Made by a program: the position numbers and the translations under genes
Origin: Fodinibius sp. Rm-B-1B1-1
GTDB lineage: Bacteria; Bacteroidota; Rhodothermia; Balneolales; Balneolaceae
NCBI RefSeq assembly: GCF_038594945.1
Contig: NZ_JBCFYD010000002.1
Span: 62,001 to 126,000 of the forward strand
DNA: 64,000 nt
Direction of reading: 5' to 3'
Notes under the pieces: model-generated
Seen by the model: only the letters and a program-made list of their open reading frames with translations
Database searches by the model: none
Told to the model about the DNA's origin: nothing
Part shown: positions 1 through 64,000 of the stretch, piece by piece
Layout of the letters: each line of letters starts with the position of its first letter
Position numbering within the stretch: the first letter of the stretch is position 1

Positions 1-219
1 AAGTGCCGCAACTGTGCTTTGGGTAATCTTCTTGCTTATTTCACGGACGGTATTAAAGTCGCCTTCTGAGGCAATAGGGAAGCCGGCCTCGATAACGTCA
101 ACTTGCATGCGTTCAAGCTGAAGGGCAAGCTTCAATTTCTCCTCTTGATTCATGCTGAATCCGGGAGATTGTTCGCCGTCACGAAGGGTTGTATCGAAAA
201 TTTTAATGGGTGTACTCAT
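1..219 (-). CDS. leuA: 2-isopropylmalate synthase, N-terminal part (runs off window)
   Basis: The first 73 codons are visible; the rest lies before position 1. The protein opens with the [13 protein letters not shown] motif of the LeuA/HMGL-like TIM barrel, followed by an E-A-G-F-P motif, as in 2-isopropylmalate synthases. The enzyme condenses acetyl-CoA with 2-oxoisovalerate, the first committed step of leucine synthesis. The ATG at 219 has no Shine-Dalgarno. It overlaps the end of a leucine-rich short ORF (203-352), so translational coupling is likely. It is the last visible gene of an ilvB-N-C-cimA-leuA run. The DGEQSPG sequence separates it from the neighbouring citramalate synthase, which has DGTQGE. 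Confidence 0.93.
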
Positions 220-352
220 AATAGTGATCAGGTGGATTTTTAATCAATGTTTGCACAATAATTTTTTGGTGATCTTGGAGTAGGTATGATAGATTTATGG
301 CAGTCAGCAGACTGCGTAGCAGAGGTCTTAGTAATAGATTTAGCAAAGTCAT
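203..352 (-). CDS. Putative leucine leader peptide (49 aa)
   Basis: This 49-codon ORF starts one base after the cimA stop codon (TAA-C-ATG) and ends 17 bases inside leuA, in another frame. Twelve of its first 25 residues are leucine (start [16 protein letters not shown]), and six of these use CTA. That composition, placed directly before leuA, is what a leuL-type attenuation leader looks like. A perfect 6-bp stem with a 4-nt loop (GCAGTC/GACTGC, 300-315) lies within its codons. I see no terminator-like U-run after it, so any control would more likely act on translation of leuA, which lacks its own Shine-Dalgarno. The role is inferred; the ORF and its composition are direct observations. It could also be a chance Leu-rich frame. 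Confidence 0.6.
300..315 (-). promoter_or_regulatory. Hairpin inside the leucine leader ORF
   Basis: GCAGTC and GACTGC form a perfect 6-bp stem around a TGCT loop, inside leucine codons of the short ORF upstream of leuA. A ribosome translating or stalled at the neighbouring Leu codons would melt it. No U-run follows, so it is not a classic terminator. Confidence 0.4.
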
Positions 353-353
353 G

Positions 354-1943
354 TTATATAGCTTTTTGATTATGTGTTTGATATTGTTGTGCTAAATAGT
401 AGTTAAAACTGTCTGAAAGGGCTTCCCAGCTGGCATCAATAATATTTCTGGAGACACCAATAGTGGTCCATGAATCTCCGGGATGAGCCGAGTCGATAAG
501 TACCCGCACCTGCGCGTCGGTTCCATCTTTTTTATTGAGAACCCGAACTTTGTAATCCTGTAGGTGCATGTCCGAAATTTCGGGATAGAAACGATGCACC
601 GCTTTGCGAAGTGCTTTGTCGAGGGCATGCACGGGTCCACTTCCTTCTGCAGCACAGTGTTCCATTTGCCCATTTACGGAAAGCCGAATAGTAGCCTCGG
701 TCCGTGAAGTGCCGGTGATGTTCTTTTCTACAATAATCCGAAAGCCCTCGAGCGAGAAAAATTCCTCATATTGATCCTTCATCTTTTTAACGAGCAGTTC
801 AAATGAAGCCTCAGCGGCCTCAAACTGATAGCCATTATTTTCCATCTCCTTAAGCTTATTTACAACGGCCGAAAGTTCCTCGCTGTCGTTATTGATGTCG
901 ATGTCCAGCTGCTCAGATTTAAAACGGATATTACTTTTGCCCGACAAATCAGAAACAAGAACACGTCGCCTGTTGCCCACTTTTTCGGGGACGACATGTT
1001 CGTAGGTTTCTTCATTTTTCATCACTGCGCTCACGTGGATGCCGCCTTTGTGAGCAAAAGCGCTTTTACCCACGTAGGGCTGTCGGTCGTTGGGATTTAG
1101 ATTCGCAACTTCGCTCACAAAATGAGAGAGTCCTGAAATATGACCCATATTATCTTCGGGCACACAGTGATAGTTTTGCTTAAGCTGCAGGTTGGGAATA
1201 ATCGAACAGAGGTTGGCATTGCCGCATCGCTCCCCATAACCGTTGATGGTGCCCTGAACGTGGGTACATCCGGCACTCACAGCTGCTATAGAATTGGCAA
1301 CACCGAGCTCGCAGTCGTTGTGAGCGTGAATCCCAATTTCTGTATCTATATGTTTTTGAACCTCTGTAATAATTTGGCTGATTTCCGTCGGAAGCGTACC
1401 GCCGTTGGTATCGCAGAGCACAAGCGTATCAGCACCAGCCGTTTCGGCGGCCTTTATGGTATCCAAGGCGTAATTGGGATGGACTTTATAGCCATCGAAA
1501 AAGTGTTCGGCATCGTAAATTACTTCTTTGTGATGCTCTTTGAGATAGTGCACCGAGTCATAGATGATTCGGATGTTTTCGTCCGCCGTAGTTTGCAGTG
1601 CTTCTTTTACATGAAGCAACCAGCTTTTGCCAAAGATCGAAACGGTTGGCGTTTGTGCTTCAATAAGTTTCTGGATATTGGGATCCTTGGCGGGATCAGA
1701 TTCGGTCCGGCAGGTACTGCCAAATGCCACAATGCGAGCGTGATCAAAAGTGTGTTTGCGGGCCAAGGCAAAGAACTCCATATCCTTGGGATTGGAGCCC
1801 GGCCAGCCGCCTTCGATGTAGTCGATGCCAAAGTTGTCGATCTGCTTGGCGATGCGCAGCTTGTCGTAAGCTGAAAATGCTACCTTTTCGCCCTGCGTAC
1901 CGTCCCGGAGCGTAGTATCAAATGTGTGGATTTTCTGATCCAT
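354..1943 (-). CDS. cimA: (R)-citramalate synthase
   Basis: A 529-residue member of the LeuA/HMGL-like family. It has DTTLRDGTQ at residues 9-17 and the metal-binding HAHND at 206-210, and its C-terminal part has the length of a LeuA dimer/regulatory domain. The DGTQGEKVAFS start and the spacing fit the citramalate synthase branch rather than 2-isopropylmalate synthase, a separate copy of which follows. CimA condenses pyruvate and acetyl-CoA to citramalate, the threonine-independent route to 2-oxobutyrate and isoleucine. The start ATG overlaps the ilvC stop by one base (TAATG), so the two are translationally coupled. Its position in the ilv operon supports an isoleucine role. Substrate choice is inferred from the subfamily. 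Confidence 0.9.
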   Translation of the reverse strand: MDQKIHTFDTTLRDGTQGEKVAFSAYDKLRIAKQIDNFGIDYIEGGWPGSNPKDMEFFALARKHTFDHARIVAFGSTCRTESDPAKDPNIQKLIEAQTPTVSIFGKSWLLHVKEALQTTADENIRIIYDSVHYLKEHHKEVIYDAEHFFDGYKVHPNYALDTIKAAETAGADTLVLCDTNGGTLPTEISQIITEVQKHIDTEIGIHAHNDCELGVANSIAAVSAGCTHVQGTINGYGERCGNANLCSIIPNLQLKQNYHCVPEDNMGHISGLSHFVSEVANLNPNDRQPYVGKSAFAHKGGIHVSAVMKNEETYEHVVPEKVGNRRRVLVSDLSGKSNIRFKSEQLDIDINNDSEELSAVVNKLKEMENNGYQFEAAEASFELLVKKMKDQYEEFFSLEGFRIIVEKNITGTSRTEATIRLSVNGQMEHCAAEGSGPVHALDKALRKAVHRFYPEISDMHLQDYKVRVLNKKDGTDAQVRVLIDSAHPGDSWTTIGVSRNIIDASWEALSDSFNYYLAQQYQTHNQKAI

Positions 1944-2968
1944 TATTCTGCGGCCTCGTCAACTTCACTTTCCTCTTCCAATATTCCTTCCATCATAGAG
2001 CGGAGCTGTTTCCCCACCTTTTCAATCTGATGGTCGCCTAACTGTGATCGCAATTCCTTGAGTTTAGGAATTCCATCTTCATTCTCCTTGATCCAATCGT
2101 TAGCAAAAGCCCCGTTTTGTACCCGCTTAAGCACCTCTTTCATCCGCTCCTTGTTGACTTCATCAACGACCTCTGCACCACGGGTAAGTCCGCCGTATTC
2201 CGCGGTATCACTTACGGAGTAATACATGCGTTCAATGCCGCCTTCGTACATTAGGTCCACAATAAGCTTGAGCTCGTGCAGACATTCGAAGTAGGCAATT
2301 TCGGGTTGATATCCGGCTTCGGTAAGTACTTCAAAGCCTTGTTTTACGAGTTCGGAAACCCCTCCGCAAAGTATGGCCTGTTCGCCAAAAAGATCAGTTT
2401 CAGTCTCTTCTTTAAAAGTGGTTTCCAAGACGCCGGCCCGAGTGCCTCCGATAGCTTTGGCATAGGCCAGGGCGGTACCTTTGGCGGTTCCTGTATAGTC
2501 TTGATCCACGGCAATAAGGCAGGGAGTCCCCGATCCTTTTTTGTAAACTCTGCGCACCAGGTGTCCCGGACTTTTTGGGGCAATCATAAATACATCCACA
2601 TTGGTGTCAGGCTGTATCTGATCAAAGTGGATGTTAAAGCCGTGGGCAAATGCAAGGGCATTACCATCCGAAAGATTCGGTTTTATTTCTTGCTCATACA
2701 CGTCTGCCTGATATTGATCGGGGATGAGCACCATTACAATATCACCTTTCTGTGCCGCTTCGGCAGTAGAGTAAACTTTGAGTCCTTCATTTTTGGCTTT
2801 GGCACGCGATGAGCTATCCTCGCGAAGACCAACGACTACATTTACGCCACTGTCTTTGAGGTTTAGTGCATGGGCATGACCCTGACTTCCATATCCAAGG
2901 ATGGCTACCGTTTTGTCGTGTAAAAATTTAAGATCTGCATCTGCGTTATAGTATGTTTTTGCTTCCAT
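1943..2968 (-). CDS. ilvC: Ketol-acid reductoisomerase (NADP+)
   Basis: A class I (short) enzyme of 341 residues. It has the dinucleotide-binding motif GYGSQG at 25-30, and Arg49 with Ser52-54 suggests NADPH preference. The C-terminal half carries the conserved helical knotted domain with the catalytic acidic residues (E-x-D-L-F-G-E-Q and later Glu). It converts acetolactate and acetohydroxybutyrate to the dihydroxy acids of valine/leucine and isoleucine synthesis. It lies 27 bp after ilvN and overlaps cimA by one base. The acidic C-terminal tail (about 12 residues) is slightly extended compared with minimal class I enzymes. Confidence 0.97.
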
Positions 2969-2995
2969 AATAAAATGTTGATTAACTATTTGTTG

Positions 2996-3520
2996 TTAAA
3001 CTGATCCTTCGAATTCTCTTTTAAGTGCTACCGTACCTGTCCGTGCTAATTCAATAATGCCGAATGGACGTACCATACCGATAAAAGCATTGACCTTGTC
3101 GCGATTACCGGTAATTTCTATTGCCAGGTTATCCGGACTGATATCAATAATTTTGGCGCGAAAAATATCGGTAATCTGCATAATTTCGGATCGTGCCGAT
3201 CGCTGTGCCTTAACTTTTACTAACGCCATTTCACGTTCTACAAAGCTTTGATGAGTGAGGTCGGAAACCGTTACCACATCGATAATTTTATGCAGCTGTT
3301 TGGTGATCTGCTCGATAATCTGTTCATCACCATGAGTTGTTATGGTGATTCGTGCCAACCCCGTTTCTTTTCCCGATCCGAAACTGATACTGTCAATTTC
3401 AAATCCCTTGCTGCTGAAAATTCCGATAATGCGAGAAAGGGCATTGAGGTTATATTTTACGACCACCGAAAGGGTGTGTTTTGTTTGGTTTGTTGCTGTA
3501 CCGTTCTGTGTTGAACTCAT
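2996..3520 (-). CDS. ilvN: Acetolactate synthase, small regulatory subunit
   Basis: A 174-residue protein with an N-terminal ACT domain (about residues 17-90, beginning LSVVVKYNLNALSRIIGIF) and the C-terminal ALS_ss_C domain. It binds the catalytic IlvB subunit, activates it and gives feedback inhibition by valine or other branched-chain amino acids. The start ATG overlaps the ilvB stop (ATGA, 4 bases), typical of coupled subunits. The length is normal for IlvH/IlvN-type subunits. Confidence 0.95.
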   Translation of the reverse strand: MSSTQNGTATNQTKHTLSVVVKYNLNALSRIIGIFSSKGFEIDSISFGSGKETGLARITITTHGDEQIIEQITKQLHKIIDVVTVSDLTHQSFVEREMALVKVKAQRSARSEIMQITDIFRAKIIDISPDNLAIEITGNRDKVNAFIGMVRPFGIIELARTGTVALKREFEGSV

Positions 3521-5268
3521 TCCTTATCCCCCAAAACCATTTCATTTAATGCTGCTCCCGAGGGTACCATGGGATAGCAATTTTCGTATTCGTCAACCCG
3601 GAAATCCATCACAACCGGGCGGTCGTCAATTGTCATGGCTTCTGCGAGCACCTGTTCCATCTCGTTTTTACTGGAAGCTCTAAATCCAGCTGCACCGTAG
3701 CTTTCAGCAAGCTTTACGAAATCGGGATTTCCTTTTTTGAGGATAGAGTGACTGTATCGCTCATCATAGAATAGTTCTTGCCACTGTCGTACCATGCCGA
3801 GGCATTCGTTATTCATGATGGCAATCTTGAGTGGTACCTCGTATTCCACAGCTGTTGCCAGCTCATAGGCCGTCATTTGAAATCCGCCGTCACCAGTGAT
3901 GCATACCACCGGACGATCGGGACAGCCAAAATGAGCTCCCAGGGCAGCAGGAAAGCCATAGCCCATAGTGCCTAATCCACCCGATGAAAGAAAGGAGCGG
4001 GGATAATCGTAGGTATAATGCTGCGCCGCCCACATTTGATGTTGTCCCACATCGGTTACCACAATGGCCTTTCCGTTGGTGATATCAGAGATCGATTCCA
4101 TCATCTGTTGCGGTTTAATCTTGTGGTCTTCTTCGGGTACTTCCAGCGGATGCTCCTCTTTCCACTTGTTGATGGTGTCCCACCAATCATTGGTATCTGG
4201 TTGTTCAGTATGTTTGTCAATTTCTGGTAAAACGTGTTTTACATCACCGACAATAGGCACGTCCACTTCTACATTTTTCCCGATGTTTGTAGGATCAATA
4301 TCAATGTGGATTTTCTTTGAATGAGGTGAAAATCCCTCCAGGTCGCCGGTAACGCGATCATCAAACCGGGCCCCAACAGCGACCAGAACATCGCATTCAG
4401 TCGTGGCCATATTGGCGTAATAGGTGCCGTGCATTCCCAGCATTCCAAGCGATTGCGGTTTGCTTTCGGGAAAGCCACCTAATCCCATAAGGGTAGTAGT
4501 AACAGGGATATTATGATTTTCGGCCAGGGCAGTAAGCTCTTCCCATGCTTCTCCGAGGATGACTCCACCACCGGCATAAATGAGGGGTTTTTCGGCTTCA
4601 CTGAGCAATTCAGCAGCTTTTTGAATCTGCGTAAAATGACCTTTTTTAGTAGGATTATAACTTGGGATAGATACTTTATGCAGTCCACTAAATCTTCCTT
4701 TGGCCTGAAGCATATCTTTTGGAAGATCTACTAATACCGGTCCCGGGCGTCCGCTCGTGGCTACATGAAAGGCTTCACGAACGGTCTGTTCCAGCTCATC
4801 TACATCCTTAACTAAGTAATTATTCTTGGTGATAGGGCGTGTTATGCCAACAATATCAGCTTCCTGGAAAGCATCATTACCGATCATTTCTTTTGGTACC
4901 TGTCCGGTAAAAACAACAAGCGGTATCGAGTCCATTGCTGCTGTTGCAATGCCCGTTACGGTATTTGTACCGCCCGGACCTGATGTTGCCATTACTACGC
5001 CTGGTTTTCCAGTGGCACGGGCATATCCATCTGCGGCATGTGATCCGGCCTGTTCGTGTCTTATTAAAACATGGTTGATATCATTATTATCAAACAGTTC
5101 GTCATAAAGGGGCAAGACGGCACCGCCTGGATAGCCGAATATAGTATCAACATCGAGGTTTTCCAGTGTTTTGATGAGAATACCTGCTCCGTTTAAAACG
5201 GGGGATTCCTTTTCTTGGACCGATTTCTCTTTGTTTTTGTTGGATGTATGTGCTTTTGCAGATTCCAT
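3517..5268 (-). CDS. ilvB: Acetolactate synthase, large catalytic subunit
   Basis: A 583-residue thiamine-diphosphate enzyme with the three expected domains: an N-terminal pyrimidine-binding domain with the catalytic Glu in IRHEQAGSHAADGYAR, a central FAD/ADP-binding-like domain, and a C-terminal ThDP-binding domain with the GDGGFQMTAYEL...NN motif. It makes acetolactate and acetohydroxybutyrate, the first shared step of Val/Leu/Ile synthesis. The first 25 residues are a charged extension (ESAKAHTSNKNKEKS) before the core. The start ATG has GAGG four bases upstream, and that GAGG lies in the 3' arm of a hairpin in the leader region. It is the first gene of ilvB-N-C-cimA-leuA. Confidence 0.97.
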   Translation of the reverse strand: MESAKAHTSNKNKEKSVQEKESPVLNGAGILIKTLENLDVDTIFGYPGGAVLPLYDELFDNNDINHVLIRHEQAGSHAADGYARATGKPGVVMATSGPGGTNTVTGIATAAMDSIPLVVFTGQVPKEMIGNDAFQEADIVGITRPITKNNYLVKDVDELEQTVREAFHVATSGRPGPVLVDLPKDMLQAKGRFSGLHKVSIPSYNPTKKGHFTQIQKAAELLSEAEKPLIYAGGGVILGEAWEELTALAENHNIPVTTTLMGLGGFPESKPQSLGMLGMHGTYYANMATTECDVLVAVGARFDDRVTGDLEGFSPHSKKIHIDIDPTNIGKNVEVDVPIVGDVKHVLPEIDKHTEQPDTNDWWDTINKWKEEHPLEVPEEDHKIKPQQMMESISDITNGKAIVVTDVGQHQMWAAQHYTYDYPRSFLSSGGLGTMGYGFPAALGAHFGCPDRPVVCITGDGGFQMTAYELATAVEYEVPLKIAIMNNECLGMVRQWQELFYDERYSHSILKKGNPDFVKLAESYGAAGFRASSKNEMEQVLAEAMTIDDRPVVMDFRVDEYENCYPMVPSGAALNEMVLGDKE

Positions 5269-5361
5269 GTGACCTCGCAGATATACTTTTCCTGCCAGAG
5301 GTCAGAAGAAAGATGAAATGTGATCAGGAATTCAGTTTCTAACCTCTGGCTGTTATGGTTA
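5269..5361 (-). promoter_or_regulatory. Candidate translational attenuator of ilvB
   Basis: Between the leader-ORF stop (5361-5359) and the ilvB ATG (5268) there are three arms. Arm 1 is GCCAGAGGTTAG (5350-5339), arm 2 CTGACCTCTGGC (5305-5294) and arm 3 CTGCGAGGTC (5280-5271). Arm 1 pairs with arm 2 over 12 bp (one G-U). Arm 2 also pairs with arm 3 as GACCTC/GAGGTC plus GCAG/CTGC around a 2-nt bulge. Arm 3 contains the only Shine-Dalgarno of ilvB (GAGG, 5276-5273). A ribosome finishing the leader would cover arm 1 and let arms 2-3 hide the Shine-Dalgarno. A ribosome stalled at earlier Ile/Leu/Val codons would leave arms 1-2 paired and the Shine-Dalgarno free. No U-run follows arm 3, so control would act on translation. 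The pairings are seen; the mechanism is inferred. Confidence 0.7.
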
Positions 5362-5610
5362 GCTAATAATTAGGATTAGGTTAATAATGCCAGAAATTAG
5401 AATAGATAGAATAATTAGTAGGTTTAGTAGACCTATTACAGTCTCTATACTAATTATTTCTACTACAGAAGAGATAGAAACAGCTAAAGAAATGAAGGGA
5501 GAGAGCAAAGAAAGTACAAGCAACATAGTAATACCATCAGCATCAAACAGATCGGAAAGTGCCCCCGATTGTTTGCCTAATGAGTTGATATGTATTGCTT
5601 GTGAATTCAA
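5359..5610 (-). CDS. Ile/Leu/Val-rich leader peptide of the ilv operon
   Basis: A short ORF that ends 90 bp before ilvB. From the TTG at 5610 it is 83 codons; from the in-frame ATG at 5526 it is 55 codons. Nineteen of its last 26 residues are Ile, Leu or Val (for example LLNLLIILSILISGIINLIL), and eight of those leucines use CTA. It lies downstream of a consensus promoter and upstream of alternative RNA stems that involve the ilvB Shine-Dalgarno. This matches a branched-chain amino-acid attenuation leader, though it is longer than the enterobacterial ones. The alternative is a small membrane protein, since the sequence is hydrophobic. The start codon is uncertain; neither candidate has a strong Shine-Dalgarno. 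Confidence 0.72.
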   Translation of the reverse strand: MNSQAIHINSLGKQSGALSDLFDADGITMLLVLSLLSPFISLAVSISSVVEIISIETVIGLLNLLIILSILISGIINLILIIS

Positions 5611-5641
5611 TTTTAGCTATTTCTTTCAATTAAGAATCATC

Positions 5642-5670
5642 ATTATAGCTAACGGATATTCCCTTGTCAA
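5642..5670 (-). promoter_or_regulatory. Consensus sigma-70 promoter of the ilv operon
   Basis: On the minus strand TTGACA (5670-5665) is followed after exactly 17 bp by TATAAT (5647-5642), both perfect matches to the enterobacterial consensus. The -35 is also part of TTTG, the Bacteroidota -33 element. The predicted transcript starts near 5635, 25 bases before the TTG start of the leader ORF. A strong constitutive promoter ahead of a leader peptide fits control by attenuation. Confidence 0.75.
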
Positions 5671-5709
5671 ATTTAATTTTGATTGCAGGTGATTTATATT
5701 ATTCTCTTG

Positions 5710-5727
5710 AATAATCTTTGGATTATT
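5710..5727. promoter_or_regulatory. Inverted repeat in the ilvB/ilvD intergenic region
   Basis: AATAATC-TTTG-GATTATT is a perfect 7-bp inverted repeat with a 4-bp centre. It lies 40 bp upstream of the ilv operon -35 and 87 bp before ilvD. It could be an operator for a regulator serving both divergent units, or a hairpin in an ilvD transcript. No known family is recognised. Confidence 0.35.
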
Positions 5728-5788
5728 GTAGCTTTTTGTCTTTTTGTATAAGGAATATTTTAGCCGTTTAGCAGTATCTGATCATAAA

Positions 5789-5801
5789 ATGCAAATTGCA
5801 T
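5789..5801. promoter_or_regulatory. Palindrome just upstream of ilvD
   Basis: ATGCAA-A-TTGCAT is a perfect 6-bp palindrome around one base, ending 13 bases before the ilvD start codon. At this position it could be a repressor site or a small hairpin near the ribosome entry site. Its function is unknown. Confidence 0.35.
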
Positions 5802-5814
5802 AAAAACGCCGTAT

Positions 5815-7494
5815 ATGTCTAATAAGATCAATAAATACAGTTCAAGACTTACAGAAAAAGAATCACAGGTTGGCTCTCAGGCAATGCTATATGGCGCCGG
5901 TCTTACTGATGAAGATATGGAGAAGGCACAGGTCGGTATTGCCAGTACTGGGTGGGAGGGAAACCCCTGTAATATGCATTTAAATGATTTAGCTGTGCAC
6001 GTTCGCGATAGTATTTGGGATGCGGGGCTTGTTGGCTTTGTGTTTCACAGTATTGGTGTGAGCGACGGTATTTCTATGGGGACTCAGGGGATGAAGTATT
6101 CGTTGCAGTCACGCGAAATTATTGCGGATTCTATCGAGACGGTGATGCGAGCCCAGTGGTACGATGGTAATATTTCGATTGTAGGATGTGATAAAAATAT
6201 GCCGGGATCAATTATGGCTATGGCCCGATTTAATCGTCCGTCTATTATGGTGTATGGAGGTACCATTCGACCGGGAAAATTGAATGGTAAAGATCTTGAT
6301 GTGGTATCGGCTTTTGAATCTTATGGGCAGTATTTATCAGATGAGATCAGTAAGGATGAAATGAATGAGGTGCTTCGTCATGCCTGTCCCGGGGCCGGGG
6401 CATGTGGTGGAATGTATACTGCTAATACAATGGCATCAGCCATTGAAACAATGGGAATGAGTTTGCCCTTTAGTTCTTCGATTCCTGCCACACATCAGCA
6501 AAAAATAGAAGAGTGTCAGCGAGCGGGAGATGCCATTCTTCATTTGCTTGAGGAGGATATCAAACCGAGAGATATTATTACCCGCAGAGCCCTGGAAAAT
6601 GCAGTCACTATTACGGTGGCATTGGGCGGATCAACAAATGCGGTGATGCATTTGCTGGCAATTGCTCGTTCTGCTGAGGTGTCCTTTACGATTGATGACT
6701 TTCAGGACATCAGCAACCGAACCCCCTATTTAGCTGATTTAAAACCCAGCGGTAAATACGTGATGGAGGACCTTTACAATGTAGGAGGCGTTCCGGCTGT
6801 ACAAAAGCTGTTACTTAAGGAGGGCTATCTGTATGGAGATTGTCTGACGGTTACTGGAGATACGCTGGAAGAAAATGTGGCTGATGTGCCCGGTCTTTTT
6901 GAAGAACAGAATATTATTACACCTATTGATAATCCCATTAAAGAAACCGGACACCTGCAAATCTTATACGGCAACTTAGCTTCGGAGGGAGCTGTAGCCA
7001 AAATAACGGGGAAAGAGGGTACAAGATTTACTGGTACGGCACGCGTGTATAATTCCGAGGAGGAAAGTCTAAAAGGTATTGAAGGGGGAGAAGTCCAAAA
7101 AGGGGATGTGGTTGTAATTCGTTACGAAGGTCCCAAGGGGGGACCGGGAATGCGCGAAATGCTTTCGATTACGGCGGCAATTATGGGGGCTGGATTAGGT
7201 AAGGATGTAGCCTTGATTACTGATGGGCGTTTTTCGGGGGGGTCGCATGGTTTTGTAATTGGTCACGTTACGCCGGAAGCCCAGGTGGGAGGTACTATTG
7301 GGCTAATTGAAGATGGGGATACCATTACGATTGATGCGGATAGCCGAGAAATTGATGTTCACCTTTCAGAAGAAGAGTTGGAAGAACGTCGCAAGAATTG
7401 GGAAGCTCCGCCTTTGGATATGAAAAGCGGATCGCTTTACAAATATGCCCAATTAGTTTCTTCGGCTTCTGAGGGCTGTGTGACAGACGGATGA
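5815..7494 (+). CDS. ilvD: Dihydroxy-acid dehydratase
   Basis: A 559-residue IlvD/Edd-family protein with the Fe-S cluster motifs CDKNMPG and [16 protein letters not shown] and the C-terminal [14 protein letters not shown] signature. It dehydrates the dihydroxy acids made by IlvC to 2-oxoisovalerate and 2-oxo-3-methylvalerate. It is divergent from ilvB and shares a 200-bp intergenic region that contains the ilv promoter and two inverted repeats. The length is normal for the family. The ATG at 5815 gives the family-typical N-terminus. Confidence 0.97.
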
Positions 7495-7560
7495 AATTAA
7501 TTCCGAAGCATTTATAGCGTTTATAAAAAATAGATGACAATCCTCCTGCTTTTGTAGCAT

Positions 7561-7586
7561 CTCCCCATCTGTGGGAGGCCTTTTTT
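7561..7586 (+). terminator. Rho-independent terminator after ilvD
   Basis: CTCCC-CATCTGT-GGGAG followed by GCC and six T residues, 66 bp after the ilvD stop codon. Confidence 0.6.
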
Positions 7587-7749
7587 AGTGGCATTCCACA
7601 GGATTTGTTCTCTTTATCCCACCTAAATACTTGGGCAGGCAAGCAGAAATCCTTTTAGTAAGTTAGAGGCATGTATCTAAAGTACCTCTAAGAAAAGAGG
7701 ACTTTCGCCTGGACGACGAAGTGATGGGAGATTGATAGAAATAATCACA

Positions 7750-8916
7750 TCATCCCAAGGCCTGATCAATATCTTGTTTGATATCTTCAATAGCTTCAAG
7801 ACCCACCGCAATGCGAATCATACCGGGGGTAATATTTACAGCTGCTCGTTCTTCATCAGTGAGCTTGGAATGGGTTGTTGAAGCCGGATGCGTGGCAATA
7901 GTTCGGGTATCCCCTAAATTTGCCGAAAGTGATAGCGTTTCCAGCTTGTCCAGGAATTTTGTAGCCGCCTGGTAACCACCACTGATATTAAAAGCCACAA
8001 CGCCGCCTCCTTTTTTCATCTGTTTTTTAGCAAGATCATACTGCGGATGGCTTTTGAGATGCGGGTATTTTACCCATTCTACATTCTGTTGCTCTTCAAG
8101 AAAAGTGGCCAACTCTAATGCGTTATCACAGTGGCGATCCATACGTGCAGGCAGCGTTTCCAGGCTCTTGGAAAACATCCAGGCGTTGAACGGAGAGAGG
8201 GCCGGTCCCGAGTGGCGCGTAAAAAAGCTAATCTCTTCGATGTATTTTTCTTTGCCGACAATTACTCCACCAATACCGCGCCCCTGTCCATCGATAAATT
8301 TTGTAGCCGAATGTAGAACAATATCTGCACCATATTTCATTGGTTGTTGCAAGTAGGGCGTGGCAAAGCAGTTGTCGACAATGAGAATTAGATTGTGAGC
8401 TTCAGCCAGTTCGCCCGCCCACTCGAGATCAATAAGATCGAGTCCGGGATTGGAGGGTGTTTCCAAGAAAAGAACTTTGGTTTGCTCTTTGATGAGCGAT
8501 TCCCAGTTTTCTGGATTGTCGATATCCCCATAACTAAAGTTGATGCCCCATTTGGGTAAAATTCCATTCAGTATTTGGTGGGATGAGCCAAAAAGAGACC
8601 TGCAAGCAAGTACGTGGTCACCCTGTTCCAAAAGTCCGGCTAAACTCGAAAAAATTGCTGACATCCCCGAAGCCGTAGCAATACCTGCTTCTGCACCTTC
8701 GAGCCAACACATCTTCTCTTCAAACTCGTTGGTATTGGGGTTTGAATAACGACTGTATACGTTTCCCTCAACTTCTTTGGCAAAAAGAGCACGTGCATGT
8801 TCAGCAGAATCAAACACGAAGCTCGAGGTCATAAAAAGTGGAGTCGAGTGTTCGTGTTGTTCGCTGCGTTCAGTTTGTGTACGTATGGCTTTTGTTTCGG
8901 GCTTCTTTTTAGTCAC
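7750..8916 (-). CDS. metZ: O-succinylhomoserine sulfhydrylase (trans-sulfuration PLP enzyme)
   Basis: A 388-residue Cys/Met metabolism PLP enzyme. The PLP lysine is in the motif HSATKFIDGQGR, and the family phosphate/PLP-binding motif TASGMSAIFS is present. The N-terminal TSSFVFDSAEHARALF and GNVYSRYSNPN resemble MetZ more than MetB or MetC. MetZ makes homocysteine directly from O-succinyl- or O-acetyl-homoserine and sulfide. It follows an OsmC-type gene by 4 bp, probably in the same transcript. The preferred acyl group cannot be read from the sequence. Cystathionine gamma-synthase/lyase activity is the alternative. Confidence 0.85.
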   Translation of the reverse strand: MTKKKPETKAIRTQTERSEQHEHSTPLFMTSSFVFDSAEHARALFAKEVEGNVYSRYSNPNTNEFEEKMCWLEGAEAGIATASGMSAIFSSLAGLLEQGDHVLACRSLFGSSHQILNGILPKWGINFSYGDIDNPENWESLIKEQTKVLFLETPSNPGLDLIDLEWAGELAEAHNLILIVDNCFATPYLQQPMKYGADIVLHSATKFIDGQGRGIGGVIVGKEKYIEEISFFTRHSGPALSPFNAWMFSKSLETLPARMDRHCDNALELATFLEEQQNVEWVKYPHLKSHPQYDLAKKQMKKGGGVVAFNISGGYQAATKFLDKLETLSLSANLGDTRTIATHPASTTHSKLTDEERAAVNITPGMIRIAVGLEAIEDIKQDIDQALG

Positions 8917-8920
8917 AATA

Positions 8921-9337
8921 TTAATTGCTTATGATTTCAAAGCTGTGAGTGATGTCAGAGGTTTTTTCTAACGTCTTGGTCACTGAGCAATATTTATCGA
9001 GCGAAAGGTTAATAGCACGCTCTACTTTGCTTTCGTCCAGATCACCTGTGAAAATATAGTTGATATGGATAGTAGTAAATTCAGAATAGGTGTCTTTATT
9101 TTGTCGATCTCCGTCTACGACTACCTTAAGATCTTGTAAATCCTGTTTCTGTTTTTCAAGAATACCAATGATATCAATGGCACTACAGCCACCTACACCG
9201 GCCAGTAAAAGCTGCATGGGACTAAAGCCGCCCTCAAGTCCCCCAATTTCTGTGGTACCATCCATTCTAATGGCTCCTCCTTCCTCGTTTTGAGCTTCCA
9301 TATGGAGGTCTTTTAGATGATCAATCGTAATTTTCAT
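8921..9337 (-). CDS. OsmC/Ohr-like family protein (YhfA type)
   Basis: A 138-residue OsmC-fold protein with both redox cysteines of the family, one in GGCSAIDII (central helix) and one in DKYCSVTKTL. The family includes peroxide-reducing thiol proteins. The placement next to metZ suggests a role linked to sulfur or thiol metabolism, but that is inference. It starts at 9337, 30 bp downstream of a TTTTTG-TACCTTAA promoter-like element (9380-9367). A second OsmC paralogue lies at 31461-31889, and the two are distant in sequence. Confidence 0.85.
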   Translation of the reverse strand: MKITIDHLKDLHMEAQNEEGGAIRMDGTTEIGGLEGGFSPMQLLLAGVGGCSAIDIIGILEKQKQDLQDLKVVVDGDRQNKDTYSEFTTIHINYIFTGDLDESKVERAINLSLDKYCSVTKTLEKTSDITHSFEIISN

Positions 9338-9366
9338 AACAATGTTTTTTACTAAAATTTTGCAGA

Positions 9367-9380
9367 TTAAGGTACAAAAA
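9367..9380 (-). promoter_or_regulatory. Candidate promoter of the osmC-metZ unit
   Basis: On the minus strand TTTTTG is followed directly by TACCTTAA, close to the Bacteroidota -7 element TAnnTTTG. A TTTC lies 19 bp upstream as a possible -33. The same TTTG-TAYCTT arrangement occurs before lepA, rlmN and the cupin gene in this window. Confidence 0.45.
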
Positions 9381-9589
9381 GGCCGCTGTTTAGGAAAGCT
9401 GATTCTTGTTTTCTTTCTTAGTTCTGTTACTTTGATAAGAAGTATTTTACTTGCTATCCAGAAGAGTATGGATGTAATGCGTTTGATTCTTGACGTATTT
9501 GTTTTTGTGGCCGCTGGGTGGTAAAAAGTAAGAACCTAAAAAGTGGTTGAAAGGATTTATCACATAGTCAAAATAAAAAGGGATAAAAG

Positions 9590-10597
9590 ATGAAAAAGGG
9601 AATAGCATTATCTGGATTAATGGTTTTACTCATCCTATTGGGATGTGAGGAAAATATTAAGGACGAAACAATGACTTCGATACCCGAACCGGAATATTCA
9701 CTTTCTGCTGATCAAACCCATAGTTATTGGAGTAGCACCGTTGAACCTTTGATTAGGGTGGAATCGGGCAGTGTGATTGAGGTCAGTACCGAAGAGGCTT
9801 CTGATCAGCAGTTAACTCCAGAATCTACAGTGGAGGATATTGAGAACCTGAGCTTTGATCCCATTCACCCGTTAACGGGACCAGTTTATGTGGAGAATGC
9901 TGAGCCGGGGGATATACTCAAAGTGAAACTCCATAAAATTGAGTTGGGAAGTTGGGGATGGACGGGCATAATTCCGGGTTTTGGGTTCTTAGCTGATGAA
10001 TTTAATGAGCCCTGGATTAAAACCTTCGAGTTTGATGAAAATTCTCAAACTGCTGCATTTTCTGATGATATCAACATTCCTTTAAAACCGTTTCCGGGAG
10101 TCATGGGAGTTGCTCCGGCAACTGATTCTTCGTTATCCACTGTCCCACCGAGAGCGAACGGGGGCAATATGGATGATCCCAATATGACAGAAGGGACGAC
10201 CGTATATTTTCCTGTTTTTGTAGAAGGAGCCTTATTTTCAATAGGCGATACCCATGCGGCACAAGGCCATGGTGAAGTTTGCGGAACAGCTATTGAGGCA
10301 CCGATGCGGATTGTATATGAAATTGAGGTAATAAAAGGTGAGCGTAAAATTCAGGAGCCGCAGTACGAAACCGATGACTATTATGCCGTTACTGGTTATG
10401 GTGAAACCATTGACGAAGCGGCTAAGAAAGCTACCCGTTATATGATTGATTATTTGGAGCAGGAACACGATATGGATCGCAATGATGCATATGCTTTAAC
10501 TTCTTTGGCGGGAGATCTGAAAATTGCCGAGGTCGTTGATGTGCCACACATGCTGGTGTCTATGCATATGTCAAAAGAAGTGTTGGGCGTTAAATAA
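9590..10597 (+). CDS. Acetamidase/formamidase-family lipoprotein
   Basis: A 335-residue protein that begins with a lipoprotein signal peptide: Lys3, a hydrophobic core, and the lipobox LLGC at about 17-20. It continues as an FmdA/AmdA-like acetamidase/formamidase domain, recognisable by THSYWSSTVEPLIRVESG near the start, NPLTGPVYVENAEPGD-like sequence (here HPLTGPVYVENAEPGD) and GDTHAAQGHGEVCGTAIE. Family members hydrolyse short amides to ammonia and carboxylates, usually in the cytoplasm. The lipobox predicts attachment in the cell envelope instead. It is a single gene between convergent and divergent neighbours. The natural substrate is unknown. Confidence 0.85.
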   Translation: MKKGIALSGLMVLLILLGCEENIKDETMTSIPEPEYSLSADQTHSYWSSTVEPLIRVESGSVIEVSTEEASDQQLTPESTVEDIENLSFDPIHPLTGPVYVENAEPGDILKVKLHKIELGSWGWTGIIPGFGFLADEFNEPWIKTFEFDENSQTAAFSDDINIPLKPFPGVMGVAPATDSSLSTVPPRANGGNMDDPNMTEGTTVYFPVFVEGALFSIGDTHAAQGHGEVCGTAIEAPMRIVYEIEVIKGERKIQEPQYETDDYYAVTGYGETIDEAAKKATRYMIDYLEQEHDMDRNDAYALTSLAGDLKIAEVVDVPHMLVSMHMSKEVLGVK

Positions 10598-10608
10598 TAT
10601 TTTAATTT

Positions 10609-10635
10609 ATCGGATGGCTGGGCTTGCCATCCGAT
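10609..10635. terminator. Hairpin between the convergent acetamidase and hisIE genes
   Basis: ATCGGATGGC and GCCATCCGAT form a perfect 10-bp stem around a 7-base loop, 11 bp after the acetamidase stop. No U-run follows on either strand, so it may stabilise 3' ends rather than terminate alone. Confidence 0.5.
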
Positions 10636-10715
10636 GGATATTACAGGCATTAAATTACGTTTCTAAGCAGAGTGTAGAGATAACAGTCTGAGTAGATGCT
10701 TCAAACTATTCATTA

Positions 10716-11330
10716 CTATTTGCTGTGACGCTCTTCAAGATTATCAATAATGGATTGAAGCGGAACGCCCTTAGCAACTAATAATACCAGCAAGTGATAG
10801 ATAAGATCAGAGACCTCATCTACTAAGTTGTGATTTTCATTTTTGGCTTCAATAACTGTTTCTACGGCTTCTTCACCCACTTTCTGGGCAATTGTATCAA
10901 TTCCATTCTTAAAAAGGGAGGTCGTATAGGAGCCTTCCGGCATCTGTTTTTTTCGGCTGATGATTACTTCTTCAAGATTGCCTAAAAAGTTGAGTTGGGA
11001 ATCAGGTTTGAAATCTTTTCTGTAGAAACAAGATTGTTCACCAGTATGGCACGTTGGTCCTTTGGGATTCGCTAAGATAAGCAGTGTGTCGTCATCGCAA
11101 TCTTGCTGGATATCAACCAACTCAAGATGGTTGCCGGATGTTTCGCCCTTGGTCCAAAGTCGCTGTTTAGTGCGACTAAAAAAGGTAACTCGTTCTTCAT
11201 CAAGCGTCTTTTGCAGGGCTTCTTTGTTCATGTAACCGAGCATAAGAACTTGGAAGCTTTGGGCATCTTGAATAATAGCTGGCATTAACCCATTAACTTT
11301 TTCGAAATCGAGAGAATCAATGTTAATCAT
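10716..11330 (-). CDS. hisIE: Bifunctional phosphoribosyl-AMP cyclohydrolase / phosphoribosyl-ATP pyrophosphatase
   Basis: 204 residues with two domains. The N-terminal cyclohydrolase (HisI, about 1-115) has VLMLGYMNKEAL, RLWTKGETSGN, the metal-binding DCDDD and the cysteine-bearing GPTCHTGEQSCF. The C-terminal pyrophosphohydrolase (HisE, about 115-204) has QKVGEEAVETVIEA and the acidic DEVSDLIYH. It performs steps 2 and 3 of histidine synthesis. The length is normal for the fused enzyme. It lies downstream of hisF with an 85-bp gap that contains a short repeat (ATTGCGT twice, 11342-11355). Confidence 0.96.
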   Translation of the reverse strand: MINIDSLDFEKVNGLMPAIIQDAQSFQVLMLGYMNKEALQKTLDEERVTFFSRTKQRLWTKGETSGNHLELVDIQQDCDDDTLLILANPKGPTCHTGEQSCFYRKDFKPDSQLNFLGNLEEVIISRKKQMPEGSYTTSLFKNGIDTIAQKVGEEAVETVIEAKNENHNLVDEVSDLIYHLLVLLVAKGVPLQSIIDNLEERHSK

Positions 11331-11415
11331 GTTTTAAACTTATTGCGTATTGCGTAGTATATTTTGCTTTTGATTCGTAGGATGATACGACATACACAAT
11401 ATTACTTATTAAAAT

Positions 11416-12177
11416 TTATTTTGTTATACGAACAGATATTTGAGCCTTCTTAAGGTCTTCTTTGAGATCAGAAATCTTAATTTCCTGAAAGTGAAAAATG
11501 CTTGCTGCCAGTACTGCGTCAGCGTTCCCTTTTTTGATAGCGTCAATACAGTGTTGTTTGGTACCGGCACCGCCGCTGGCAATAACGGGAATGGTAGTAA
11601 ATTCGTTGACTCTTTGTAGCAGTTCAAGGTCAAATCCTTCTTTCGTACCATCTTGGTCCATACTTGTAAGTAAAACTTCACCTGCCCCACGTTCTTCAAC
11701 TTCTTTGATCCATTTGAGAGCATCCTTCCCAGTATTTTTTGATCCGCCTGAAATAAAGACTGTCCATTGGTCGCCGGTACGTTTCGCATCCACTGCAGCA
11801 ACAATACATTGCGAGCCAAACTGTTGGGCTGCTTTATTAATAAGCTCAGGGTTACGGACAATAGCACTGTTCATTGAAACTTTATCAGCCCCGGCATGTA
11901 ATATTTCTGCAATCTGTTTGGTGTTGCTTATACCACCGCCAACGGTAAAAGGGATATCAATTTCTTGTGCAATTTTTGTTACGAGCTCAACCAGTGTCTT
12001 TCGTTTTTCTTTGGTAGCAGTAATATCCAAAAATACAAGTTCATCGGCACCTTCGTCAGAATATCGGCGTGCCAGTTCTACTGGGTCACCTGCATCGCGC
12101 AATCCTTCAAAGTTAACACCTTTTACTGTTCTACCATCTTTAATATCGAGGCAGGGAATAATACGTTTTGCAAGCAT
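11416..12177 (-). CDS. hisF: Imidazole glycerol phosphate synthase, cyclase subunit
   Basis: A 253-residue (beta/alpha)8 barrel. [18 protein letters not shown] carries the catalytic Asp11, and the second catalytic Asp lies in VAAVDAKR. HisF uses ammonia from HisH to close the imidazole ring, releasing IGP and AICAR. Its partner hisH is about 7 kb upstream, separated by an export cassette and hisA. A candidate -7 promoter element TATATTTG lies at 12222-12215 on the minus strand, so hisF-hisIE may be its own transcript. Confidence 0.97.
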
Positions 12178-12385
12178 GGGATGGTGTGGTGAAAATCAAT
12201 AATTTGTTAGATCCCAAATATAGAAAATCTTATGGTAACAGGTTAGATTACAACTGATCGAAAATTCTACCACTCAGCAAGGCCTAATATTTAACTTAGA
12301 TTGAATATAAATTTTGTTCTTGAGGATCATGTAAAGGAAAATATTTGTATAGTTTAACGAAGGTTAACTTAAAAGACCGAGAATT

Positions 12386-12478
12386 ATGGCTAAACCAACA
12401 GAATGTCCTCAATGTGGAGCAACGGCAGTTGATCCGTGTCAAAAAGAACCTAAAATTGATTGTGAACGCGAAGATTAA
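12386..12478 (+). CDS. Small four-cysteine protein (30 aa)
   Basis: A complete ORF of 30 codons (MAKPTECPQCGATAVDPC...). Cysteines at 7, 10, 18 and 26 follow the pattern CPxCG-x7-C-x7-C, resembling a minimal zinc ribbon. A strong terminator starts 22 bp after the stop, and a TTTG-TATAGT promoter-like sequence lies 30 bp before the start, so it looks like an independent gene. Too short for routine gene calling. It belongs to no family I can name with confidence. Zinc binding is inferred from the cysteine pattern. Confidence 0.65.
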   Translation: MAKPTECPQCGATAVDPCQKEPKIDCERED

Positions 12479-12500
12479 CTTTTGCTTACAGATTTGATAA

Positions 12501-12529
12501 AAGCCGCGGTTTAAACCGTGGCTTTTTTT
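12501..12529 (+). terminator. Rho-independent terminator
   Basis: AAGCCGCGGTTT and AAACCGTGGCTT form a 12-bp stem (one mismatch or wobble) with almost no loop, followed by TTTTT. It ends the transcript of the small four-cysteine protein. Confidence 0.85.
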
Positions 12530-12580
12530 ATTTGAAGTGCATAAAAGCGGAGAGGTTTCATTTATGTTTACCGATCAATA

Positions 12581-12592
12581 TTTGTACCTTCT
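12581..12592 (+). promoter_or_regulatory. Candidate promoter of the cupin gene
   Basis: TTTG followed directly by TACCTTCT, with TTTA 20 bp upstream of the TACC. It is the same arrangement as the elements before lepA, rlmN and osmC. It lies 40 bp before the start codon. Confidence 0.45.
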
Positions 12593-12631
12593 TCCCTCAA
12601 AAATAGAATTATAGTAATTAGGTAGATTTCA

Positions 12632-13135
12632 ATGAATCCCGATAGTACGAAGCAAAAGTTATTTGAGAAAACAAGGCAGACTATTCAAGAGAAAAATTTT
12701 GCTATCGTTGATGAAGATATGGAGCGACCTTGGGGAGGCTTTTTTGTTATTGATGAGAGTCAGGCGGCTGATTTTGCAAAGACGTATTTTGGAGATATCG
12801 ATATTGAGGATCTGAAAATATCGGGGAAGCTGAGTCCCAAAATATTGATTGTTCAGCCTGATAAGCGTTTATCGTGGCAGTACCATCATCGCCGCGCTGA
12901 AATATGGAAGGTGCTTGAAGGGCCCGTTGGCGTGATCACCAGTGATACGGATGAGCAAGGGCCTGTGCATATATTGGATGAGGGAGAGTTTATTACCTTG
13001 GAGCAGGGCGAACGTCACCGTCTGGTGGGACTTGACGGCTGGGCAACCCTTGCTGAAATCTGGCAGCATACCGATCCCGAAAATCCATCTGATGAAGATG
13101 ATATTGTGCGTGTACAAGATGATTTTGGACGGTAA
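12632..13135 (+). CDS. Cupin protein, mannose-6-phosphate isomerase type II-like
   Basis: A 167-residue single-domain cupin. ERPWGGFFVID near residue 32, QYHHRRAEIWKVLEG (metal ligands His/His/Glu) and a second motif EQGERHRLVG give a complete cupin metal site. It resembles the C-terminal PMI domain of GDP-mannose pyrophosphorylase/PMI fusions and is often labelled phosphoheptose isomerase in this phylum. Interconversion of a sugar phosphate is likely; the exact substrate is unknown. It is on the plus strand between the minus-strand genes hisF and hisA, converging on hisA with a 6-bp gap. Confidence 0.8.
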   Translation: MNPDSTKQKLFEKTRQTIQEKNFAIVDEDMERPWGGFFVIDESQAADFAKTYFGDIDIEDLKISGKLSPKILIVQPDKRLSWQYHHRRAEIWKVLEGPVGVITSDTDEQGPVHILDEGEFITLEQGERHRLVGLDGWATLAEIWQHTDPENPSDEDDIVRVQDDFGR

Positions 13136-13141
13136 CAGGAG

Positions 13142-13861
13142 TTATTCCGAATGATATCTTTGCATCTCGTCAAGAGAAAGTTTGCCTTCGTAATACGCAC
13201 GTCCAATCACGACGCCATATTGATTTTGCTCAGCCAATAATTTTAAATCGTTGGCATTGGCAACACCGCCCGAGGCAATGAAGTGTAGAACGGGGAATTG
13301 AGTCGATAGCTTACGATACAGTTCTATATTAGGCCCCTCGAGGGTACCATCTTTGGAGATGTCAGTACTTAACACCGTTGAAAGTCCACGGTCGATCATC
13401 GGTTGTAGGAAATCTTTAAGGGATTGGTCAAGCGTTTCAAGCCAGCCTCCATAGGCTACTTTTCCGTCTTTGAGATCCATTCCCAAAATAGCACGTTGAC
13501 CATAGTTATCGAGCACCCTTAGCCATTCAGCGGGACTTTTTACTGCCATGGAACTACAAATAATATTAGATATGCCTTTATCGAGTAGCATTTGAGCATC
13601 CTCATAACTGCGAATACCACCCCCAGTTTGGACCGAGATATCGAGCGTATCAATTATTTCCTTCACATGTTCAAGATTTACAAACTTACCTTCTTTGGCG
13701 CCGTTCAGATCAACAATGTGAATATGATCGAATCCGGCTTCTTTGAACTTTCGGGCTTCTTCAACGGGATTATCATTATAGATCGTAGCTTCATCGTAAT
13801 CGCCTTTGTGCAGACGTACGACCTTACCATCAAGAAGGTCTATTGCAGGAATAACTTTCAT
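13142..13861 (-). CDS. hisA: ProFAR isomerase (phosphoribosylformimino-AICAR ribotide isomerase)
   Basis: A 239-residue (beta/alpha)8 barrel. The N-terminal VIPAIDLLDGKVVRLHKGDY carries the catalytic Asp8, and STDISKDGTLEGPN carries the second Asp. It performs the fourth step of histidine synthesis. It follows the export cassette with a gap of about 130 bp that contains degenerate CTGTCCACTG-like repeats (13910-13950). The length is normal. Confidence 0.96.
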   Translation of the reverse strand: MKVIPAIDLLDGKVVRLHKGDYDEATIYNDNPVEEARKFKEAGFDHIHIVDLNGAKEGKFVNLEHVKEIIDTLDISVQTGGGIRSYEDAQMLLDKGISNIICSSMAVKSPAEWLRVLDNYGQRAILGMDLKDGKVAYGGWLETLDQSLKDFLQPMIDRGLSTVLSTDISKDGTLEGPNIELYRKLSTQFPVLHFIASGGVANANDLKLLAEQNQYGVVIGRAYYEGKLSLDEMQRYHSE

Positions 13862-13992
13862 TTTTTCAAGGAAAACTTTGTTAACAATTCGAGCGTGAAA
13901 GTAAACAAACAGTTGGACAGATAACAGTGGGGCAGTGGACAGTTACATAAGATTTAATGTAGAAACTGAAAGTCACCAACCTGAGATAACCG

Positions 13993-15162
13993 TCAGTAGG
14001 ACCATTTTAAGCGAAAGAAGAACAGGTTGGACGTTTCAATCGCATTCCTGAAAACAGTTCCCTTTAAAAGCTGAGATAAGACAAGAAAATCGAGATCTTC
14101 AGTTACAGAAACAGATATCTGTGGGATAGCAATAAAAATGGAACGGTCGAAACTGCTCATAAAATTGAGGGTGCCACTGACAAGAGGGTGGAGCTGGTAA
14201 GAGCCGCCAAGTAGAAATCCCGATTTGGCAATAAATAGGTTATCGGCGCGTGGGGGTTGCGTCAAAGTGTTGAGGGGATTTCTCCTTGGGTTATATCCGC
14301 CGTTATAAAGCAATTCGCTTTGAAGGTATACACCATTTGAGAGCATATAATCAATACCAGCAGTGGCAGTAAAGTGTCCCGTTTGATCAAAAAAATCGTC
14401 TGCTGGGTGAAAGTACGATACCTCGCCTTTGAATCCCGCATCGCCAAGATATCCTGCCCATCCACCGCCAAGTGTTAGTTTATCTAAGTAATGTCCCGCT
14501 GTTATTTGGATGTCGTAGCTTCGCCAACTTGACCGAAGCATTCCGGCTGCCACCGATTGGTCCCAACTATTCCCAATGCGGAAACCAGTCTCGATACTTG
14601 ATGCATAACTCCAATTATATTGAGCGGATAGTGCATCTACACCGGGACGTTCTTCGTAGTCAAAATCGAGAAAAGCGTAATTATTAAACAAGTCATTGGG
14701 ATTCCAAACGTATGTTCGACTCCAGTTTAGGCGTTGGCGTCCGGCGTGGATTTCCCACGGACCGTTGATGTAGCTCAGGTGCAGGCGATCAATAGTAGAA
14801 TGCATCAGGGAATGATCGGTGTCCAGCCAAACCCAAGAAAGGTCAACATAATTGGGATCTTGTTCATAGTATTTTTTTAGTCCGGGAGTATTATTAACGG
14901 TATACCCGTTGAGTAACCTCGTTCTAAGATCCGCCCGAAACTCAAAATTATTGCTGAGGGTCCAGTCACTTTCGATGCGGTGGTGCAGGATGTTATCGTA
15001 TCGAAGCGTAGAAAAGTTATTACTCACAGCAATTTGTCCGAGTTCTTTTAGATAGCCGCTAAACGCTACGTCGAATTCGTTACTTTGCGCAAATGTACTC
15101 TGACAGTTGAATACAACTATAAATAAGAATGTTATAACCGTTGTGTTACTATGCTTGAGCAT
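13993..15162 (-). CDS. Outer-membrane beta-barrel protein of an export cassette
   Basis: About 389 residues from the ATG at 15162, with AAGGA just upstream and 4 bp after the ATPase stop. It begins with a signal peptide ending STFA-Q. The rest alternates aromatic and polar residues, with repeated strands such as IHAGRQRLNWSRTYVWNPND, and ends with an aromatic-rich strand FFRLKWSY, as in outer-membrane barrels. The GRQRLNWG-like motif is seen in DUF1302/alginate-porin-like proteins, so it may be a porin-type partner. It is last in a cassette with a LolA-like protein, two FtsX-like permeases and an ATPase. It probably receives or exports the same cargo. An upstream ATG at 15201 would overlap the ATPase gene. 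Confidence 0.7.
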   Translation of the reverse strand: MLKHSNTTVITFLFIVVFNCQSTFAQSNEFDVAFSGYLKELGQIAVSNNFSTLRYDNILHHRIESDWTLSNNFEFRADLRTRLLNGYTVNNTPGLKKYYEQDPNYVDLSWVWLDTDHSLMHSTIDRLHLSYINGPWEIHAGRQRLNWSRTYVWNPNDLFNNYAFLDFDYEERPGVDALSAQYNWSYASSIETGFRIGNSWDQSVAAGMLRSSWRSYDIQITAGHYLDKLTLGGGWAGYLGDAGFKGEVSYFHPADDFFDQTGHFTATAGIDYMLSNGVYLQSELLYNGGYNPRRNPLNTLTQPPRADNLFIAKSGFLLGGSYQLHPLVSGTLNFMSSFDRSIFIAIPQISVSVTEDLDFLVLSQLLKGTVFRNAIETSNLFFFRLKWSY

Positions 15163-15166
15163 ATCC

Positions 15167-15868
15167 TTATTTCCGAATCTCATCCTTATCAATTTTTCCA
15201 TCTACCAACGTAACCACCCTTCGTGCTCGGTCAATAACCCGTTGATCATGAGTGGCAAAGACAAAGGTCGTCTCTTCTTTTTGATTGAGTTCCAGCATCA
15301 AATCAAGAAGGTCAGCTGTTGATACTGAATCGAGGTTGGCCGTGGGTTCATCCGCCAAAACAAAATCGGGTTTTGAGGCCAGGGCTCGCGCTACTGCTAC
15401 CCGCTGTTGTTGCCCGCCAGAAAGTTCAGACGGACGTTTGTGAATTTTATCTTCCAGCCCGACTTCTTTCAATAGTGCAATACTTTTGCTTTCATATTCT
15501 TCGGCAGGTCGCCCTTGCATTTGCATAATGAATGAAACGTTTTCTATAGCTGTAAGCACTGGGATAAGGTTGTATGCCTGAAATACAAACCCAATATGAT
15601 GCAGGCGAAAGTTGACAAGTTCTCGATCCGATAAGGTATTCAATTCCGTGTCCCTAATGATCGTCTTCCCTTCAGTAGGTGTATCTAATCCGCCAATGAT
15701 GTTAAGCAGTGTGGTTTTGCCCGATCCCGATGGACCTACAATCGCCGTAAATTCTCCTTTTCCTATCGTTAAATCTACGCCACGCAGAGCATGAACCGGC
15801 ACTTTATCAGGGTTGTATATTTTTGTGACGCCTTCGGTTTGAATTATGGACATGGGTGCATATTCCAA
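15167..15868 (-). CDS. ABC transporter ATP-binding protein, LolD/MacB type
   Basis: A 233-residue ATPase with Walker [11 protein letters not shown], the Q-loop [17 protein letters not shown], signature [15 protein letters not shown], Walker [13 protein letters not shown] and the switch His in FATHDQ. These match the lipoprotein-release/macrolide-export (MacB) family. It would power the two FtsX-like permeases encoded upstream. It lies 49 bp after the second permease and 4 bp before the beta-barrel gene, so it is part of the same operon. Confidence 0.93.
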
Positions 15869-15917
15869 GTTACTTATAATTGGGTGTTTGATTTCTATTG
15901 GTAGTCATGCTTAACAG

Positions 15918-17135
15918 TTAATTCATTTTTCGAATGGCTTCTATGGGATTTAGTTGGATGGTTTTCCAGGCTGGATATAATGCAGAAAGCAGGGACGCTA
16001 CGGCAACAAGTAGCGTAATATTGAGATAATAAATGGGTGGTAGACTCGGATAAATGACAGTGCTTAATCCATAGGCATTCATTCCTTCGGCAAAGGCACT
16101 GAGATTGATTCCCGTATCCCCATAAAAGGAAATGGTAAGCCAGCTGAGGAAGAGACCTATTGGGGCACCGACCATAGTAAGAAAAACTGTTTCGTAAACG
16201 ACCATTGTAAATACACGTGTTTTGTTCATCCCCACTGCTCGTAACATGCCAAGCTCGCGTGTTCGCTCGAGAACAGCCATCAGCATGGTATTAATGATGC
16301 TAAATACCAAGGCAATGATGATGATAATCATAACAATATACATCATCAGGCCGGTCATTTCGTAGGTGTATTGCAATTCTGGCGCCGCTTCGCCCCACGT
16401 CGTAACTTGCAGGTTAGGATATTTCTGCCCGAGGTGATCAGCAAGTTTGTCGGCGTTATCAAAGGCTGGGATCGTGAGCTGAATACTGTGAATTTCGTTA
16501 TCAAGTCCCATCAGCGAATTTAAATCCGGCCGGCTAACAAACACATTGCTCTCATCAAAGACCGAGCTAAAGCTGTCAAAAATACCTACCACCCGGAAGG
16601 CCCCACCTGTGATATCACCATTTGTATCCTGGAAATTAAGAACGAGTCTGGATTCTAATCCAATTCCCAATCGATCGGCTAACTTTTGACCAATTACAAC
16701 GGGGTTTTGCTGCTGGTTAGAGAGCATGGAGCCCTCCTCAAGATAGTTTTCTATGCTATGGGTACTATCTGGATCAACGCCTCTAATGGTAACGCCAAAA
16801 TTATTTCGAGGACTCTGCGCCAGTCCATTAGCCAAGCTTTGCGTGCGTATGGAGGTTATGGAGTCGTGCCGGGCTAAATCTCTCAAAAGAGTTTCTGCGT
16901 TGGGGATGGTATGTTCTGGACTGTAGAGGTCTTCAAATTGGGGATGAGTTATTTCAATGTGGGGAACAGTTAAATCAAATTGGTTATCAAGATATCCCTT
17001 GACCATGCCCGTAAAGAAAGCCGAAAGAAAAACACCAGCCCAAGTTCCGAGCAATACAGCTACAATTACGACCCCGCTGCGTGTGGGACTTCGCCATACA
17101 TTCTTCCAGCCAAGCTTGATAATATTTCGGATCAT
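15918..17135 (-). CDS. FtsX/MacB-type ABC transporter permease (second of pair)
   Basis: 405 residues. There is one N-terminal membrane segment (about 17-40), a large periplasmic MacB_PCD-like domain, then three C-terminal membrane helices of the FtsX domain with ERTRELGMLRAVGM between the first two. This is the LolC/LolE/MacB topology, which extracts substrates from the outer leaflet of the inner membrane rather than pumping across it. It starts 2 bp after the upstream permease stop. It pairs with that permease and the LolD-like ATPase. The cargo is not known, but the LolA-like neighbour suggests lipids or lipoproteins. Confidence 0.9.
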   Translation of the reverse strand: MIRNIIKLGWKNVWRSPTRSGVVIVAVLLGTWAGVFLSAFFTGMVKGYLDNQFDLTVPHIEITHPQFEDLYSPEHTIPNAETLLRDLARHDSITSIRTQSLANGLAQSPRNNFGVTIRGVDPDSTHSIENYLEEGSMLSNQQQNPVVIGQKLADRLGIGLESRLVLNFQDTNGDITGGAFRVVGIFDSFSSVFDESNVFVSRPDLNSLMGLDNEIHSIQLTIPAFDNADKLADHLGQKYPNLQVTTWGEAAPELQYTYEMTGLMMYIVMIIIIIALVFSIINTMLMAVLERTRELGMLRAVGMNKTRVFTMVVYETVFLTMVGAPIGLFLSWLTISFYGDTGINLSAFAEGMNAYGLSTVIYPSLPPIYYLNITLLVAVASLLSALYPAWKTIQLNPIEAIRKMN

Positions 17136-17137
17136 AG

Positions 17138-18382
17138 TCAGCCCCTCATTGCCTTAATGGGATTGAGTTTGCTGGCTCGCAGAATAGGGAAGAAACTAAA
17201 CAGCAAGGTAATCCCAAAAATAACGACCGCCTGCCAAACAAAGATAGATGGCTCAGTCGAAAATTGTAGCATGGGTTGCAGTCCATAATTTTCCATGGTA
17301 GCTGCCATGTCGCCGGTTAATTCTATGGGATTGATATTGAAATACCAAGCTACAGGCAGGCTCAGTGAAATGCCAGCTACACTGCCCAACATGGTGATGC
17401 ACAAAATTTCAATTGCAAGAATCAATGCTAATTTGTGACGAGGGGTTCCCACAGAAAGCATGATTCCAAATTCATACGTTCGTTCGGCAATCATCATCAA
17501 AAGGGTGCCAAGGATGCCAAATCCCACAACCATGTATAAAACCGCCAGCATAATATATCCGCTAACCCGATCCACTTCGATGCCTTGTACGAGTTCCGGC
17601 ATCAGCTCTTGCCAGGGCATAATTTCGTAGTCATTGGTCGGTAGGTTAGTCCGCAACTTTTGTACGACAGTGTTAATATTATCAGGATCATCAACATTCA
17701 CAGCCAAGGCAGTAAGTCGGTTATGGGCTGCTAAAAATTGTTGAGCGGTCTCGATCGGCATCATAACGAGACTTCTGTTCAACTCCGGATTGGGCAAGCT
17801 TATGGTTCCTTTCACTGGATACAATCCCGTAGCCGACATCCCGCGAAACCCTTGTCCCAGAAGTACGAGGCTATCGCCAAGCGTAATATTTAAGCGCTCC
17901 GGGATATCACGTCCCACGAGAACAGCTTGTTCATTATTTTTCTGAAAATAGGTTCCTTGTTGTAATCGTTCTTGGGGATTCATAAGATATTGCTCGGCGT
18001 CAACGTCGATCCCCATGACCATAAGGGGACGACTTTGCTGCTGACCAGCACCCAGTGCGTACGATTCAATTCGTGGCATTACAGCCGATACATTTTCGGT
18101 ATTTTGTATGACGGCAAGGAGTGAATCCGTAGTTTCGAAGCTGTTATCGAGGGTTTTATCATCCCAGTAGCCATTAGCATGAATTTGAATATAGCCGCTA
18201 AAGCTGCCCACGGTGGTGTTGATCATATCTTGGTATTGTCCCTCTTGCATGGAGCGCATGACCGCTGAAAGCAAAACGGCTACGGCGATAGACGTTACCG
18301 TGATGAGCGTGCGGCGCTTGTTACGCCAAATATTTCGCCATGCTAAGCGTAGAGATAACATGTATTTATGTTTTTGGAACAC
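17138..18382 (-). CDS. FtsX/MacB-type ABC transporter permease (first of pair)
   Basis: 414 residues with the same layout as the next gene: a cytoplasmic AWRNIWRNKRRTLIT start, an N-terminal helix (about 22-42), a periplasmic domain, and three C-terminal helices with ERTYEFGIMLSVGTP. The two permeases are only moderately alike, consistent with a LolC/LolE-style heterodimer. It follows the LolA-like gene by 72 bp. Not the housekeeping LolCE by context, because it lies in a cassette with a beta-barrel and a divergent LolA-like carrier. Confidence 0.9.
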   Translation of the reverse strand: MFQKHKYMLSLRLAWRNIWRNKRRTLITVTSIAVAVLLSAVMRSMQEGQYQDMINTTVGSFSGYIQIHANGYWDDKTLDNSFETTDSLLAVIQNTENVSAVMPRIESYALGAGQQQSRPLMVMGIDVDAEQYLMNPQERLQQGTYFQKNNEQAVLVGRDIPERLNITLGDSLVLLGQGFRGMSATGLYPVKGTISLPNPELNRSLVMMPIETAQQFLAAHNRLTALAVNVDDPDNINTVVQKLRTNLPTNDYEIMPWQELMPELVQGIEVDRVSGYIMLAVLYMVVGFGILGTLLMMIAERTYEFGIMLSVGTPRHKLALILAIEILCITMLGSVAGISLSLPVAWYFNINPIELTGDMAATMENYGLQPMLQFSTEPSIFVWQAVVIFGITLLFSFFPILRASKLNPIKAMRG

Positions 18383-18454
18383 TGATTAAATGGATTTTCG
18401 GATACTACCGATTCTCAGCGTTAATCTTTCAAACCCAGGTTACCTGCCTTCTAT

Positions 18455-19261
18455 TTATTCGATGCGTTTCATATTCTGGATACTGAAGAAATTTTCCGAG
18501 ATGTCAATTCCAAATTCAATATCCTGATAAATCATCACAGTCTTTTGTCCTTTTTCGGTAAGGGGAATCATTTCCATGCGGGTAGGAATAATACGTCCCC
18601 CGATTTCTTTAATTTCTGATCCTTCCATCAGTCGAACCATTTCTTCATTTTCGTCAAAAAACTCCGTACGTAATTGCAAATATTCATTTTTCGATATGAA
18701 AATATGCACCGTTTCCCAGACTACCGGGGCATCTGGTTTAGGTTCCATCAGGATTTTATAGGCCTCATGGTCGCTAATCGTTGTGTCACCCAAAAGAGTA
18801 TGGGTATAATCGACTATTATAGAGGCTTCCCGAACTAAATCATTATTAGAAAAATCGGACCCCATCCACGATTGACTCATCATCGAAGGCGGTAGCTTAA
18901 CAGTCCGGTTGATATTGGGCAGCCAGTTCCAAATTTCATTTCCTCTCTTCAGGTAGGCTGATCCTTTATCACGAGCTGGTGCAGTAATTAAAATAAGGCT
19001 GTAATCCTGTCCCAAACTCCAGGTCTTCATCGAAATGCTACGCTCCCACGATGGTCGAACAATCTGCATAGTCATTTCGGCCCGTGAACTTTCTCCCCGC
19101 ATCTTTTCATCTGCCTTCTTTACAATCTCGGTAGCGTCTTGTCCAAATGCAGGTCCAGATATCAACAACCAAAGGAGGAGGGTGCCAAAAGAAAAGCAAT
19201 GAGCGTATTGCTTTTTCGGGATAAGGAAATTTTGGAGTAGCGACCTGTCGAGAGCTCCCAT
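18455..19261 (-). CDS. LolA-like outer-membrane lipoprotein-sorting protein
   Basis: 268 residues with a long N-terminal region, a hydrophobic signal core (FGTLLLWLLISGPAFG-Q) and a mature domain starting DATEIVKKADEKMRG. The sequence features MTMQIVRPSW, SYLKRGNEIWNWLPNI-like KRGNEIWNWLPNINRTVK and MSQSWMGSDFSNND are typical of the 'outer membrane lipoprotein-sorting protein' family with a LolA-like fold. It likely acts as a periplasmic shuttle for a hydrophobic cargo released by the adjacent ABC permeases. It heads the five-gene cassette, 95 bp after hisH. Cargo unknown. Confidence 0.82.
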   Translation of the reverse strand: MGALDRSLLQNFLIPKKQYAHCFSFGTLLLWLLISGPAFGQDATEIVKKADEKMRGESSRAEMTMQIVRPSWERSISMKTWSLGQDYSLILITAPARDKGSAYLKRGNEIWNWLPNINRTVKLPPSMMSQSWMGSDFSNNDLVREASIIVDYTHTLLGDTTISDHEAYKILMEPKPDAPVVWETVHIFISKNEYLQLRTEFFDENEEMVRLMEGSEIKEIGGRIIPTRMEMIPLTEKGQKTVMIYQDIEFGIDISENFFSIQNMKRIE

Positions 19262-19356
19262 TTACTATCAATTGAATGTACGTTCGATTAAAATGTAAAC
19301 GCTAATTGCTCTCTATGCAATAAAAGAATTAATAGTAAAAGAGGAGTTGATGAATT

Positions 19357-19956
19357 CTATTTGGGATTATGTACGTACTGTAAAAAATTTTGGAGCAGCA
19401 AGGATCCAACTTTGCCCGACTTTTCGGGATGGAACTGTACGCCAATAAAATTGTCTCGGGCAACAATGGCCGAAAAATCTTGAATGTAGTTACAAGAAGC
19501 CACGGTAAAATCGTTTAGGGGCGCATAGAAGCTATGCACATAGTAAAAGTATTCTTTTTTATTAAGATTTTTAGCAATAGGATGATTAGATACGTTGTGA
19601 AAAGTATTCCATCCCATGTGTGGCACTTTCGCCTTAGAAGAGTCGAACTTTTTAAGGCGTCCGGGAATAATCCCCAATCCTTTAGAATCACCTTCTTCGG
19701 ATGATTCAAAAAGAAGCTGCATCCCCAAGCAAATACCCAATACTGGTTTTTGGGTTTGTTTAAGCCAGGTATCCAGCTCGTTTTTTTGAAGCGACTGCAT
19801 GGCGGGCTGCGCATGTCCCACACCGGGAAAAATGATGCCATTGGCAGCGTCTAATTTTTCGATATCATCAGTTACGACATACGGTTCATCAAGTCGTTTA
19901 AAAGCATTGGCGACGGAGGCAAGATTGCCGGCTTCATAATTAATAATTGCAATCAT
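19357..19956 (-). CDS. hisH: Imidazole glycerol phosphate synthase, glutamine amidotransferase subunit
   Basis: A 199-residue class I glutamine amidotransferase. The nucleophilic Cys is in GICLGMQLLF (about residue 77), and the His and Glu are in FHPEKSGKVG. It provides ammonia to HisF. The start is one base after the hisB stop. It is the last gene of the contiguous hisG-D-C-B-H block before the Lol-like cassette intervenes. The length is normal. Confidence 0.96.
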   Translation of the reverse strand: MIAIINYEAGNLASVANAFKRLDEPYVVTDDIEKLDAANGIIFPGVGHAQPAMQSLQKNELDTWLKQTQKPVLGICLGMQLLFESSEEGDSKGLGIIPGRLKKFDSSKAKVPHMGWNTFHNVSNHPIAKNLNKKEYFYYVHSFYAPLNDFTVASCNYIQDFSAIVARDNFIGVQFHPEKSGKVGSLLLQNFLQYVHNPK

Positions 19957-19957
19957 G

Positions 19958-20848
19958 TTATAATAAATCTTTGGTACTGGGTAATACGTTTAAGTTTCGT
20001 TCATTACGGCTAACAGCAGCGCGTAAGCAGCGGGCAAATCCCTTAAAGCAACCTTCAATCTTGTGATGGTCATTTTCTCCTTCTACATCAATATGAAGAG
20101 TAGCCTTAAGGTTAATAGCCAACGAATAAAAGAAATGTTCGATCATTTCTGTTGGTATATCTCCCACCATTTCGCGTTTAAAGGAGCCATCAAACTTTAA
20201 AAAAGGTCGGCCAGAAAAATCCAGGGCTACGGTTGCCAGCGTTTCATCCATTGGTAATGCAAAAGCATATCGCTGAATTCCAATTTTTTTGCCGAGTGCT
20301 TTATTGATGGTTTCACCCAGTGTTATAGCAACATCCTCGATAGTATGGTGTTCATCGACTTCCAGGTCGCCATCACAGCTAAGGTCTAAATCAATCAATC
20401 CATGTTTGGCAATTTGTTCCAGCATGTGATCAAAAAAGTTGAGCCCGGTAGAAATATTACTTTGCCCGGAACCATCTAAATTTAAGCTGATATTGATATC
20501 CGTTTCAGCTGTTGTTCGTTGTTTCGAAGCTTTGCGGGTTGGAAAGCAGATTTTGTTGCTTAATTCCACCCAATTTTCAGCAGTTTCGGTTTGGGATCCG
20601 TTATCATCAATTGCTTTGAGTTTATTTTTTTCGGCTATAACCTGTAGGTCAATCTCGTCAGAGAAAGAAGTTACAGGGGTAATGAGCTCATTGTTAATCA
20701 ATTCCTGTTGCTGTTTGGAGAGATCTTCATTCAGAAAGTAAAGCTTGTGATCAAAAGTTTGCAGGCGCTTAAGTCCATATAATGCTCCAGGCCAAAGCAA
20801 TGCTTGAGAGGTTCCGGACAGTGCTTCTGTTGAAATACGAATATTCAT
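19958..20848 (-). CDS. hisB: Imidazoleglycerol-phosphate dehydratase with degenerate N-terminal phosphatase domain
   Basis: 296 residues. The dehydratase domain (about 108-296) is intact, with FFDHMLEQIAKHG, DEHHTIED (165-172), PMDETL, TEMIEHFFYSL and NDHHKIEG, which supply the metal ligands. The first ~105 residues resemble a shrunken HAD phosphatase like the HolPase half of E. coli HisB. PGALYGLKRLQTFDHKLYFL aligns with the PGV...LLKLQKAGYKL segment of that domain, but the catalytic DxDGT is absent and the domain is about 60 residues short. The enzyme should dehydrate IGP to imidazole-acetol phosphate. Histidinol-phosphatase activity must come from elsewhere. It overlaps hisC by one base. 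Confidence 0.95.
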   Translation of the reverse strand: MNIRISTEALSGTSQALLWPGALYGLKRLQTFDHKLYFLNEDLSKQQQELINNELITPVTSFSDEIDLQVIAEKNKLKAIDDNGSQTETAENWVELSNKICFPTRKASKQRTTAETDINISLNLDGSGQSNISTGLNFFDHMLEQIAKHGLIDLDLSCDGDLEVDEHHTIEDVAITLGETINKALGKKIGIQRYAFALPMDETLATVALDFSGRPFLKFDGSFKREMVGDIPTEMIEHFFYSLAINLKATLHIDVEGENDHHKIEGCFKGFARCLRAAVSRNERNLNVLPSTKDLL

Positions 20849-21903
20849 TATGCTAATGCCTTTAATGCTGAAATTAACTGTTCATTTTCATCCGGAGTGC
20901 CCACTGTAATACGTAGACAATTATCACAAAGCGGTTGATCTCCTCTGTATCGAATGATGATATCTTTTTCTGCCAACTGCTGATAGACAGTGTGGGCATT
21001 ATCAAACGTTGCCAGTAGAAAATTCGCTTCACTGTCATACACATGGTTGACCTGTTTAAGTTCTTGCAACTTGTCTTTAAGACGTTTTCGTTCCTTTTTG
21101 ATGGCATCAATTCGAAACTGCACCGTATCCCAACTTTGCAAGCCTTTAATAGCATACTTTGCGGTTAGTTTGTTGATGTTGTATGGTGCTTTTACCTTCA
21201 TCATATAATTGATGATTTCTTCTTGCGCATAGCTTATGCCAAGTCGGATTCCAGCCAGTCCGAATGATTTCGATAGCGTTTGCAAGACCACAAGATTGGG
21301 ATATTGGGCGACTTTTGCTGCCCAACTTTGCTGCTCGCTGAAATCAATATAAGCCTCATCGATAACTACAATTCCGCCAAAGTTTTTGAGGATCTTTTGT
21401 ATAGATTTATCCTCAAAAGTATTGCCCGTAGGATTGTTAGGTGAGCAGAGAAAGAGTAGTTTGGTATGTGGGTTTACCGCTTCTAAAATAGCATCTGGAC
21501 GTAGCCCAAAGTTTTTATCCAGTAGCACTTCATCAACTTCAATATCATGGATGCTTGCGGATACTTTGTACATTCCATAGGTAGGGGGCGTTGTTAAAAC
21601 GCGATCTTTGCCGGGCCGACAGAATATTCGGTACAGTAAGTCAATGCCTTCATCGCTGCCTACACCGGTGAATATATTTTGTGGTCGAACGCCGCGCCAA
21701 TCTGCAATAAGCTGTCGCAGTTGTTTTTGGTTGGGATCGGGATAGCGATGCAGCTTTTGATTATCGGTAAAAGGGGCACCAAGGCTGTTTTCATTGGCAT
21801 CAAGAAGAAGCCCTTCTTCAAAATCTTCACGTGCGCTGTGATAGGGGGTTAGGTTTTGTATGTTGGGACGAACAAGTTGGTTTAGTTCAAAAGAACGAGT
21901 CAT
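20848..21903 (-). CDS. hisC: Histidinol-phosphate aminotransferase
   Basis: A 351-residue fold-type I PLP aminotransferase. The PLP lysine is in QTLSKSFGLAGIRLGIS. SPNNPTGN, the conserved VVIDEAYIDFS and a C-terminal arginine in LRITVGTPDEN complete the active site. It converts imidazole-acetol phosphate to histidinol phosphate. The start lies 6 bp after the hisD stop, and the stop overlaps the hisB start (TAATG). Confidence 0.96.
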   Translation of the reverse strand: MTRSFELNQLVRPNIQNLTPYHSAREDFEEGLLLDANENSLGAPFTDNQKLHRYPDPNQKQLRQLIADWRGVRPQNIFTGVGSDEGIDLLYRIFCRPGKDRVLTTPPTYGMYKVSASIHDIEVDEVLLDKNFGLRPDAILEAVNPHTKLLFLCSPNNPTGNTFEDKSIQKILKNFGGIVVIDEAYIDFSEQQSWAAKVAQYPNLVVLQTLSKSFGLAGIRLGISYAQEEIINYMMKVKAPYNINKLTAKYAIKGLQSWDTVQFRIDAIKKERKRLKDKLQELKQVNHVYDSEANFLLATFDNAHTVYQQLAEKDIIIRYRGDQPLCDNCLRITVGTPDENEQLISALKALA

Positions 21904-21909
21904 AATATT

Positions 21910-23211
21910 TCAAGTGTTGCTTTCTGAATTAATGTCATTAAGTCGGATGGAAACAGCATTTTTGTGAGCCTGAAGATGTTCCAGCTGTGCAAGTTTTTCT
22001 ACGGTGGGCCCCACATTTTGCAGTCCTTCTTTTGTAATTTGTTGCATCGTAATCTGTTTTAAAAACGAGTCGACCGAAACGCCGCTGAACATACGAGCAT
22101 AGCCATATGTAGGAAGTGTGTGATTGGTTCCCGATGCGTAATCGCCAGCACTTTCTGGCGTCCAGGGTCCTAAAAATACCGATCCTGCATTGATGATATT
22201 TTTCTCCCACTTTTCAGGATTATTACATTGCAGAATTAGATGCTCTGGGGCATATTGGTTGGAAAAAGAAAAAGCTTGTTCGAGTGTATCAACTGTTAAC
22301 ACAAAGCTTTGCTCAATTGCTTTTTTAGCAACTTTTTGTCGTGGAAGATCAGCAAGTTGGTGGTTGATTTCCTGTTCACAGGTTTCGAGATCAAAATCAG
22401 GAGTTGCTATCAGCACAACTTGGCTGTCTTCGCCGTGTTCAGCCTGGGACAATAGATCAGCAGCCACATATTTTGGATTTGCTGATTTGTCTGCAATGAT
22501 CAGTACTTCTGAGGGACCAGCTGGCATATCAATTGCAATTTGAGCTTCACTATTTTGAAGCATCATTTTGGCTGCCGTTACATATTGGTTGCCGGGCCCC
22601 AAAATTTTATCCACCTTGGGTACTGATTCCGTTCCCAGGGCCATTCCGGAAACGGCCTGTGCACCGCCAGCTTTGAGCAGGTGCGTAGCACCAACTTTTT
22701 GAGCTATGTATAGAATTTCATCAGCTATTGTGCCATCGGTCTTGGGAGGGGTTGCGATCACAATAGTGGAACACCCGGCAAGCATGGCGGGTATGCCGAG
22801 CATCATCAGGGTAGAAGGGAGGATCGCTGTGCCTCCGGGTACGTATAATCCAACACGTTCAATAGGTCGTGTTACCCGTTTACATTGTACACCCGGCATC
22901 GTTTCCACTTTTAAAGGTTTCCGTAGCTGAGCTTTGTGAAAGCGGCAAATATTGTCAAAAGCAGTATCAATAGCTTGTCTTATCTCTGGATCTAAGCTTA
23001 CTTTTTTCTGCTGTGGATTTATTACGAGCGGATCTGGAACAACTCCATCAAATTTCTGGCTGTAATAATTGATACCAGAATCGCCTTTTTGTTCAACCTT
23101 TTTGATGATGGGCTGTACCTGTCCAAAAACGGATTGGAAATCCATTTTTGGACGTTGGCAAAGTTGCCTCAAATCATCGGTTTTCAGCTGATTATAAGTG
23201 TAAGTTTTCAT
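21910..23211 (-). CDS. hisD: Histidinol dehydrogenase
   Basis: 433 residues of the HisD family. GPGNQYVTAAK, DMPAGPSEVLI, the zinc-binding and catalytic QAEHGEDSQ, and the C-terminal signature ENAGSVFLG-like sequence (here INAGSVFLGPWTPESAGDY) are present. It performs the last two oxidation steps from histidinol to histidine with NAD+ and zinc. It starts 41 bp after hisG. The length is normal. Confidence 0.97.
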   Translation of the reverse strand: MKTYTYNQLKTDDLRQLCQRPKMDFQSVFGQVQPIIKKVEQKGDSGINYYSQKFDGVVPDPLVINPQQKKVSLDPEIRQAIDTAFDNICRFHKAQLRKPLKVETMPGVQCKRVTRPIERVGLYVPGGTAILPSTLMMLGIPAMLAGCSTIVIATPPKTDGTIADEILYIAQKVGATHLLKAGGAQAVSGMALGTESVPKVDKILGPGNQYVTAAKMMLQNSEAQIAIDMPAGPSEVLIIADKSANPKYVAADLLSQAEHGEDSQVVLIATPDFDLETCEQEINHQLADLPRQKVAKKAIEQSFVLTVDTLEQAFSFSNQYAPEHLILQCNNPEKWEKNIINAGSVFLGPWTPESAGDYASGTNHTLPTYGYARMFSGVSVDSFLKQITMQQITKEGLQNVGPTVEKLAQLEHLQAHKNAVSIRLNDINSESNT

Positions 23212-23252
23212 GGTCTTTATTATCCAATTATTAACCTGAGTAAGAAGTGATA

Positions 23253-24134
23253 TTACAATATCATACTTTCAATGGGAAGGATAACAATGCCAGTGGCCCC
23301 TTCAGCTTTAAGTTTTTCCATTACGATCCAAAACTCATCAATGGGTATTACTGTGTGGATGGCTACCATGCCGTTATCAGCCAGTGGCATCACAGTTGGA
23401 CTTTTGAGCGAGGGGATAATCTGCTTGATTTGTGGAACGGCCTCTTCTGGGGCATTCATCATAATATAGCGGCTGCGTTCGGCTTGTTGATGACCGTCCA
23501 TTCGTTGCAAAAACTTATCAATCAGCTGTTTTTTGCCTGGTGATAATTCTTTGTTTGTTCGGATAAGCTCTGTTTCTGATTCTAAGATGGTATCCAACTC
23601 CCTAAGTCCGTTGGCCTTAAGAGTATTTCCTGTTGATACCAGGTCACAAATTGCATCGGCAACTTCAAGGCGTGGAGCTATTTCCACGGCACCGGAAATC
23701 GTGACGATATCGGCATTAATATTTCGGTCTTGGAAAAAGTTTTTCGTCAGGTTAGGATAACTGGTAGCAATTGTTTTGCCTTCAAAGTCCTGAACATTTT
23801 GAATATTACCATCCTTTGGAGCGGCAAGTGACAAACGACATACACCATAATCGAGTCCACGCAGTACGGTAACATCAGCCCCTTTTTCTTGGGTTTCGTT
23901 AGCGCCTACGAATCCTAAGTCACAAACACCGTCCTGGACATATTCCGGGATATCATCGTCACGAATGAGAAGCAGTTCTACATCGAAATTACGACATTTG
24001 ACAAGCAGGTTTCTTTTATAATCATCGAAACGGAGACCAATACCTTTAAGAAGTTCAATCGTTTTATCAGTTAAACGGCCTGATTTTTGAATGGCAATAC
24101 GTAGAGATGTGGTAGAGTCAGCAGTGCGTTGCAT
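23253..24134 (-). CDS. hisG: ATP phosphoribosyltransferase, long form
   Basis: 293 residues, the long HisG_L form: a periplasmic-binding-like catalytic domain (about 10-215, with AIQKSGRL and the PRPP-binding ...DLVSTGNTLKANGL) followed by an ACT-like regulatory domain ending ATGIVILPIESMIL. The long form is feedback-inhibited by histidine without HisZ. It is the first his gene and the entry step from ATP and PRPP. No Shine-Dalgarno is visible before the ATG at 24134. The 90-bp leader between it and a His-rich short ORF holds a palindromic hairpin. Confidence 0.96.
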   Translation of the reverse strand: MQRTADSTTSLRIAIQKSGRLTDKTIELLKGIGLRFDDYKRNLLVKCRNFDVELLLIRDDDIPEYVQDGVCDLGFVGANETQEKGADVTVLRGLDYGVCRLSLAAPKDGNIQNVQDFEGKTIATSYPNLTKNFFQDRNINADIVTISGAVEIAPRLEVADAICDLVSTGNTLKANGLRELDTILESETELIRTNKELSPGKKQLIDKFLQRMDGHQQAERSRYIMMNAPEEAVPQIKQIIPSLKSPTVMPLADNGMVAIHTVIPIDEFWIVMEKLKAEGATGIVILPIESMIL

Positions 24135-24194
24135 AACAAATGAGATAGATATAATTGTTAGGAGAAAAATATTAATAAAAAGGAGAAAAGACGA

Positions 24195-24210
24195 TGTAGC
24201 TTAAGCTACA
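24195..24210 (-). promoter_or_regulatory. Candidate his attenuator hairpin
   Basis: TGTAGCTTAAGCTACA is a perfect 16-bp palindrome that starts 10 bases after the stop codon of the His-rich leader peptide. It can form a 6-bp stem with a UUAA loop, followed by an interrupted pyrimidine/U tract (TCGTCTTTTCTCCTTTTT). Its left arm can also pair with AAGCCTACA (24276-24268) at the beginning of the leader codons, with one bulged C. That gives an alternative structure dependent on ribosome position. Terminator strength is uncertain. Confidence 0.5.
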
Positions 24211-24220
24211 CAAAGTGATG

Positions 24221-24289
24221 CTATTGACGGTGCCAACCGCCGTGATGGAGGTGAGAATGAAAAGAAATATGTAGGCTTTGTTTTTGCAT
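24221..24289 (-). CDS. hisL: His operon leader peptide (22 aa)
   Basis: A 22-codon ORF that reads MQKQSLHISFHSHLHHGGWH and ends RQ-stop. Six of 22 residues are histidine, including an adjacent pair, 87 bp before hisG. This composition and position match his leader peptides known from proteobacterial attenuation, although the sequence itself differs. A TATCTTTG promoter-like element ends 5 bases before the ATG, so the leader mRNA may have almost no 5' UTR. A hairpin follows. The function is inferred from composition and place. The ORF can be extended upstream in frame to 24415, but the terminator at 24391-24424 makes the short form more likely. Confidence 0.8.
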   Translation of the reverse strand: MQKQSLHISFHSHLHHGGWHRQ

Positions 24290-24294
24290 CAGTC

Positions 24295-24302
24295 CAAAGA
24301 TA
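24295..24302 (-). promoter_or_regulatory. Candidate -7 promoter element of the his operon
   Basis: TATCTTTG matches the Bacteroidota -7 consensus TAnnTTTG and ends 5 bases before the leader ATG. No clear -33 TTTG is seen at 17-23 bp upstream. The same spacing to the start codon is seen at rlmN. Confidence 0.4.
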
Positions 24303-24390
24303 AGCTTTTTTACTATATCTTTCACATCAGAAACACTTTTTAACATTAAGCTAATAGAAACTTGATTGGCAAAGAAATCATTCCCAAAAG

Positions 24391-24424
24391 AAAAAGGGCT
24401 CCTGCCTTGTAGCAAGAGCCCTTA
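24391..24424 (-). terminator. Rho-independent terminator after the DUF4382 lipoprotein gene
   Basis: Read on the minus strand, AAGGGCTC...GAGCCCTT forms a strong GC stem with a partly paired TTGC/GGCA extension, followed by TTTTT. It isolates the his leader from upstream transcription. Confidence 0.88.
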
Positions 24425-24459
24425 ACTGTTCAGTTTACCTTGAGGGGTAAGTGAACAAA

Positions 24460-25290
24460 TTAGTTGGCTGTTTCTTCTAATTGCATATCCTCAATTACGT
24501 TTTCTTCACCTACTGTGACCTCCACGTCAGTGATAGTGGTGTCACTATACTGTTCATTATCAGGGTCAAATGCAACATCATAGGTTCCTTCGGTTAGGCC
24601 AATGATTTTAAAATCGCCATTATCAGCTGTTATAGTACTTGTAACAGTATCTTCTCCGGATACGGCCAGTACATTTGTTTTGAAGTCGGAAGGCTGCACA
24701 TTTCCAGTAATGGAGCCCGTTTCGGCAAGGTTAACAGCTCGGAGTACTGGTTTTAACAGGTACCCACCGTTGCCTTGTTGGACAATGGATCGAGCAGCAT
24801 CAAAATCAATTAACAAGCTGTAGGTGGCATCTTCTTCCACCTCGGCATTAACATTTAATTTTAAGCCTGACTGTTGTGCACTTGGTGTTTGCAGCTGATG
24901 AGTTTCTCCATCAACGGTAACGGTATTGTCATCTCCCAAGATGAACCGGATTTGGGAGTACGTACCAGCTTCAAGCTCTTCAGTCCCCAATGAAATTTGG
25001 TTCCCGTTCGTGAGTTCAAGCAGGTTTACCTTTATTTGTTCATCAGTAATGGTAACCCATTCGTTTTCTTCGGCTTCTTCATCATCTTCGGTGCTATCTG
25101 TTTCCGCATCTTCATTTTGATGGACACGAACACTGTTGATAGTAACATTGACAGAATCGTAATTGGCCGGGGCATCGGTCATGGTTACTTCCATGGTTCC
25201 AGTTCCCCCATCTGACCCAGTACTATCACAGGCCGTAAAACCTAAGAGTAGTCCAATAATGATGGTAAATAGTAACGAAATATTTTTCAT
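24460..25290 (-). CDS. DUF4382 domain lipoprotein
   Basis: 276 residues. It has a lipoprotein signal peptide with lipobox GFTAC (Cys21), then the DUF4382 domain starting TGTMEVTMTDAPANYDSVNVTI. An acidic insert of Glu/Asp residues (about 62-76) lies within it. The C-terminal 80 residues form a carboxypeptidase-regulatory-like/SdrD-B-like beta domain (GSITGNVQPS...DNGDFKIIGLTEGTYDV). It is probably displayed on the outer membrane. The acidic composition is typical of salt-tolerant relatives. The function is unknown. A single gene with its own terminator. Confidence 0.82.
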   Translation of the reverse strand: MKNISLLFTIIIGLLLGFTACDSTGSDGGTGTMEVTMTDAPANYDSVNVTINSVRVHQNEDAETDSTEDDEEAEENEWVTITDEQIKVNLLELTNGNQISLGTEELEAGTYSQIRFILGDDNTVTVDGETHQLQTPSAQQSGLKLNVNAEVEEDATYSLLIDFDAARSIVQQGNGGYLLKPVLRAVNLAETGSITGNVQPSDFKTNVLAVSGEDTVTSTITADNGDFKIIGLTEGTYDVAFDPDNEQYSDTTITDVEVTVGEENVIEDMQLEETAN

Positions 25291-25431
25291 AACAGTAATA
25301 TTTAAATTTATGGTTAGTGTCTCACGGTATATTTAATTGTGGTTAGCGGGAATTGTTTCTTCCGTTTTTAGCTTCCAAAACCAGTAATTAAAGTATTGTC
25401 TAATGAAAAACTTGTTGCTTGTTCGTAAATA

Positions 25432-25521
25432 TTAGGCGGATACTGATGCCACGAAAATGATGAGTAACAATGTAAAGAGTGTTAGTTGTAGAATAGGGTT
25501 TTGGACAATTCTTTTGTGCAT
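25432..25521 (-). CDS. Possible 29-aa membrane peptide
   Basis: A short ORF upstream of the DUF4382 gene encodes a 29-residue peptide. A basic start (MHKRIVQN) is followed by a hydrophobic stretch (LTLFTLLLIIFVASVSA) long enough for one membrane helix. No Shine-Dalgarno was seen. It could be a real small membrane protein, a leader, or chance. The rest of the 25291-25665 intergenic region shows nothing recognisable. Confidence 0.25.
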   Translation of the reverse strand: MHKRIVQNPILQLTLFTLLLIIFVASVSA

Positions 25522-25665
25522 AGTTCTGTAGTTGGGTTGTTTTTGATTTTCTTAAATGGATCTAAAAACGTAATGTTCCGAAAATTTAGGTAAGAGATTG
25601 AAGTATTAGTGCTAAAAGGCTATTCTTACAACCCAATAATTAAAATTGATAATAGATTTAGTACT

Positions 25666-25929
25666 ATGATTACAACCGCTCAATTTACTTATATTCCCCT
25701 TAAGACATCAGACCCCCGCGAAAGTATAGATTATCTGCTTGAGTTAGTGGCACAGCACGATGTTGAGGTGGATGTAAATTATATGTCAACAAGTGTGCGG
25801 GGAGAAACGGATGTAGTTTTTAGTCTTATTCGTGAGATGTATGACACGATGACGATAGAAAAGGAGGAGTTTCGATTTCATGTTGAATTGTTGAACCCTG
25901 TTGCTGAGGAAGATGCCGTGGAAGAATAA
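25666..25929 (+). CDS. YkoF/MTH1187-type thiamine-binding-like protein
   Basis: About 87 residues from the ATG at 25666. It starts MITTAQFTYIPLKTSDPRES and has the compact beta-alpha-beta layout of the YkoF-like/thiamine-binding (DUF77-like) superfamily, ending with an acidic tail. Homologues bind thiamine or HMP, or have unknown roles; which applies here cannot be read from sequence. A GTG at 25609 would add 19 residues without family support. A monocistronic unit with a terminator 18 bp after the stop. Confidence 0.65.
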   Translation: MITTAQFTYIPLKTSDPRESIDYLLELVAQHDVEVDVNYMSTSVRGETDVVFSLIREMYDTMTIEKEEFRFHVELLNPVAEEDAVEE

Positions 25930-25947
25930 TTTTTCGGTTCGTTATGT

Positions 25948-25980
25948 AAGTCCAATACAATAAAGGTGTTGGACTTTTTT
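25948..25980 (+). terminator. Rho-independent terminator
   Basis: AAGTCCAA and TTGGACTT form an 8-bp stem with a 13-base loop, followed by TTTT. It lies just after the YkoF-like gene. Confidence 0.75.
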
Positions 25981-26035
25981 ATGAGTTCCTTTTTCTATCA
26001 ATAGTTGCGAATAATTATGAAATGCCACGGGCATT

Positions 26036-26047
26036 TTTGTATCTTTA
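26036..26047 (+). promoter_or_regulatory. Candidate promoter of lepA
   Basis: TTTG directly followed by TATCTTTA, close to TAnnTTTG, 46 bp before the lepA start. A perfect 7-bp hairpin AAATGCC-ACG-GGCATTT (26020-26036) overlaps its upstream edge and could be a protein-binding site. Confidence 0.45.
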
Positions 26048-26092
26048 TCGTTCTTTTTGAGTAAGCAAAAATAGTGCTGTTAGCACATCTTT

Positions 26093-27907
26093 ATGACCCA
26101 GATTCGCAACTTTAGTATTATAGCCCATATCGATCACGGCAAATCTACGCTCGCAGATCGTCTGCTCGAGCGCACCGGTGCTATCACCGAGCGCGAAATG
26201 CAGGAACAGATTCTCGACGATATGGATTTAGAACGTGAGCGCGGCATCACCATTAAGAGCCACGCTATCCGGATGGATTATGAGCGTCCCAGTGGTGAAA
26301 ATGTCATTTTTAACTTGATTGATACGCCAGGACACGTTGACTTTTCGTACGAAGTTTCACGTGCTCTAAAAGCTTGCGAAGGGGTTTTGTTGGTGGTAGA
26401 CGCTGCACAGGGAATAGAAGCGCAGACCATTTCTACCTTGTATCAAGCTATTGATCAGGATCTGGAAATTATTCCCGTATTAAATAAGATTGATTTACCC
26501 AGCGCTGATGTCGAAGGCGTGGGGCAACAGATTGTTGATTTAATTGGTTGTTCACACGATGAAATTCTGAAAGTATCAGCGAAAACGGGAGAAGGGGTTG
26601 ATGAGCTTTTAGAGGCTATTGTAGAACGTATCCCTGAGCCGGGACGTGAATCTGATAAACCGTTGCGTGCCCTTATTTTTGATTCTGTTTTTAACACCTA
26701 TCGCGGTTCTGTTGTTTATGTTCGGGTAATGGAGGGTACGCTTCATAAAGGGGATGGAATTCGCTTTATGGCCACGGATAAGGAGTATGAGGCTGAAGAA
26801 ATCGGGCACCTAAAGTTGGAAAAGGTCAAGACCGATAAGCTGGAAGCCGGAGATGTAGGATATGTTGTGGGTAGCGTTAAATCTTTGCAAGATGCTCGCG
26901 TAGGTGATACGGTGACTCGTACCGATAATCCTGCCGAAAAACCCATACCGGGTTATCAAGAGCCCAAGCCCATGGTATTTAGTGGGCTCTTTCCTACCCA
27001 GTCTGACGATTTTGAAGATCTGCGATCAGCACTTGAAAAGCTTCAATTGAATGATGCTTCGCTCACTTATCAGCCAGAAACATCTGAGGCGCTTGGTTTT
27101 GGATTTCGAGCAGGGTTTTTGGGGATGCTCCATATGGAAATTGTGCAGGAGCGACTGGATCGTGAATTTAATATTGATATTATCACTACGGTCCCCAACG
27201 TTGAATACGAAGTTCATATCACAGAAAAGGGAGAGGATAAGAAGGTTATTGTAGATAACCCCAGTGATATGCCTGACCCTGCTAAGGTAAATGCCGTTTA
27301 TGAGCCTTATATTAAAGCGAGCATATTAACGCCCTCCGATTATATTGGGCCGGTAATGAAGTTGTGTCAAGATAAACGCGGTATCTATGTTAATCAGTTG
27401 CATATGCAGAGCCAGCGTGTTGAAATTAAATACGAGTTGCCGATGGCAGAAGTCGTATTCGATTTTTACGACCGATTAAAGAGTGGAACGCGCGGATATG
27501 CCTCGCTGGATTACGAATTTTTGGAGTATCGGGAAGGAGATCTCGTGCGGCTTGATATTTTACTTAATAAAGAGCCGGTTGATGCGTTATCGAGTATCGT
27601 ACATAGAGATAAGGCGTATGAATTGGGACGTAAGCTTTGCAAGAAATTAAAAGAGCTTATCGATCGCCACCAGTTTGAGGTACCTATTCAGGCGGCTATT
27701 GGATCAAACGTTATTGCCCGAGAAACAATCCCGGCCATCCGAAAAGATGTAACGGCTAAATGTTATGGCGGTGATGTTTCTCGTAAGCGTAAACTTCTTG
27801 AGAAACAGAAGGAGGGTAAAAAGCGTATGAAACAAGTTGGCACGGTTGAAATCCCCCAAGAGGCTTTCTTAGCAGTGCTTTCTATGGATGAAGACAAGAA
27901 TAATTAA
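26093..27907 (+). CDS. lepA: Elongation factor 4
   Basis: A 604-residue translational GTPase. The N-terminal G domain has [16 protein letters not shown] (P-loop), [16 protein letters not shown] and LNKIDLP. EF-G-like domains follow, then the LepA-specific C-terminal domain with [12 protein letters not shown] and [24 protein letters not shown]. LepA back-translocates or assists ribosomes under stress. It heads the lepA-hypothetical-lepB run. The length is normal. Confidence 0.98.
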
Positions 27908-27937
27908 TTCAAGAAACGGTTTAACGAGATTTATTTT

Positions 27938-28543
27938 ATGAATGTAAGATTACGAAAGATTGTAAAGAGTTTTTTTCTAACGCTTTTTTTAACACTCATT
28001 TCTATTGGAGCTTATGCTCAGTTTGAAGCTGCCCAGTTTGAGAAAGTGTCAAACGATAACAGAGGTAATTTTAAGCGATTGACTCAAAATATAAGTCTTA
28101 CAGGGCAGGGACTTTACGAAGATACCAAGCTTGATGATAAGCAAACCAATGAAATTCGGGCACGCCTACAGGCAGAGTTTGGGGCGCCCACTCAAACACT
28201 CAAAGACTTACTGAATCAACCAAACTTTCGCCCCGGCAAGGCTATCCAGTTTGAGTATTGGTTTATGGTTAATGATAGTATTCCCCTTATTGTGCTTGAT
28301 TGGAATGGTCCATTTGGAAGTGGATTGACCTATGGTGGGGCCAGCAAGTATATTGACTTGATGCCTCAAATTAAGCGGGAGTTTGTTCAGAAACTTTTGG
28401 CTGTTGAAGATTTTGGGGAATATGAAGACTATTTTTATTCTCCGGAAAAGGAGCAGTGGTACAGTGTAAGCTATAAGGACGGCAAATTTAAAAATACTGA
28501 AATCGATTCGCCCGAAGGGATGAGTATCGATTATAATAACTAA
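27938..28543 (+). CDS. Secreted protein of unknown function between lepA and lepB
   Basis: 201 residues with a signal peptide (VRLRKIVKSFFLTLFLTL, cleavage near AYA-Q). No family is recognised. The mature part is soluble, mixed alpha/beta in character, with an aromatic central segment (FEYWFMVNDSIPLIVLDWNG). The gene lies 30 bp after lepA and 14 bp before lepB, so it is co-transcribed with them. Probably periplasmic. Its function is unknown. Confidence 0.75.
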   Translation: MNVRLRKIVKSFFLTLFLTLISIGAYAQFEAAQFEKVSNDNRGNFKRLTQNISLTGQGLYEDTKLDDKQTNEIRARLQAEFGAPTQTLKDLLNQPNFRPGKAIQFEYWFMVNDSIPLIVLDWNGPFGSGLTYGGASKYIDLMPQIKREFVQKLLAVEDFGEYEDYFYSPEKEQWYSVSYKDGKFKNTEIDSPEGMSIDYNN

Positions 28544-28557
28544 TTTTAGGAGTTACA

Positions 28558-29646
28558 TTGGCAGATAAGTTATCTAAAGAAGAGCGCGAGCAGCGACGGT
28601 CACGGCGACGAGGGGAACAAAACGAGGAAGCAAAAAGTTGGCTTCGGGAATGGATGGATGCACTGCTTTTTGCAGCAGTGGCAGCGATAATAATTAGGGC
28701 ATTTTTCTTTGAGGCCTATCGCATTCCTACTCCCTCAATGGAAAAGACCCTTCTTACGGGCGATTTTCTGATCGTATCCAAAATAAGTTACGGTCCGCGA
28801 ACCCCCATGGTATTAGGAGTACCATTTACCAATATATATATGCCTGGTGCTGTATTACCGTGGACTCGATTACCCGGATTTAGTGAGATAGAACGCAATG
28901 ACATTGTGGTATTCAATTATCCTATTGATCTGGCACCAGTAGCAGCTAAAACCAGTTATATTAAGCGAGCTGTAGGTATGCCAGGCGATACCCTGCAAAT
29001 TGATGATGCTGAATTATATATCAATGGAGAACAGGCACATGATTTTGAGGGCATTCAACGGACGTATAGTGTATCGGTTCGTGATCGCGTACGGTTAAGT
29101 CCTGCTAAAGTTGAGGCTGCCGGTGGACGGTTAATTGGGTCGCAAAACCAGGGAACTTATCGCGTTACGATGACTGAGTCGGTAGCTCGGAATATGAGAG
29201 AATGGCCGGAAGTGAATAACATAGATCTGTTCGTTTTACCGGAAGACTTTAATGAGTTTAGTCGGCGCGATTTTAGCTTTTCATCGGGTTTCAATAATCA
29301 TCACCATATTCCGCAGGTAATTGTACCCAGAGAAGGGCAAACGGTAACGTTATCACCCAGTAATTATCACATCTATGAAAATATTATTACTCGATATGAG
29401 GGGAATAATGTAGATCGTAATGGTGATCAGTTTGTTATCAACGGAGAGCCTACAAATGAATATACGATCCAGCAAGATTATTATTTTATGATGGGGGATA
29501 ACCGGGATGACAGTGAGGATAGTCGTTTCTGGGGGTTTGTGCCGCAATCACATGTTGTTGGAAAGGCTGGCATGATCTACTTTTCTTGGGATCACGAGCG
29601 CTGGTTGCCCCGTTTTGATCGGTTACTTAATGTCATTCATGATTAG
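28558..29646 (+). CDS. lepB: Signal peptidase I
   Basis: 362 residues with a TTG start supported by TTAGGAG seven bases upstream. A charged N-terminus precedes one membrane helix (about 29-50, LLFAAVAAIIIRAFF). The catalytic Ser is in YRIPTPSMEKTL, the catalytic Lys is in SYIKRAVGMPGDTL, and the C-terminal box is MGDNRDDSEDSRFWGFVP. It is larger than minimal SPase I because of an insert of about 100 residues between the last two boxes, as in Bacteroidota. It cleaves Sec/Tat signal peptides on the periplasmic face. Confidence 0.96.
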   Translation: MADKLSKEEREQRRSRRRGEQNEEAKSWLREWMDALLFAAVAAIIIRAFFFEAYRIPTPSMEKTLLTGDFLIVSKISYGPRTPMVLGVPFTNIYMPGAVLPWTRLPGFSEIERNDIVVFNYPIDLAPVAAKTSYIKRAVGMPGDTLQIDDAELYINGEQAHDFEGIQRTYSVSVRDRVRLSPAKVEAAGGRLIGSQNQGTYRVTMTESVARNMREWPEVNNIDLFVLPEDFNEFSRRDFSFSSGFNNHHHIPQVIVPREGQTVTLSPSNYHIYENIITRYEGNNVDRNGDQFVINGEPTNEYTIQQDYYFMMGDNRDDSEDSRFWGFVPQSHVVGKAGMIYFSWDHERWLPRFDRLLNVIHD

Positions 29647-29659
29647 GACTTTGAGGCCT

Positions 29660-30217
29660 ATGCGTTGGAGTTCAATATCAATATGCTTATTAATGATAGT
29701 ATTTTTTGGGGCTGGCTGTAATAGTCATCACCCCGAAGAAGGAGAATCACCGTATGTTGGCCAAGAAGGTCGTGAAATAAAGTCGCTTACCGATCGAGAA
29801 GTACAGGGTTATTTGAATGGTGAAGGTATGGGATTATCAAAAGTTGCTGAGCTCAATAATTTCCCTGGCCCTAAACATGTGATTGAGCTTTCTGACCAGT
29901 TAGACCTCACGGAAGCCCAACTTTCTCAAACAGAGATGTTATTTGAAGAGATGAAAAAGCATTCAACGACTTTGGGCCAACAATATATTTCGGCAGAAAG
30001 AGAGCTTAATAATATTTTTGAGCATTCTGATGTCGATTCTGCTCAAGTTGATTCGTTGATATCGAAAATTGGAATGCTCCATGCCAAAATTCGTGCTACT
30101 CACGTGCAAGCTCATCTAAAAATGGAAAAACTTCTTTCCGGGCAGCAAATAGATCGGTATCAAGAATTACGGGGATACCGTGATGAGAGGCATCAACACC
30201 AAATGGGAAATGACTAA
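29660..30217 (+). CDS. Spy/CpxP-like periplasmic lipoprotein
   Basis: About 185 residues from the ATG at 29660, which has GAGG five bases upstream. Earlier in-frame ATGs would overlap lepB. The lipoprotein signal has the lipobox FGAGC. The mature region (KHVIELSDQLDLTEAQLSQT and onward) is alpha-helical with an LTxxQ-like motif, resembling the Spy/CpxP/heavy-metal-sensor family. The His-rich end (DERHQHQ) may bind metal. A periplasmic chaperone or metal-stress role is inferred. Its last 4 bases overlap the end of the convergent rlmN gene. Confidence 0.7.
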   Translation: MRWSSISICLLMIVFFGAGCNSHHPEEGESPYVGQEGREIKSLTDREVQGYLNGEGMGLSKVAELNNFPGPKHVIELSDQLDLTEAQLSQTEMLFEEMKKHSTTLGQQYISAERELNNIFEHSDVDSAQVDSLISKIGMLHAKIRATHVQAHLKMEKLLSGQQIDRYQELRGYRDERHQHQMGND

Positions 30218-31326
30218 TTTTTGCGAATCGTTTTGCCCATTGGCTGTCCTTCTTTGATGGCTAACTGTCCGCATCCGGCATCAATATCATCACCGCGGCT
30301 ACGACGTACGGTAGCAGTAATATCGCGTTTTACCAACTCTTGCATAAAAGCATCTAAACGTTTCTCTCGAGCACGTTTAAGCGCTACTCCGGCCACATCG
30401 TTGTACATAATAATATTTACCTTGCTGGGTATCCATTGTACAATTTCAGCGAGTTGACGTGCATCCTCGGGGCTGTCGTTGAACTCATCAAACAGAAGAT
30501 ATTCATACGTGATAGGACGGTGCAGCTTATCATAATAATGTTGAACAGCTTCTTTGAGCTGCTCGAGGTTCATGGAATTGTTGATGGGCATAATTTCATC
30601 CCGCTTTTCATCATTCGCCGCATGCAGTGAGATGGCCAGGTTAAACGGCTGTCGTTCATCGGCCAATTGCTTGATCTGCTTGGTAAGTCCCACCGTAGAA
30701 ACAGTAATGCGTTTTGGCGAAAGACCAATACTTAATTCATCGGTAATGATATTCGCAGAATTGACGACTGCTTTATAATTGTGCAGCGGTTCGCCCATCC
30801 CCATATACACGATATTGGTAATGCCTTTGCCAAAGCGTTCTTCACAAAGCGCATCGATATATTGCACCTGATCGACGATTTCACCGTGCGTCAGGCTACG
30901 AAAAAAACCCATTTTACCGGTGGCACAGAAAGAACATCCAAAAACACAGCCAACTTGTGAAGAAACACAAACCGTAAGTCGATTGGCTGCTCCGTCGTCA
31001 TAAAAGTCAGGAATAAGTACGGACTCAACCTTGTGTTCTTCTTCGCCCTGCAGCTTAAACAGAAACTTTATGGTTCCATCTTTGGATTCTTGCTGCGTAA
31101 CATGTTCAATAGTAGGAACGGTCGCTATTTCTTTAAGCTGAGCACGAAGGCCTTTAGAGAGATTAGTCATCTCATCAAAACTGTGCACGCCCTTCTGATA
31201 AAGCCATTGAAATAGCTGATCACTGCGAAAAGATTGCAAGCCCAGCTCTTCGGTGAATTCCCGAAGCTCTTCTTTGGTTAAGTCTTTTAAATTTACTTTT
31301 TCGTCGATATCTGTTTTTGTAGCCAT
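30214..31326 (-). CDS. rlmN: 23S rRNA (adenine-C2)-methyltransferase
   Basis: About 370 residues from the ATG at 31326. It is a radical-SAM enzyme with the CxxxCxxC motif in GCVFGCSFCATGKMGF, SAM-binding GMGEPLHNY and a C-terminal active-site cysteine in DAGCGQLA. It methylates C2 of A2503 in 23S rRNA and of A37 in some tRNAs. A longer in-frame start (31419) exists, but its extra 31 residues do not fit the family. A TATCTTTG element also ends 5 bases before the chosen ATG, which makes a near-leaderless mRNA likely. Confidence 0.96.
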   Translation of the reverse strand: MATKTDIDEKVNLKDLTKEELREFTEELGLQSFRSDQLFQWLYQKGVHSFDEMTNLSKGLRAQLKEIATVPTIEHVTQQESKDGTIKFLFKLQGEEEHKVESVLIPDFYDDGAANRLTVCVSSQVGCVFGCSFCATGKMGFFRSLTHGEIVDQVQYIDALCEERFGKGITNIVYMGMGEPLHNYKAVVNSANIITDELSIGLSPKRITVSTVGLTKQIKQLADERQPFNLAISLHAANDEKRDEIMPINNSMNLEQLKEAVQHYYDKLHRPITYEYLLFDEFNDSPEDARQLAEIVQWIPSKVNIIMYNDVAGVALKRAREKRLDAFMQELVKRDITATVRRSRGDDIDAGCGQLAIKEGQPMGKTIRKN

Positions 31327-31331
31327 AACCC

Positions 31332-31363
31332 CAAAGATACAAATCCTTAAGCAGCTATTTAAA
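31332..31363 (-). promoter_or_regulatory. Candidate promoter of rlmN
   Basis: On the minus strand TTTA (31363-31360), a 20-bp spacer and TATCTTTG (31339-31332), preceded directly by TTTG. This matches the Bacteroidota -33/-7 pattern. Only GGGTT separates it from the ATG at 31326. Confidence 0.5.
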
Positions 31364-31406
31364 CTGAGCACCACTATTTTTGAAGATAGCTTGTGCCAAT
31401 AAATGA

Positions 31407-31429
31407 GGGGATACCCCAACGGTATCCCC
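31407..31429 (-). terminator. Hairpin after the second osmC gene
   Basis: GGGGATACC and GGTATCCCC form a perfect 9-bp stem around a 5-base loop between the osmC stop and rlmN. The following sequence is only moderately T-rich (TCATTTATT), so it may terminate inefficiently. Confidence 0.6.
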
Positions 31430-31460
31430 TGAAAAGAATAATGTAAGAATGGATGATTCT

Positions 31461-31889
31461 CTAACTGTTGAGCTTGGCATCTAATACAATATTAACGCCA
31501 GCTAATGCTTTGGAAACGGGACAGTTTTTCTTGGCCCCTTCAGCAATTTCCAGAAACTCATCCTGATCGATGTCCGGAACATTTGCTTCAACATTAAGTT
31601 TTATGGTAGTAATTGCCGGATCACCATCAACCATTTCAAGGGTCACATCGGCATTTGTTGTAACGGTTTGGGGATCATATCCGGCTTCTGCTAAATCAGC
31701 AGACAGTGCCATGGAAAAGCATCCGGCATTAGCGGCACCAATTAATTCTTCGGGATTGGTTCCGGTTCCTTCTTCAAATCGGGATTTAAAAGAATAGGCC
31801 CCGGTATAGGCACCGCTGCCAAACGACATTTTGCCGGTTCCATTTTTTAGATCTCCGTTCCAACTTGCTTCTGCTTTACGTGTAGGCAT
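31461..31889 (-). CDS. osmC: OsmC-type peroxide resistance protein
   Basis: 142 residues of the OsmC/Ohr family. The catalytic cysteines are in AANAGCFSMALS and KKNCPVSKAL, and the N-terminal ASWNGDLKNGTG is typical of true OsmC proteins. The family uses a thiol to reduce organic hydroperoxides in the cytoplasm. A TACTTTTG element (31999-31992) lies about 100 bp upstream on the same strand. Single gene with a hairpin after the stop. Confidence 0.92.
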   Translation of the reverse strand: MPTRKAEASWNGDLKNGTGKMSFGSGAYTGAYSFKSRFEEGTGTNPEELIGAANAGCFSMALSADLAEAGYDPQTVTTNADVTLEMVDGDPAITTIKLNVEANVPDIDQDEFLEIAEGAKKNCPVSKALAGVNIVLDAKLNS

Positions 31890-32103
31890 AAATAAATAAT
31901 TTTTGGTTAAACTTGTGTTACGATTAATAAACAGTGAAACTATTGCTTACATTCCTGCTTACAGGATATCATCTTGAGAGAGAAGGTATGACAAAAGTAT
32001 ATTGATTATAAATCGAATTTAAATGAACGATCTGTTTTTGTATTTAATTTTTTCTCACTAAACATTGCTTTCAAATTATAAATCGCAAAAAACATTATTA
32101 CGG

Positions 32104-33015
32104 ATGAATCAAGAAATGGAAGCCGAATTTGTGGATGTGTATAGTACACTCACTGAGAAGCTGATGAATTGGTTAGAAACGACTATCGCAATGCTGCCAA
32201 ACCTGGTAGTAGCATTGCTTGTGCTTATCGCATTTTTTGTGTTGGGACGTCTGGTACGAAAGGGCGTCAAGCATATGCTTGAAAAAACGACCAGCAATAA
32301 AACTATTATTAATTTGCTGGAGACCATAGTTGGCGTATTAGTGATTGGGATAGGGATCTTTATCGCTTTGAGTGTGCTCAAGCTTGATGGGGCTGTTACC
32401 TCGTTGCTTGCCGGTGCTGGTATTATTGGTTTGGCATTAGGTTTTGCATTTCAGGATATTGCCTCAAATTTTATTTCTGGTATTATTTTGTCTATTCGTC
32501 ATCCCTTTGGAATTGGAGATATTATTGAGACGAATGATTTTTATGGTACGGTCGTAAAAATGAATTTACGAAATACCATTATCAGAACTCCGCAGGGGCA
32601 GATTGTATATATCCCCAACAAGAGTGTATTTGAAAATCCACTTCAGAACTTTACAGATGAGAGTAATCGCCGTATCGATTTATCGTGTGGGGTATCGTAT
32701 GGGGATGATTTAGAAAAAGCTAAGAAAGTAGCTCTTGAGGCTGTAGAAAGTTTGGATAATTATGATGACAGCAAGGATGTTGAGTTTTATTATGATGAGT
32801 TTGGTGGCAGTTCGATTAATTTTAAAATTCGGTTCTGGGTAAATTTTAGAACGAATCCAGATTTCTGGTCGGCGCGTAGCGATGCTATTATTGCTATCAC
32901 CAAAGCCTTTGATGAAAACGATATTATGATTCCATTTCCTATTCGTACGCTCGATTTTGGGATTCGTGGCGGCGAAAAGCTTAGTACCATGTTGGGGAAT
33001 GGCAAGGAGTCGTAA
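32104..33015 (+). CDS. Small-conductance mechanosensitive channel, MscS type
   Basis: About 303 residues from the ATG at 32104. Three membrane helices: about 25-48, 70-95 and the pore helix GAGIIGLALGFAFQDIASNF with the Gly/Ala pattern of MscS TM3. A cytoplasmic beta domain (GDIIETNDFYGTVVKMNLRNT, IPNKSVFENPLQNFT) and an alpha/beta C-terminal domain follow. It releases solutes on osmotic downshock. An upstream TTG (32065) would add 13 residues with no family support. Confidence 0.92.
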   Translation: MNQEMEAEFVDVYSTLTEKLMNWLETTIAMLPNLVVALLVLIAFFVLGRLVRKGVKHMLEKTTSNKTIINLLETIVGVLVIGIGIFIALSVLKLDGAVTSLLAGAGIIGLALGFAFQDIASNFISGIILSIRHPFGIGDIIETNDFYGTVVKMNLRNTIIRTPQGQIVYIPNKSVFENPLQNFTDESNRRIDLSCGVSYGDDLEKAKKVALEAVESLDNYDDSKDVEFYYDEFGGSSINFKIRFWVNFRTNPDFWSARSDAIIAITKAFDENDIMIPFPIRTLDFGIRGGEKLSTMLGNGKES

Positions 33016-33037
33016 GTCTCAAAATATATTATTCAAT

Positions 33038-33070
33038 AAAAAAGGCCGAGTTTAACACTCGGCCTTTTTT
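33038..33070. terminator. Bidirectional terminator between mscS and the DPP-IV gene
   Basis: AAAAAGGCCGAG and CTCGGCCTTTTTT form a strong stem with a TTTAACA loop. T-runs on both strands let it end both convergent transcripts. Confidence 0.9.
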
Positions 33071-33089
33071 GTTTTAAACAGATGTTAGA

Positions 33090-35324
33090 TTATTTGAAGT
33101 GCTCATTTAGGTAATCCACATATGAGGTATAAAGCAGATAGTAACTTGCGGTATTAAATGCTACGCCGTGAGCACCCGGTGGATAAATTTGCAGATCTAC
33201 ATCCTGCCCATTGCCTGTTAATTTGGTAAGTAGTTGCATCGTGTTTTGTACGTGCACATTTTCATCCTTTGTAGAGTGCGAAAGCAGGAGATTGCCTTTT
33301 AAGTTTTGGACATGAGTGGTAGATGAACTCTGTTTATATCCGTCTGTATTATTTTCCAGTAATCCCATATAGCGTTCGGTATAGATGCTATCGTATAATC
33401 GCCAATCTGTAACGGGAGCCGTGGCGATTCCCACTTCAAATATATCGGGATGATTGAACATTGTGTAGGTGGTCATATATCCGCCATAACTGTGTCCACG
33501 AATCGCCATTCGGTCGCTATCCACCCAGTCTTTTTGAGCCATAAATTGGGCTGTTTCAACAAAATCATTGGCTTCCCATTCCCCCAGTTTTTTGTAGACT
33601 ATCTTTTCAAAGTCGGACCCATATCCGCCGCTTCCACGATTATTGACATTTACAACGACGTATCCTTCCTGGGCTAAATATTGATTCCAGCCGCTGGATT
33701 CCCACTCGTTATAAACGCCCTGCGCCCCGGGGCCACCATAAATGTTGAGTACCAGTGGGTATTCTTTTTCGGAATCAAAATCGATTGGGCGAATCATGTA
33801 TCCATCCAGTTGTTGGCCATCCGAAGTGGTAAAGGAAAAGAGTTCTCGAGGTGCATATACATGTTTTTTGGTAAAAGCTTCCACAGATGTATTATCTTCA
33901 AGCACTTCTATTTTGCCATTTGTGGTACTCCAAAGCTCCACCTGTGTAGGGGTGGAAGTATTGGAATAGCGATTAATATAATACTTGCCATTCGAGCCCA
34001 TACTGATGTCATGAGTGCCCTTAACCTGGGTGTGCTTAGTCTTATTACGTCCGTTAAAGTTTACGGAATACAGGTGTCGCTCCAGCGGTGATTCTTCGGT
34101 AGAGGTGTAATAAATGCGATTGTTCCTGTAATCAACGGTGTGGACATAGGTGACTTCCCAATTCCCTGTTGTTACCTGGTTTTTGACTTCTCCATCATAA
34201 TTGTAGCGATAGATATGACTCCAGCCATTGCGATCAGAAATCCAGAAGAATTCTTCGCTGTCTTTGGGAAAGAAAAATAGGTGATTGATGCCGGCAAAGA
34301 AATCAAACACATCAATCCAGGTATCTGATTGTTCTTCCATGACCAACTGTCGATCACCATTGTTAATATCATTAAAAAACAGTCTCAGATGATTTTGGGC
34401 CCTGTTTAGATGGACTGTTGCTAACTCATTCTCATCAGCCGTCCAGTATATTCGGGGGATATATCCATCTGTTGGGGTATCCATCCACTGCTGTTGACCT
34501 GAGTCTACATTTACAACGCCAATTTTCACTTTGGGATTTTCATCGCCCACCTTGGGATAGGGAATTTTTTCATATTCTGGATGCTGACCCTCATAATCTG
34601 TCATCTGAAAAATATTGACATTCCGCTCATCCGTTTGCCAGTACGCAATATGGTCGCTGTCGGGGGACCATTGCCACGCCTGGGCCAATCCAAATTCCTC
34701 TTCGTAAACCCAGCCAAAACGCCCATTGTAAAAATACTCTTTGGCACTGTTGGTGAGTTGTGTTTCTTCACCAGCATCCAGATCGTACACAAAAAGATCT
34801 CCCTCACGCTCATAGCCGATTTTGCTCCCGTCGGGAGAAAGTTCAGCGGTTCGGGCATCCTCAACCAGCAGCTCTAACGTTTTGTTCTCGATGGAATACA
34901 AGTAGTAATCAGAGATGCCAGAACGGCGGTAGACTGGTCTGAAGTTTGATTGAAATACTAAATATTTGGAATCATCTGACCATTGGAAGGAGGAATATTC
35001 GAACGTAGAATCTGAGCTGGGAAAGGTATGGTTGGCGCTATTGAAAATAAGCTCATCTTCTTCCATAGCAGGATCATATGCCCGGATTTCCCTTGTTTCA
35101 GTATCGGAGTTATACTCCATATACGAATAGCGGTTTCCATCATCAATCCAAGTGACATTTTCCGGACCGTTGGATCCACTAAGTTGTCCGCTTTTGGAAA
35201 GGGCTTCTTTAACACTTGAGTATCGCTGTGTTTCTTGTGCCAGAGTAGGCTGTTGAAAAACAAAGGCTCCAATTAAAAACAGCAGAGCCAGTGATTTCAT
35301 TAGATAAGTAGATATATGTTTCAT
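33090..35324 (-). CDS. Dipeptidyl-peptidase IV family serine peptidase (S9B)
   Basis: 744 residues with a signal peptide (LALLFLIGAFVFQQPTLA). An N-terminal beta-propeller (DPPIV_N) contains WVYEEEFGLA, the double-Glu motif that binds the substrate amino terminus. A C-terminal alpha/beta hydrolase has the nucleophile in GHSYGGYMT, Asp in HSTKDENVH and His in PGAHGV. It removes X-Pro or X-Ala dipeptides from peptides in the periplasm or outside. Monocistronic, sharing a bidirectional terminator with mscS. Confidence 0.95.
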   Translation of the reverse strand: MKHISTYLMKSLALLFLIGAFVFQQPTLAQETQRYSSVKEALSKSGQLSGSNGPENVTWIDDGNRYSYMEYNSDTETREIRAYDPAMEEDELIFNSANHTFPSSDSTFEYSSFQWSDDSKYLVFQSNFRPVYRRSGISDYYLYSIENKTLELLVEDARTAELSPDGSKIGYEREGDLFVYDLDAGEETQLTNSAKEYFYNGRFGWVYEEEFGLAQAWQWSPDSDHIAYWQTDERNVNIFQMTDYEGQHPEYEKIPYPKVGDENPKVKIGVVNVDSGQQQWMDTPTDGYIPRIYWTADENELATVHLNRAQNHLRLFFNDINNGDRQLVMEEQSDTWIDVFDFFAGINHLFFFPKDSEEFFWISDRNGWSHIYRYNYDGEVKNQVTTGNWEVTYVHTVDYRNNRIYYTSTEESPLERHLYSVNFNGRNKTKHTQVKGTHDISMGSNGKYYINRYSNTSTPTQVELWSTTNGKIEVLEDNTSVEAFTKKHVYAPRELFSFTTSDGQQLDGYMIRPIDFDSEKEYPLVLNIYGGPGAQGVYNEWESSGWNQYLAQEGYVVVNVNNRGSGGYGSDFEKIVYKKLGEWEANDFVETAQFMAQKDWVDSDRMAIRGHSYGGYMTTYTMFNHPDIFEVGIATAPVTDWRLYDSIYTERYMGLLENNTDGYKQSSSTTHVQNLKGNLLLSHSTKDENVHVQNTMQLLTKLTGNGQDVDLQIYPPGAHGVAFNTASYYLLYTSYVDYLNEHFK

Positions 35325-35406
35325 GGGTTGAGTTCTTTTTAGAAGGTAAAACGGTAGTATTGAAATATTCTTGTTGAAACCGATACAAAATAAAATTTAA
35401 ATGCAG

Positions 35407-36159
35407 TTATTCAATTAGTACCTGGAAGATAATCATCAAGGAAATAGATATAGTAACGACGGTAGCTACCGTTGAGCTTTTGCTTTCTTCCATAGCATCG
35501 GGAATGAGTTCGGCAAAAACCATCCAGATCATGGCACCTGCAGCAAAACCGAGTCCCATGGGGAGGTAGGTTCGAAAAATTTCTACAAACAGAAAAGCCG
35601 GCACAGCCATTAACGGTTGGGGTAAACTGGAAAATATACTCCACCAAGCGGCTTTTATTGGGGATGTTCCTCGCGGAATAAGTACCAAGCTGATGGCTAA
35701 TCCTTCGGGAATGTTATGGACCGCAATAGCCGTAGTAATAAAAAGTCCAAGGTCGATTCCGCCACTGAACGATACTCCTACGCTTACGCCCTCTGTAAAA
35801 GAGTGGACCGTCATAATGCCAACAATCAACAGCATTTTCGTAGCGTCTGCTTTGTTTATTTTCTTGATTGAAAACTGATCATCATACTTACTGAGGAGCT
35901 TTTCACTGCCAATGATAAATATGAGCCCAATAATAATACCCCAAAACGTGAACCAGAGGTCATGATTAATACCTTCATAGATAAGTCCAAAGCTGGCTGC
36001 GATCATTAATCCAGAAGCAATAGCATTGGAAATACCAAGCCAGTTTCTTGTCAAGCTTTTAAAAAAGAAAAAGGGGAGGGCACCCAATCCGGTAGCTACG
36101 GCCGTAATTAGGGCATAGATAAAAACATCAAAAACAGGTTGTTGCAGAAGGTCACTCAT
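35407..36159 (-). CDS. ZIP-family divalent metal transporter
   Basis: 250 residues with about eight membrane helices. The metal-binding helix IV has TVHSFTEG and helix V has AVHNIPEGLAISLVL, the ZIP signature. A charged cytoplasmic loop (SKYDDQFSIKKINK) lies between helices III and IV. ZIP proteins bring Zn2+, Fe2+ or Mn2+ into the cytoplasm. The metal cannot be inferred. Monocistronic. Confidence 0.92.
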   Translation of the reverse strand: MSDLLQQPVFDVFIYALITAVATGLGALPFFFFKSLTRNWLGISNAIASGLMIAASFGLIYEGINHDLWFTFWGIIIGLIFIIGSEKLLSKYDDQFSIKKINKADATKMLLIVGIMTVHSFTEGVSVGVSFSGGIDLGLFITTAIAVHNIPEGLAISLVLIPRGTSPIKAAWWSIFSSLPQPLMAVPAFLFVEIFRTYLPMGLGFAAGAMIWMVFAELIPDAMEESKSSTVATVVTISISLMIIFQVLIE

Positions 36160-36311
36160 AGTCCTTTTTAGTTAATGCTGCGCAGAAATATACAGAGTGG
36201 CTGTAGTTAATCCATTAGTGAAAATGAATTTAGAATGGAATTAAATAGGCAGGGCGAAGTAATAGTGACAGGCGAAAGGTATCTATGTGCCTGCCACCCA
36301 ATAGGTTAAAA

Positions 36312-38054
36312 TTATGTATTCTCAGTTAGTTCCTGGATAATAGTATCCATTTTTTCTTCTAATACGTGCGTCTTATTGTCAAAGCCATTTCGATTAGGCA
36401 GATCAGTATTAACGCTGCAATAAAACTTGATTTTAGGCTCTGTTCCCGATGGACGTACAGAAACGATAGAGCCATCTCCAGTGAAGAATTGCAGTACATT
36501 TGATTCGGGCAGATCAATATTTTCGGTTTCCCCCGTCTGGGCATTTTTTGATACCTGTGTTTTGTAATCTTTGATGGTAACTACCTCAGACCCGGCCAGC
36601 GTCTGGGGCGGATTTTCGCGATAGTTTTTTAGAATTTGTTTGATTTCTTCGGCTCCTTCACGTCCGCGCTTATATACCGATACCAGTTTTTCGCGATAGT
36701 ATCCATGACGTAAGTAGATATCCAGCAGGGCATCAAAAAGGTTGGTGTCTTGGTCTTTATAATAAGCAGCCATCTCAGCAATAATTACGATAGAAACGAT
36801 GGCATCTTTATCACGAACATGGTCGCCAATTAGGTAGCCGTAACTTTCCTCTCCGCCGGCAATAAACTGTTTTTCGTTTTCGAGCTCAGTCATCAGCTCA
36901 CCAATGTATTTGAAACCGGTAAGCGTATTATAGCAGTCCACGCCGTAGTGTTCGGCAATAGTGTCAATCAAATACGACGTAACAATCGTCTTGACTATAT
37001 ACTCGTCACCGTCCAACTTGTCCGCCTTCTTCCAGGTATGCAACAGGTAGTTAATGATAAGTGCACCGGTTTGGTTTCCATTCAGCAGCATCCACTCATC
37101 GTGGTTGTCCTCGATGGCAATGCCCACGCGATCGGCATCGGGATCGGTTGCCATTACCAGCTCGGCATCAATCTCTTTGGCTTTATTCAACGCCATTGTA
37201 AGAGCTTCCTTTTCCTCGGGATTCGGATACTCCACCGTGGGAAAGTTGCCATCATAGCTCATCTGTTCTTCAACGAGCGTTACATTATTAAAGCCGCAGC
37301 GTTTTAAGGCCGGTGGAACCAGCACACCAGAGGTGCCATGGATGGGAGAGAAGACAATGCTGAGATCACTTTGACGACTAATCGCTTCTCGCGACATCGT
37401 TACATCCAAGATAGCATCGAGGTACTTTTTATCAATATTTTTGCCAATTTTTTCGATGTTTTCAGCATCGCCCTCAAATTTCACATCGTCGATATTTTCG
37501 ATTTTCTGTACTTCCTCCATCACCTGCTTATCCTGTGGAGACACTAATTGACAGCCATGCTCATTGTAAGCTTTATAGCCATTATATTCTTTGGGATTGT
37601 GGGAGGCTGTCAGCATAACCCCACCGTGACAATCTAATTCGCGAATGGCGAATGACAGTTCAGGAGTGGGGCGTAAACCCTCAAACAGGTATACATAAAT
37701 GCCATTAGCCGAAAACACATCCGCAACAACTTGAGCCAGCTCTTCGGAATTATTACGGCAGTCGTGAGCAATTACAACTTTAATTTGTTCATCGGGATAG
37801 TTTTGTTTTAAAAGGTTACTGTATCCCTGGGTAGCCATCCCAAAGGTGTACTTGTTGACCCGATTGGAGCCTACTCCCATAATGCCACGCATCCCCCCGG
37901 TTCCAAATTCCAGATCTTTATAAAAAGCATCAGTCAATTCTTGATACTCTTGATTATCCAGCTTTTGGCGGATAGCATTCTTTGTAGCTTCATCATAGTT
38001 ACTATTTAGCCAGTGGTCAATTTTCTCTTTAATCTGTGGATCTAATGATTCCAT
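36312..38054 (-). CDS. Alpha-D-phosphohexomutase (phosphoglucomutase/phosphomannomutase)
   Basis: 580 residues. The active-site phosphoserine is in TASHNPKEYNG, the Mg2+ loop is DPDADRVGIA, the sugar-binding loop is GGEESYGYLIGD and the phosphate-binding loop is RPSGTEPKIKFY. The length and the N-terminal FGTGGMRGIMG match the PGM2/PgcA-like group, which interconverts glucose-1- and glucose-6-phosphate and often mannose, ribose or deoxyribose phosphates. It follows lgt by 19 bp. Confidence 0.93.
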   Translation of the reverse strand: MESLDPQIKEKIDHWLNSNYDEATKNAIRQKLDNQEYQELTDAFYKDLEFGTGGMRGIMGVGSNRVNKYTFGMATQGYSNLLKQNYPDEQIKVVIAHDCRNNSEELAQVVADVFSANGIYVYLFEGLRPTPELSFAIRELDCHGGVMLTASHNPKEYNGYKAYNEHGCQLVSPQDKQVMEEVQKIENIDDVKFEGDAENIEKIGKNIDKKYLDAILDVTMSREAISRQSDLSIVFSPIHGTSGVLVPPALKRCGFNNVTLVEEQMSYDGNFPTVEYPNPEEKEALTMALNKAKEIDAELVMATDPDADRVGIAIEDNHDEWMLLNGNQTGALIINYLLHTWKKADKLDGDEYIVKTIVTSYLIDTIAEHYGVDCYNTLTGFKYIGELMTELENEKQFIAGGEESYGYLIGDHVRDKDAIVSIVIIAEMAAYYKDQDTNLFDALLDIYLRHGYYREKLVSVYKRGREGAEEIKQILKNYRENPPQTLAGSEVVTIKDYKTQVSKNAQTGETENIDLPESNVLQFFTGDGSIVSVRPSGTEPKIKFYCSVNTDLPNRNGFDNKTHVLEEKMDTIIQELTENT

Positions 38055-38073
38055 AGTTACTATAGGTGATAAA

Positions 38074-38901
38074 TTAATTTTGTTGCTTTTGGATATCCGG
38101 TTGGTTCCAATCGACCTTTTTAATTATCAACCAGATGCCGATGCCAATCAGTGGGATACTAAGCCATTGTCCCATATTAAATACCCAATCGGCGGCAAAG
38201 GCGGCCTGCTCCATTTTGGTGAATTCAAGCAGGAAACGTCCTGAAAAAAGTGTGGCCAAAAAGAGGGCAAAAAGTGAACCTTCCGGCGGATTTGTTTTAT
38301 AGGCATGGTATACCTTCCATAAAATACCGAACACGAGGATGCACAAAAGGGCTTCATATAGTTGGGTGGGATGACGGGGCAGCATGTCAACTTTCGTAAA
38401 GATAACCGCCCAGGGTACTTCCGTGGGTTGGCCAACAATTTCGGAGTTCATGAAATTACCAGTTCGGATAAAAGTTCCGGCAATAGCTACGACAACCACC
38501 ACCCGATCAGCCAGCCATAGAAAACTCATATCCCGAAACTTTTTGATAAACATATACATGGCTATGATGATGCCGATGGCTGCACCGTGACTGGCCAAGC
38601 CTCCATGCCATATTTTTAAAATTTCAGATGGATAGCGGAAGTAAAACGCGGGATCATAAAACAGCACGTGTCCCAAACGAGCGCCAACGACGGTACCAAT
38701 TAAAACATAGGTAAGCAGTTGATCTACTTCCTCGGGATCACGACCAGCATGAAGGAACATTTTGCGTGTTAGCCAAAAACCAACCAGAAATGAACTGGCA
38801 AAAAGAACGCCGTACCAGCGTGGTTCGAGCGGCCCCAGGCTAAATGCTACGGGATCAACGGACCAAGTAAAGAAATCAGTTGCTAAAAGTAATAGATCCA
38901 T
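38074..38901 (-). CDS. lgt: Prolipoprotein diacylglyceryl transferase
   Basis: 275 residues with about seven membrane helices. Conserved motifs are WHGGLASHGAAIG (the HGG-L-SHG loop) and IRTGNFMNSEIVG (the Lgt signature with the key Arg and Asn). It adds diacylglycerol to the lipobox cysteine, a step needed by the many lipoproteins encoded in this window. It sits between cysS and the phosphohexomutase on the same strand. Confidence 0.95.
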   Translation of the reverse strand: MDLLLLATDFFTWSVDPVAFSLGPLEPRWYGVLFASSFLVGFWLTRKMFLHAGRDPEEVDQLLTYVLIGTVVGARLGHVLFYDPAFYFRYPSEILKIWHGGLASHGAAIGIIIAMYMFIKKFRDMSFLWLADRVVVVVAIAGTFIRTGNFMNSEIVGQPTEVPWAVIFTKVDMLPRHPTQLYEALLCILVFGILWKVYHAYKTNPPEGSLFALFLATLFSGRFLLEFTKMEQAAFAADWVFNMGQWLSIPLIGIGIWLIIKKVDWNQPDIQKQQN

Positions 38902-39027
38902 GAAATAATATATCGATTAGAAAAATAATTTTTGAGTTTAATCCCTCTTACGTTTCCCTATAGAAGGGGAGGATATATACGTTACCCCAGTTTTTAGCTC
39001 CTCTAATTCCCTCCATGTGAAGGTTTG

Positions 39028-40482
39028 CTACGATACAATTTTGTATTCTGTGCCTTCGGGGCTGTCCATTAGTTTGATATCCAACTCTTCAAGGCGGTCG
39101 CGAATCATATCTGAAAGCTCAAAGTTCTTTTCGTGACGCGCATTTCGTCGGATATCAATCAGCAGTTCGATCAGATCCTCTGTCTTGTTATCTCTGGCAG
39201 AAGATTGCTCCTCCTCAGGCCAAAGCCCAAGCACACCATCGACGAAATTCCGTAAAAATTCCTGAATATCCGTAATATTTTCTGGGGTATCACCGCTATT
39301 AATTTGCTTACGGATGATTTTTAGTTCCTCAAACAGAACCGCGATAGCTTGTGCAGTATTAAAGTCGTCGTTGAGTTTGCTTTCCAAGTCAGATTTCAAG
39401 GTTTCCAAGTCGTAATCATCGCCACCTTCACTTTCAGCCTTATCGATGGTTCGAACCATATCCTGAAGGCTGCGGAGCCCGTTTTCGGCACCGGAAAGCG
39501 CATCCTCGGAAAAGTCGGTAGTGCTACGATAATGACTTTGGAGCAAGAAGAAACGAATGATCTGCGGATCCCAGGAGCGAGTTAAGAGGTCGTGCTCACC
39601 AGAGAAAAACTGGTGCAGTGAAATGGCATTGCCCAGCGACTTGCCCATTTTTTGTCCCTCAAGGGTAACCATATTGTTGTGCATCCAGTAGTTGGCAAAA
39701 GGTTTATTGAATGCTCCCTCACTTTGGGCAATTTCGCATTCGTGATGCGGAAACTGGTTATCCATGCCTCCGCCGTGAATGTCGAAATTTTCGCCCAGGT
39801 ACTTTGTGGACATCGCCGAGCACTCCACGTGCCAGCCGGGATAGCCCATGCCCCAGGGCGAAGGCCATTTCATAATGTGTCCGTCATCGGCTTTTTTCCA
39901 GAGGGCAAAATCTTCGGGCGAACGTTTGTCGCTGGCGGTTTCGATGCGCGAACCGCTTTCCTGATCTTCAATATCGCGACCACTAAGTTTTCCGTATTCC
40001 TTATCGGAAGAAACATCAAAATAGACATTGCCATCGGTTTCATAAGCGTGACCGTTTTCGAGCAGTTTTTTTACCATTTCGATTTGCTCGATGATATGTC
40101 CCGTTGCGCGGGGAGAAATATCGGGTCGCTGAACACCAAGGGCGTCCATATCGCGGAAATAGTTGTAGGTGTACTTTTCCGCAATCTCCATGGGTTCCAG
40201 TTTTTCAATTTTGGCCTGCTTTTCCAGCTTGTCTTCACCCTGATCTGCATCATCAGTCAGGTGGCCCACATCGGTGATATTTTGCACATACCGGACTTTG
40301 TACCCCAAGTAACGCAGGTAGCGGATTACGACATCAAAAGAGACATAGCTTTTGGCATGACCCAAGTGGGCATCACCATAAACCGTAGGTCCACAGATGT
40401 AGACACCAACAAAGCCTTCTTCAATAGGTTTAAATTCTTCCTTTTTACGAGTTAGCGTGTTGTAAATATGAAGTTTATCCAT
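39028..40482 (-). CDS. cysS: Cysteinyl-tRNA synthetase
   Basis: A 484-residue class I synthetase. HLGH occurs in GDAHLGHAKS. Zinc ligands are in YICGPTVYG (Cys), WHVECSAM (Cys), and HHECE (His, Glu). The KMSKS loop is KMGKSLGN. The C-terminal anticodon-binding region ends MDSPEGTEYKIV. Length normal. A TATCTTTG promoter element with GTTG 21 bp upstream lies about 50 bp before the start. Confidence 0.97.
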   Translation of the reverse strand: MDKLHIYNTLTRKKEEFKPIEEGFVGVYICGPTVYGDAHLGHAKSYVSFDVVIRYLRYLGYKVRYVQNITDVGHLTDDADQGEDKLEKQAKIEKLEPMEIAEKYTYNYFRDMDALGVQRPDISPRATGHIIEQIEMVKKLLENGHAYETDGNVYFDVSSDKEYGKLSGRDIEDQESGSRIETASDKRSPEDFALWKKADDGHIMKWPSPWGMGYPGWHVECSAMSTKYLGENFDIHGGGMDNQFPHHECEIAQSEGAFNKPFANYWMHNNMVTLEGQKMGKSLGNAISLHQFFSGEHDLLTRSWDPQIIRFFLLQSHYRSTTDFSEDALSGAENGLRSLQDMVRTIDKAESEGGDDYDLETLKSDLESKLNDDFNTAQAIAVLFEELKIIRKQINSGDTPENITDIQEFLRNFVDGVLGLWPEEEQSSARDNKTEDLIELLIDIRRNARHEKNFELSDMIRDRLEELDIKLMDSPEGTEYKIVS

Positions 40483-40533
40483 TATCAGGATGAATGCTTA
40501 TTAATCTAATCGCTAAATTGTATTTTCAGATCG

Positions 40534-40566
40534 CAAAGATAACGTTTCGCAGCATTAGTTGACAAC
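40534..40566 (-). promoter_or_regulatory. Candidate promoter of cysS
   Basis: On the minus strand GTTG (40566-40563), a 21-bp spacer and TATCTTTG (40541-40534), which matches the Bacteroidota -33/-7 arrangement. About 50 bp of untranslated leader follow. Confidence 0.55.
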
Positions 40567-40600
40567 GCACTTTACTGCAAAATCGTTGTCTGGAGTGTAT

Positions 40601-43600
40601 TTAGTTATTGTTGAACAATCCTTTGATCAGGTTTCCTCCCTTTTCTTTCAAGTAATCCTTAACGATGGGTTCAATAGCTTCTTTATCAGGACGAATGTTG
40701 GGATCTTCCTGTGTACCGGTAATGCGTAATGGAACTTGGATAGTTCCGTTATCTTGAGTAAGTGCTTCGACAGCCCGGGAGCTTATGACGGAGGCAATAC
40801 CCTTCTTGAATCGCCCTGGTAAAAACAGCTGCGTCTTATAATTGATATCACCCTTTATCATGTGCTGCGTTCCGTTTAATTCCAGGCCAATATCATCGCT
40901 GGTCATTCGTAAATCATTAATGGTAAATATGCTGTTTTTAAGTGAATAGGTACTGTTAAACTTATCCAGGCCGATGTTATTAAACTCATTGGCACTAAAG
41001 AGTGAAGCCAATCGCTTTTGAATAGGATGTCCCTGAATACGAGAGTTGGTCATTCCAAAATTGCCGTCCATGGTTGAGGTTTTAATAACGGGTTCCAAAA
41101 ACTCATTGAGTTCAGAAAAGTATTCTACATCAGCGGTAAATGCTCCAGATACGTACTCATGAAACTTGCTGTTTTTGCCAAGCACTTGGAATTCATCAAA
41201 AAAGGCTGCGGCTTGCAAATGGTCGAGGTTGCCGTTGAAGGTAATCATTGTACGTTTGGGGTCGGGAACATCCCAGGTAAATGAACCGGTGGCCTCTCCA
41301 TCAAATAAGTTAACTGAGGCTTGTTCCATTACAATTTGATCCGGTGAGGTGGAGGCTTTGGCTGTCAGGTTAGTCATTGTAACACCGGTGACAATCATTT
41401 TACTAATTTCGGCATTCACCGAGCTGGTTAAATCCGGCAGGTGAATGGGGATGGGCTCAGTTGTTTCAGTGGTATCACTCCAGTCGATGAGTTCGTCTAA
41501 ATTCAGGAATTCACTTTTATATGATCCCGTTAAATGAGGGGTAGTACTACGATCTTCTTCGGTCTTTAGATACTCCATATAATCACGAAGCGAACCGGAA
41601 AGCGCAATATCTGAAGATCCGATATTAAAGGTGAGTTGTTCTAAATCAACGGAGCCGGGTGATAGTTTAAGTTTACCATTAAGGTTTGTAACCGGTTGAA
41701 CCATTGCCTCTCCATCCATGTTGATATCCTGCGCAGTAAACTGGCCGTTAAACTGCATGTTTTGGGGATTAGCTGGAGAACCTTGAACCTGGAGGTTTAC
41801 ATCAGCCATACCGGTAAGGTCGGTGATGGTTGGTTCCAATTCGTAATAATCTTTGATTTGATCCAGTGCAGCTTTTCCTGTTAGGTTGATATCGACTGTA
41901 CGGTTATCACTGAGATAATTTTGCACATTTCCTGATAAGCTGAGGTTATTATCGCCGGTCGCAAAGCTCGCTTTTGATATAGACAGAGTAGGGCCATTGA
42001 GTGACGATTCAAGCGTGATATCTTCAATGGGTTTACCCAGCGATTTATGGCTAATAAATCCATTTGCTAAGGAAATGCTACCCGACTGTACGGCATTTTC
42101 AATTTGATCGGCTTTGCCTTTAAGTGTGGCATTAGCTGTGAACTGTCCACGCATGGTAAGGGTGTCTTCGTCGATGGGATAAAAATCTTTGATCGTAGCC
42201 AGATCAAAACTAAGATCAGTAGTCAAATTAATATTTCGCTGATCTTCTTGCATGGGCTCGTTAATGGTTCCGCTCATTGAAAAGGTGTTGGTAGCGGCTT
42301 GCAGTTCCATATTGTTTATGGTAATGACTGACTGGTTCGCTTTGGCATCAATCGAAATGTTTTCAATGGGCTTGGATACTTCCGCGTATTTGAGGAGGCC
42401 GTCACTTAAATTGATAACCGCATCAAAAGTGGCTTCTTCGGGAGCGTTCATGCGACCCGAGGCCTGACCATTAGCCGTCAGTTGTCCGCCAAGGTCTTCA
42501 ATATCGAACTCACTGATATCATAAAATTCACGGATCGTAGCCAGGTTCACATCTGAGTCAAAATCAATCGAGAATGCTCCATTTTCTTCAAGCGGATCTT
42601 CAAGCTGTCCATTTGCTGATAAATTGTTTTCTCCTGCTTGGGCCGTCAATGATTCTATGGATATCAGCTTATTTGATGCATTGGCAGTTAGTTGAATATT
42701 TTGGATAGGCTGCGGTAAATCAGGGTTTTTGACGTAGCCATCGGTAACGCTCATATTGATATTAAAGCTGGGAAGTTCATCCCCCAATAGAGCACCGGAA
42801 ATTGTCCCTTCGAGAGCCAGTGAACCACGACTTTCAAGTCCTTCGATATATTCCTCATATTCGGCAGGCACTAAGCGTAATAATTCACCAAAGTTATCTG
42901 AGGATGAGTTGAAGGTAAGATCACTATTTAAACTGTTACTCCAATCCGAAAGTGATCCAGTTAGGTTAAGTGCAAGCCCACGAATGGAAACGGTACCCTT
43001 ATCAAGTGTTACGGTTTCATTTTCCAGATCAATTGTTGACTGTTGAGTCATACTCAAGGGCAAACCATTAAGGTAGCGACTACCATCTACCTCAGCTGAA
43101 AGTCCACCAATTTGCAGATCAATGGTGCTTGTAATTAGGTCGGCATAGCTGAGCGAAATATCGGCATTGAGATCATCAATTTGGGCATTCGTGTTTGAGG
43201 TTTTATCACGGTAGCCAAAGTCCCCGCCGCTGACATTAAAATAGGGGATGCTAATACCCATGGTTTCCGTCGTGGTGTCAGTTTCCGTTTCCTCAGCTAT
43301 CAGAAAATCAATATTCGTGGTGCTGTCAGCATTAACAACATAGGTAAACGTGGGATTTTGCAGACTGATTTCAGAAATATTGATTTGGTCTCCTAAGAGT
43401 GAAAATAATTCAACGGAAACAACAAGTTTGTCCAGCGAAAGCAGCGTATCTTTTTCCGTTTCGCCGGGGATACTCATTTTTCGGATGCTGACGCCCGGCT
43501 GTGGAAAAGTACTAAAGAAAGTTAAGGACATCTCTTCTACATTGACGGTACGTCCTACAGCCTCGTTGACGTAGGGCATAGCGGTGTTTTTGAGACGTTC

Positions 43601-43684
43601 ATCCGTAAAATAAAGGTTTAGTACTATGATGAGGATGACGAAAAATCCCAGAATTCCAGCGGCTATCTTTAGAAAAGTTTTCAT
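40601..43684 (-). CDS. AsmA-family envelope protein
   Basis: About 1,027 residues from the ATG at 43684 (the longer start at 43705 adds seven residues ahead of the signal anchor). One N-terminal membrane helix (about 4-25) precedes a very long repetitive beta-rich region with recurring AsmA-like units: ENISIDAKANQSVITINNMELQ-type strands and (S/A)-L-x-G-x-(L/I) motifs. The AsmA C-terminal region lies near 850-960. The family spans the periplasm as bridge-like lipid-transfer proteins (AsmA/TamB/YhdP class). A lipid-transport or outer-membrane role is inferred. Monocistronic and divergent from pcm. Confidence 0.85.
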   Translation of the reverse strand: MKTFLKIAAGILGFFVILIIVLNLYFTDERLKNTAMPYVNEAVGRTVNVEEMSLTFFSTFPQPGVSIRKMSIPGETEKDTLLSLDKLVVSVELFSLLGDQINISEISLQNPTFTYVVNADSTTNIDFLIAEETETDTTTETMGISIPYFNVSGGDFGYRDKTSNTNAQIDDLNADISLSYADLITSTIDLQIGGLSAEVDGSRYLNGLPLSMTQQSTIDLENETVTLDKGTVSIRGLALNLTGSLSDWSNSLNSDLTFNSSSDNFGELLRLVPAEYEEYIEGLESRGSLALEGTISGALLGDELPSFNINMSVTDGYVKNPDLPQPIQNIQLTANASNKLISIESLTAQAGENNLSANGQLEDPLEENGAFSIDFDSDVNLATIREFYDISEFDIEDLGGQLTANGQASGRMNAPEEATFDAVINLSDGLLKYAEVSKPIENISIDAKANQSVITINNMELQAATNTFSMSGTINEPMQEDQRNINLTTDLSFDLATIKDFYPIDEDTLTMRGQFTANATLKGKADQIENAVQSGSISLANGFISHKSLGKPIEDITLESSLNGPTLSISKASFATGDNNLSLSGNVQNYLSDNRTVDINLTGKAALDQIKDYYELEPTITDLTGMADVNLQVQGSPANPQNMQFNGQFTAQDINMDGEAMVQPVTNLNGKLKLSPGSVDLEQLTFNIGSSDIALSGSLRDYMEYLKTEEDRSTTPHLTGSYKSEFLNLDELIDWSDTTETTEPIPIHLPDLTSSVNAEISKMIVTGVTMTNLTAKASTSPDQIVMEQASVNLFDGEATGSFTWDVPDPKRTMITFNGNLDHLQAAAFFDEFQVLGKNSKFHEYVSGAFTADVEYFSELNEFLEPVIKTSTMDGNFGMTNSRIQGHPIQKRLASLFSANEFNNIGLDKFNSTYSLKNSIFTINDLRMTSDDIGLELNGTQHMIKGDINYKTQLFLPGRFKKGIASVISSRAVEALTQDNGTIQVPLRITGTQEDPNIRPDKEAIEPIVKDYLKEKGGNLIKGLFNNN

Positions 43685-43832
43685 AATTTCTGATGTTAGT
43701 CTCAATTGAATTTCTATCCCGATATATTACGAATAGTAAGAAAGATTGCAGTTATTAAAAATCGAATAAATTGCTGCAAGTTCCTTATGTTATAATCTAA
43801 CGCAAAACGGTTGGTATAAACAAAAGTTTATC

Positions 43833-44501
43833 ATGTTAAATTGGGGTTCAGGAGCGGATAATCCGAAATTTAAACAGCGTCGTCGTCGGTTGGTAGAAGC
43901 ACTTGCCGATAAAGGTATTCAAGATCACCGGGTGTTGGAAGCTTTTAATATTGTTCCACGCCATGTTTTTGTGGATACTGCACTGCAAGATCGTGCTTAT
44001 AAAGATACAGCCTTACCAATTGGTAAAGAGCAAACGATATCGCAGCCCTATACCGTGGCTCGACAGACCGAATTGCTTGAGGTTAAACCAGGAGAAAAAG
44101 TGTTGGAAATTGGCACGGGTTCGGGATACCAAGCCGCTATTTTATGTGAACTCGGAGCCGAGGTGTATACTATTGAGCGTCATAAAGAATTGTACCAAAA
44201 AGCGAAATCTGTTTTGCGCGAACTGGGATATTCTATTCGGGCGAAATTAGGAGATGGCACTTTGGGATGGTCGGCCTATGCGCCTTATGATGCCATTGTT
44301 GTTACGGCGGGCGCTCCGGTAGTGCCAGAAGATTTAGTTGAACAGCTGAATGTAAATGGTCGATTAGTAGTGCCTGTTGGTGATGATCAAAAGCAGGAGA
44401 TGATTCGGATTATCAAAATCCGCGAAGATGAATACGAAGAAGAGCGTTTCAGTGATTTTAAATTTGTGCCACTGATTGGCAAGAAGGGGTGGCAGCAATA
44501 A
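43833..44501 (+). CDS. pcm: Protein-L-isoaspartate O-methyltransferase
   Basis: 222 residues. The SAM-binding motif I is VLEIGTGSGYQAAIL, preceded by the Pcm-specific PIGKEQTISQPYTVA. VTAGAPVVPEDLVEQL is motif III. It methylates isoaspartyl residues to start protein repair. It heads pcm-DUF368-usp on the plus strand. Confidence 0.95.
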   Translation: MLNWGSGADNPKFKQRRRRLVEALADKGIQDHRVLEAFNIVPRHVFVDTALQDRAYKDTALPIGKEQTISQPYTVARQTELLEVKPGEKVLEIGTGSGYQAAILCELGAEVYTIERHKELYQKAKSVLRELGYSIRAKLGDGTLGWSAYAPYDAIVVTAGAPVVPEDLVEQLNVNGRLVVPVGDDQKQEMIRIIKIREDEYEEERFSDFKFVPLIGKKGWQQ

Positions 44502-44576
44502 TTAGGAATGAAAAATTGAAAACCTTACCCTATCTTCGTCACTGCATAAATTCCTAATTCCTAATATCTAATTTCC
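44502..44576 (+). repeat. Short ATTCCTAAT-type intergenic repeat
   Basis: The pcm-DUF368 spacer begins with ATTAGGAAT and ends with ATTCCTAATTCCTAATATC, so the ends are inverted copies and the right end is a short tandem repeat. Similar low-complexity intergenic repeats are widespread in Bacteroidota genomes. A long-loop hairpin is possible. Confidence 0.45.
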
Positions 44577-45701
44577 TTGTCAGAAAACGAAGACCCAGTA
44601 TCTCAGCCTGACAATACTTCTTGGAAAGAGTATCCCTTTCTGTTAATAAAAGGCTTTTTAATGGGATCGGCAGATGTTGTGCCGGGCGTAAGCGGCGGCA
44701 CGCTGGCTCTTATTGTGGGTATTTATACTCGTCTCATTAATGCCATCAAGAGTTTCGATACGCGTTTTTTTAAGCGATTAATTACGTTCAAATTTCGTTC
44801 TGCACTTAGCGAGGTACACTGGAAGTTTATGGTGATGTTGCTTTCGGGTATTTTTTGTGCTCTGCTGTTTTTTACAAAAGTAGTGCCCTTGCAGATCTAT
44901 ATGTTTACCAATCCCGAGTTGGTGTACGGACTTTTTTTCGGATTAATCGTGGGATCCATATTTGTATTAATTAAAGCCATTGACGGATTTAACTGGATTC
45001 ATGCACTGTTTGTGTTGGTAGGGGCGGGAATCGGATTTTGGGTAGTGACCTTGGTACCTACGGATACGTCCGAAGCTCCGTGGTTTGTATTTATCAGTGG
45101 GTCTATTGCTATTTGTGCCATGATTTTACCTGGCATATCGGGATCGTATTTTCTGCTTATCCTGCGTAAGTACGATTATATTTTATCTCAATTTGGGAAG
45201 TTGGGTACGTCAGAGATGATGGGAGGATTGTTGGCCCTGCTTCCATTTATTGCCGGCGCCATAGTGGGGTTGGCACTTTTTGCCCGGTTGTTGTCGTGGC
45301 TTTTAGACCGTTATGAAGCGAAAACGTTAGCGGTGTTGATCGGCTTTTTAATTGGATCGCTGTACGTTATTTGGCCGTACCAGGATCGTAGTTATGAGCA
45401 GTTTGTTAGTAAGACCCAAGTGGTGGCATACGAAAGTGCCGAAGCGGAGGCGTTGCGCAGTAACCCACCGAATACCAATCGTCCGGAATTCAAGCGATTG
45501 GGAGAAGTGGTTAATGCTGATGGCGCACAAAAAGAAGTAGAGATTGTGACCGTAAAAAATAAACTTATCAAGAGTGATCCTTTTGTGCCGTATGTAACGG
45601 TTCAGGAGGCCGGAACAAAGCATTTTTGGAGCGGCATTTGGGGGCTACTAATTGGTCTAATTATGGTGATGGGGCTTGACTATTTACGGACGGAAACCTA
45701 A
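44577..45701 (+). CDS. DUF368 polyprenyl-phosphate transporter-like membrane protein
   Basis: 374 residues, TTG start. The defining motif MGSADVVPGVSGGTLALIVG lies at residues 31-50, followed by about eight membrane helices and a repeat of the fold (LPGISGSYFLLILRKYD). A soluble insert of about 80 residues (about 270-350) precedes the last helix. DUF368 proteins such as PopT recycle undecaprenyl phosphate across the inner membrane, and that role is plausible here. It lies between pcm and a universal stress gene. Confidence 0.88.
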   Translation: MSENEDPVSQPDNTSWKEYPFLLIKGFLMGSADVVPGVSGGTLALIVGIYTRLINAIKSFDTRFFKRLITFKFRSALSEVHWKFMVMLLSGIFCALLFFTKVVPLQIYMFTNPELVYGLFFGLIVGSIFVLIKAIDGFNWIHALFVLVGAGIGFWVVTLVPTDTSEAPWFVFISGSIAICAMILPGISGSYFLLILRKYDYILSQFGKLGTSEMMGGLLALLPFIAGAIVGLALFARLLSWLLDRYEAKTLAVLIGFLIGSLYVIWPYQDRSYEQFVSKTQVVAYESAEAEALRSNPPNTNRPEFKRLGEVVNADGAQKEVEIVTVKNKLIKSDPFVPYVTVQEAGTKHFWSGIWGLLIGLIMVMGLDYLRTET

Positions 45702-45742
45702 TGTTATAATAGCTGTTTAATTACCATCAAAAGACTGCTATT

Positions 45743-46735
45743 ATGAAGCCTATCACAAAGATATTAGTACCTACGGATTTTTCGGAAAATGCTCAGTTGG
45801 CCTATCGTCATGCCCAGGAAATTGCACACCGTGTTGGGGCAAAAGTGGATTTCATTCATATAATACCCACGCTTACATATTTCCATAAGAGTTTGTCAAA
45901 TATGCAGGCGCCGCTTGATTTGGATGAGGAGATTTATCCCACGGCTCAAAAAGAGGCTATGCACCAGTTGCAGAAGGCAATGGATGATTACATTGCTAAT
46001 GAATCTAAAGGGGAGGCTATTTGTCAGATCAATAGAAAACCATCTACAGCCATTGCCAATTATGCCCAAGAGGAGAATTATGATTTAATTGTGATGGCAT
46101 CGAAGGGACATCATAAATCGAATCTTATGCGCGGTTCTACCACTAATAAAGTGGTTCGGCATTCTTCGGTACCGGTTTTTACGGTGGATGAAGGGCTGAA
46201 TGCTGAAGGATTGAAGGAGATTATGATTCCTACAGATGGTTCGATGTTGTCGTTCACAGCCTTGCCTATGGGGATAACACTGGCCTCGATTTATGGTGCT
46301 GATATTACCTTTTATCATGTACAGGAGATGTATGGCAGTCCGTTGGATTCAGAAAGTCGCGATCCGCAAAAGACAGATAAGCAAAATATTTATGAAGCAC
46401 TTATGAGGCGACTTGATGAGTTTCTGAATGTTGAAGGCTTGGATAATATTCAGATAGCCCGGGGAAGTGAGCAATTTCGTGATCAGTTTGTTGTTTCAGA
46501 TAATGCTTCCAGTCATCGAATTGATATTTATACAGCAGTTGATCGCGGCGTGTCGGCACACTTGGGTATTGAGGATTATGCTGCCGAACATGCCGATGTG
46601 GTGGTTATGGCTACACACGGTCATAGCGGTTTTGCCCACTTGTTACTGGGTTCAACTACTGAAAAAGTAGCACAATCACTAAGCACGCCGGTGGTTACGG
46701 TAAAGCCGAAGGTTGGTAAGTTTACTGAGAAGTAA
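45743..46735 (+). CDS. Tandem universal stress protein (two UspA domains)
   Basis: 330 residues with two UspA domains, each about 150 residues. Domain 1 has MKPITKILVPTDFSENAQ and the nucleotide motif ASKGHHKSNLMRGSTTNKV. Domain 2 has IMIPTDGSMLS and ATHGHSGFAHLLLGSTTEKV. Both keep the G-2x-G-9x-G(S/T) ATP-binding pattern. The protein is cytoplasmic and linked to stress survival. It ends the pcm-DUF368-usp run and is followed by a terminator. Confidence 0.93.
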   Translation: MKPITKILVPTDFSENAQLAYRHAQEIAHRVGAKVDFIHIIPTLTYFHKSLSNMQAPLDLDEEIYPTAQKEAMHQLQKAMDDYIANESKGEAICQINRKPSTAIANYAQEENYDLIVMASKGHHKSNLMRGSTTNKVVRHSSVPVFTVDEGLNAEGLKEIMIPTDGSMLSFTALPMGITLASIYGADITFYHVQEMYGSPLDSESRDPQKTDKQNIYEALMRRLDEFLNVEGLDNIQIARGSEQFRDQFVVSDNASSHRIDIYTAVDRGVSAHLGIEDYAAEHADVVVMATHGHSGFAHLLLGSTTEKVAQSLSTPVVTVKPKVGKFTEK

Positions 46736-46757
46736 AGACTGATTACTTAATTTAAAT

Positions 46758-46792
46758 AAAAAAGGGCACGGGTATTACCGTGTCTTTTTTTA
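46758..46792 (+). terminator. Rho-independent terminator after the universal stress gene
   Basis: AAAAAAGGGCACGG and CCGTGTCTTTTTTT form a stem with a GTATTA loop, followed by a long T-run. Confidence 0.88.
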
Positions 46793-46915
46793 TTGGATAG
46801 TAAAAAAATTGGGAGCGAATGGTTTCGTCGGTTTCAGGGAACAAATCTGTAATTCTGGCTTTTAATCCAATGAGACAGAATCTAATAGAAACGTTGCCTA
46901 AATACTGCTACAGAT

Positions 46916-47947
46916 ATGAAATTGTTGAAAAAAATCCTTCCCGCAGCACTTACCTTGAGCATTTTTCTTATGATCATTATCGTTGGTTGTAACAGCAGTG
47001 ACAACAGCGGTGAGGAAATTGACGTTGAACTTATTGAAGCAGAATCTGAGCCGCCCTCTAAAATAAGGCTCTTCTTTAAGGTAGACCTTGGCGAAGAGAA
47101 CCAATTTGCTACGCTCGAACCTTCTGCTTTTGATATTCTTGAAGATGGTTCACAGATATCGCGGCTCGAATCGCAGGCCGATATTCAGCGGGAACCGGGT
47201 GATTTTTTATATTCATCAGTACTGATGCTTGATCTCAGCGGCAGTATTCTTAATAATGCCGACCTGCCCCGGCTCAAAGAAGCGGCTACAACCTTTATCG
47301 AACGCACAATGCCGGTTGAGGGCGAAGACCTGTATGGCACTCGAGAGATGTCGGTGTATTGGTTTGATGGTGAGCAGAATATCCATCCTCTGGTAGGTTT
47401 TACATCTGTCCGCGATAGTCTGATATCGGGGATTGAATCTATCAGTGAAGATATTAGTAATGACAGATCTACTAATCTTAATGGTGCAGTCATCCAGGGT
47501 TTGTCGGTAATGGATGATCGCCTGCAAGAAGTCCGTGAAGATTCGAGCGGTGCTACGGCCGGATCGATGGTATTATTTACTGACGGTACGGACCAGGCGG
47601 GATACGTGAGCACTGAACAGGCCATGGATTCGGTGCGGAATGCTGCTAAGGAGCACTCTCTTTTTACAATTGGGTTAGGTGGAGAAATTGATCAGGAGAT
47701 ATTGAAATCGTTTGGTAAGGATGGTTTTGAGCTTGCTGAGGATTCACTGGAACTCAATGATTCTTTCCTGGCAGTGGCCAAGAGGTTGGAGGCAGAATCA
47801 AATTCATATTATGTGCTTGAGTACTGTTCGCCCAAGCGCTCAGGTCAGCACTCATTAGAGTTGCGTGCGAACTATGAAGATAAATTTGGAAGCTTCCAAA
47901 CCCAGTTTTCGGCTGAAGGTTTTTCCGGCGGATGCACGGTAGAATAA
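46916..47947 (+). CDS. VWA-domain lipoprotein
   Basis: 343 residues with a lipoprotein signal peptide (lipobox IIVGC, Cys25). A short beta domain (IRLFFKVDLGEENQFATLEP) is followed by a von Willebrand A domain with the metal-ion site MLDLSGSI...T...LFTDGTDQ (about residues 102-225). The MIDAS residues appear complete. The C-terminal CSPKRSGQHSLEL...GGC may form a disulfide. It likely binds a ligand or partner on the outer membrane. Monocistronic, with a terminator 90 bp after the stop. Ligand unknown. Confidence 0.85.
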   Translation: MKLLKKILPAALTLSIFLMIIIVGCNSSDNSGEEIDVELIEAESEPPSKIRLFFKVDLGEENQFATLEPSAFDILEDGSQISRLESQADIQREPGDFLYSSVLMLDLSGSILNNADLPRLKEAATTFIERTMPVEGEDLYGTREMSVYWFDGEQNIHPLVGFTSVRDSLISGIESISEDISNDRSTNLNGAVIQGLSVMDDRLQEVREDSSGATAGSMVLFTDGTDQAGYVSTEQAMDSVRNAAKEHSLFTIGLGGEIDQEILKSFGKDGFELAEDSLELNDSFLAVAKRLEAESNSYYVLEYCSPKRSGQHSLELRANYEDKFGSFQTQFSAEGFSGGCTVE

Positions 47948-48035
47948 GTGGGTATTACTATTGTAAACTGATTTACTAAGCCGAAGGAGAGTAAATATAC
48001 TGAGGGGTGAAAGTTAATTTTGTGCTTAAAAATAA

Positions 48036-48065
48036 AAAGGCGCGGGTACTTCCGCGCCTTTTTTG
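48036..48065. terminator. Bidirectional terminator between the VWA and UPF0173 genes
   Basis: AAGGCGCGG and CCGCGCCTT form a perfect 9-bp stem around a GTACTT loop, with A/T-runs on both sides. Confidence 0.88.
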
Positions 48066-48084
48066 TTGGGATCAAATTTGGTAA

Positions 48085-48792
48085 TTATCCCAGAAAATTT
48101 TCTCCAGCCTCGGGAATCCAGACTTCCGTGTCGGTCGATTTTTCGGTGTACTTCTTGAAATCTTTCGGATCGCCGGTAAGGGGAGGAAATGTTCCATAAT
48201 GGATAGGCACTGCGTAATCTGCTTGAAGCAGGTCGCATGCCATGGCTGCTTCGCCGGGACCCATGGTATAGTAATCGCCCATAGGTACAGCAACAACATC
48301 GGGTTCGTAGAGTTCACCGTATAGTTCAAGTTCGTAAAAGATGTTGGTATCGCCTAAGTGGTAAAAGGTAATATCATCGTAAAAAGAGATCACCAGTCCT
48401 CCCGGTTCACCAGCATAGTCCCCTTGGAACGAGGAGCTGTGGTTGGCGTCTACCATTGTTACGGAAAAATCATCGAAGGCCACCGTACCTCCTTTATTAA
48501 ATTCGATCGCTTGTTCTTCTTCAAGGCCGTGCTTGTTTACCAAAAGCCGGGAAAGTTCGACCATCGATACTACTTTGCAACCGGTTTTTTCGGCAATGTC
48601 GAGCGTGTCACCTACATGATCTTCATGTCCGTGAGTTAACAGAATATAATCGACGTTATCCTGTTGTTTATACTCGTCCGGTGTTGATGGATTACCCGAC
48701 AGAAAGGGATCAACCAAAATATTTGTTCCTTTGGGGCTTACGAGTTTAAAAGCAGAGTGTCCCAACCATTGGGCTTGCACTGATGTATCCAT
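48085..48792 (-). CDS. UPF0173 metallo-beta-lactamase-fold hydrolase
   Basis: 235 residues with the metallo-beta-lactamase fold. THGHEDHVGD supplies the His/Asp metal ligands, VDANHSSS a further His, and HLGDTNIF and PIHYGTFPPLTG the remaining ligands. The family (YtkL-like, UPF0173) has no settled substrate. Monocistronic, convergent with the VWA gene. Confidence 0.9.
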   Translation of the reverse strand: MDTSVQAQWLGHSAFKLVSPKGTNILVDPFLSGNPSTPDEYKQQDNVDYILLTHGHEDHVGDTLDIAEKTGCKVVSMVELSRLLVNKHGLEEEQAIEFNKGGTVAFDDFSVTMVDANHSSSFQGDYAGEPGGLVISFYDDITFYHLGDTNIFYELELYGELYEPDVVAVPMGDYYTMGPGEAAMACDLLQADYAVPIHYGTFPPLTGDPKDFKKYTEKSTDTEVWIPEAGENFLG

Positions 48793-49015
48793 AGTTAAAA
48801 TAATTTTTTATTTAATGATTTATTTGAAATGGTATTGATTATCCGAAATCAATGTGTTATTAATGAAGTTCAAGGCGCATTAAATTACGGTGAATTATGA
48901 GGGTAAATGTTATTCCATTCCAGTTATTATCACAACATTTTATCGCTAATCATTCCGTGCGCTTTTTGAAGCTTATCTAATATCGTTTAACTATTAAAAT
49001 TTATGAGGTTTATTC

Positions 49016-49681
49016 ATGGCAGAACGAATTAAACTGCATCCCGAGACTCCCCATGTAAAACGATTATTTGAAATTGCCGACAAGGTGAAAGATGGAGCGG
49101 TGGTGTTGTTTCCCACCGACAGTCAATATGCACTTGGCTGTGATTATAAAAACAAAAAGGGGATTGAACGAATTCGAGAGATTCGACAGCTTGGTCAAGA
49201 TGATCACTTAACTATTTTATGTGATTCTTTATCTGGAACGGCGAAGTTTGCCCATATTTCTGATTATAACTTTAAGCTGATGAAACGACTGATTCCGGGG
49301 CCATACACCTTTATTTTACCGGCAACAAAAGAGGTGCCCAAGTTGCTTGTTCATCCCAAGAAAAAAACGGTTGGGATTCGCGTACCTGATTATCCGATTT
49401 GTGAAGGGTTGGTGCGTGAAGTTGGAAATCCGATGCTGGCTATTACGGCGAAGAAGCCGGATATGGATAATAATGCGCTGGATGCGTTTGATCGGGAGCC
49501 ATTTTTGCGTGAGTTCGAAAAGTTGGTGGATGTGACTATTGATAATCAGCAGGATCTGCCTTCGAGGGAAACAACGATTTTAGATATGACGGATGATAAT
49601 ACCAAGATTGTCCGTCGAGGACTTGGAATTGAACGGGTTGAAGAAGTGTTTGACAGGGAGCGAGAACCGTTAGAAAAATAG
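49016..49681 (+). CDS. Sua5/YciO/YrdC-family protein
   Basis: 221 residues of the YrdC fold. The start motif VVLFPTDSQYALGCDYKNKKG and RLIPGPYTFILPATKEVPK, then GIRVPDYPI, are those of the YciO/L-threonylcarbamoyladenylate synthase family. The sequence resembles the YciO subgroup more than TsaC/YrdC, so a direct role in tRNA t6A formation is uncertain. It lies 12 bp before pfkA. Confidence 0.85.
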   Translation: MAERIKLHPETPHVKRLFEIADKVKDGAVVLFPTDSQYALGCDYKNKKGIERIREIRQLGQDDHLTILCDSLSGTAKFAHISDYNFKLMKRLIPGPYTFILPATKEVPKLLVHPKKKTVGIRVPDYPICEGLVREVGNPMLAITAKKPDMDNNALDAFDREPFLREFEKLVDVTIDNQQDLPSRETTILDMTDDNTKIVRRGLGIERVEEVFDREREPLEK

Positions 49682-49693
49682 AGATAGTTTTTT

Positions 49694-50770
49694 ATGAAAA
49701 TTGCTATAAATACAGGGGGCGGCGACGCTCCCGGATTGAATGCGGCTATCCGGGCGGCTACCTTGGCAGCTTTGAAAAGAGGATGGGAAGTATACGGTAT
49801 TGAAAATGGCTATGGTTCCATTTTTACTGATGACCCTTTTATAAAACTCGATGCAAAAGCGGTGCGTGGTATCACAATGCAGGGCGGAACCATTTTGGGT
49901 ACCGCCAATCGTGGTAATCCCTTTGAAATGCCGTATGAGAAAGATGATGGTAGCTGGGGGGCCAAAGATGTATCAGACCAGCTGGTGGAAACGTTTGAGG
50001 ACTACGGTATTGATGCTCTTGTAGCCATTGGCGGCGACGGTTCGATGAATATTGCCAGCAAGCTCATCCAGAAAGGACTAAATATTGTAGGCGTACCCAA
50101 AACGATTGATAATGATATTTATGGTTGCGACGTAACGCTTGGTTTTGATACCGCTATCGATATTGCCACAGGTGCAATCGACCGTATTACAACTACGGCG
50201 GAATCGCATCACCGGCTGATGGTGGTAGAAGTGATGGGGCGTTACGCCGGATGGATTGCATTATATTCCGGCATTGCATCCTCGGCAGATGTGATATTGA
50301 TTCCCGAGATACCGTTTTCGTATGATTCGATTGTGAAAAAAATTAAGGAGCGGGAAGCAAAGGGACGTCATTATACGATGATTGTCGTGGCCGAAGGGGC
50401 TACGAAAAAAGACGGTGAAATTGTCACCAAAGGGAAAACGCCCGGACAACAAGTACAGCTGGGAGGGATCGCCGATCAGGTTGCGGATGAACTCAGCGAG
50501 CGAACAGGTAAAGAGTCACGGTCTGTAGTATTGGGACATCTCCAGCGTGGTGGTTCTCCATCAACTTATGATCGATTAATTTCATTGCGATTTGGCGCAG
50601 CGGCCATTCGCTGTGTAGAAGAACACGATTATAATAAGTTGGTAGTGCTACAGGATAATAAGCTGACTCGTATTCCGATCACCAGTATTGAGGGAAAAAT
50701 GAAAGCTGTATCTCTTGAAAGCGATACGGTGCAAACGGCGCGTGATATTGGTATCTGTTTGGGAGATTAA
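49694..50770 (+). CDS. pfkA: 6-phosphofructokinase, group III type
   Basis: 358 residues. The N-terminal GGGDAPGLNAAIRA phosphate-binding loop is followed by GGDGSMNIA, PKTIDNDIYG and GRYAGWIALYSG. Glycine in GGDG suggests ATP use, while lysine in PKTIDND is the residue typical of PPi-type enzymes. This mix is known in group III (mixed-substrate) PFKs. It phosphorylates fructose-6-phosphate in glycolysis. The phosphoryl donor (ATP or PPi) is not decided by sequence alone. It lies in the yciO-pfkA-ytxJ run. Confidence 0.92.
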   Translation: MKIAINTGGGDAPGLNAAIRAATLAALKRGWEVYGIENGYGSIFTDDPFIKLDAKAVRGITMQGGTILGTANRGNPFEMPYEKDDGSWGAKDVSDQLVETFEDYGIDALVAIGGDGSMNIASKLIQKGLNIVGVPKTIDNDIYGCDVTLGFDTAIDIATGAIDRITTTAESHHRLMVVEVMGRYAGWIALYSGIASSADVILIPEIPFSYDSIVKKIKEREAKGRHYTMIVVAEGATKKDGEIVTKGKTPGQQVQLGGIADQVADELSERTGKESRSVVLGHLQRGGSPSTYDRLISLRFGAAAIRCVEEHDYNKLVVLQDNKLTRIPITSIEGKMKAVSLESDTVQTARDIGICLGD

Positions 50771-50832
50771 CATGTTAATACTCAACGATTGTTGGTTTTG
50801 CAATCGCAAGAAGAAATAAGTAAAGAATATTT

Positions 50833-51219
50833 ATGGGACTTTTTGATTCAGTAAAGAATGCATTTTCTGGTGAAGATACGAGTGATATTTGGGCGGCGAT
50901 TTCAGATTCCTCCCAAGTAGCACCAATTATTGAAGCATCAAAAGAAAAGCCACAGCTTATTTATAAACACAGCCACCGCTGCAGTGTCTGCTTTGTGGCC
51001 AAGGGGACTTTGGAACAAGCCTCAGAAAAAATTCTGCAGCACGCTGATATGCATTTTGTAAATGTGGTAAACAGCCGAGAGGCTTCAAATGAAATTGCTT
51101 CAGCTCTGGATATTCGCCATGAGTCGCCCCAAGTTATTTTGGTTGATGATGGGGAGGCGGTGTGGCATGGATCGCATGGGAGTATTAATGCTGAAGAGTT
51201 GTTAGACCATCTGGGATAA
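50833..51219 (+). CDS. ytxJ: Bacillithiol-system redox protein YtxJ-like
   Basis: 128 residues with a thioredoxin-like fold. The motif IYKHSHRCSVCFVAKGTL has the cysteine pair of the YtxJ/DUF2847 family, here as CSVC. YtxJ is a monothiol/dithiol bacilliredoxin-type protein. It implies that the cell uses bacillithiol, as other Bacteroidota do. It follows pfkA by 62 bp and is convergent with mtnA (8 bp gap). Confidence 0.87.
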   Translation: MGLFDSVKNAFSGEDTSDIWAAISDSSQVAPIIEASKEKPQLIYKHSHRCSVCFVAKGTLEQASEKILQHADMHFVNVVNSREASNEIASALDIRHESPQVILVDDGEAVWHGSHGSINAEELLDHLG

Positions 51220-51227
51220 AAGCTTTC

Positions 51228-52295
51228 TTAATCCTCAAAAATATTTCTGAACCCTTCATCAAAAGGTGGTTCGACTGTTCCTTCTTCGGTTACGATGCCA
51301 GTGATATATGAATTGGGAGTAATATCGAACGTGGGATTATAGGCTTCAGCTTTTTTAGGAGCTACCTGCGAGTCGCTGTAATTGAGAATTTCTTCTTGGT
51401 CGCGCTCTACTAACGGAATATCATCGCCTTGGTCAATATCCATGTCAACAGTTGAAAGCGGAGCAGCTACATAAAAGGGGACATTATTTTCTTGAGCCAA
51501 GACAGCTAAGGGATAAGTGCCTATTTGGTTTGCCACATCACCGTTGGCTGCGACTCTATCTGCCCCAACGATGATCATATCTACTTCGTCGCGCTGCATA
51601 AGCGATCCGGCAGCCGAATCTGTGATAATTTTCATTGGGATTTCTGCATTCATCAGTTCCCAGGCCGTAAGGCGTGAGCCTTGCAGCAGGGGACGCGTTT
51701 CATCTACCCACACAAACGGTTTTTTGCCCTGCTCATGCGCGTGAAATATTGCTGAAAGAGCGGTACCATATTTTCCGGTCGCCAGGCTTCCGGTATTACA
51801 GTGTGTTAGCACTTGTGCATCTTTAGGGATCAAATCCCCGCCATGTTCGCCAATCTTTTTACAGATGCGTTTGTCTTCATCGTGGATTGTTTTCGCTGTT
51901 TGTAATACTATCTTTTTTATCTCACTGATCTCTTTACCTTTATGTGCTCGAATAGTGGATTTGATGCGATTCGTAGCCCATTCAAGGTTGGTGGCGGTAG
52001 GGTGTGCTCCCTCTAAATACTCTGCCACTCGGTTTACCTCAACGATAAAGCTTTCAAAAGCATTTTCGGGGAGTTCTTTAATTCCCAAATACATACCGTA
52101 GGCAGCAGCAATACCAATGGCGGGTGCCCCGCGAATGCGGAGTTTTTTTATTGCTTCCCACATACGCCCAACATCGCGAATGTCGCTATAGACTTCCCGG
52201 CCGGGCAGATAGGTTTGATCTAAAATGCGAACATGATCTTCCCGCCATTCAATAGATTGTACAGCCGCGTCAATATCATTATTCATAACAGTCAA
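51228..52295 (-). CDS. mtnA: S-methyl-5-thioribose-1-phosphate isomerase
   Basis: 355 residues of the eIF2B-like/MtnA family. KKLRIRGAPAIGIAAAYG, THCNTGSLATGKYGTA with the catalytic Cys, and IVGADRVAANGDVANQIGTY with the catalytic Asp are present. It isomerises MTR-1-P to MTRu-1-P in methionine salvage. No other salvage gene is in the window. Two ATGs (positions 1 and 4) could serve as the start. Ribose-1,5-bisphosphate isomerase activity is a remote alternative. Confidence 0.92.
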   Translation of the reverse strand: MTVMNNDIDAAVQSIEWREDHVRILDQTYLPGREVYSDIRDVGRMWEAIKKLRIRGAPAIGIAAAYGMYLGIKELPENAFESFIVEVNRVAEYLEGAHPTATNLEWATNRIKSTIRAHKGKEISEIKKIVLQTAKTIHDEDKRICKKIGEHGGDLIPKDAQVLTHCNTGSLATGKYGTALSAIFHAHEQGKKPFVWVDETRPLLQGSRLTAWELMNAEIPMKIITDSAAGSLMQRDEVDMIIVGADRVAANGDVANQIGTYPLAVLAQENNVPFYVAAPLSTVDMDIDQGDDIPLVERDQEEILNYSDSQVAPKKAEAYNPTFDITPNSYITGIVTEEGTVEPPFDEGFRNIFED

Positions 52296-52454
52296 GATTT
52301 CATTTTGGGGAGCTTATCAGCTAATGATTATGATAAAAGATGCGGGATTTTACAACCTTCATTATGTTGCACTTCGCTGATAAGTGATTTGGTTGCAGTG
52401 CATAGTGTTGTAACTAAATAAAAGACCAATCAATATATTTTTGTCTCATTTAGA

Positions 52455-54161
52455 TTAATATCCCTGTGCAGAGCCATCGCCGCGCGGATCGGGAGAGCCA
52501 AACTTTAAGCCCTCGTCATCCACAAGAATATTGTGTGTCCGTCCAATGCTTCCCCTGACTTCAAGTTGGTGACCCATTTTCTGTAATTTATGTCGGGTAT
52601 CGGGACTTAGGCCAAATTCTTCGTAATACAGTTTGTCTGGCATCCATTGGTGATGAAAGCGAGGTGCAGAATTAGCTTTTTGAGGATCCATCCCAAAAAC
52701 GGCCATATTAAGAAAATTATGGAAGGTTGCTGTTATAATCATAGGTCCGCCAGCGGCTCCCAATACCATCCTGGTAGAATCATTTTTTGTAACAATCGTG
52801 GGGGACATGCTGCTGAGCATCCGTTTTTTGGGAGCTACGGCGTTGGCTTTGCCCTGAATTAGTCCAAACATATTGGGTTCGCCGGGTTGAGCCGTAAAGT
52901 CATCCATTTCATTGTTAAGCAAAAAGCCTGCTCCATCGACGGCAATTTTATTTCCAAAAGAGCCATTAAGGGTCGTGGTAACAGCTACCGCATTTCCTTG
53001 TTCATCTACAATGGAATAATGAGTTGTCTCAGTTGATTCCTCAATCGAAATTGGATCACCGTGCGAAATATTATCACTGCTGGTAATAGTATCAGACTTA
53101 AAGCTTGTCATTCGATGATCATTATATGTTTCGGATAACAATTCTGGCTTTGGGATATTCACGAAGTCCGGATCACCGAGAAAATGAGCTCGATCTGCAA
53201 AAGCGCGTCGCATAACTTCGGTCACTAAATGAACATATTCGGCAGAGTTGAATCCCAATTTTTTGAGGTCATAATTTTCGAGCATCGTAAGCATTTGAGC
53301 GATTGCGATACTGCCGCTACTGGGGGGAGGCATGATATGAAGGTTATATCCATTGTAGGTAACCGACACAGGATCACGCCATTTGCTTTCGTAGTTTTTA
53401 AGATCACGATAGTTGATAATACCTCCAAGTTCTTCCATCGTATTGACAATGCGATCGGCCGTAAGTCCGGAGTAAAACCCATCACGTCCCATACGTGCGA
53501 TGCGATCTAAGGTAGCAGCCAGATCTTCTTGCACAAAGAGATCTCCTTCTTGATAGGGGGTTTTATCACGTTTGGTAAAATATCGGCGTGAGGTGCGATA
53601 TTTCTGAAATTTGTCTGCGTAGTAATTTAGATCTTGTGCTTGTTTCCAGCTAAGGGGAAATCCGTCTTCTGCCAGTTTAATGGCCGGTTCTATTACTGTT
53701 TCGAGCGGCAAGTTTCCATATCGCTCGAGAGCTTTAATCATTCCATCCACAACTCCGGGTACACCCGAGGCGAGTGCTGATCGGCGACTTAAATCGGATT
53801 GGTATTCTCCGTTTTTAATAAACATATCTTTTGTGGCGCGTTCGGGGGCACGTTCCCGAAAATCGAGTGCTTTTGAAGTGCCGTCTTCAAGATGCAAAAC
53901 CATAAAGCCACCGCCCCCAATATTTCCGGCACGGGGCTCAGTTACGGCTAAGGCGAACTGTACGGCAACAGCTGCATCAACAGCATTGCCCCCCTGTTGC
54001 AATATTTTTTTACCGATTTGCGAAGCATGTTTTTCGGCAGAGACGACAACGGCATTTTCGTATGATTTGGCCCAGCCGGTTTGGGAAAAAACTTGCTCAG
54101 TTTGAGTGCCAATGATTATGAGTAGAGCAAATAGAAATTGCAGAATGATACGCATGGCCAT
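52455..54161 (-). CDS. ggt: Gamma-glutamyltransferase
   Basis: 568 residues with a signal peptide (IILQFLFALLIIIGTQTEQVFS). The N-terminal nucleophile Thr follows the autocleavage point in TTHYSIVDEQGNAVAVTTTL. The glutamyl-binding Arg (NIGGGGFM...DFRERAP) and the oxyanion loop GAAGGPMI are present. It cleaves glutathione and gamma-glutamyl peptides in the periplasm. A TATATTTG element lies upstream at 54198-54191. It borders the island on the left. Confidence 0.95.
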   Translation of the reverse strand: MAMRIILQFLFALLIIIGTQTEQVFSQTGWAKSYENAVVVSAEKHASQIGKKILQQGGNAVDAAVAVQFALAVTEPRAGNIGGGGFMVLHLEDGTSKALDFRERAPERATKDMFIKNGEYQSDLSRRSALASGVPGVVDGMIKALERYGNLPLETVIEPAIKLAEDGFPLSWKQAQDLNYYADKFQKYRTSRRYFTKRDKTPYQEGDLFVQEDLAATLDRIARMGRDGFYSGLTADRIVNTMEELGGIINYRDLKNYESKWRDPVSVTYNGYNLHIMPPPSSGSIAIAQMLTMLENYDLKKLGFNSAEYVHLVTEVMRRAFADRAHFLGDPDFVNIPKPELLSETYNDHRMTSFKSDTITSSDNISHGDPISIEESTETTHYSIVDEQGNAVAVTTTLNGSFGNKIAVDGAGFLLNNEMDDFTAQPGEPNMFGLIQGKANAVAPKKRMLSSMSPTIVTKNDSTRMVLGAAGGPMIITATFHNFLNMAVFGMDPQKANSAPRFHHQWMPDKLYYEEFGLSPDTRHKLQKMGHQLEVRGSIGRTHNILVDDEGLKFGSPDPRGDGSAQGY

Positions 54162-54594
54162 ATATCTGTATATTAATCTTAAGGAGCATGCAAATATAAG
54201 AAATATCGGGTAGGATTCACCTGATTTGTTATTTTTCTATTCATGCTTCCGGTAATTAATCTAAATAAGATTTCACTTTTGGGTTTATGTAGTGTATGCC
54301 CAAAAAATTGGTCAAGATAGTACGATAGGCTTTTGAAAGTATTTTGGGCTTTGTAAGGAATCCCTGTTTTAATTGGCTATATATTTGATACCATTCCCCA
54401 GATTAATATAAATCTGGGTTTTGTGTTTTTCTCCCTCCAAATAAAGAGCGTTATCAACAATATTATTTATCCTTTCCCATAGTTCTTGGACTATGGTCGT
54501 GATTTTTATCATTGGCTTCGATCTACATGTGATCCACCATTTTAAGAAACCCTTTGTGGATTAGCTTCATCTCTGATACGGTGAGATGTAGATG
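54162..54594. other. Gene-free stretch left of the island, with two orphan hairpins
   Basis: No credible ORF was seen. Apart from the ggt promoter-like element it holds CCCAGATT-AATATA-AATCTGGG plus TTTTGTGTTTTT (54397-54430), which looks like a terminator for a plus-strand transcript with no visible gene, and CCATAGT-TCTTGG-ACTATGG (54477-54496). These may be leftovers of a deleted gene. Confidence 0.45.
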
Positions 54595-54758
54595 TTATGC
54601 CCGTGGATGAAATTCTTTATGTACTTGATGTAACAAGGATCGATCTACATGGGTATAGATTTCGGTGGTATTAATAGAGGCATGGCCGAGCATCTCCTGT
54701 ACGGCCCGCAAGTTCGCTCTGCCTTCTAACAGATACGGCCAGAGTAGCGAAAATATGT
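54595..54758 (-). pseudogene. Truncated xerD 3' end (recombinase remnant)
   Basis: This segment repeats the last ~165 bp of the xerD gene at 62585, in the same orientation. Its last 44 codons are open and differ from xerD in only two amino acids (Gly to Arg, Asp to Asn), but in about 14 synonymous positions. They include the catalytic [15 protein letters not shown] with the tyrosine and end at the same HPRA-stop. Upstream of that the frame is lost by a deletion of about 5 bp, and the homology ends near 54758. It is therefore a displaced 3' end of a once-functional xerD allele or paralogue, not a recent copy. Confidence 0.9.
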
Positions 54759-55071
54759 AGATTGATGGAGTGAGGTTGGAATGTATCGCTCCTAACAGTT
54801 AGTAGTTAGCTGTCATTCTATTAATTCATTTGTCCGCAGATGATGTATCGTCTTTACGGTTTTTTTATTTGGCCCCATTCTGCTAATTGTTACGCATAAT
54901 GCCATGTAATAAGCTTGATAGTATGATAACTATTGCAGATAGAATAGCTCTTCTCTGCGAAAAGATCATACTATATAACATCAAACCATTCTCAACGAAT
55001 GGGATCGGGGATTTAGAAAGGAATCCCCTGGGAGGCTTACGAATTATCATCTTAAATAAAAGACTATCATT
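54759..55071. other. Gene-free stretch before the first propeller lipoprotein
   Basis: No ORF is supported. It contains an orphan terminator (54834-54867) and, from 54855, sequence that is repeated upstream of the second lipoprotein gene (TTTTTTTATTTG, TTACGCAT-, and ATCATCTTAAAT..ACTATCATT just before the ATG). Confidence 0.6.
54834..54867 (+). terminator. Orphan terminator, probably from a lost lipoprotein copy
   Basis: CCGCAGATGAT and ATCGTCTTTACGG can pair and are followed by TTTTTTT. It resembles the terminator after the first lipoprotein gene (CGCAG...GCGG then T8), and the sequence after each is alike, but no gene precedes it here. Confidence 0.6.
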
Positions 55072-56271
55072 ATGAGAAAACTACTACAAATGCTACTACC
55101 ACTTTTGTTAATAGGCTTGGTGATTTCGTGCAGCGACAACAGCACGGGCACCGAGCCTGAACCGGAGCCTGATCCGGAATCGGAAGAAGAAGTAACCACG
55201 GGTACGCTTGAAGTTACGACCAGCACGGAAGGAGACGACCTTGACTCTGATGGCTACACCCTTACCGTTGACAATTCCGATTATTCTATTGGCACCGACG
55301 AGACGGTCACCGTGGAAGACCTTGAAGAGGGCAGCTACAATGCGGAACTTTCGGGCATTGCCGACAACTGCTCGGTGGACGGGGATAACCCGCAGAGCGT
55401 GGATATTACGGCTGAAGAGACGAGTTCTGCCAGCTTTGATGTAACCTGTGAGACGGTGCTGAAGAATCAAATCGTATTTTACAGCGACCGGGATAATGCC
55501 GACGGCGAGTTGTATGTGACTAACCCTGACGGCACCGGCCAGGAAAGGCTGACCAATAATACAAAATCTGAAGTCTTACCTGCTGTTTCTCCCGATGGTA
55601 CAAAGATTGCATATTCAGATGGATTAGGTGCCGGCGCCAATATTTATGTCGCGAATGCCGATGGTTCTGATCCCACGCAATTAACTACCTCATCTGAAAC
55701 AGATGCAGCCCCTCGCTGGTCGCCCGATGGCAGTCAAATCGCATTCACAACGACTCGCGACGGGGATCAAGAGGTATATATCATGAATGCGGACGGCAGT
55801 GACCAAACAAATTTGACAAACAACTCAGGCTCTGAGGATTATTTTGGCACTTGGTCGCCCGACGGTGATCGCATTGCGTTTGTAAGTGACCGGGATGCCG
55901 ACAATGATCCTGAAATATATACGGTCAATACCGAAGGGACCGCCCTGAAAAAACTAACAGATAATACCGACCCAGACAATGCGCCGATATACAGTCCGGA
56001 TGGTTCGCAAATTGCGTTTGCAAGTCAGCGGGATGGGAACAATGAGATCTATGTGATGGACACTGACGGTAGTAATCCGCAGCGGGTAACCAATAACCCA
56101 GCGCTTGATAACATTCCTTCTTGGTCGCCGGACGGGAGCCGCCTGACCTTCCATAGCGATCGGGATGGCAATGCGGAGGTTTACGTGATTAATCCCGACG
56201 GAACCGGGGCCACAAACCTTACCGTTCATTCTGATACAGATGCCCATCCCTTCTGGAGCCCGGTCGAATAG
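55072..56271 (+). CDS. Six-bladed PD40 (TolB-like) beta-propeller lipoprotein, copy 1
   Basis: 399 residues. It has a lipoprotein signal peptide (lipobox LVISC, Cys20), a Glu/Pro/Asp-rich linker, and a ~95-residue beta domain (TGTLEVTTSTEGDDLDSDGY... ending in FDVTC) with two cysteines. Six PD40 repeats follow, each with SPDG(T/S)xIA(Y/F) and NxDG(T/S) elements (about 133-399), and the final strand PFWSP closes the ring. It is expected on the cell surface or in the periplasm as a binding scaffold. The G+C content is visibly higher than that of neighbouring genes. Function unknown; not the housekeeping TolB. Confidence 0.85.
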   Translation: MRKLLQMLLPLLLIGLVISCSDNSTGTEPEPEPDPESEEEVTTGTLEVTTSTEGDDLDSDGYTLTVDNSDYSIGTDETVTVEDLEEGSYNAELSGIADNCSVDGDNPQSVDITAEETSSASFDVTCETVLKNQIVFYSDRDNADGELYVTNPDGTGQERLTNNTKSEVLPAVSPDGTKIAYSDGLGAGANIYVANADGSDPTQLTTSSETDAAPRWSPDGSQIAFTTTRDGDQEVYIMNADGSDQTNLTNNSGSEDYFGTWSPDGDRIAFVSDRDADNDPEIYTVNTEGTALKKLTDNTDPDNAPIYSPDGSQIAFASQRDGNNEIYVMDTDGSNPQRVTNNPALDNIPSWSPDGSRLTFHSDRDGNAEVYVINPDGTGATNLTVHSDTDAHPFWSPVE

Positions 56272-56294
56272 AGTCATAGCTTTTATTCCTTCGA

Positions 56295-56330
56295 CTCGCA
56301 GTGGCTGAAAGGCTGCTGCGGGTTTTTTTT
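56295..56330 (+). terminator. Terminator after propeller lipoprotein copy 1
   Basis: CTCGCAG and CTGCGGG form a 7-bp stem (one wobble), followed by eight T residues. Confidence 0.8.
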
Positions 56331-56482
56331 ATTTGTCCTTATTTCGCTCACCGTTACGCATGTTGCTGTGTGGTATATCAAACGATACAACCTAAAATCT
56401 TTTCAATAATGTGATCAGGCATGTTACGCAATAACATTTTGAGGGGATTACTAATCATCATCTTAAATTAAAAACTATCATT

Positions 56483-57670
56483 ATGAGAAAACTACTACGA
56501 ACATTACTACCACTTTTGTTAATGGGGTTGGTCATTTCGTGCAGTGATAACAGCACGGGTACCGAGCCCGACCCTGATCCAGAACCTGAGCCCGAAGAGC
56601 CCACAACGGGGACCCTGGAAGTGACGACGAGTACCAGTGGTTCGGACGTGGATTCCGACGGGTACACTGTTACTGTGGACGGATCTGATCATTCCATAGG
56701 GACCGACGAAACGATAACGATCGAAGACCTTGAGGAGGGCAGTTACGATCCGGAACTATCGGGGATCGCCGACAACTGCTCGGTGGACGGGGATAATCCT
56801 CAGCAAGTAGATATTTCCGCGGAGAATACAACGACTACCAGTTTCGATATTAGTTGCGAGGCGGTATTAACCAAGCAGATCGTCTTTATCAGCGGACGAA
56901 ATACTAATCCCGATCTGTACGTGACCAACCCGGATGGTACGGGCCAGGAGCGGATAACCAATAATGCACAAACGGAATACTATCCTTCGGTATCTCCTGA
57001 CGGGACCAAAATTGCCTACACTGATCAATCAGAGGGAAATATATATGCAATTAACGCCGACGGCTCCGGTCGCACCCAACTCACCAGTTCTTCAGGGGAT
57101 GACTTGTTTCCCCGCTGGTCGCCAGACGGCAGTCAGATCGTATTCACCAGCGATCGCGATGGTGATAATGAGATATATATCATGGACGCTGATGGAAGTA
57201 ATCAAACTAACCTGACAAATAATTCGAGCTCGAGTGATATTGCCGGTGGATGGTCTCCCGATGGTAATCATATTGCGTTTCATAGTAATCGGGATGCCGA
57301 TGGCGACTATGAGATTTATTCGGTGAATACCGAAGGGACGGCCCTGCAAAAACTAACCGATAACACTACATGGGATGGGGTACCAAACTACAGTCCGGAT
57401 GGATCCCAGATTGTCTTTGTAAGTGGAAGGGATGGGAACGAAGAGATATATGTGATAAATACAGATGGAAGCAATCCCCAGCGGGTGACCAATAACTCCG
57501 GTAGTGATGTTTTTCCTTCATGGTCGCCCGACGGCAGCAAACTTACTTTTCAAAGCGATCGGGATGGAAATGAAGAAGTATATATTATTAATACTGATGG
57601 CACGGGCGCCGTCAATCTAACGGTCAACACTGCAGGGGATCTTCACCCGTTCTGGAGCCCGGTAAAATAA
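56483..57670 (+). CDS. Six-bladed PD40 (TolB-like) beta-propeller lipoprotein, copy 2
   Basis: 395 residues, a close paralogue of the preceding gene with the same architecture: lipobox LVISC, acidic linker (EPDPDPEPEPEEP), two-cysteine beta domain and six PD40 blades ending HPFWSPVK. Differences cluster in the linker and on the blade loops, for example SGRNTNPD against SDRDNADGE. This could reflect ligand diversification. Ends at a strong terminator. Confidence 0.85.
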   Translation: MRKLLRTLLPLLLMGLVISCSDNSTGTEPDPDPEPEPEEPTTGTLEVTTSTSGSDVDSDGYTVTVDGSDHSIGTDETITIEDLEEGSYDPELSGIADNCSVDGDNPQQVDISAENTTTTSFDISCEAVLTKQIVFISGRNTNPDLYVTNPDGTGQERITNNAQTEYYPSVSPDGTKIAYTDQSEGNIYAINADGSGRTQLTSSSGDDLFPRWSPDGSQIVFTSDRDGDNEIYIMDADGSNQTNLTNNSSSSDIAGGWSPDGNHIAFHSNRDADGDYEIYSVNTEGTALQKLTDNTTWDGVPNYSPDGSQIVFVSGRDGNEEIYVINTDGSNPQRVTNNSGSDVFPSWSPDGSKLTFQSDRDGNEEVYIINTDGTGAVNLTVNTAGDLHPFWSPVK

Positions 57671-57694
57671 TCTTATAATCAATGAACTTTTTAG

Positions 57695-57727
57695 GCCCAC
57701 AGCAAATTGTTCTGCTGTGGGCTTTTT
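57695..57727 (+). terminator. Terminator after propeller lipoprotein copy 2
   Basis: GCCCACAGCA and TGCTGTGGGC form a perfect 10-bp stem around an 8-base loop, followed by TTTTT. Confidence 0.92.
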
Positions 57728-58113
57728 ATTTGTGCTTGGCTGCAATCAAAGTGCGGTGGGCGAAGCCTACGATAGGATAGAGTTTGTTTAGGTCAGAGCG
57801 AACAATAATCAGAATCTGCCCAAGGCGAAACCAAAGGCACCTTCGGGAGGATCTTGACACATCTTATTTATCAAGCTGTAGCTGAGCATTGCGGATTTTA
57901 TAGTGAATAATATACGTTAGCACAGTTATTGTAGTAATGGCCCTGTCTTATTAGGTAGGGCCATTTTTATGTAATACAGGTGTAGATCCTGTTACATATT
58001 ATCGTGAGTCGGGAGACCCAAAATGTCGTGGACTTTATTTATATGGGCTCTTTCGTTCTTTCTTTACGTATTTACGATATAAGAGCAAATATGAACAAAC
58101 CCTATATACAGTT
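57728..58113. other. Gene-free stretch with a second, orphan terminator
   Basis: No convincing ORF on either strand. A second terminator lies at 57936-57968, about 230 bp after the lipoprotein terminator, so the stretch could encode a small RNA or be the remains of a gene. A TTGACA at 57853 has no good -10. From about 57990 on, nothing is seen except the region upstream of the collagen-like gene. Confidence 0.4.
57936..57968 (+). terminator. Orphan rho-independent terminator
   Basis: AATGGCCCT and AGGGCCATT form a perfect 9-bp stem around a 12-base loop, followed by TTT. No gene is recognised directly upstream. Confidence 0.7.
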
Positions 58114-58983
58114 ATGAGAGAATTATCACGAGTGTTGACATTATTTTTGATCGCAGTTTTGCCTCTATTTATGGGATGCGAAGGCCCGGTGGGGGAACAG
58201 GGTCCACAAGGTTCTGAAGGCTCACAAGGCCCGGTAGGTCCGGCCGGCGATGACGGAAGCATGATCTATTCTGGTACGGGAGTGCCAGCAAGTAGTATCG
58301 GTAGTAGTGGTGATTACTATTTGGATACCAATACCGGTGAAATGTATGGCCCCAAAGATGATAACGGATGGGGAAATCCGATTATAGTATTGATGGGCCA
58401 AGATGGGCAAGATGGTGAAGACGGTAGTCAGATTCACGCTGGGACAGGGGCCCCTGCTTCTTCCCTGGGAGCTAATGGCGATTTTTACTTGGATAAGTCT
58501 AACTATGATATGTACGGTCCTAAAACGGATCAGGGGTGGGGATCACCGATTAACCTGAAGGGAGCCGACGGGAATGCAAATGTTACGCGGTATATTTTTC
58601 CGGGGCATGATTTTAGTACAGATCCACAATTCGTGGCTGTATTTACTGATTTAACAGAAACAGAAATGAAACAGAGTTCTTGGTCTGTATATCTGATGTA
58701 TGAGACTGGAAGTAATAATCAAATATATTACTCCATTCCGGGACGTGCTCGAAATATCAGGTATTCTGTTGAGCATAATTTCGTTAATGGGAATGTTTAT
58801 TTTCGTATAAATACAGAGCCCAACCAAACAGGCATACCATATGACCAAATTGAGATGATTCGTACAGAGGCGAATAACACGCAAGATAATACAAAGGTTG
58901 CAGATACCGGGATGTTAATTCCTGGTGGATTAGATACCTCCGATTACAAAGCTGTAGCCGACTATTATGGCTTCTACCAGTAA
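58114..58983 (+). CDS. Collagen-like lipoprotein
   Basis: 289 residues. A lipoprotein signal peptide (lipobox PLFMGC, Cys19) is followed directly by about eight Gly-X-Y triplets (GPVGEQGPQGSEGSQGPVGP). Next come two tandem ~45-residue repeats (GTGVPASSIGSSGDYYLD...MYGP...GWGNPI and GTGAPASSLGANGDFYLD...MYGP...GWGSPI), each ending in a short G-x-D-G-x-D-G run. A C-terminal beta domain of ~115 residues closes the protein. Similar repeats occur in phage-tail and surface fibre proteins. A short trimeric surface fibre is inferred. Confidence 0.8.
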   Translation: MRELSRVLTLFLIAVLPLFMGCEGPVGEQGPQGSEGSQGPVGPAGDDGSMIYSGTGVPASSIGSSGDYYLDTNTGEMYGPKDDNGWGNPIIVLMGQDGQDGEDGSQIHAGTGAPASSLGANGDFYLDKSNYDMYGPKTDQGWGSPINLKGADGNANVTRYIFPGHDFSTDPQFVAVFTDLTETEMKQSSWSVYLMYETGSNNQIYYSIPGRARNIRYSVEHNFVNGNVYFRINTEPNQTGIPYDQIEMIRTEANNTQDNTKVADTGMLIPGGLDTSDYKAVADYYGFYQ

Positions 58984-59012
58984 ACTATTTGATTAAAAGT
59001 TAAACAGATTGG

Positions 59013-59042
59013 CCTGCCAGGTTTTCTGGCTTGGCAGGTTTT
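59013..59042 (+). terminator. Terminator after the collagen-like gene
   Basis: CCTGCCA and TGGCAGG form a 7-bp stem with a GC-rich, partly paired loop, followed by TTTT. It lies between two convergent genes. Confidence 0.8.
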
Positions 59043-59057
59043 AGTTTATCAAAGGTT

Positions 59058-61877
59058 TTACTTAGTCGAAGAATACTTTTTGGCCATTTTTGGCTTATTC
59101 CAGGCTTTGTAGAGTTTTATTACATTATTTCTGGCTTGTGTAGTAAAATGATCAGACGAACCGCGTTCTTCTTTTAGCGTCTTGTATGCTTCTGTTAAAT
59201 AGGGTTCCGCCTTTTGATATTCGGTGTTTTTTGTAAGGGCTTTTCCTAAGATTGATTTGCTATAGGCAATTTGCCAGCTCCTGTCATCATAGGATTTATT
59301 TTTAATTGTTATGGCTTCTTGTAATAAAGAGATCGCTTCATTTAGGTTGTTCTGAACAACGAGTAGATCTCCAAGTTCTGTAAGAATATCCGCTATTTTT
59401 CGATGATCAGAAGGTAAAGTAGCTTTAAAAATCGACAAGGATTTCCGTAAATGCTTTTCAGCTAAATGCAGTGACCCATTTTCTTTTTCAATACGTGCTA
59501 AGTTTGCGAGGTCACCAGCTACATACGGGTGTTTCTCTCCAAAATTTTTGCGATCAATGTTAAGCGCTTCTTTAAGATAAGGATGAGCTTTCTGATAGTT
59601 TTCCAGCTCGATATAAAGTCGGCTCAGGTTATTAAGACTTTCCGCAAGTTTTGGATGGAATTCTGAAAACAGTTTGCGGCGCATAGCTACTGCTTTGGTT
59701 AAATAAGGTTTGGCTTCTTGGTAACGGCCTTGTTGACCATAAAAGATGCCGATATTATTGTATGACTGGGCAATATGTCTGTTCGGGGGTTCATACAGCT
59801 TTTTATCAATCGCTAACCCTTTATGATAAAGAGAGTCTGCTTTTTTAAGTTCCCCTCGCTGATTTAATATTAAGGCAAGATCGTGATAACCCATTGCTGT
59901 ACTTGGGTGGATGTCTCCATATGTATTCTTCCAAATAATCAATGCTCTTCGATAAAGGGGTTCTGCTTTTTCATAGTTACCAAGTTTTCGTAGCGCTCCG
60001 GCCCTATTATTATAAGTATGGGCAAGTTTGGGGTGGTTGGATTCATAAAGCTGTTGTTGTATCTGGAGAACAGTCTTATAAACCGAGTCAGCTTCTTCAT
60101 ATTTACCCCGTTGGTCAAGTATTAAGCCAAGCTCATTCAACCCATTTGAAAGAAGCTTTTTATTATTAGGATGATTGTTTCTTATGATAGAAATAGATTC
60201 ACGGGTAAGCGATTCTGCTTCCGCAAAATTTCCTTTCAGTCGCTGAAAAACGACGAATGCGTCAAGACTCTGTGAATACGCGATACTTGTAGTTCCCTGA
60301 TATGTTTTTCGAAGTTGGAAACTTTTCTGTAGCAGGGGATTGGCTTTATCAAATTGTCCAATCTCGGTATATGCTCGTCCCATTACTTCAAGCAGCTGAG
60401 CTTGCACTTCCGGTTGATTTTCGAGCTGATCAATACGTTTTTCTCCTCGTTTTAAGAACGTGGCAGCGGTAACAGTATCCCGGGGATTATAATTGGGATT
60501 ACTGGCCCGGAACATATCCGTAAGAAAATTGCTCACTTCTTGGGCTTTTTGAGCTTCCAATTGGGCCTTATTTCTTTCTTGAGCAATTTGCCAAGTATAG
60601 AAGGCTGTAAGTCCGACTATCATCAACAAAAACCCTGCTGCTACGGAAAGCCTGGTTTTATGACGCCTCCAAAATTTGGATGCATTATAGCGGAATGTAT
60701 CTTTCCGGGCAATGATTGGTAGATTGGCTTTACGCCTGTTAAGGTCTTCCAGCAGTTGTTCGGCAGAGCTATAACGATGGCCTGGTTCTTTACGCAGGGC
60801 TTTTATCACAATGGCATCGAGGTCACCTTTCAGTAGATTAAATAACTTAGCTTCAGTGGTATTACGGTCATTAGCAATTTGTTGCTTTCCACTCGTAGAC
60901 AGCTTCGTATATTTATCGGAAGGTTTTTGGGGGCGCTTTTTCCGCACCTGCTTTTCAAATTCCATCAAATTTTTACCATCCATCTCAAATGGATGAATAC
61001 CGGCCAATAGCTCAAATAACAAGATTCCGAGCACATAGGAATCGGTAGCTGTAGTTACGGGTTGACCTTCTAACTGTTCGGGGGCCGAATATCCTATTGT
61101 TAGCATGCGAGCCCCAGTGCGAGTTTGAAAGTTTAGTCCCTCCGTACTTTCGGCTTCTATAAGTTTTGCAATACCAAAATCCAGAACTTTTACCTTTCCT
61201 TCTTTATTAATCAATATATTAGAAGGCTTTAGATCGCGATGAATAATGGCATTTTGATGGGCATGTTGAACAGCAAAGCACACCTGTTCAAACAGTTTTA
61301 ACCGTTCTTCAATGGGTAGATTATGTTGGTTACAGTATTCCAGTAGGGGAGTACCATCGACATATTCCATGACCAAGTAGGGCAAGCCCTCTTCCGTAAG
61401 GCCTCCATCCAGTAGGCGAGCAACGTTCGGATGTTCCAGATTTGCTAAGATATTTCGTTCCCGTTTAAACCGGGCAATATTGGAAGGGGTATCCATGCCA
61501 CGCCGTAATATCTTAATGGCTACTTCTTTTTTATAGGCTTCATCGGCGCGTTTACCTTTAAAAACAGATCCCATTCCGCCATGGTCAATAAGTTCATCAA
61601 GGTGGTAATTACCTACTTGTTGGCCAACCATGGAGGAGGCAGTGGGGGTATCTGCCTCTGATGATTCATCAACAATACTATCGATATAGGTACCAGGAGT
61701 TGCTAGAAAATCTTCCGTTTCTGATTGTTCAATAGCGGCAAGAAGTTGGGTTACATGCCGCTTTAGTTTTTTATCATTTTTACAACTTTCCTCGATGTAA
61801 GTGGCTCTCTCTTTTTCGTCAAGTTCAAGAGCTGTATCAACAATTTTGTTGACTTTTTCCCATTGATGTTGCTCCAT
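59058..61877 (-). CDS. Membrane Ser/Thr protein kinase with TPR ectodomain
   Basis: 939 residues. An N-terminal ~75-residue helical region resembles those of other kinase/ECF systems. The kinase domain (about 92-380) has the GGMGSVFKG loop, VAIK (Lys122), HRDLKPSN (Asp215) and DFG (Asp233), so it is predicted active. A single membrane helix lies at about 410-428. A C-terminal TPR region (about 430-930) with at least ten 42-residue repeats such as HPKLAHTYNNRAGALRKLGN would be periplasmic. It lies 23 bp after the ECF sigma gene. It probably phosphorylates that sigma factor in response to a periplasmic cue. Confidence 0.93.
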   Translation of the reverse strand: MEQHQWEKVNKIVDTALELDEKERATYIEESCKNDKKLKRHVTQLLAAIEQSETEDFLATPGTYIDSIVDESSEADTPTASSMVGQQVGNYHLDELIDHGGMGSVFKGKRADEAYKKEVAIKILRRGMDTPSNIARFKRERNILANLEHPNVARLLDGGLTEEGLPYLVMEYVDGTPLLEYCNQHNLPIEERLKLFEQVCFAVQHAHQNAIIHRDLKPSNILINKEGKVKVLDFGIAKLIEAESTEGLNFQTRTGARMLTIGYSAPEQLEGQPVTTATDSYVLGILLFELLAGIHPFEMDGKNLMEFEKQVRKKRPQKPSDKYTKLSTSGKQQIANDRNTTEAKLFNLLKGDLDAIVIKALRKEPGHRYSSAEQLLEDLNRRKANLPIIARKDTFRYNASKFWRRHKTRLSVAAGFLLMIVGLTAFYTWQIAQERNKAQLEAQKAQEVSNFLTDMFRASNPNYNPRDTVTAATFLKRGEKRIDQLENQPEVQAQLLEVMGRAYTEIGQFDKANPLLQKSFQLRKTYQGTTSIAYSQSLDAFVVFQRLKGNFAEAESLTRESISIIRNNHPNNKKLLSNGLNELGLILDQRGKYEEADSVYKTVLQIQQQLYESNHPKLAHTYNNRAGALRKLGNYEKAEPLYRRALIIWKNTYGDIHPSTAMGYHDLALILNQRGELKKADSLYHKGLAIDKKLYEPPNRHIAQSYNNIGIFYGQQGRYQEAKPYLTKAVAMRRKLFSEFHPKLAESLNNLSRLYIELENYQKAHPYLKEALNIDRKNFGEKHPYVAGDLANLARIEKENGSLHLAEKHLRKSLSIFKATLPSDHRKIADILTELGDLLVVQNNLNEAISLLQEAITIKNKSYDDRSWQIAYSKSILGKALTKNTEYQKAEPYLTEAYKTLKEERGSSDHFTTQARNNVIKLYKAWNKPKMAKKYSSTK

Positions 61878-61900
61878 AAAAGTAGTGAAGCCTTTTAAAA

Positions 61901-62500
61901 TTACCCTTTTAATTCTTTATAAAGCCATCCTCGCGCTTTTGCCCAGTCTCTTTTAACCGTTCGTTCTGATATGCCCAGAGCTTCTGCTGTGGCGGATACC
62001 GTCATTTGTCCAAAAAAACGGAGTATCACAATGTCAGCCATTCGCTGGTCAAGTTCTGCCAACTTATTCAGTTCATTATCAAGATTGATTAGCTCTTCAG
62101 TTTTGTGCCGTTGTTTGAGAAGTTCATCAATATATGTCACGTCTTTTTTATCACCCCCACGCTTTTCCGCTTTCTTTTTTCGGGCATGGTCAATCAGAAT
62201 TTGCCTCATACAACGTGCAGAAATTGCCATAAAATGATTTTTATCACGGGCTTTGATCTTTGTTTGATCGATCATTTTAAGGTAAACCTCATGCACCAGT
62301 TCAGTTTCGCTTAAGGTAATCTCATCATTCTCTCGCTGGAGTTTGGAGTAGGCAAGTCGTTTAAGCTCCTCATAAATAAGTGGAAAAAGCTCATTATACG
62401 CATCATCACCGGCAGTTCGCAAGTCTATTAACAGTTGGGTAATATTCTTTTGTGCCACGAAGGTAGAGCTGAAAAGGTTGTAAATGATATTCTTACACAA
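61901..62500 (-). CDS. ECF sigma factor (TIGR02999-type, kinase-linked)
   Basis: 199 residues. Region 2 (about 28-95) has LVHEVYLKMI and HFMAISARCMRQILIDHARKKKAEKRGGD, a feature of the Sig-70_X6/ECF43-like groups that lie beside Ser/Thr kinases. Region 4 is RMADIVILRFFGQMTVSATA...ISERTVKRDWAKARGWL. No anti-sigma gene is nearby. Instead a TPR kinase follows 23 bp downstream, which suggests activation by phosphorylation as in Vibrio EcfP. A GTG at 62458 would start the protein (V)AQKNITQLLIDLR and fits the family better than the first ATG. Confidence 0.92.
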   Translation of the reverse strand: MCKNIIYNLFSSTFVAQKNITQLLIDLRTAGDDAYNELFPLIYEELKRLAYSKLQRENDEITLSETELVHEVYLKMIDQTKIKARDKNHFMAISARCMRQILIDHARKKKAEKRGGDKKDVTYIDELLKQRHKTEELINLDNELNKLAELDQRMADIVILRFFGQMTVSATAEALGISERTVKRDWAKARGWLYKELKG

Positions 62501-62584
62501 ATGTTTACTTTATGCAATAAACAGAAGTGTAAGAAACTTCTCCACTCATAATGATTATAACAGCACTCGTATAGTTCTACTATT

Positions 62585-63493
62585 TTATGCCCGTGGATGA
62601 AATTCTTTATGCACCTGATGCAACAGTGATCGATCTACATGGGTATAGATTTCGGTGGTGTTGATAGAGGCATGGCCCAGCATCTCTTGTACAGCCCGCA
62701 GGTCGGCTCCACCTTCCAAAAGATGAGTAGCAAAAGAGTGGCGAAAAATATGGGGATACACATTCTTTTCGATGCCTGCTCGCTCGGCGGCGTCATTAAC
62801 AATATTCCAGATACTCATCCGTGACAGGGGATTGCCACGTTGACTCAAAAACACTTTGTTCTCGGCCTTTTGGGGATTCTTGTCACTTTGAAATTTAGGA
62901 CGAACAATCTCAATATAGTGTTCTAAGGCAGATTGAGCCACTTCGCCAACTGGCACTAAACGTTCTTTATTTCCTTTACCGAGCACTCGAATAAATCCAA
63001 TTTCAAATATAAGGTTATCAACTTCGAGGCCCGTAAGTTCGCTGACACGCATTCCTGTAGCGTAGAGCGTTTCTAAGATGGCGGCATTCCGAATACCGGC
63101 ATCTGTTTCTCGGTTTGGAATGTCTAAGATCGAAGCAACTTCATCGGGATTTAAAACCTCGGGCAGGTTCTTAGTTTGTTTAGGTAAGTCAATGAGTTCT
63201 GCGGGATTGGCCTCGGCCATGCCTTCAACAACGGCAAATTCATGAAATCCCCGGATGCTTGAAATATTGCGAGCAACAGAACTCACCGATAAATCCAAGG
63301 CTGTTAGTTCTTCCAGGTAATCTTCAATGTGTCGTAGCTCAACACCTGCCAGATCAGAAATTTGTAAATCATTGGCAATAAATCGCAGGTATCGTTCCAG
63401 ATCATTCTCGTACGATACAACGGAGTTTTCAGAAAGACTTTTCTCCAGCTTTACAAACTGGAGGTACCGCTTTAGTTCTTGCTGAAACTTCAT
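62585..63493 (-). CDS. xerD: Tyrosine recombinase XerC/XerD-type
   Basis: 302 residues. An N-terminal SAM-like core-binding domain (1-105) is followed by the catalytic domain with Arg149 (TGMRVSELTGL), Lys in GKGNKERLVP, His248 and Arg251 (HIFRHSFATHLLEGGADL), His274 (LGHASINT) and Tyr283 (TEIYTHV), so it is complete. Length and motifs are those of chromosome dimer-resolving Xer proteins, most like XerD, rather than phage integrases. It starts 9 bp after the HD hydrolase gene. Its last ~165 bp recur as a truncated copy at 54595. Confidence 0.92.
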   Translation of the reverse strand: MKFQQELKRYLQFVKLEKSLSENSVVSYENDLERYLRFIANDLQISDLAGVELRHIEDYLEELTALDLSVSSVARNISSIRGFHEFAVVEGMAEANPAELIDLPKQTKNLPEVLNPDEVASILDIPNRETDAGIRNAAILETLYATGMRVSELTGLEVDNLIFEIGFIRVLGKGNKERLVPVGEVAQSALEHYIEIVRPKFQSDKNPQKAENKVFLSQRGNPLSRMSIWNIVNDAAERAGIEKNVYPHIFRHSFATHLLEGGADLRAVQEMLGHASINTTEIYTHVDRSLLHQVHKEFHPRA

Positions 63494-63502
63494 GATAACG
63501 GC

Positions 63503-64000
63503 TTAGGAATTATAGTATTCGTCAACCCGCGGCGGTTTTTTGGGAGAATCAGGATGGTCAGGCATTTCTTCAGATTCCTTAAATTCCTCAATCTGTTTTT
63601 TCTTCTCCTCTCGATCTTCCTGTTCTGATTCTGTCTCATCATCGGGATATTCAACACGGCTGTGGTAGATTCCCACTAAAATGTTCAGAAAGGTCTCTTT
63701 TATCGTGCGTATATCCTGGAAGGTAAGTGGAGTTTTGCTAAGTTGTCCTTCGTTCACCCGGTCATCGACCATCTTATCAATGAGGTTTTCCAACTTTTGG
63801 TAGTTGGGATCTTTCATAGCCCGAGATGATGCCTCGATACAATCAGCAAGAAGCAAAATACCTGTTTCTTTGGTTTGAGGCAGGGGGCCATCGTATCGAA
63901 AATCTTTTTCTTTTATCTCTTTTTTGCTGGTATCGGCCTGTTCTTTAGCTTTTTCCCAGAAAAATTTAATAAGTGAATCACCGTGGTGAGTTTTAATAAA
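63503..64000 (-). CDS. 7TM-HD phosphohydrolase (PgpH/YqfF-type), C-terminal part
   Basis: The window ends inside this gene; 165 C-terminal residues are visible, in frame from 64000. IKTHHGDSLIKFFWEKA, DFRYDGPLPQTKETGILLLADCIEASSRA and the following helices are the end of the HD domain of PgpH/YqfF-type 7TM-HD proteins. In Firmicutes these degrade c-di-AMP. The last ~50 residues are a Glu/Lys-rich tail ending PPRVDEYYN. It lies 9 bp upstream of xerD. Confidence 0.88.
   Translation of the reverse strand, partial: FIKTHHGDSLIKFFWEKAKEQADTSKKEIKEKDFRYDGPLPQTKETGILLLADCIEASSRAMKDPNYQKLENLIDKMVDDRVNEGQLSKTPLTFQDIRTIKETFLNILVGIYHSRVEYPDDETESEQEDREEKKKQIEEFKESEEMPDHPDSPKKPPRVDEYYNS

Follow-up and report, generated by a model that had tools for sequence, protein, structure and literature searches.

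The question raised by this locus is how ilvB is regulated in Fodinibius sp. Rm-B-1B1-1, where a promoter is followed by an Ile/Leu-rich open reading frame (ORF) and by complementary RNA segments that reach the start of the gene. The stretch of 64,000 nucleotides analysed here (the window) had been read earlier from its letters alone (the sequence-only reading) as a three-arm translational attenuator, in which the ribosome that finishes the leader masks arm 1 and arm 3 hides the Shine-Dalgarno (SD) sequence of ilvB. Here it is proposed that the element is very probably a ribosome-mediated attenuator of four segments, with the initiation of ilvB translation as its output and with leucine and isoleucine as the amino acids sensed. 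Its features are listed in Table 1.

Table 1. Features of the ilvB leader and of its neighbouring genes (positions of the window)
Feature	Position	Strand	Description	Evidence
Sigma-70-like promoter	5642..5670	minus	TTGACA 5670-5665, spacer 17 nt, TATAAT 5647-5642	12/12 consensus matches
Leader ORF	5359..5610	minus	83 codons, TTG to TAA, Ile/Leu-rich tail with ATT and CTA codons	
Segment 1	5389..5402	minus	TTCTAATTTCTGGC, within leader codons; predicted partner segment 2	RNAduplex -21.1 kcal/mol
Segment 2	5337..5350	minus	GCCAGAGGTTAGAA; arm 1 of the sequence-only reading	
Segment 3	5292..5307	minus	TTCTGACCTCTGGCAG; arm 2 of the sequence-only reading; predicted partner segment 2 or 4	RNAduplex 2:3 -26.5, 3:4 -18.7 kcal/mol
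Segment 4	5270..5280	minus	CTGC-GAGGTCA; arm 3 of the sequence-only reading	Covariation, alignment A1 columns 115/131 and 116/130
ilvB	3517..5268	minus	Acetolactate synthase large subunit, putative regulated gene	ORF and homology
Downstream genes	354..3520	minus	ilvN-like 3520-2996, ilvC-like 2968-1943, citramalate-synthase-like 1943-354	
ilvD	from 5815		Divergent to the ilvB cluster	ORF translation

The promoter named by the sequence-only reading is at full consensus, its -35 box preceding the leader start by 60 nt, and that reading's figure of 19 Ile, Leu or Val among the last 26 leader residues was reproduced by counting on the translation. The leader stop codon (5361-5359) lies 8 nt ahead of arm 1, and no U-run follows arm 3, as that reading had stated. 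Its arms (14 nt at 5350-5337, TTCTGACCTCTGGC at 5307-5294 and the gapped stretch at 5280-5270) are present and can pair in the way described, the last one ending 1 nt ahead of the ilvB ATG. It overlooked that a further segment lies within the leader codons (5402-5389) and that leucine is encoded almost exclusively by CTA in the tail. The gene names (ilvB, ilvN-like, ilvC-like, citramalate-synthase-like and ilvD) are presumed, having been assigned from the translations by eye. The N-terminal 316 residues of ilvB are 80-84% identical to those of Fodinibius/Aliifodinibius relatives (L072-L075), and by sequence the window's genome is close to Fodinibius/Aliifodinibius. The ilvBNC cluster is closed by the citramalate-synthase-like gene, which suggests that isoleucine may be made via citramalate. 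On the plus strand, a 101-codon open frame (5387-5692) runs antisense to the leader and is probably a by-product of the Ile/Leu codons of the opposite strand. A single terminator-like site was found on the minus strand (5569-5551, inside the leader ORF), and both strands together had two such sites versus 0.8 in shuffles.

An ilvB-like match (E<=1e-100) was found in 87 of the 128 genomes of the order, 60 of them with an ilvB at least 60% identical to that of the window and 27 with one near 45%. From the first type 55 loci were fetched, and after L038 and L050 (37 and 35 nt upstream, respectively) were dropped, 53 loci were used, 34 of family f1 and 19 of families f2, f3 and f5; genomes G052, G101, G111, G122 and G124 are outside this set. 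The sequence-only reading had staked itself on conservation of the short ORF and of the pairings in relatives, and these were kept in 53/53 usable upstream regions: across the four families, an Ile/Leu-rich ORF stops shortly ahead of a segment able to pair both ways. Of the 60 genomes with the first ilvB type, 55 contain a single match to the covariance model R1; because 44 loci supplied the model, its independent score is 11/16 genomes. The misses comprise three genomes with a contig end at the site (G099, G124 and G127) and two with arms that look divergent by eye (G103 and G104). Searches of the order, class and phylum, run with Infernal's stricter filters, gave matches in 55/244 genomes of the class, all labelled as the same order or nearer, and in 19/394 genomes of the phylum, including three weak ones outside the order. 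Matches in G008 and G031 (E ~0.05) and in G523 look like chance, with no ilv gene seen there and, in G523, repeats inside an ORF. Rfam 15 gave no match in the window at the gathering score and none to locus L001 at E<=1, and a known Rfam leader or riboswitch was rejected on these grounds.

The leader tails carry the codons expected of a sensor. At least 10 Ile, Leu or Val codons were found within the last 14 leader codons in 42 of the 53 relatives' leader ORFs, which had been chosen for richness in these residues, versus 8/1000 in random 600-nt pieces of the window's genome, where the 14 codons before any stop were taken; at least 9 were found in 32/1000 pieces. Chance Ile/Leu richness was thus rejected. 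CTA accounts for 91% of the 210 Leu codons in the last 14 leader codons versus 2% of 1357 in the available parts of ilvB, and ATT for 88% of 304 Ile codons versus 48% of 1191. Valine is rare in the leader tails, so leucine and isoleucine are the likely signals. The same tail test left unflagged 75 of 80 loci in another set (some with little upstream sequence), all 15 loci fetched for the ilvB type of 45% identity (L057-L071, from 27 such genomes) and the ilvD-first loci, eight of which nevertheless have leaders visible by eye; it therefore misses leaders without Ile/Val codons at the very end.

The leaders are 50-90 codons long. In 41 of 50 loci an in-frame leader start is preceded, at a distance of 45-75 nt, by a TTGACA/T box; the start codon is TTG in 34 of these, ATG in four and GTG in three. 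The leader ORF of L025 was assigned by hand. The C-terminal residues ILISGI..LIIS/R are conserved across most of f1, the middle of the leader is divergent in sequence and length, and most f5 loci have a different, IDLLIGIL-like tail. The TTG start (window 5610-5580) is kept in many relatives together with a recurrent AITHT-like N-terminal motif, for which no RNA-pairing reason is obvious.

The pairing possibilities extend beyond three arms. In the window the leader codons ATT CTA ATT TCT GGC are predicted by RNAduplex to pair with all of arm 1, which therefore has two partners, segment 1 and segment 3; segment 3 in turn has segment 4, located at the ilvB start, as a possible second partner (RNAduplex per locus). 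The three-arm logic does not hold, as arm 1 is also contested by this additional segment within the leader codons. The helices 1:2, 2:3 and 3:4 are mutually exclusive, with an atypical segment 1 in L014 and L018, where the usual segment is absent and other duplexes are predicted. Pairing across groups was assessed by duplex energies because MAFFT alignments A2 and A4 (A4 with 44 of 51 prepared sequences, near-duplicates omitted and L051 and L053 excluded) misplace segment 1 across groups; in the duplex and folding tests, group f2 comprises L037 (of family f5), L039, L052 and L055, and group f2b comprises L036 (f2) and L043 (f3). With hand-picked representatives and statistics that ignore kinship, own versus permuted energies were -18.1 and -12.9 kcal/mol for 1:2 (0/20000 permutations, 23 loci), -22.9 and -19.6 for 2:3 (0/20000, 24 loci) and -10.9 and -9.5 for 3:4 (2/20000, 27 loci). 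Within f1 only (20 loci) the permutations were weaker (3:4 65/20000, 2:3 109/20000). Covariation of arms 1-2 and 2-3, proposed as a check by the sequence-only reading, is modest within f1.

Segments 1 and 2 change in concert: TCTGGC/GCCAGA in most of f1, TCTGGA/TCCAGA in L037, L052 and L055, CCTCGG/CCGAGG in L039, TCAGGA/TCCTGA in L051 and L053, and, in most f5 loci, a two-part match of TTGACCT and TTGGCA with TGCCAGAGGTCA. Segment 1 of L036/L043 pairs equally well with f5 partners (-15.9) and its own (-15.1). Two f3 loci, L051 and L053, show the same segment topology with unrelated arms (besides those of segments 1 and 2, TTTCGG..CCGAAA) and with ilvB 205 and 162 nt from the leader stop. In the alignment of the 34 f1 loci, the 2:3 helix is 96.8% paired versus 34-54% in slid controls, has a covariation score equalled in 52/500 shuffles and is the sole helix reported by RNAalifold; one of its pairs is broken in L024. 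The 3:4 helix is 72.5% paired versus 30-53%, and 0/500 shuffles equalled either its covariation score or its count of doubly changed cells, 10 at three pairs (alignment A1 columns 115/131, 116/130 and 102/140). The f1 arms are highly conserved, so only scarce covariation is possible within this family. Three outer pairs of TGACCTC/GAGGTCA form in just 7, 7 and 15 of the 34 loci; judged from these sequences, the full 7-bp pairing is not general. In some loci (e.g., L004, L005 and L012) the best 3:4 RNAduplex sits elsewhere.

The predicted fold depends on where the ribosome stands. This was modelled in the 34 f1 loci by constrained equilibrium (not kinetic) folding with an assumed footprint of -15 to +14 around the A site. 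With the ribosome at codon -9, 2:3 forms in 34/34 loci and 3:4 in 3/34; at the leader stop, 3:4 forms in 29/34 and 2:3 still in 13/34; with no ribosome, 3:4 forms in 20/34 and 2:3 in 17/34. The OFF state is therefore not uniform, given 3:4 in just 20/34 without a ribosome and 2:3 in 13/34 at the stop. The window locus is predicted to fold as 1:2 and 3:4 with no ribosome, as 2:3 at codon -9 and as a shortened 1:2 with 3:4 at the stop. A ribosome at the stop would cover just ~4 nt of arm 1 under the assumed footprint, which speaks against the masking of arm 1 by a finishing ribosome. The mean openness of positions -18..+2 in f1 shifts in the predicted direction by a small amount (stop 0.44, none 0.50, stalled up to 0.58), with stalled exceeding stop by >0.1 in 23/34 loci and exceeding no ribosome by >0.1 in 15/34. 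The shift is larger both in L037/L039/L052/L055 (0.43 to 0.57) and in L042/L047/L056 (0.31 at the stop, 0.37 with none and up to 0.57 when stalled).

From these observations we infer that transcription would start ~25 nt upstream of the leader ORF and that the leader would be read from its TTG. When charged tRNA-Leu and tRNA-Ile are ample, the ribosome would reach the stop and depart, segment 1 would pair with segment 2, and segment 3 would fold on segment 4, burying the ilvB start region (OFF). When leucine or isoleucine is scarce, the ribosome would stall at CTA/ATT codons on or just past segment 1 and cover it, so that segment 2 would pair with segment 3, segment 4 would be freed and ilvB would be translated (ON). 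The response to these two amino acids and the effect on translation would come from occlusion of the start site rather than from sequestration of an SD.

As for the output, segment 4 lies directly ahead of the ilvB ATG in 38 loci (the 34 of f1 and L037, L039, L052 and L055), and in these, as well as in L042, L047 and L056, the closing helix overlaps the ilvB start region. The distance from the leader stop to the ATG is 81-98 nt in f1. The ilvB starts of L021, L031, L034 and L035 were shifted by hand to the upstream ATG. The ilvB ATG lies >150 nt past the leader stop in 12/53 loci, for which the output could be coupling or termination. In L040, L044, L045 and L048 a second ORF of 25 codons (MNHPYHKN...YGYSI-like) has its ATG after segment 4, between leader and ilvB, and in L054 this ATG is seemingly lost. 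Inspection by eye showed the hairpin followed by ORFs of 39-52 codons in L036, L043, L046 and L049, and no second short ORF near the hairpin in L041, L051, L053 and L054. A terminator scan from the leader end to ATG+15 (stems >=5, loops 3-8; positive control 11/11 ilvD-first relatives) gave one weak match in 53 loci (L051, 5-bp stem), and an intrinsic-terminator transcription attenuator at ilvB was rejected on this basis. The sequence-only reading is supported on these points: an attenuator of the leader-peptide type, no terminator, and a closing hairpin that sits at the start of ilvB. The absence is informative, since terminator-type ilv attenuation exists in Balneolaceae.

In all 11 ilvD-first Balneolaceae genomes fetched (L248-L258), ilvD is preceded by a strong terminator that has about nine T. 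Eight of these loci have, by eye, a short Ile/Val-rich leader of 22-25 codons (e.g., MLSIILSLVIIQIIGIPYRTGKVL) ahead of the terminator, and a GGGGAAG-like stretch as an anti-terminator candidate. Of the three weak R1 matches in the phylum, L203 is no analogue; L202, which precedes ilvD, and L204, which precedes ilvB, are analogues, each with sequences of its own. Among 40 further ilvD upstream regions, seven (L240 and L242-L247) have at least 9 Ile, Leu or Val in the last 14 codons and complementary arms, with no U-run seen by eye directly after the hairpin; T-runs of five or six lie further past it in L240, L242, L243 and L245 (by eye). L217 also has 9 of these residues, but a terminator is present. 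The arms upstream of ilvD in L202, L242, L244, L245 and L246 are, by eye, of the GGGATT/AATCCC type; the hairpin lies ~35-50 nt ahead of the ilvD start, and a TATATCTGA-like motif comes after it. The scope of the sequence-only reading, which had predicted translational rather than transcriptional attenuation of an ilv operon outside the Proteobacteria, is not supported, as in other families of the phylum ilvD is preceded by leaders of a similar kind and the terminator type occurs in the same family.

In the earlier three-arm model, with its finishing ribosome over arm 1, the closing helix hides an SD. A GAGG does adjoin the ilvB ATG in the window (5276-5273), and GAGG occurs <=20 nt from the ATG in 12/34 f1 loci (12/53 overall), with any SD-like tetramer in 11/34 over a slightly different stretch, versus 8.3% in the genome. 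However, a survey of 204 genes of at least 250 codons in the window's genome showed no clear SD enrichment, with GGAG/GAGG/AGGA upstream of 8.3% versus 5-8% in control windows, and the anti-SD duplex was -1.48 upstream of genes versus -1.92 in controls; the gene-upstream regions are A/T-rich. The GAG is accounted for by its three pairs with the CUC of segment 3, which are intact in 24, 32 and 30 of the 34 f1 loci, respectively. In line with the survey, Bacteroidetes are described, in the available part of the source, as a phylum without SD, in which initiation is adjusted through the structure of the mRNA and the nucleotides upstream (PMC6847099). SD sequestration was rejected because of the lack of clear genomic enrichment and the GAGG in just 12/53 loci, and the strongly supported fourth segment also opposes the three-arm model, which is very improbable. 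Occlusion of the start site is the likely output, because the genome makes no clear use of SD sequences.

The same leader and helices could instead act on transcription, by premature termination that depends on Rho or on pausing and involves no U-run, ilvB translation being affected only secondarily. The 12 loci with distant ilvB starts would fit this, as would the ilvD leaders of other families, with their 3:4 hairpin well ahead of the start and T-runs further on, the terminator-type attenuation within the family, and the Rho route proposed, in the part of the source available, for terminator-less Mycobacterium cys leaders (PMC1262725). Segment 4 abuts the ATG in 38 loci, however, leaving scant room for a termination zone before the gene; the constant f1 spacing also argues against it, and just 4/53 loci have five consecutive T anywhere from segment 3 to the ATG, in each case distant from the hairpin. 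A transcriptional output is therefore rather unlikely. There is hardly any chance that regulation works without codon-level sensing and that the ORF encodes a hydrophobic microprotein with a function of its own or an arrest peptide acting through its specific sequence. The leader is long for an attenuator, its C-terminus is conserved in most of f1 and its N-terminal motif recurs, but the divergent middle, the different tail of most f5 loci, the Ser-Gly codons that follow the sequence of segment 2 between groups, and the extreme synonymous choice of CTA are all against it.

With translation of ilvB retained as the preferred output, there is about an even chance that the SD-less Bacteroidota have repeatedly rebuilt ribosome-mediated amino acid attenuation, using a start-site hairpin instead of the terminator. 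Balneolaceae would then carry both forms on one pathway, the ilvD terminator in some genomes and the start-occluding ilvB element in others; elsewhere in the phylum, ilvD or ilvB is preceded by related Ile/Leu leaders whose arm sequences are unrelated (L202, L204, L240 and L242-L247). A 2004 comparative study (Vitreschak and others) reportedly mentions attenuators in Bacteroidetes/Chlorobi. Among the matches listed from the open-access literature, subscription literature being mostly outside this scope, no description of the ilvB element or of any ilv attenuator in the order was found, nor, for the Bacteroid-trp motif, any related work. The available portions of other papers report strong clues for leader-peptide transcription attenuation in Flavobacterium psychrophilum (PMC9723704) and short ORFs reminiscent of attenuator leaders in Bacteroides thetaiotaomicron (PMC7366714), and describe a Leptospira ilvB motif (PMC8632094) and an ilv leader in S. 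aureus (PMC5794164). A covariance model now exists for an element without an Rfam 15 match, and the two natural forms make the switch between transcriptional and translational control directly testable.

In the trp-type scheme, control codons lie in the leader, the stop lies between segments 1 and 2, and the helices 1:2, 2:3 and 3:4 compete; textbook amino acid attenuators halt transcription. The ilvB element resembles the enterobacterial trp/leu/ilv attenuators in its control codons for pathway products, the position of its stop and its competing helices; unlike them, it has a 3:4 helix without a U-run that lies over the ilvB start region, and a leader of 50-90 codons with a TTG start in 34/41 anchored loci. 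It shares CUA as the leucine control codon with the Salmonella leu attenuator, where, in the part of the report available, a swap to CUG lowered sensitivity (PMC1183508). Like the erm-type translational attenuators, in which, according to the portion of the source at hand, a stalled leader ribosome refolds the RNA and permits translation of the gene (PMC11264731), it would respond to a stalled ribosome, but the signal would be slow Leu/Ile decoding instead of a macrolide, the gene is biosynthetic and no SD is apparently involved. The actinobacterial ilvB leaders are near relatives in print, and the leuA LEU element, with its Leu-rich leader ORF, is predicted in the accessible part of the same paper to pair with the leuA Shine-Dalgarno box (PMC1262725); unlike that pseudoknot, in which leucine codons pair with the SD, the ilvB element has four competing segments, apparently uses no SD and occurs in Balneolaceae and relatives. 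A branched-chain-rich upstream ORF ahead of ilvB is shared with the ilvB-II, ilvB-OMG and Leptospira ilvB motifs, of which ilvB-II is closed by a terminator and its run of uridines and the other two are proposed attenuators with an undemonstrated output; the ilvB-motif sections available from that paper make no mention of the Balneolaceae lineage (PMC10272879). The closest in pathway and family are the terminator-type ilvD attenuators of Balneolaceae, with their short Ile/Val-rich leader, a GGGGAAG-like stretch able to pair with a terminator arm and a strong terminator before ilvD, a terminator that the ilvB element lacks. By this comparison, the ilvB element appears to be the trp-type attenuator recast at the level of translation, in a bacterium seemingly without SD use.
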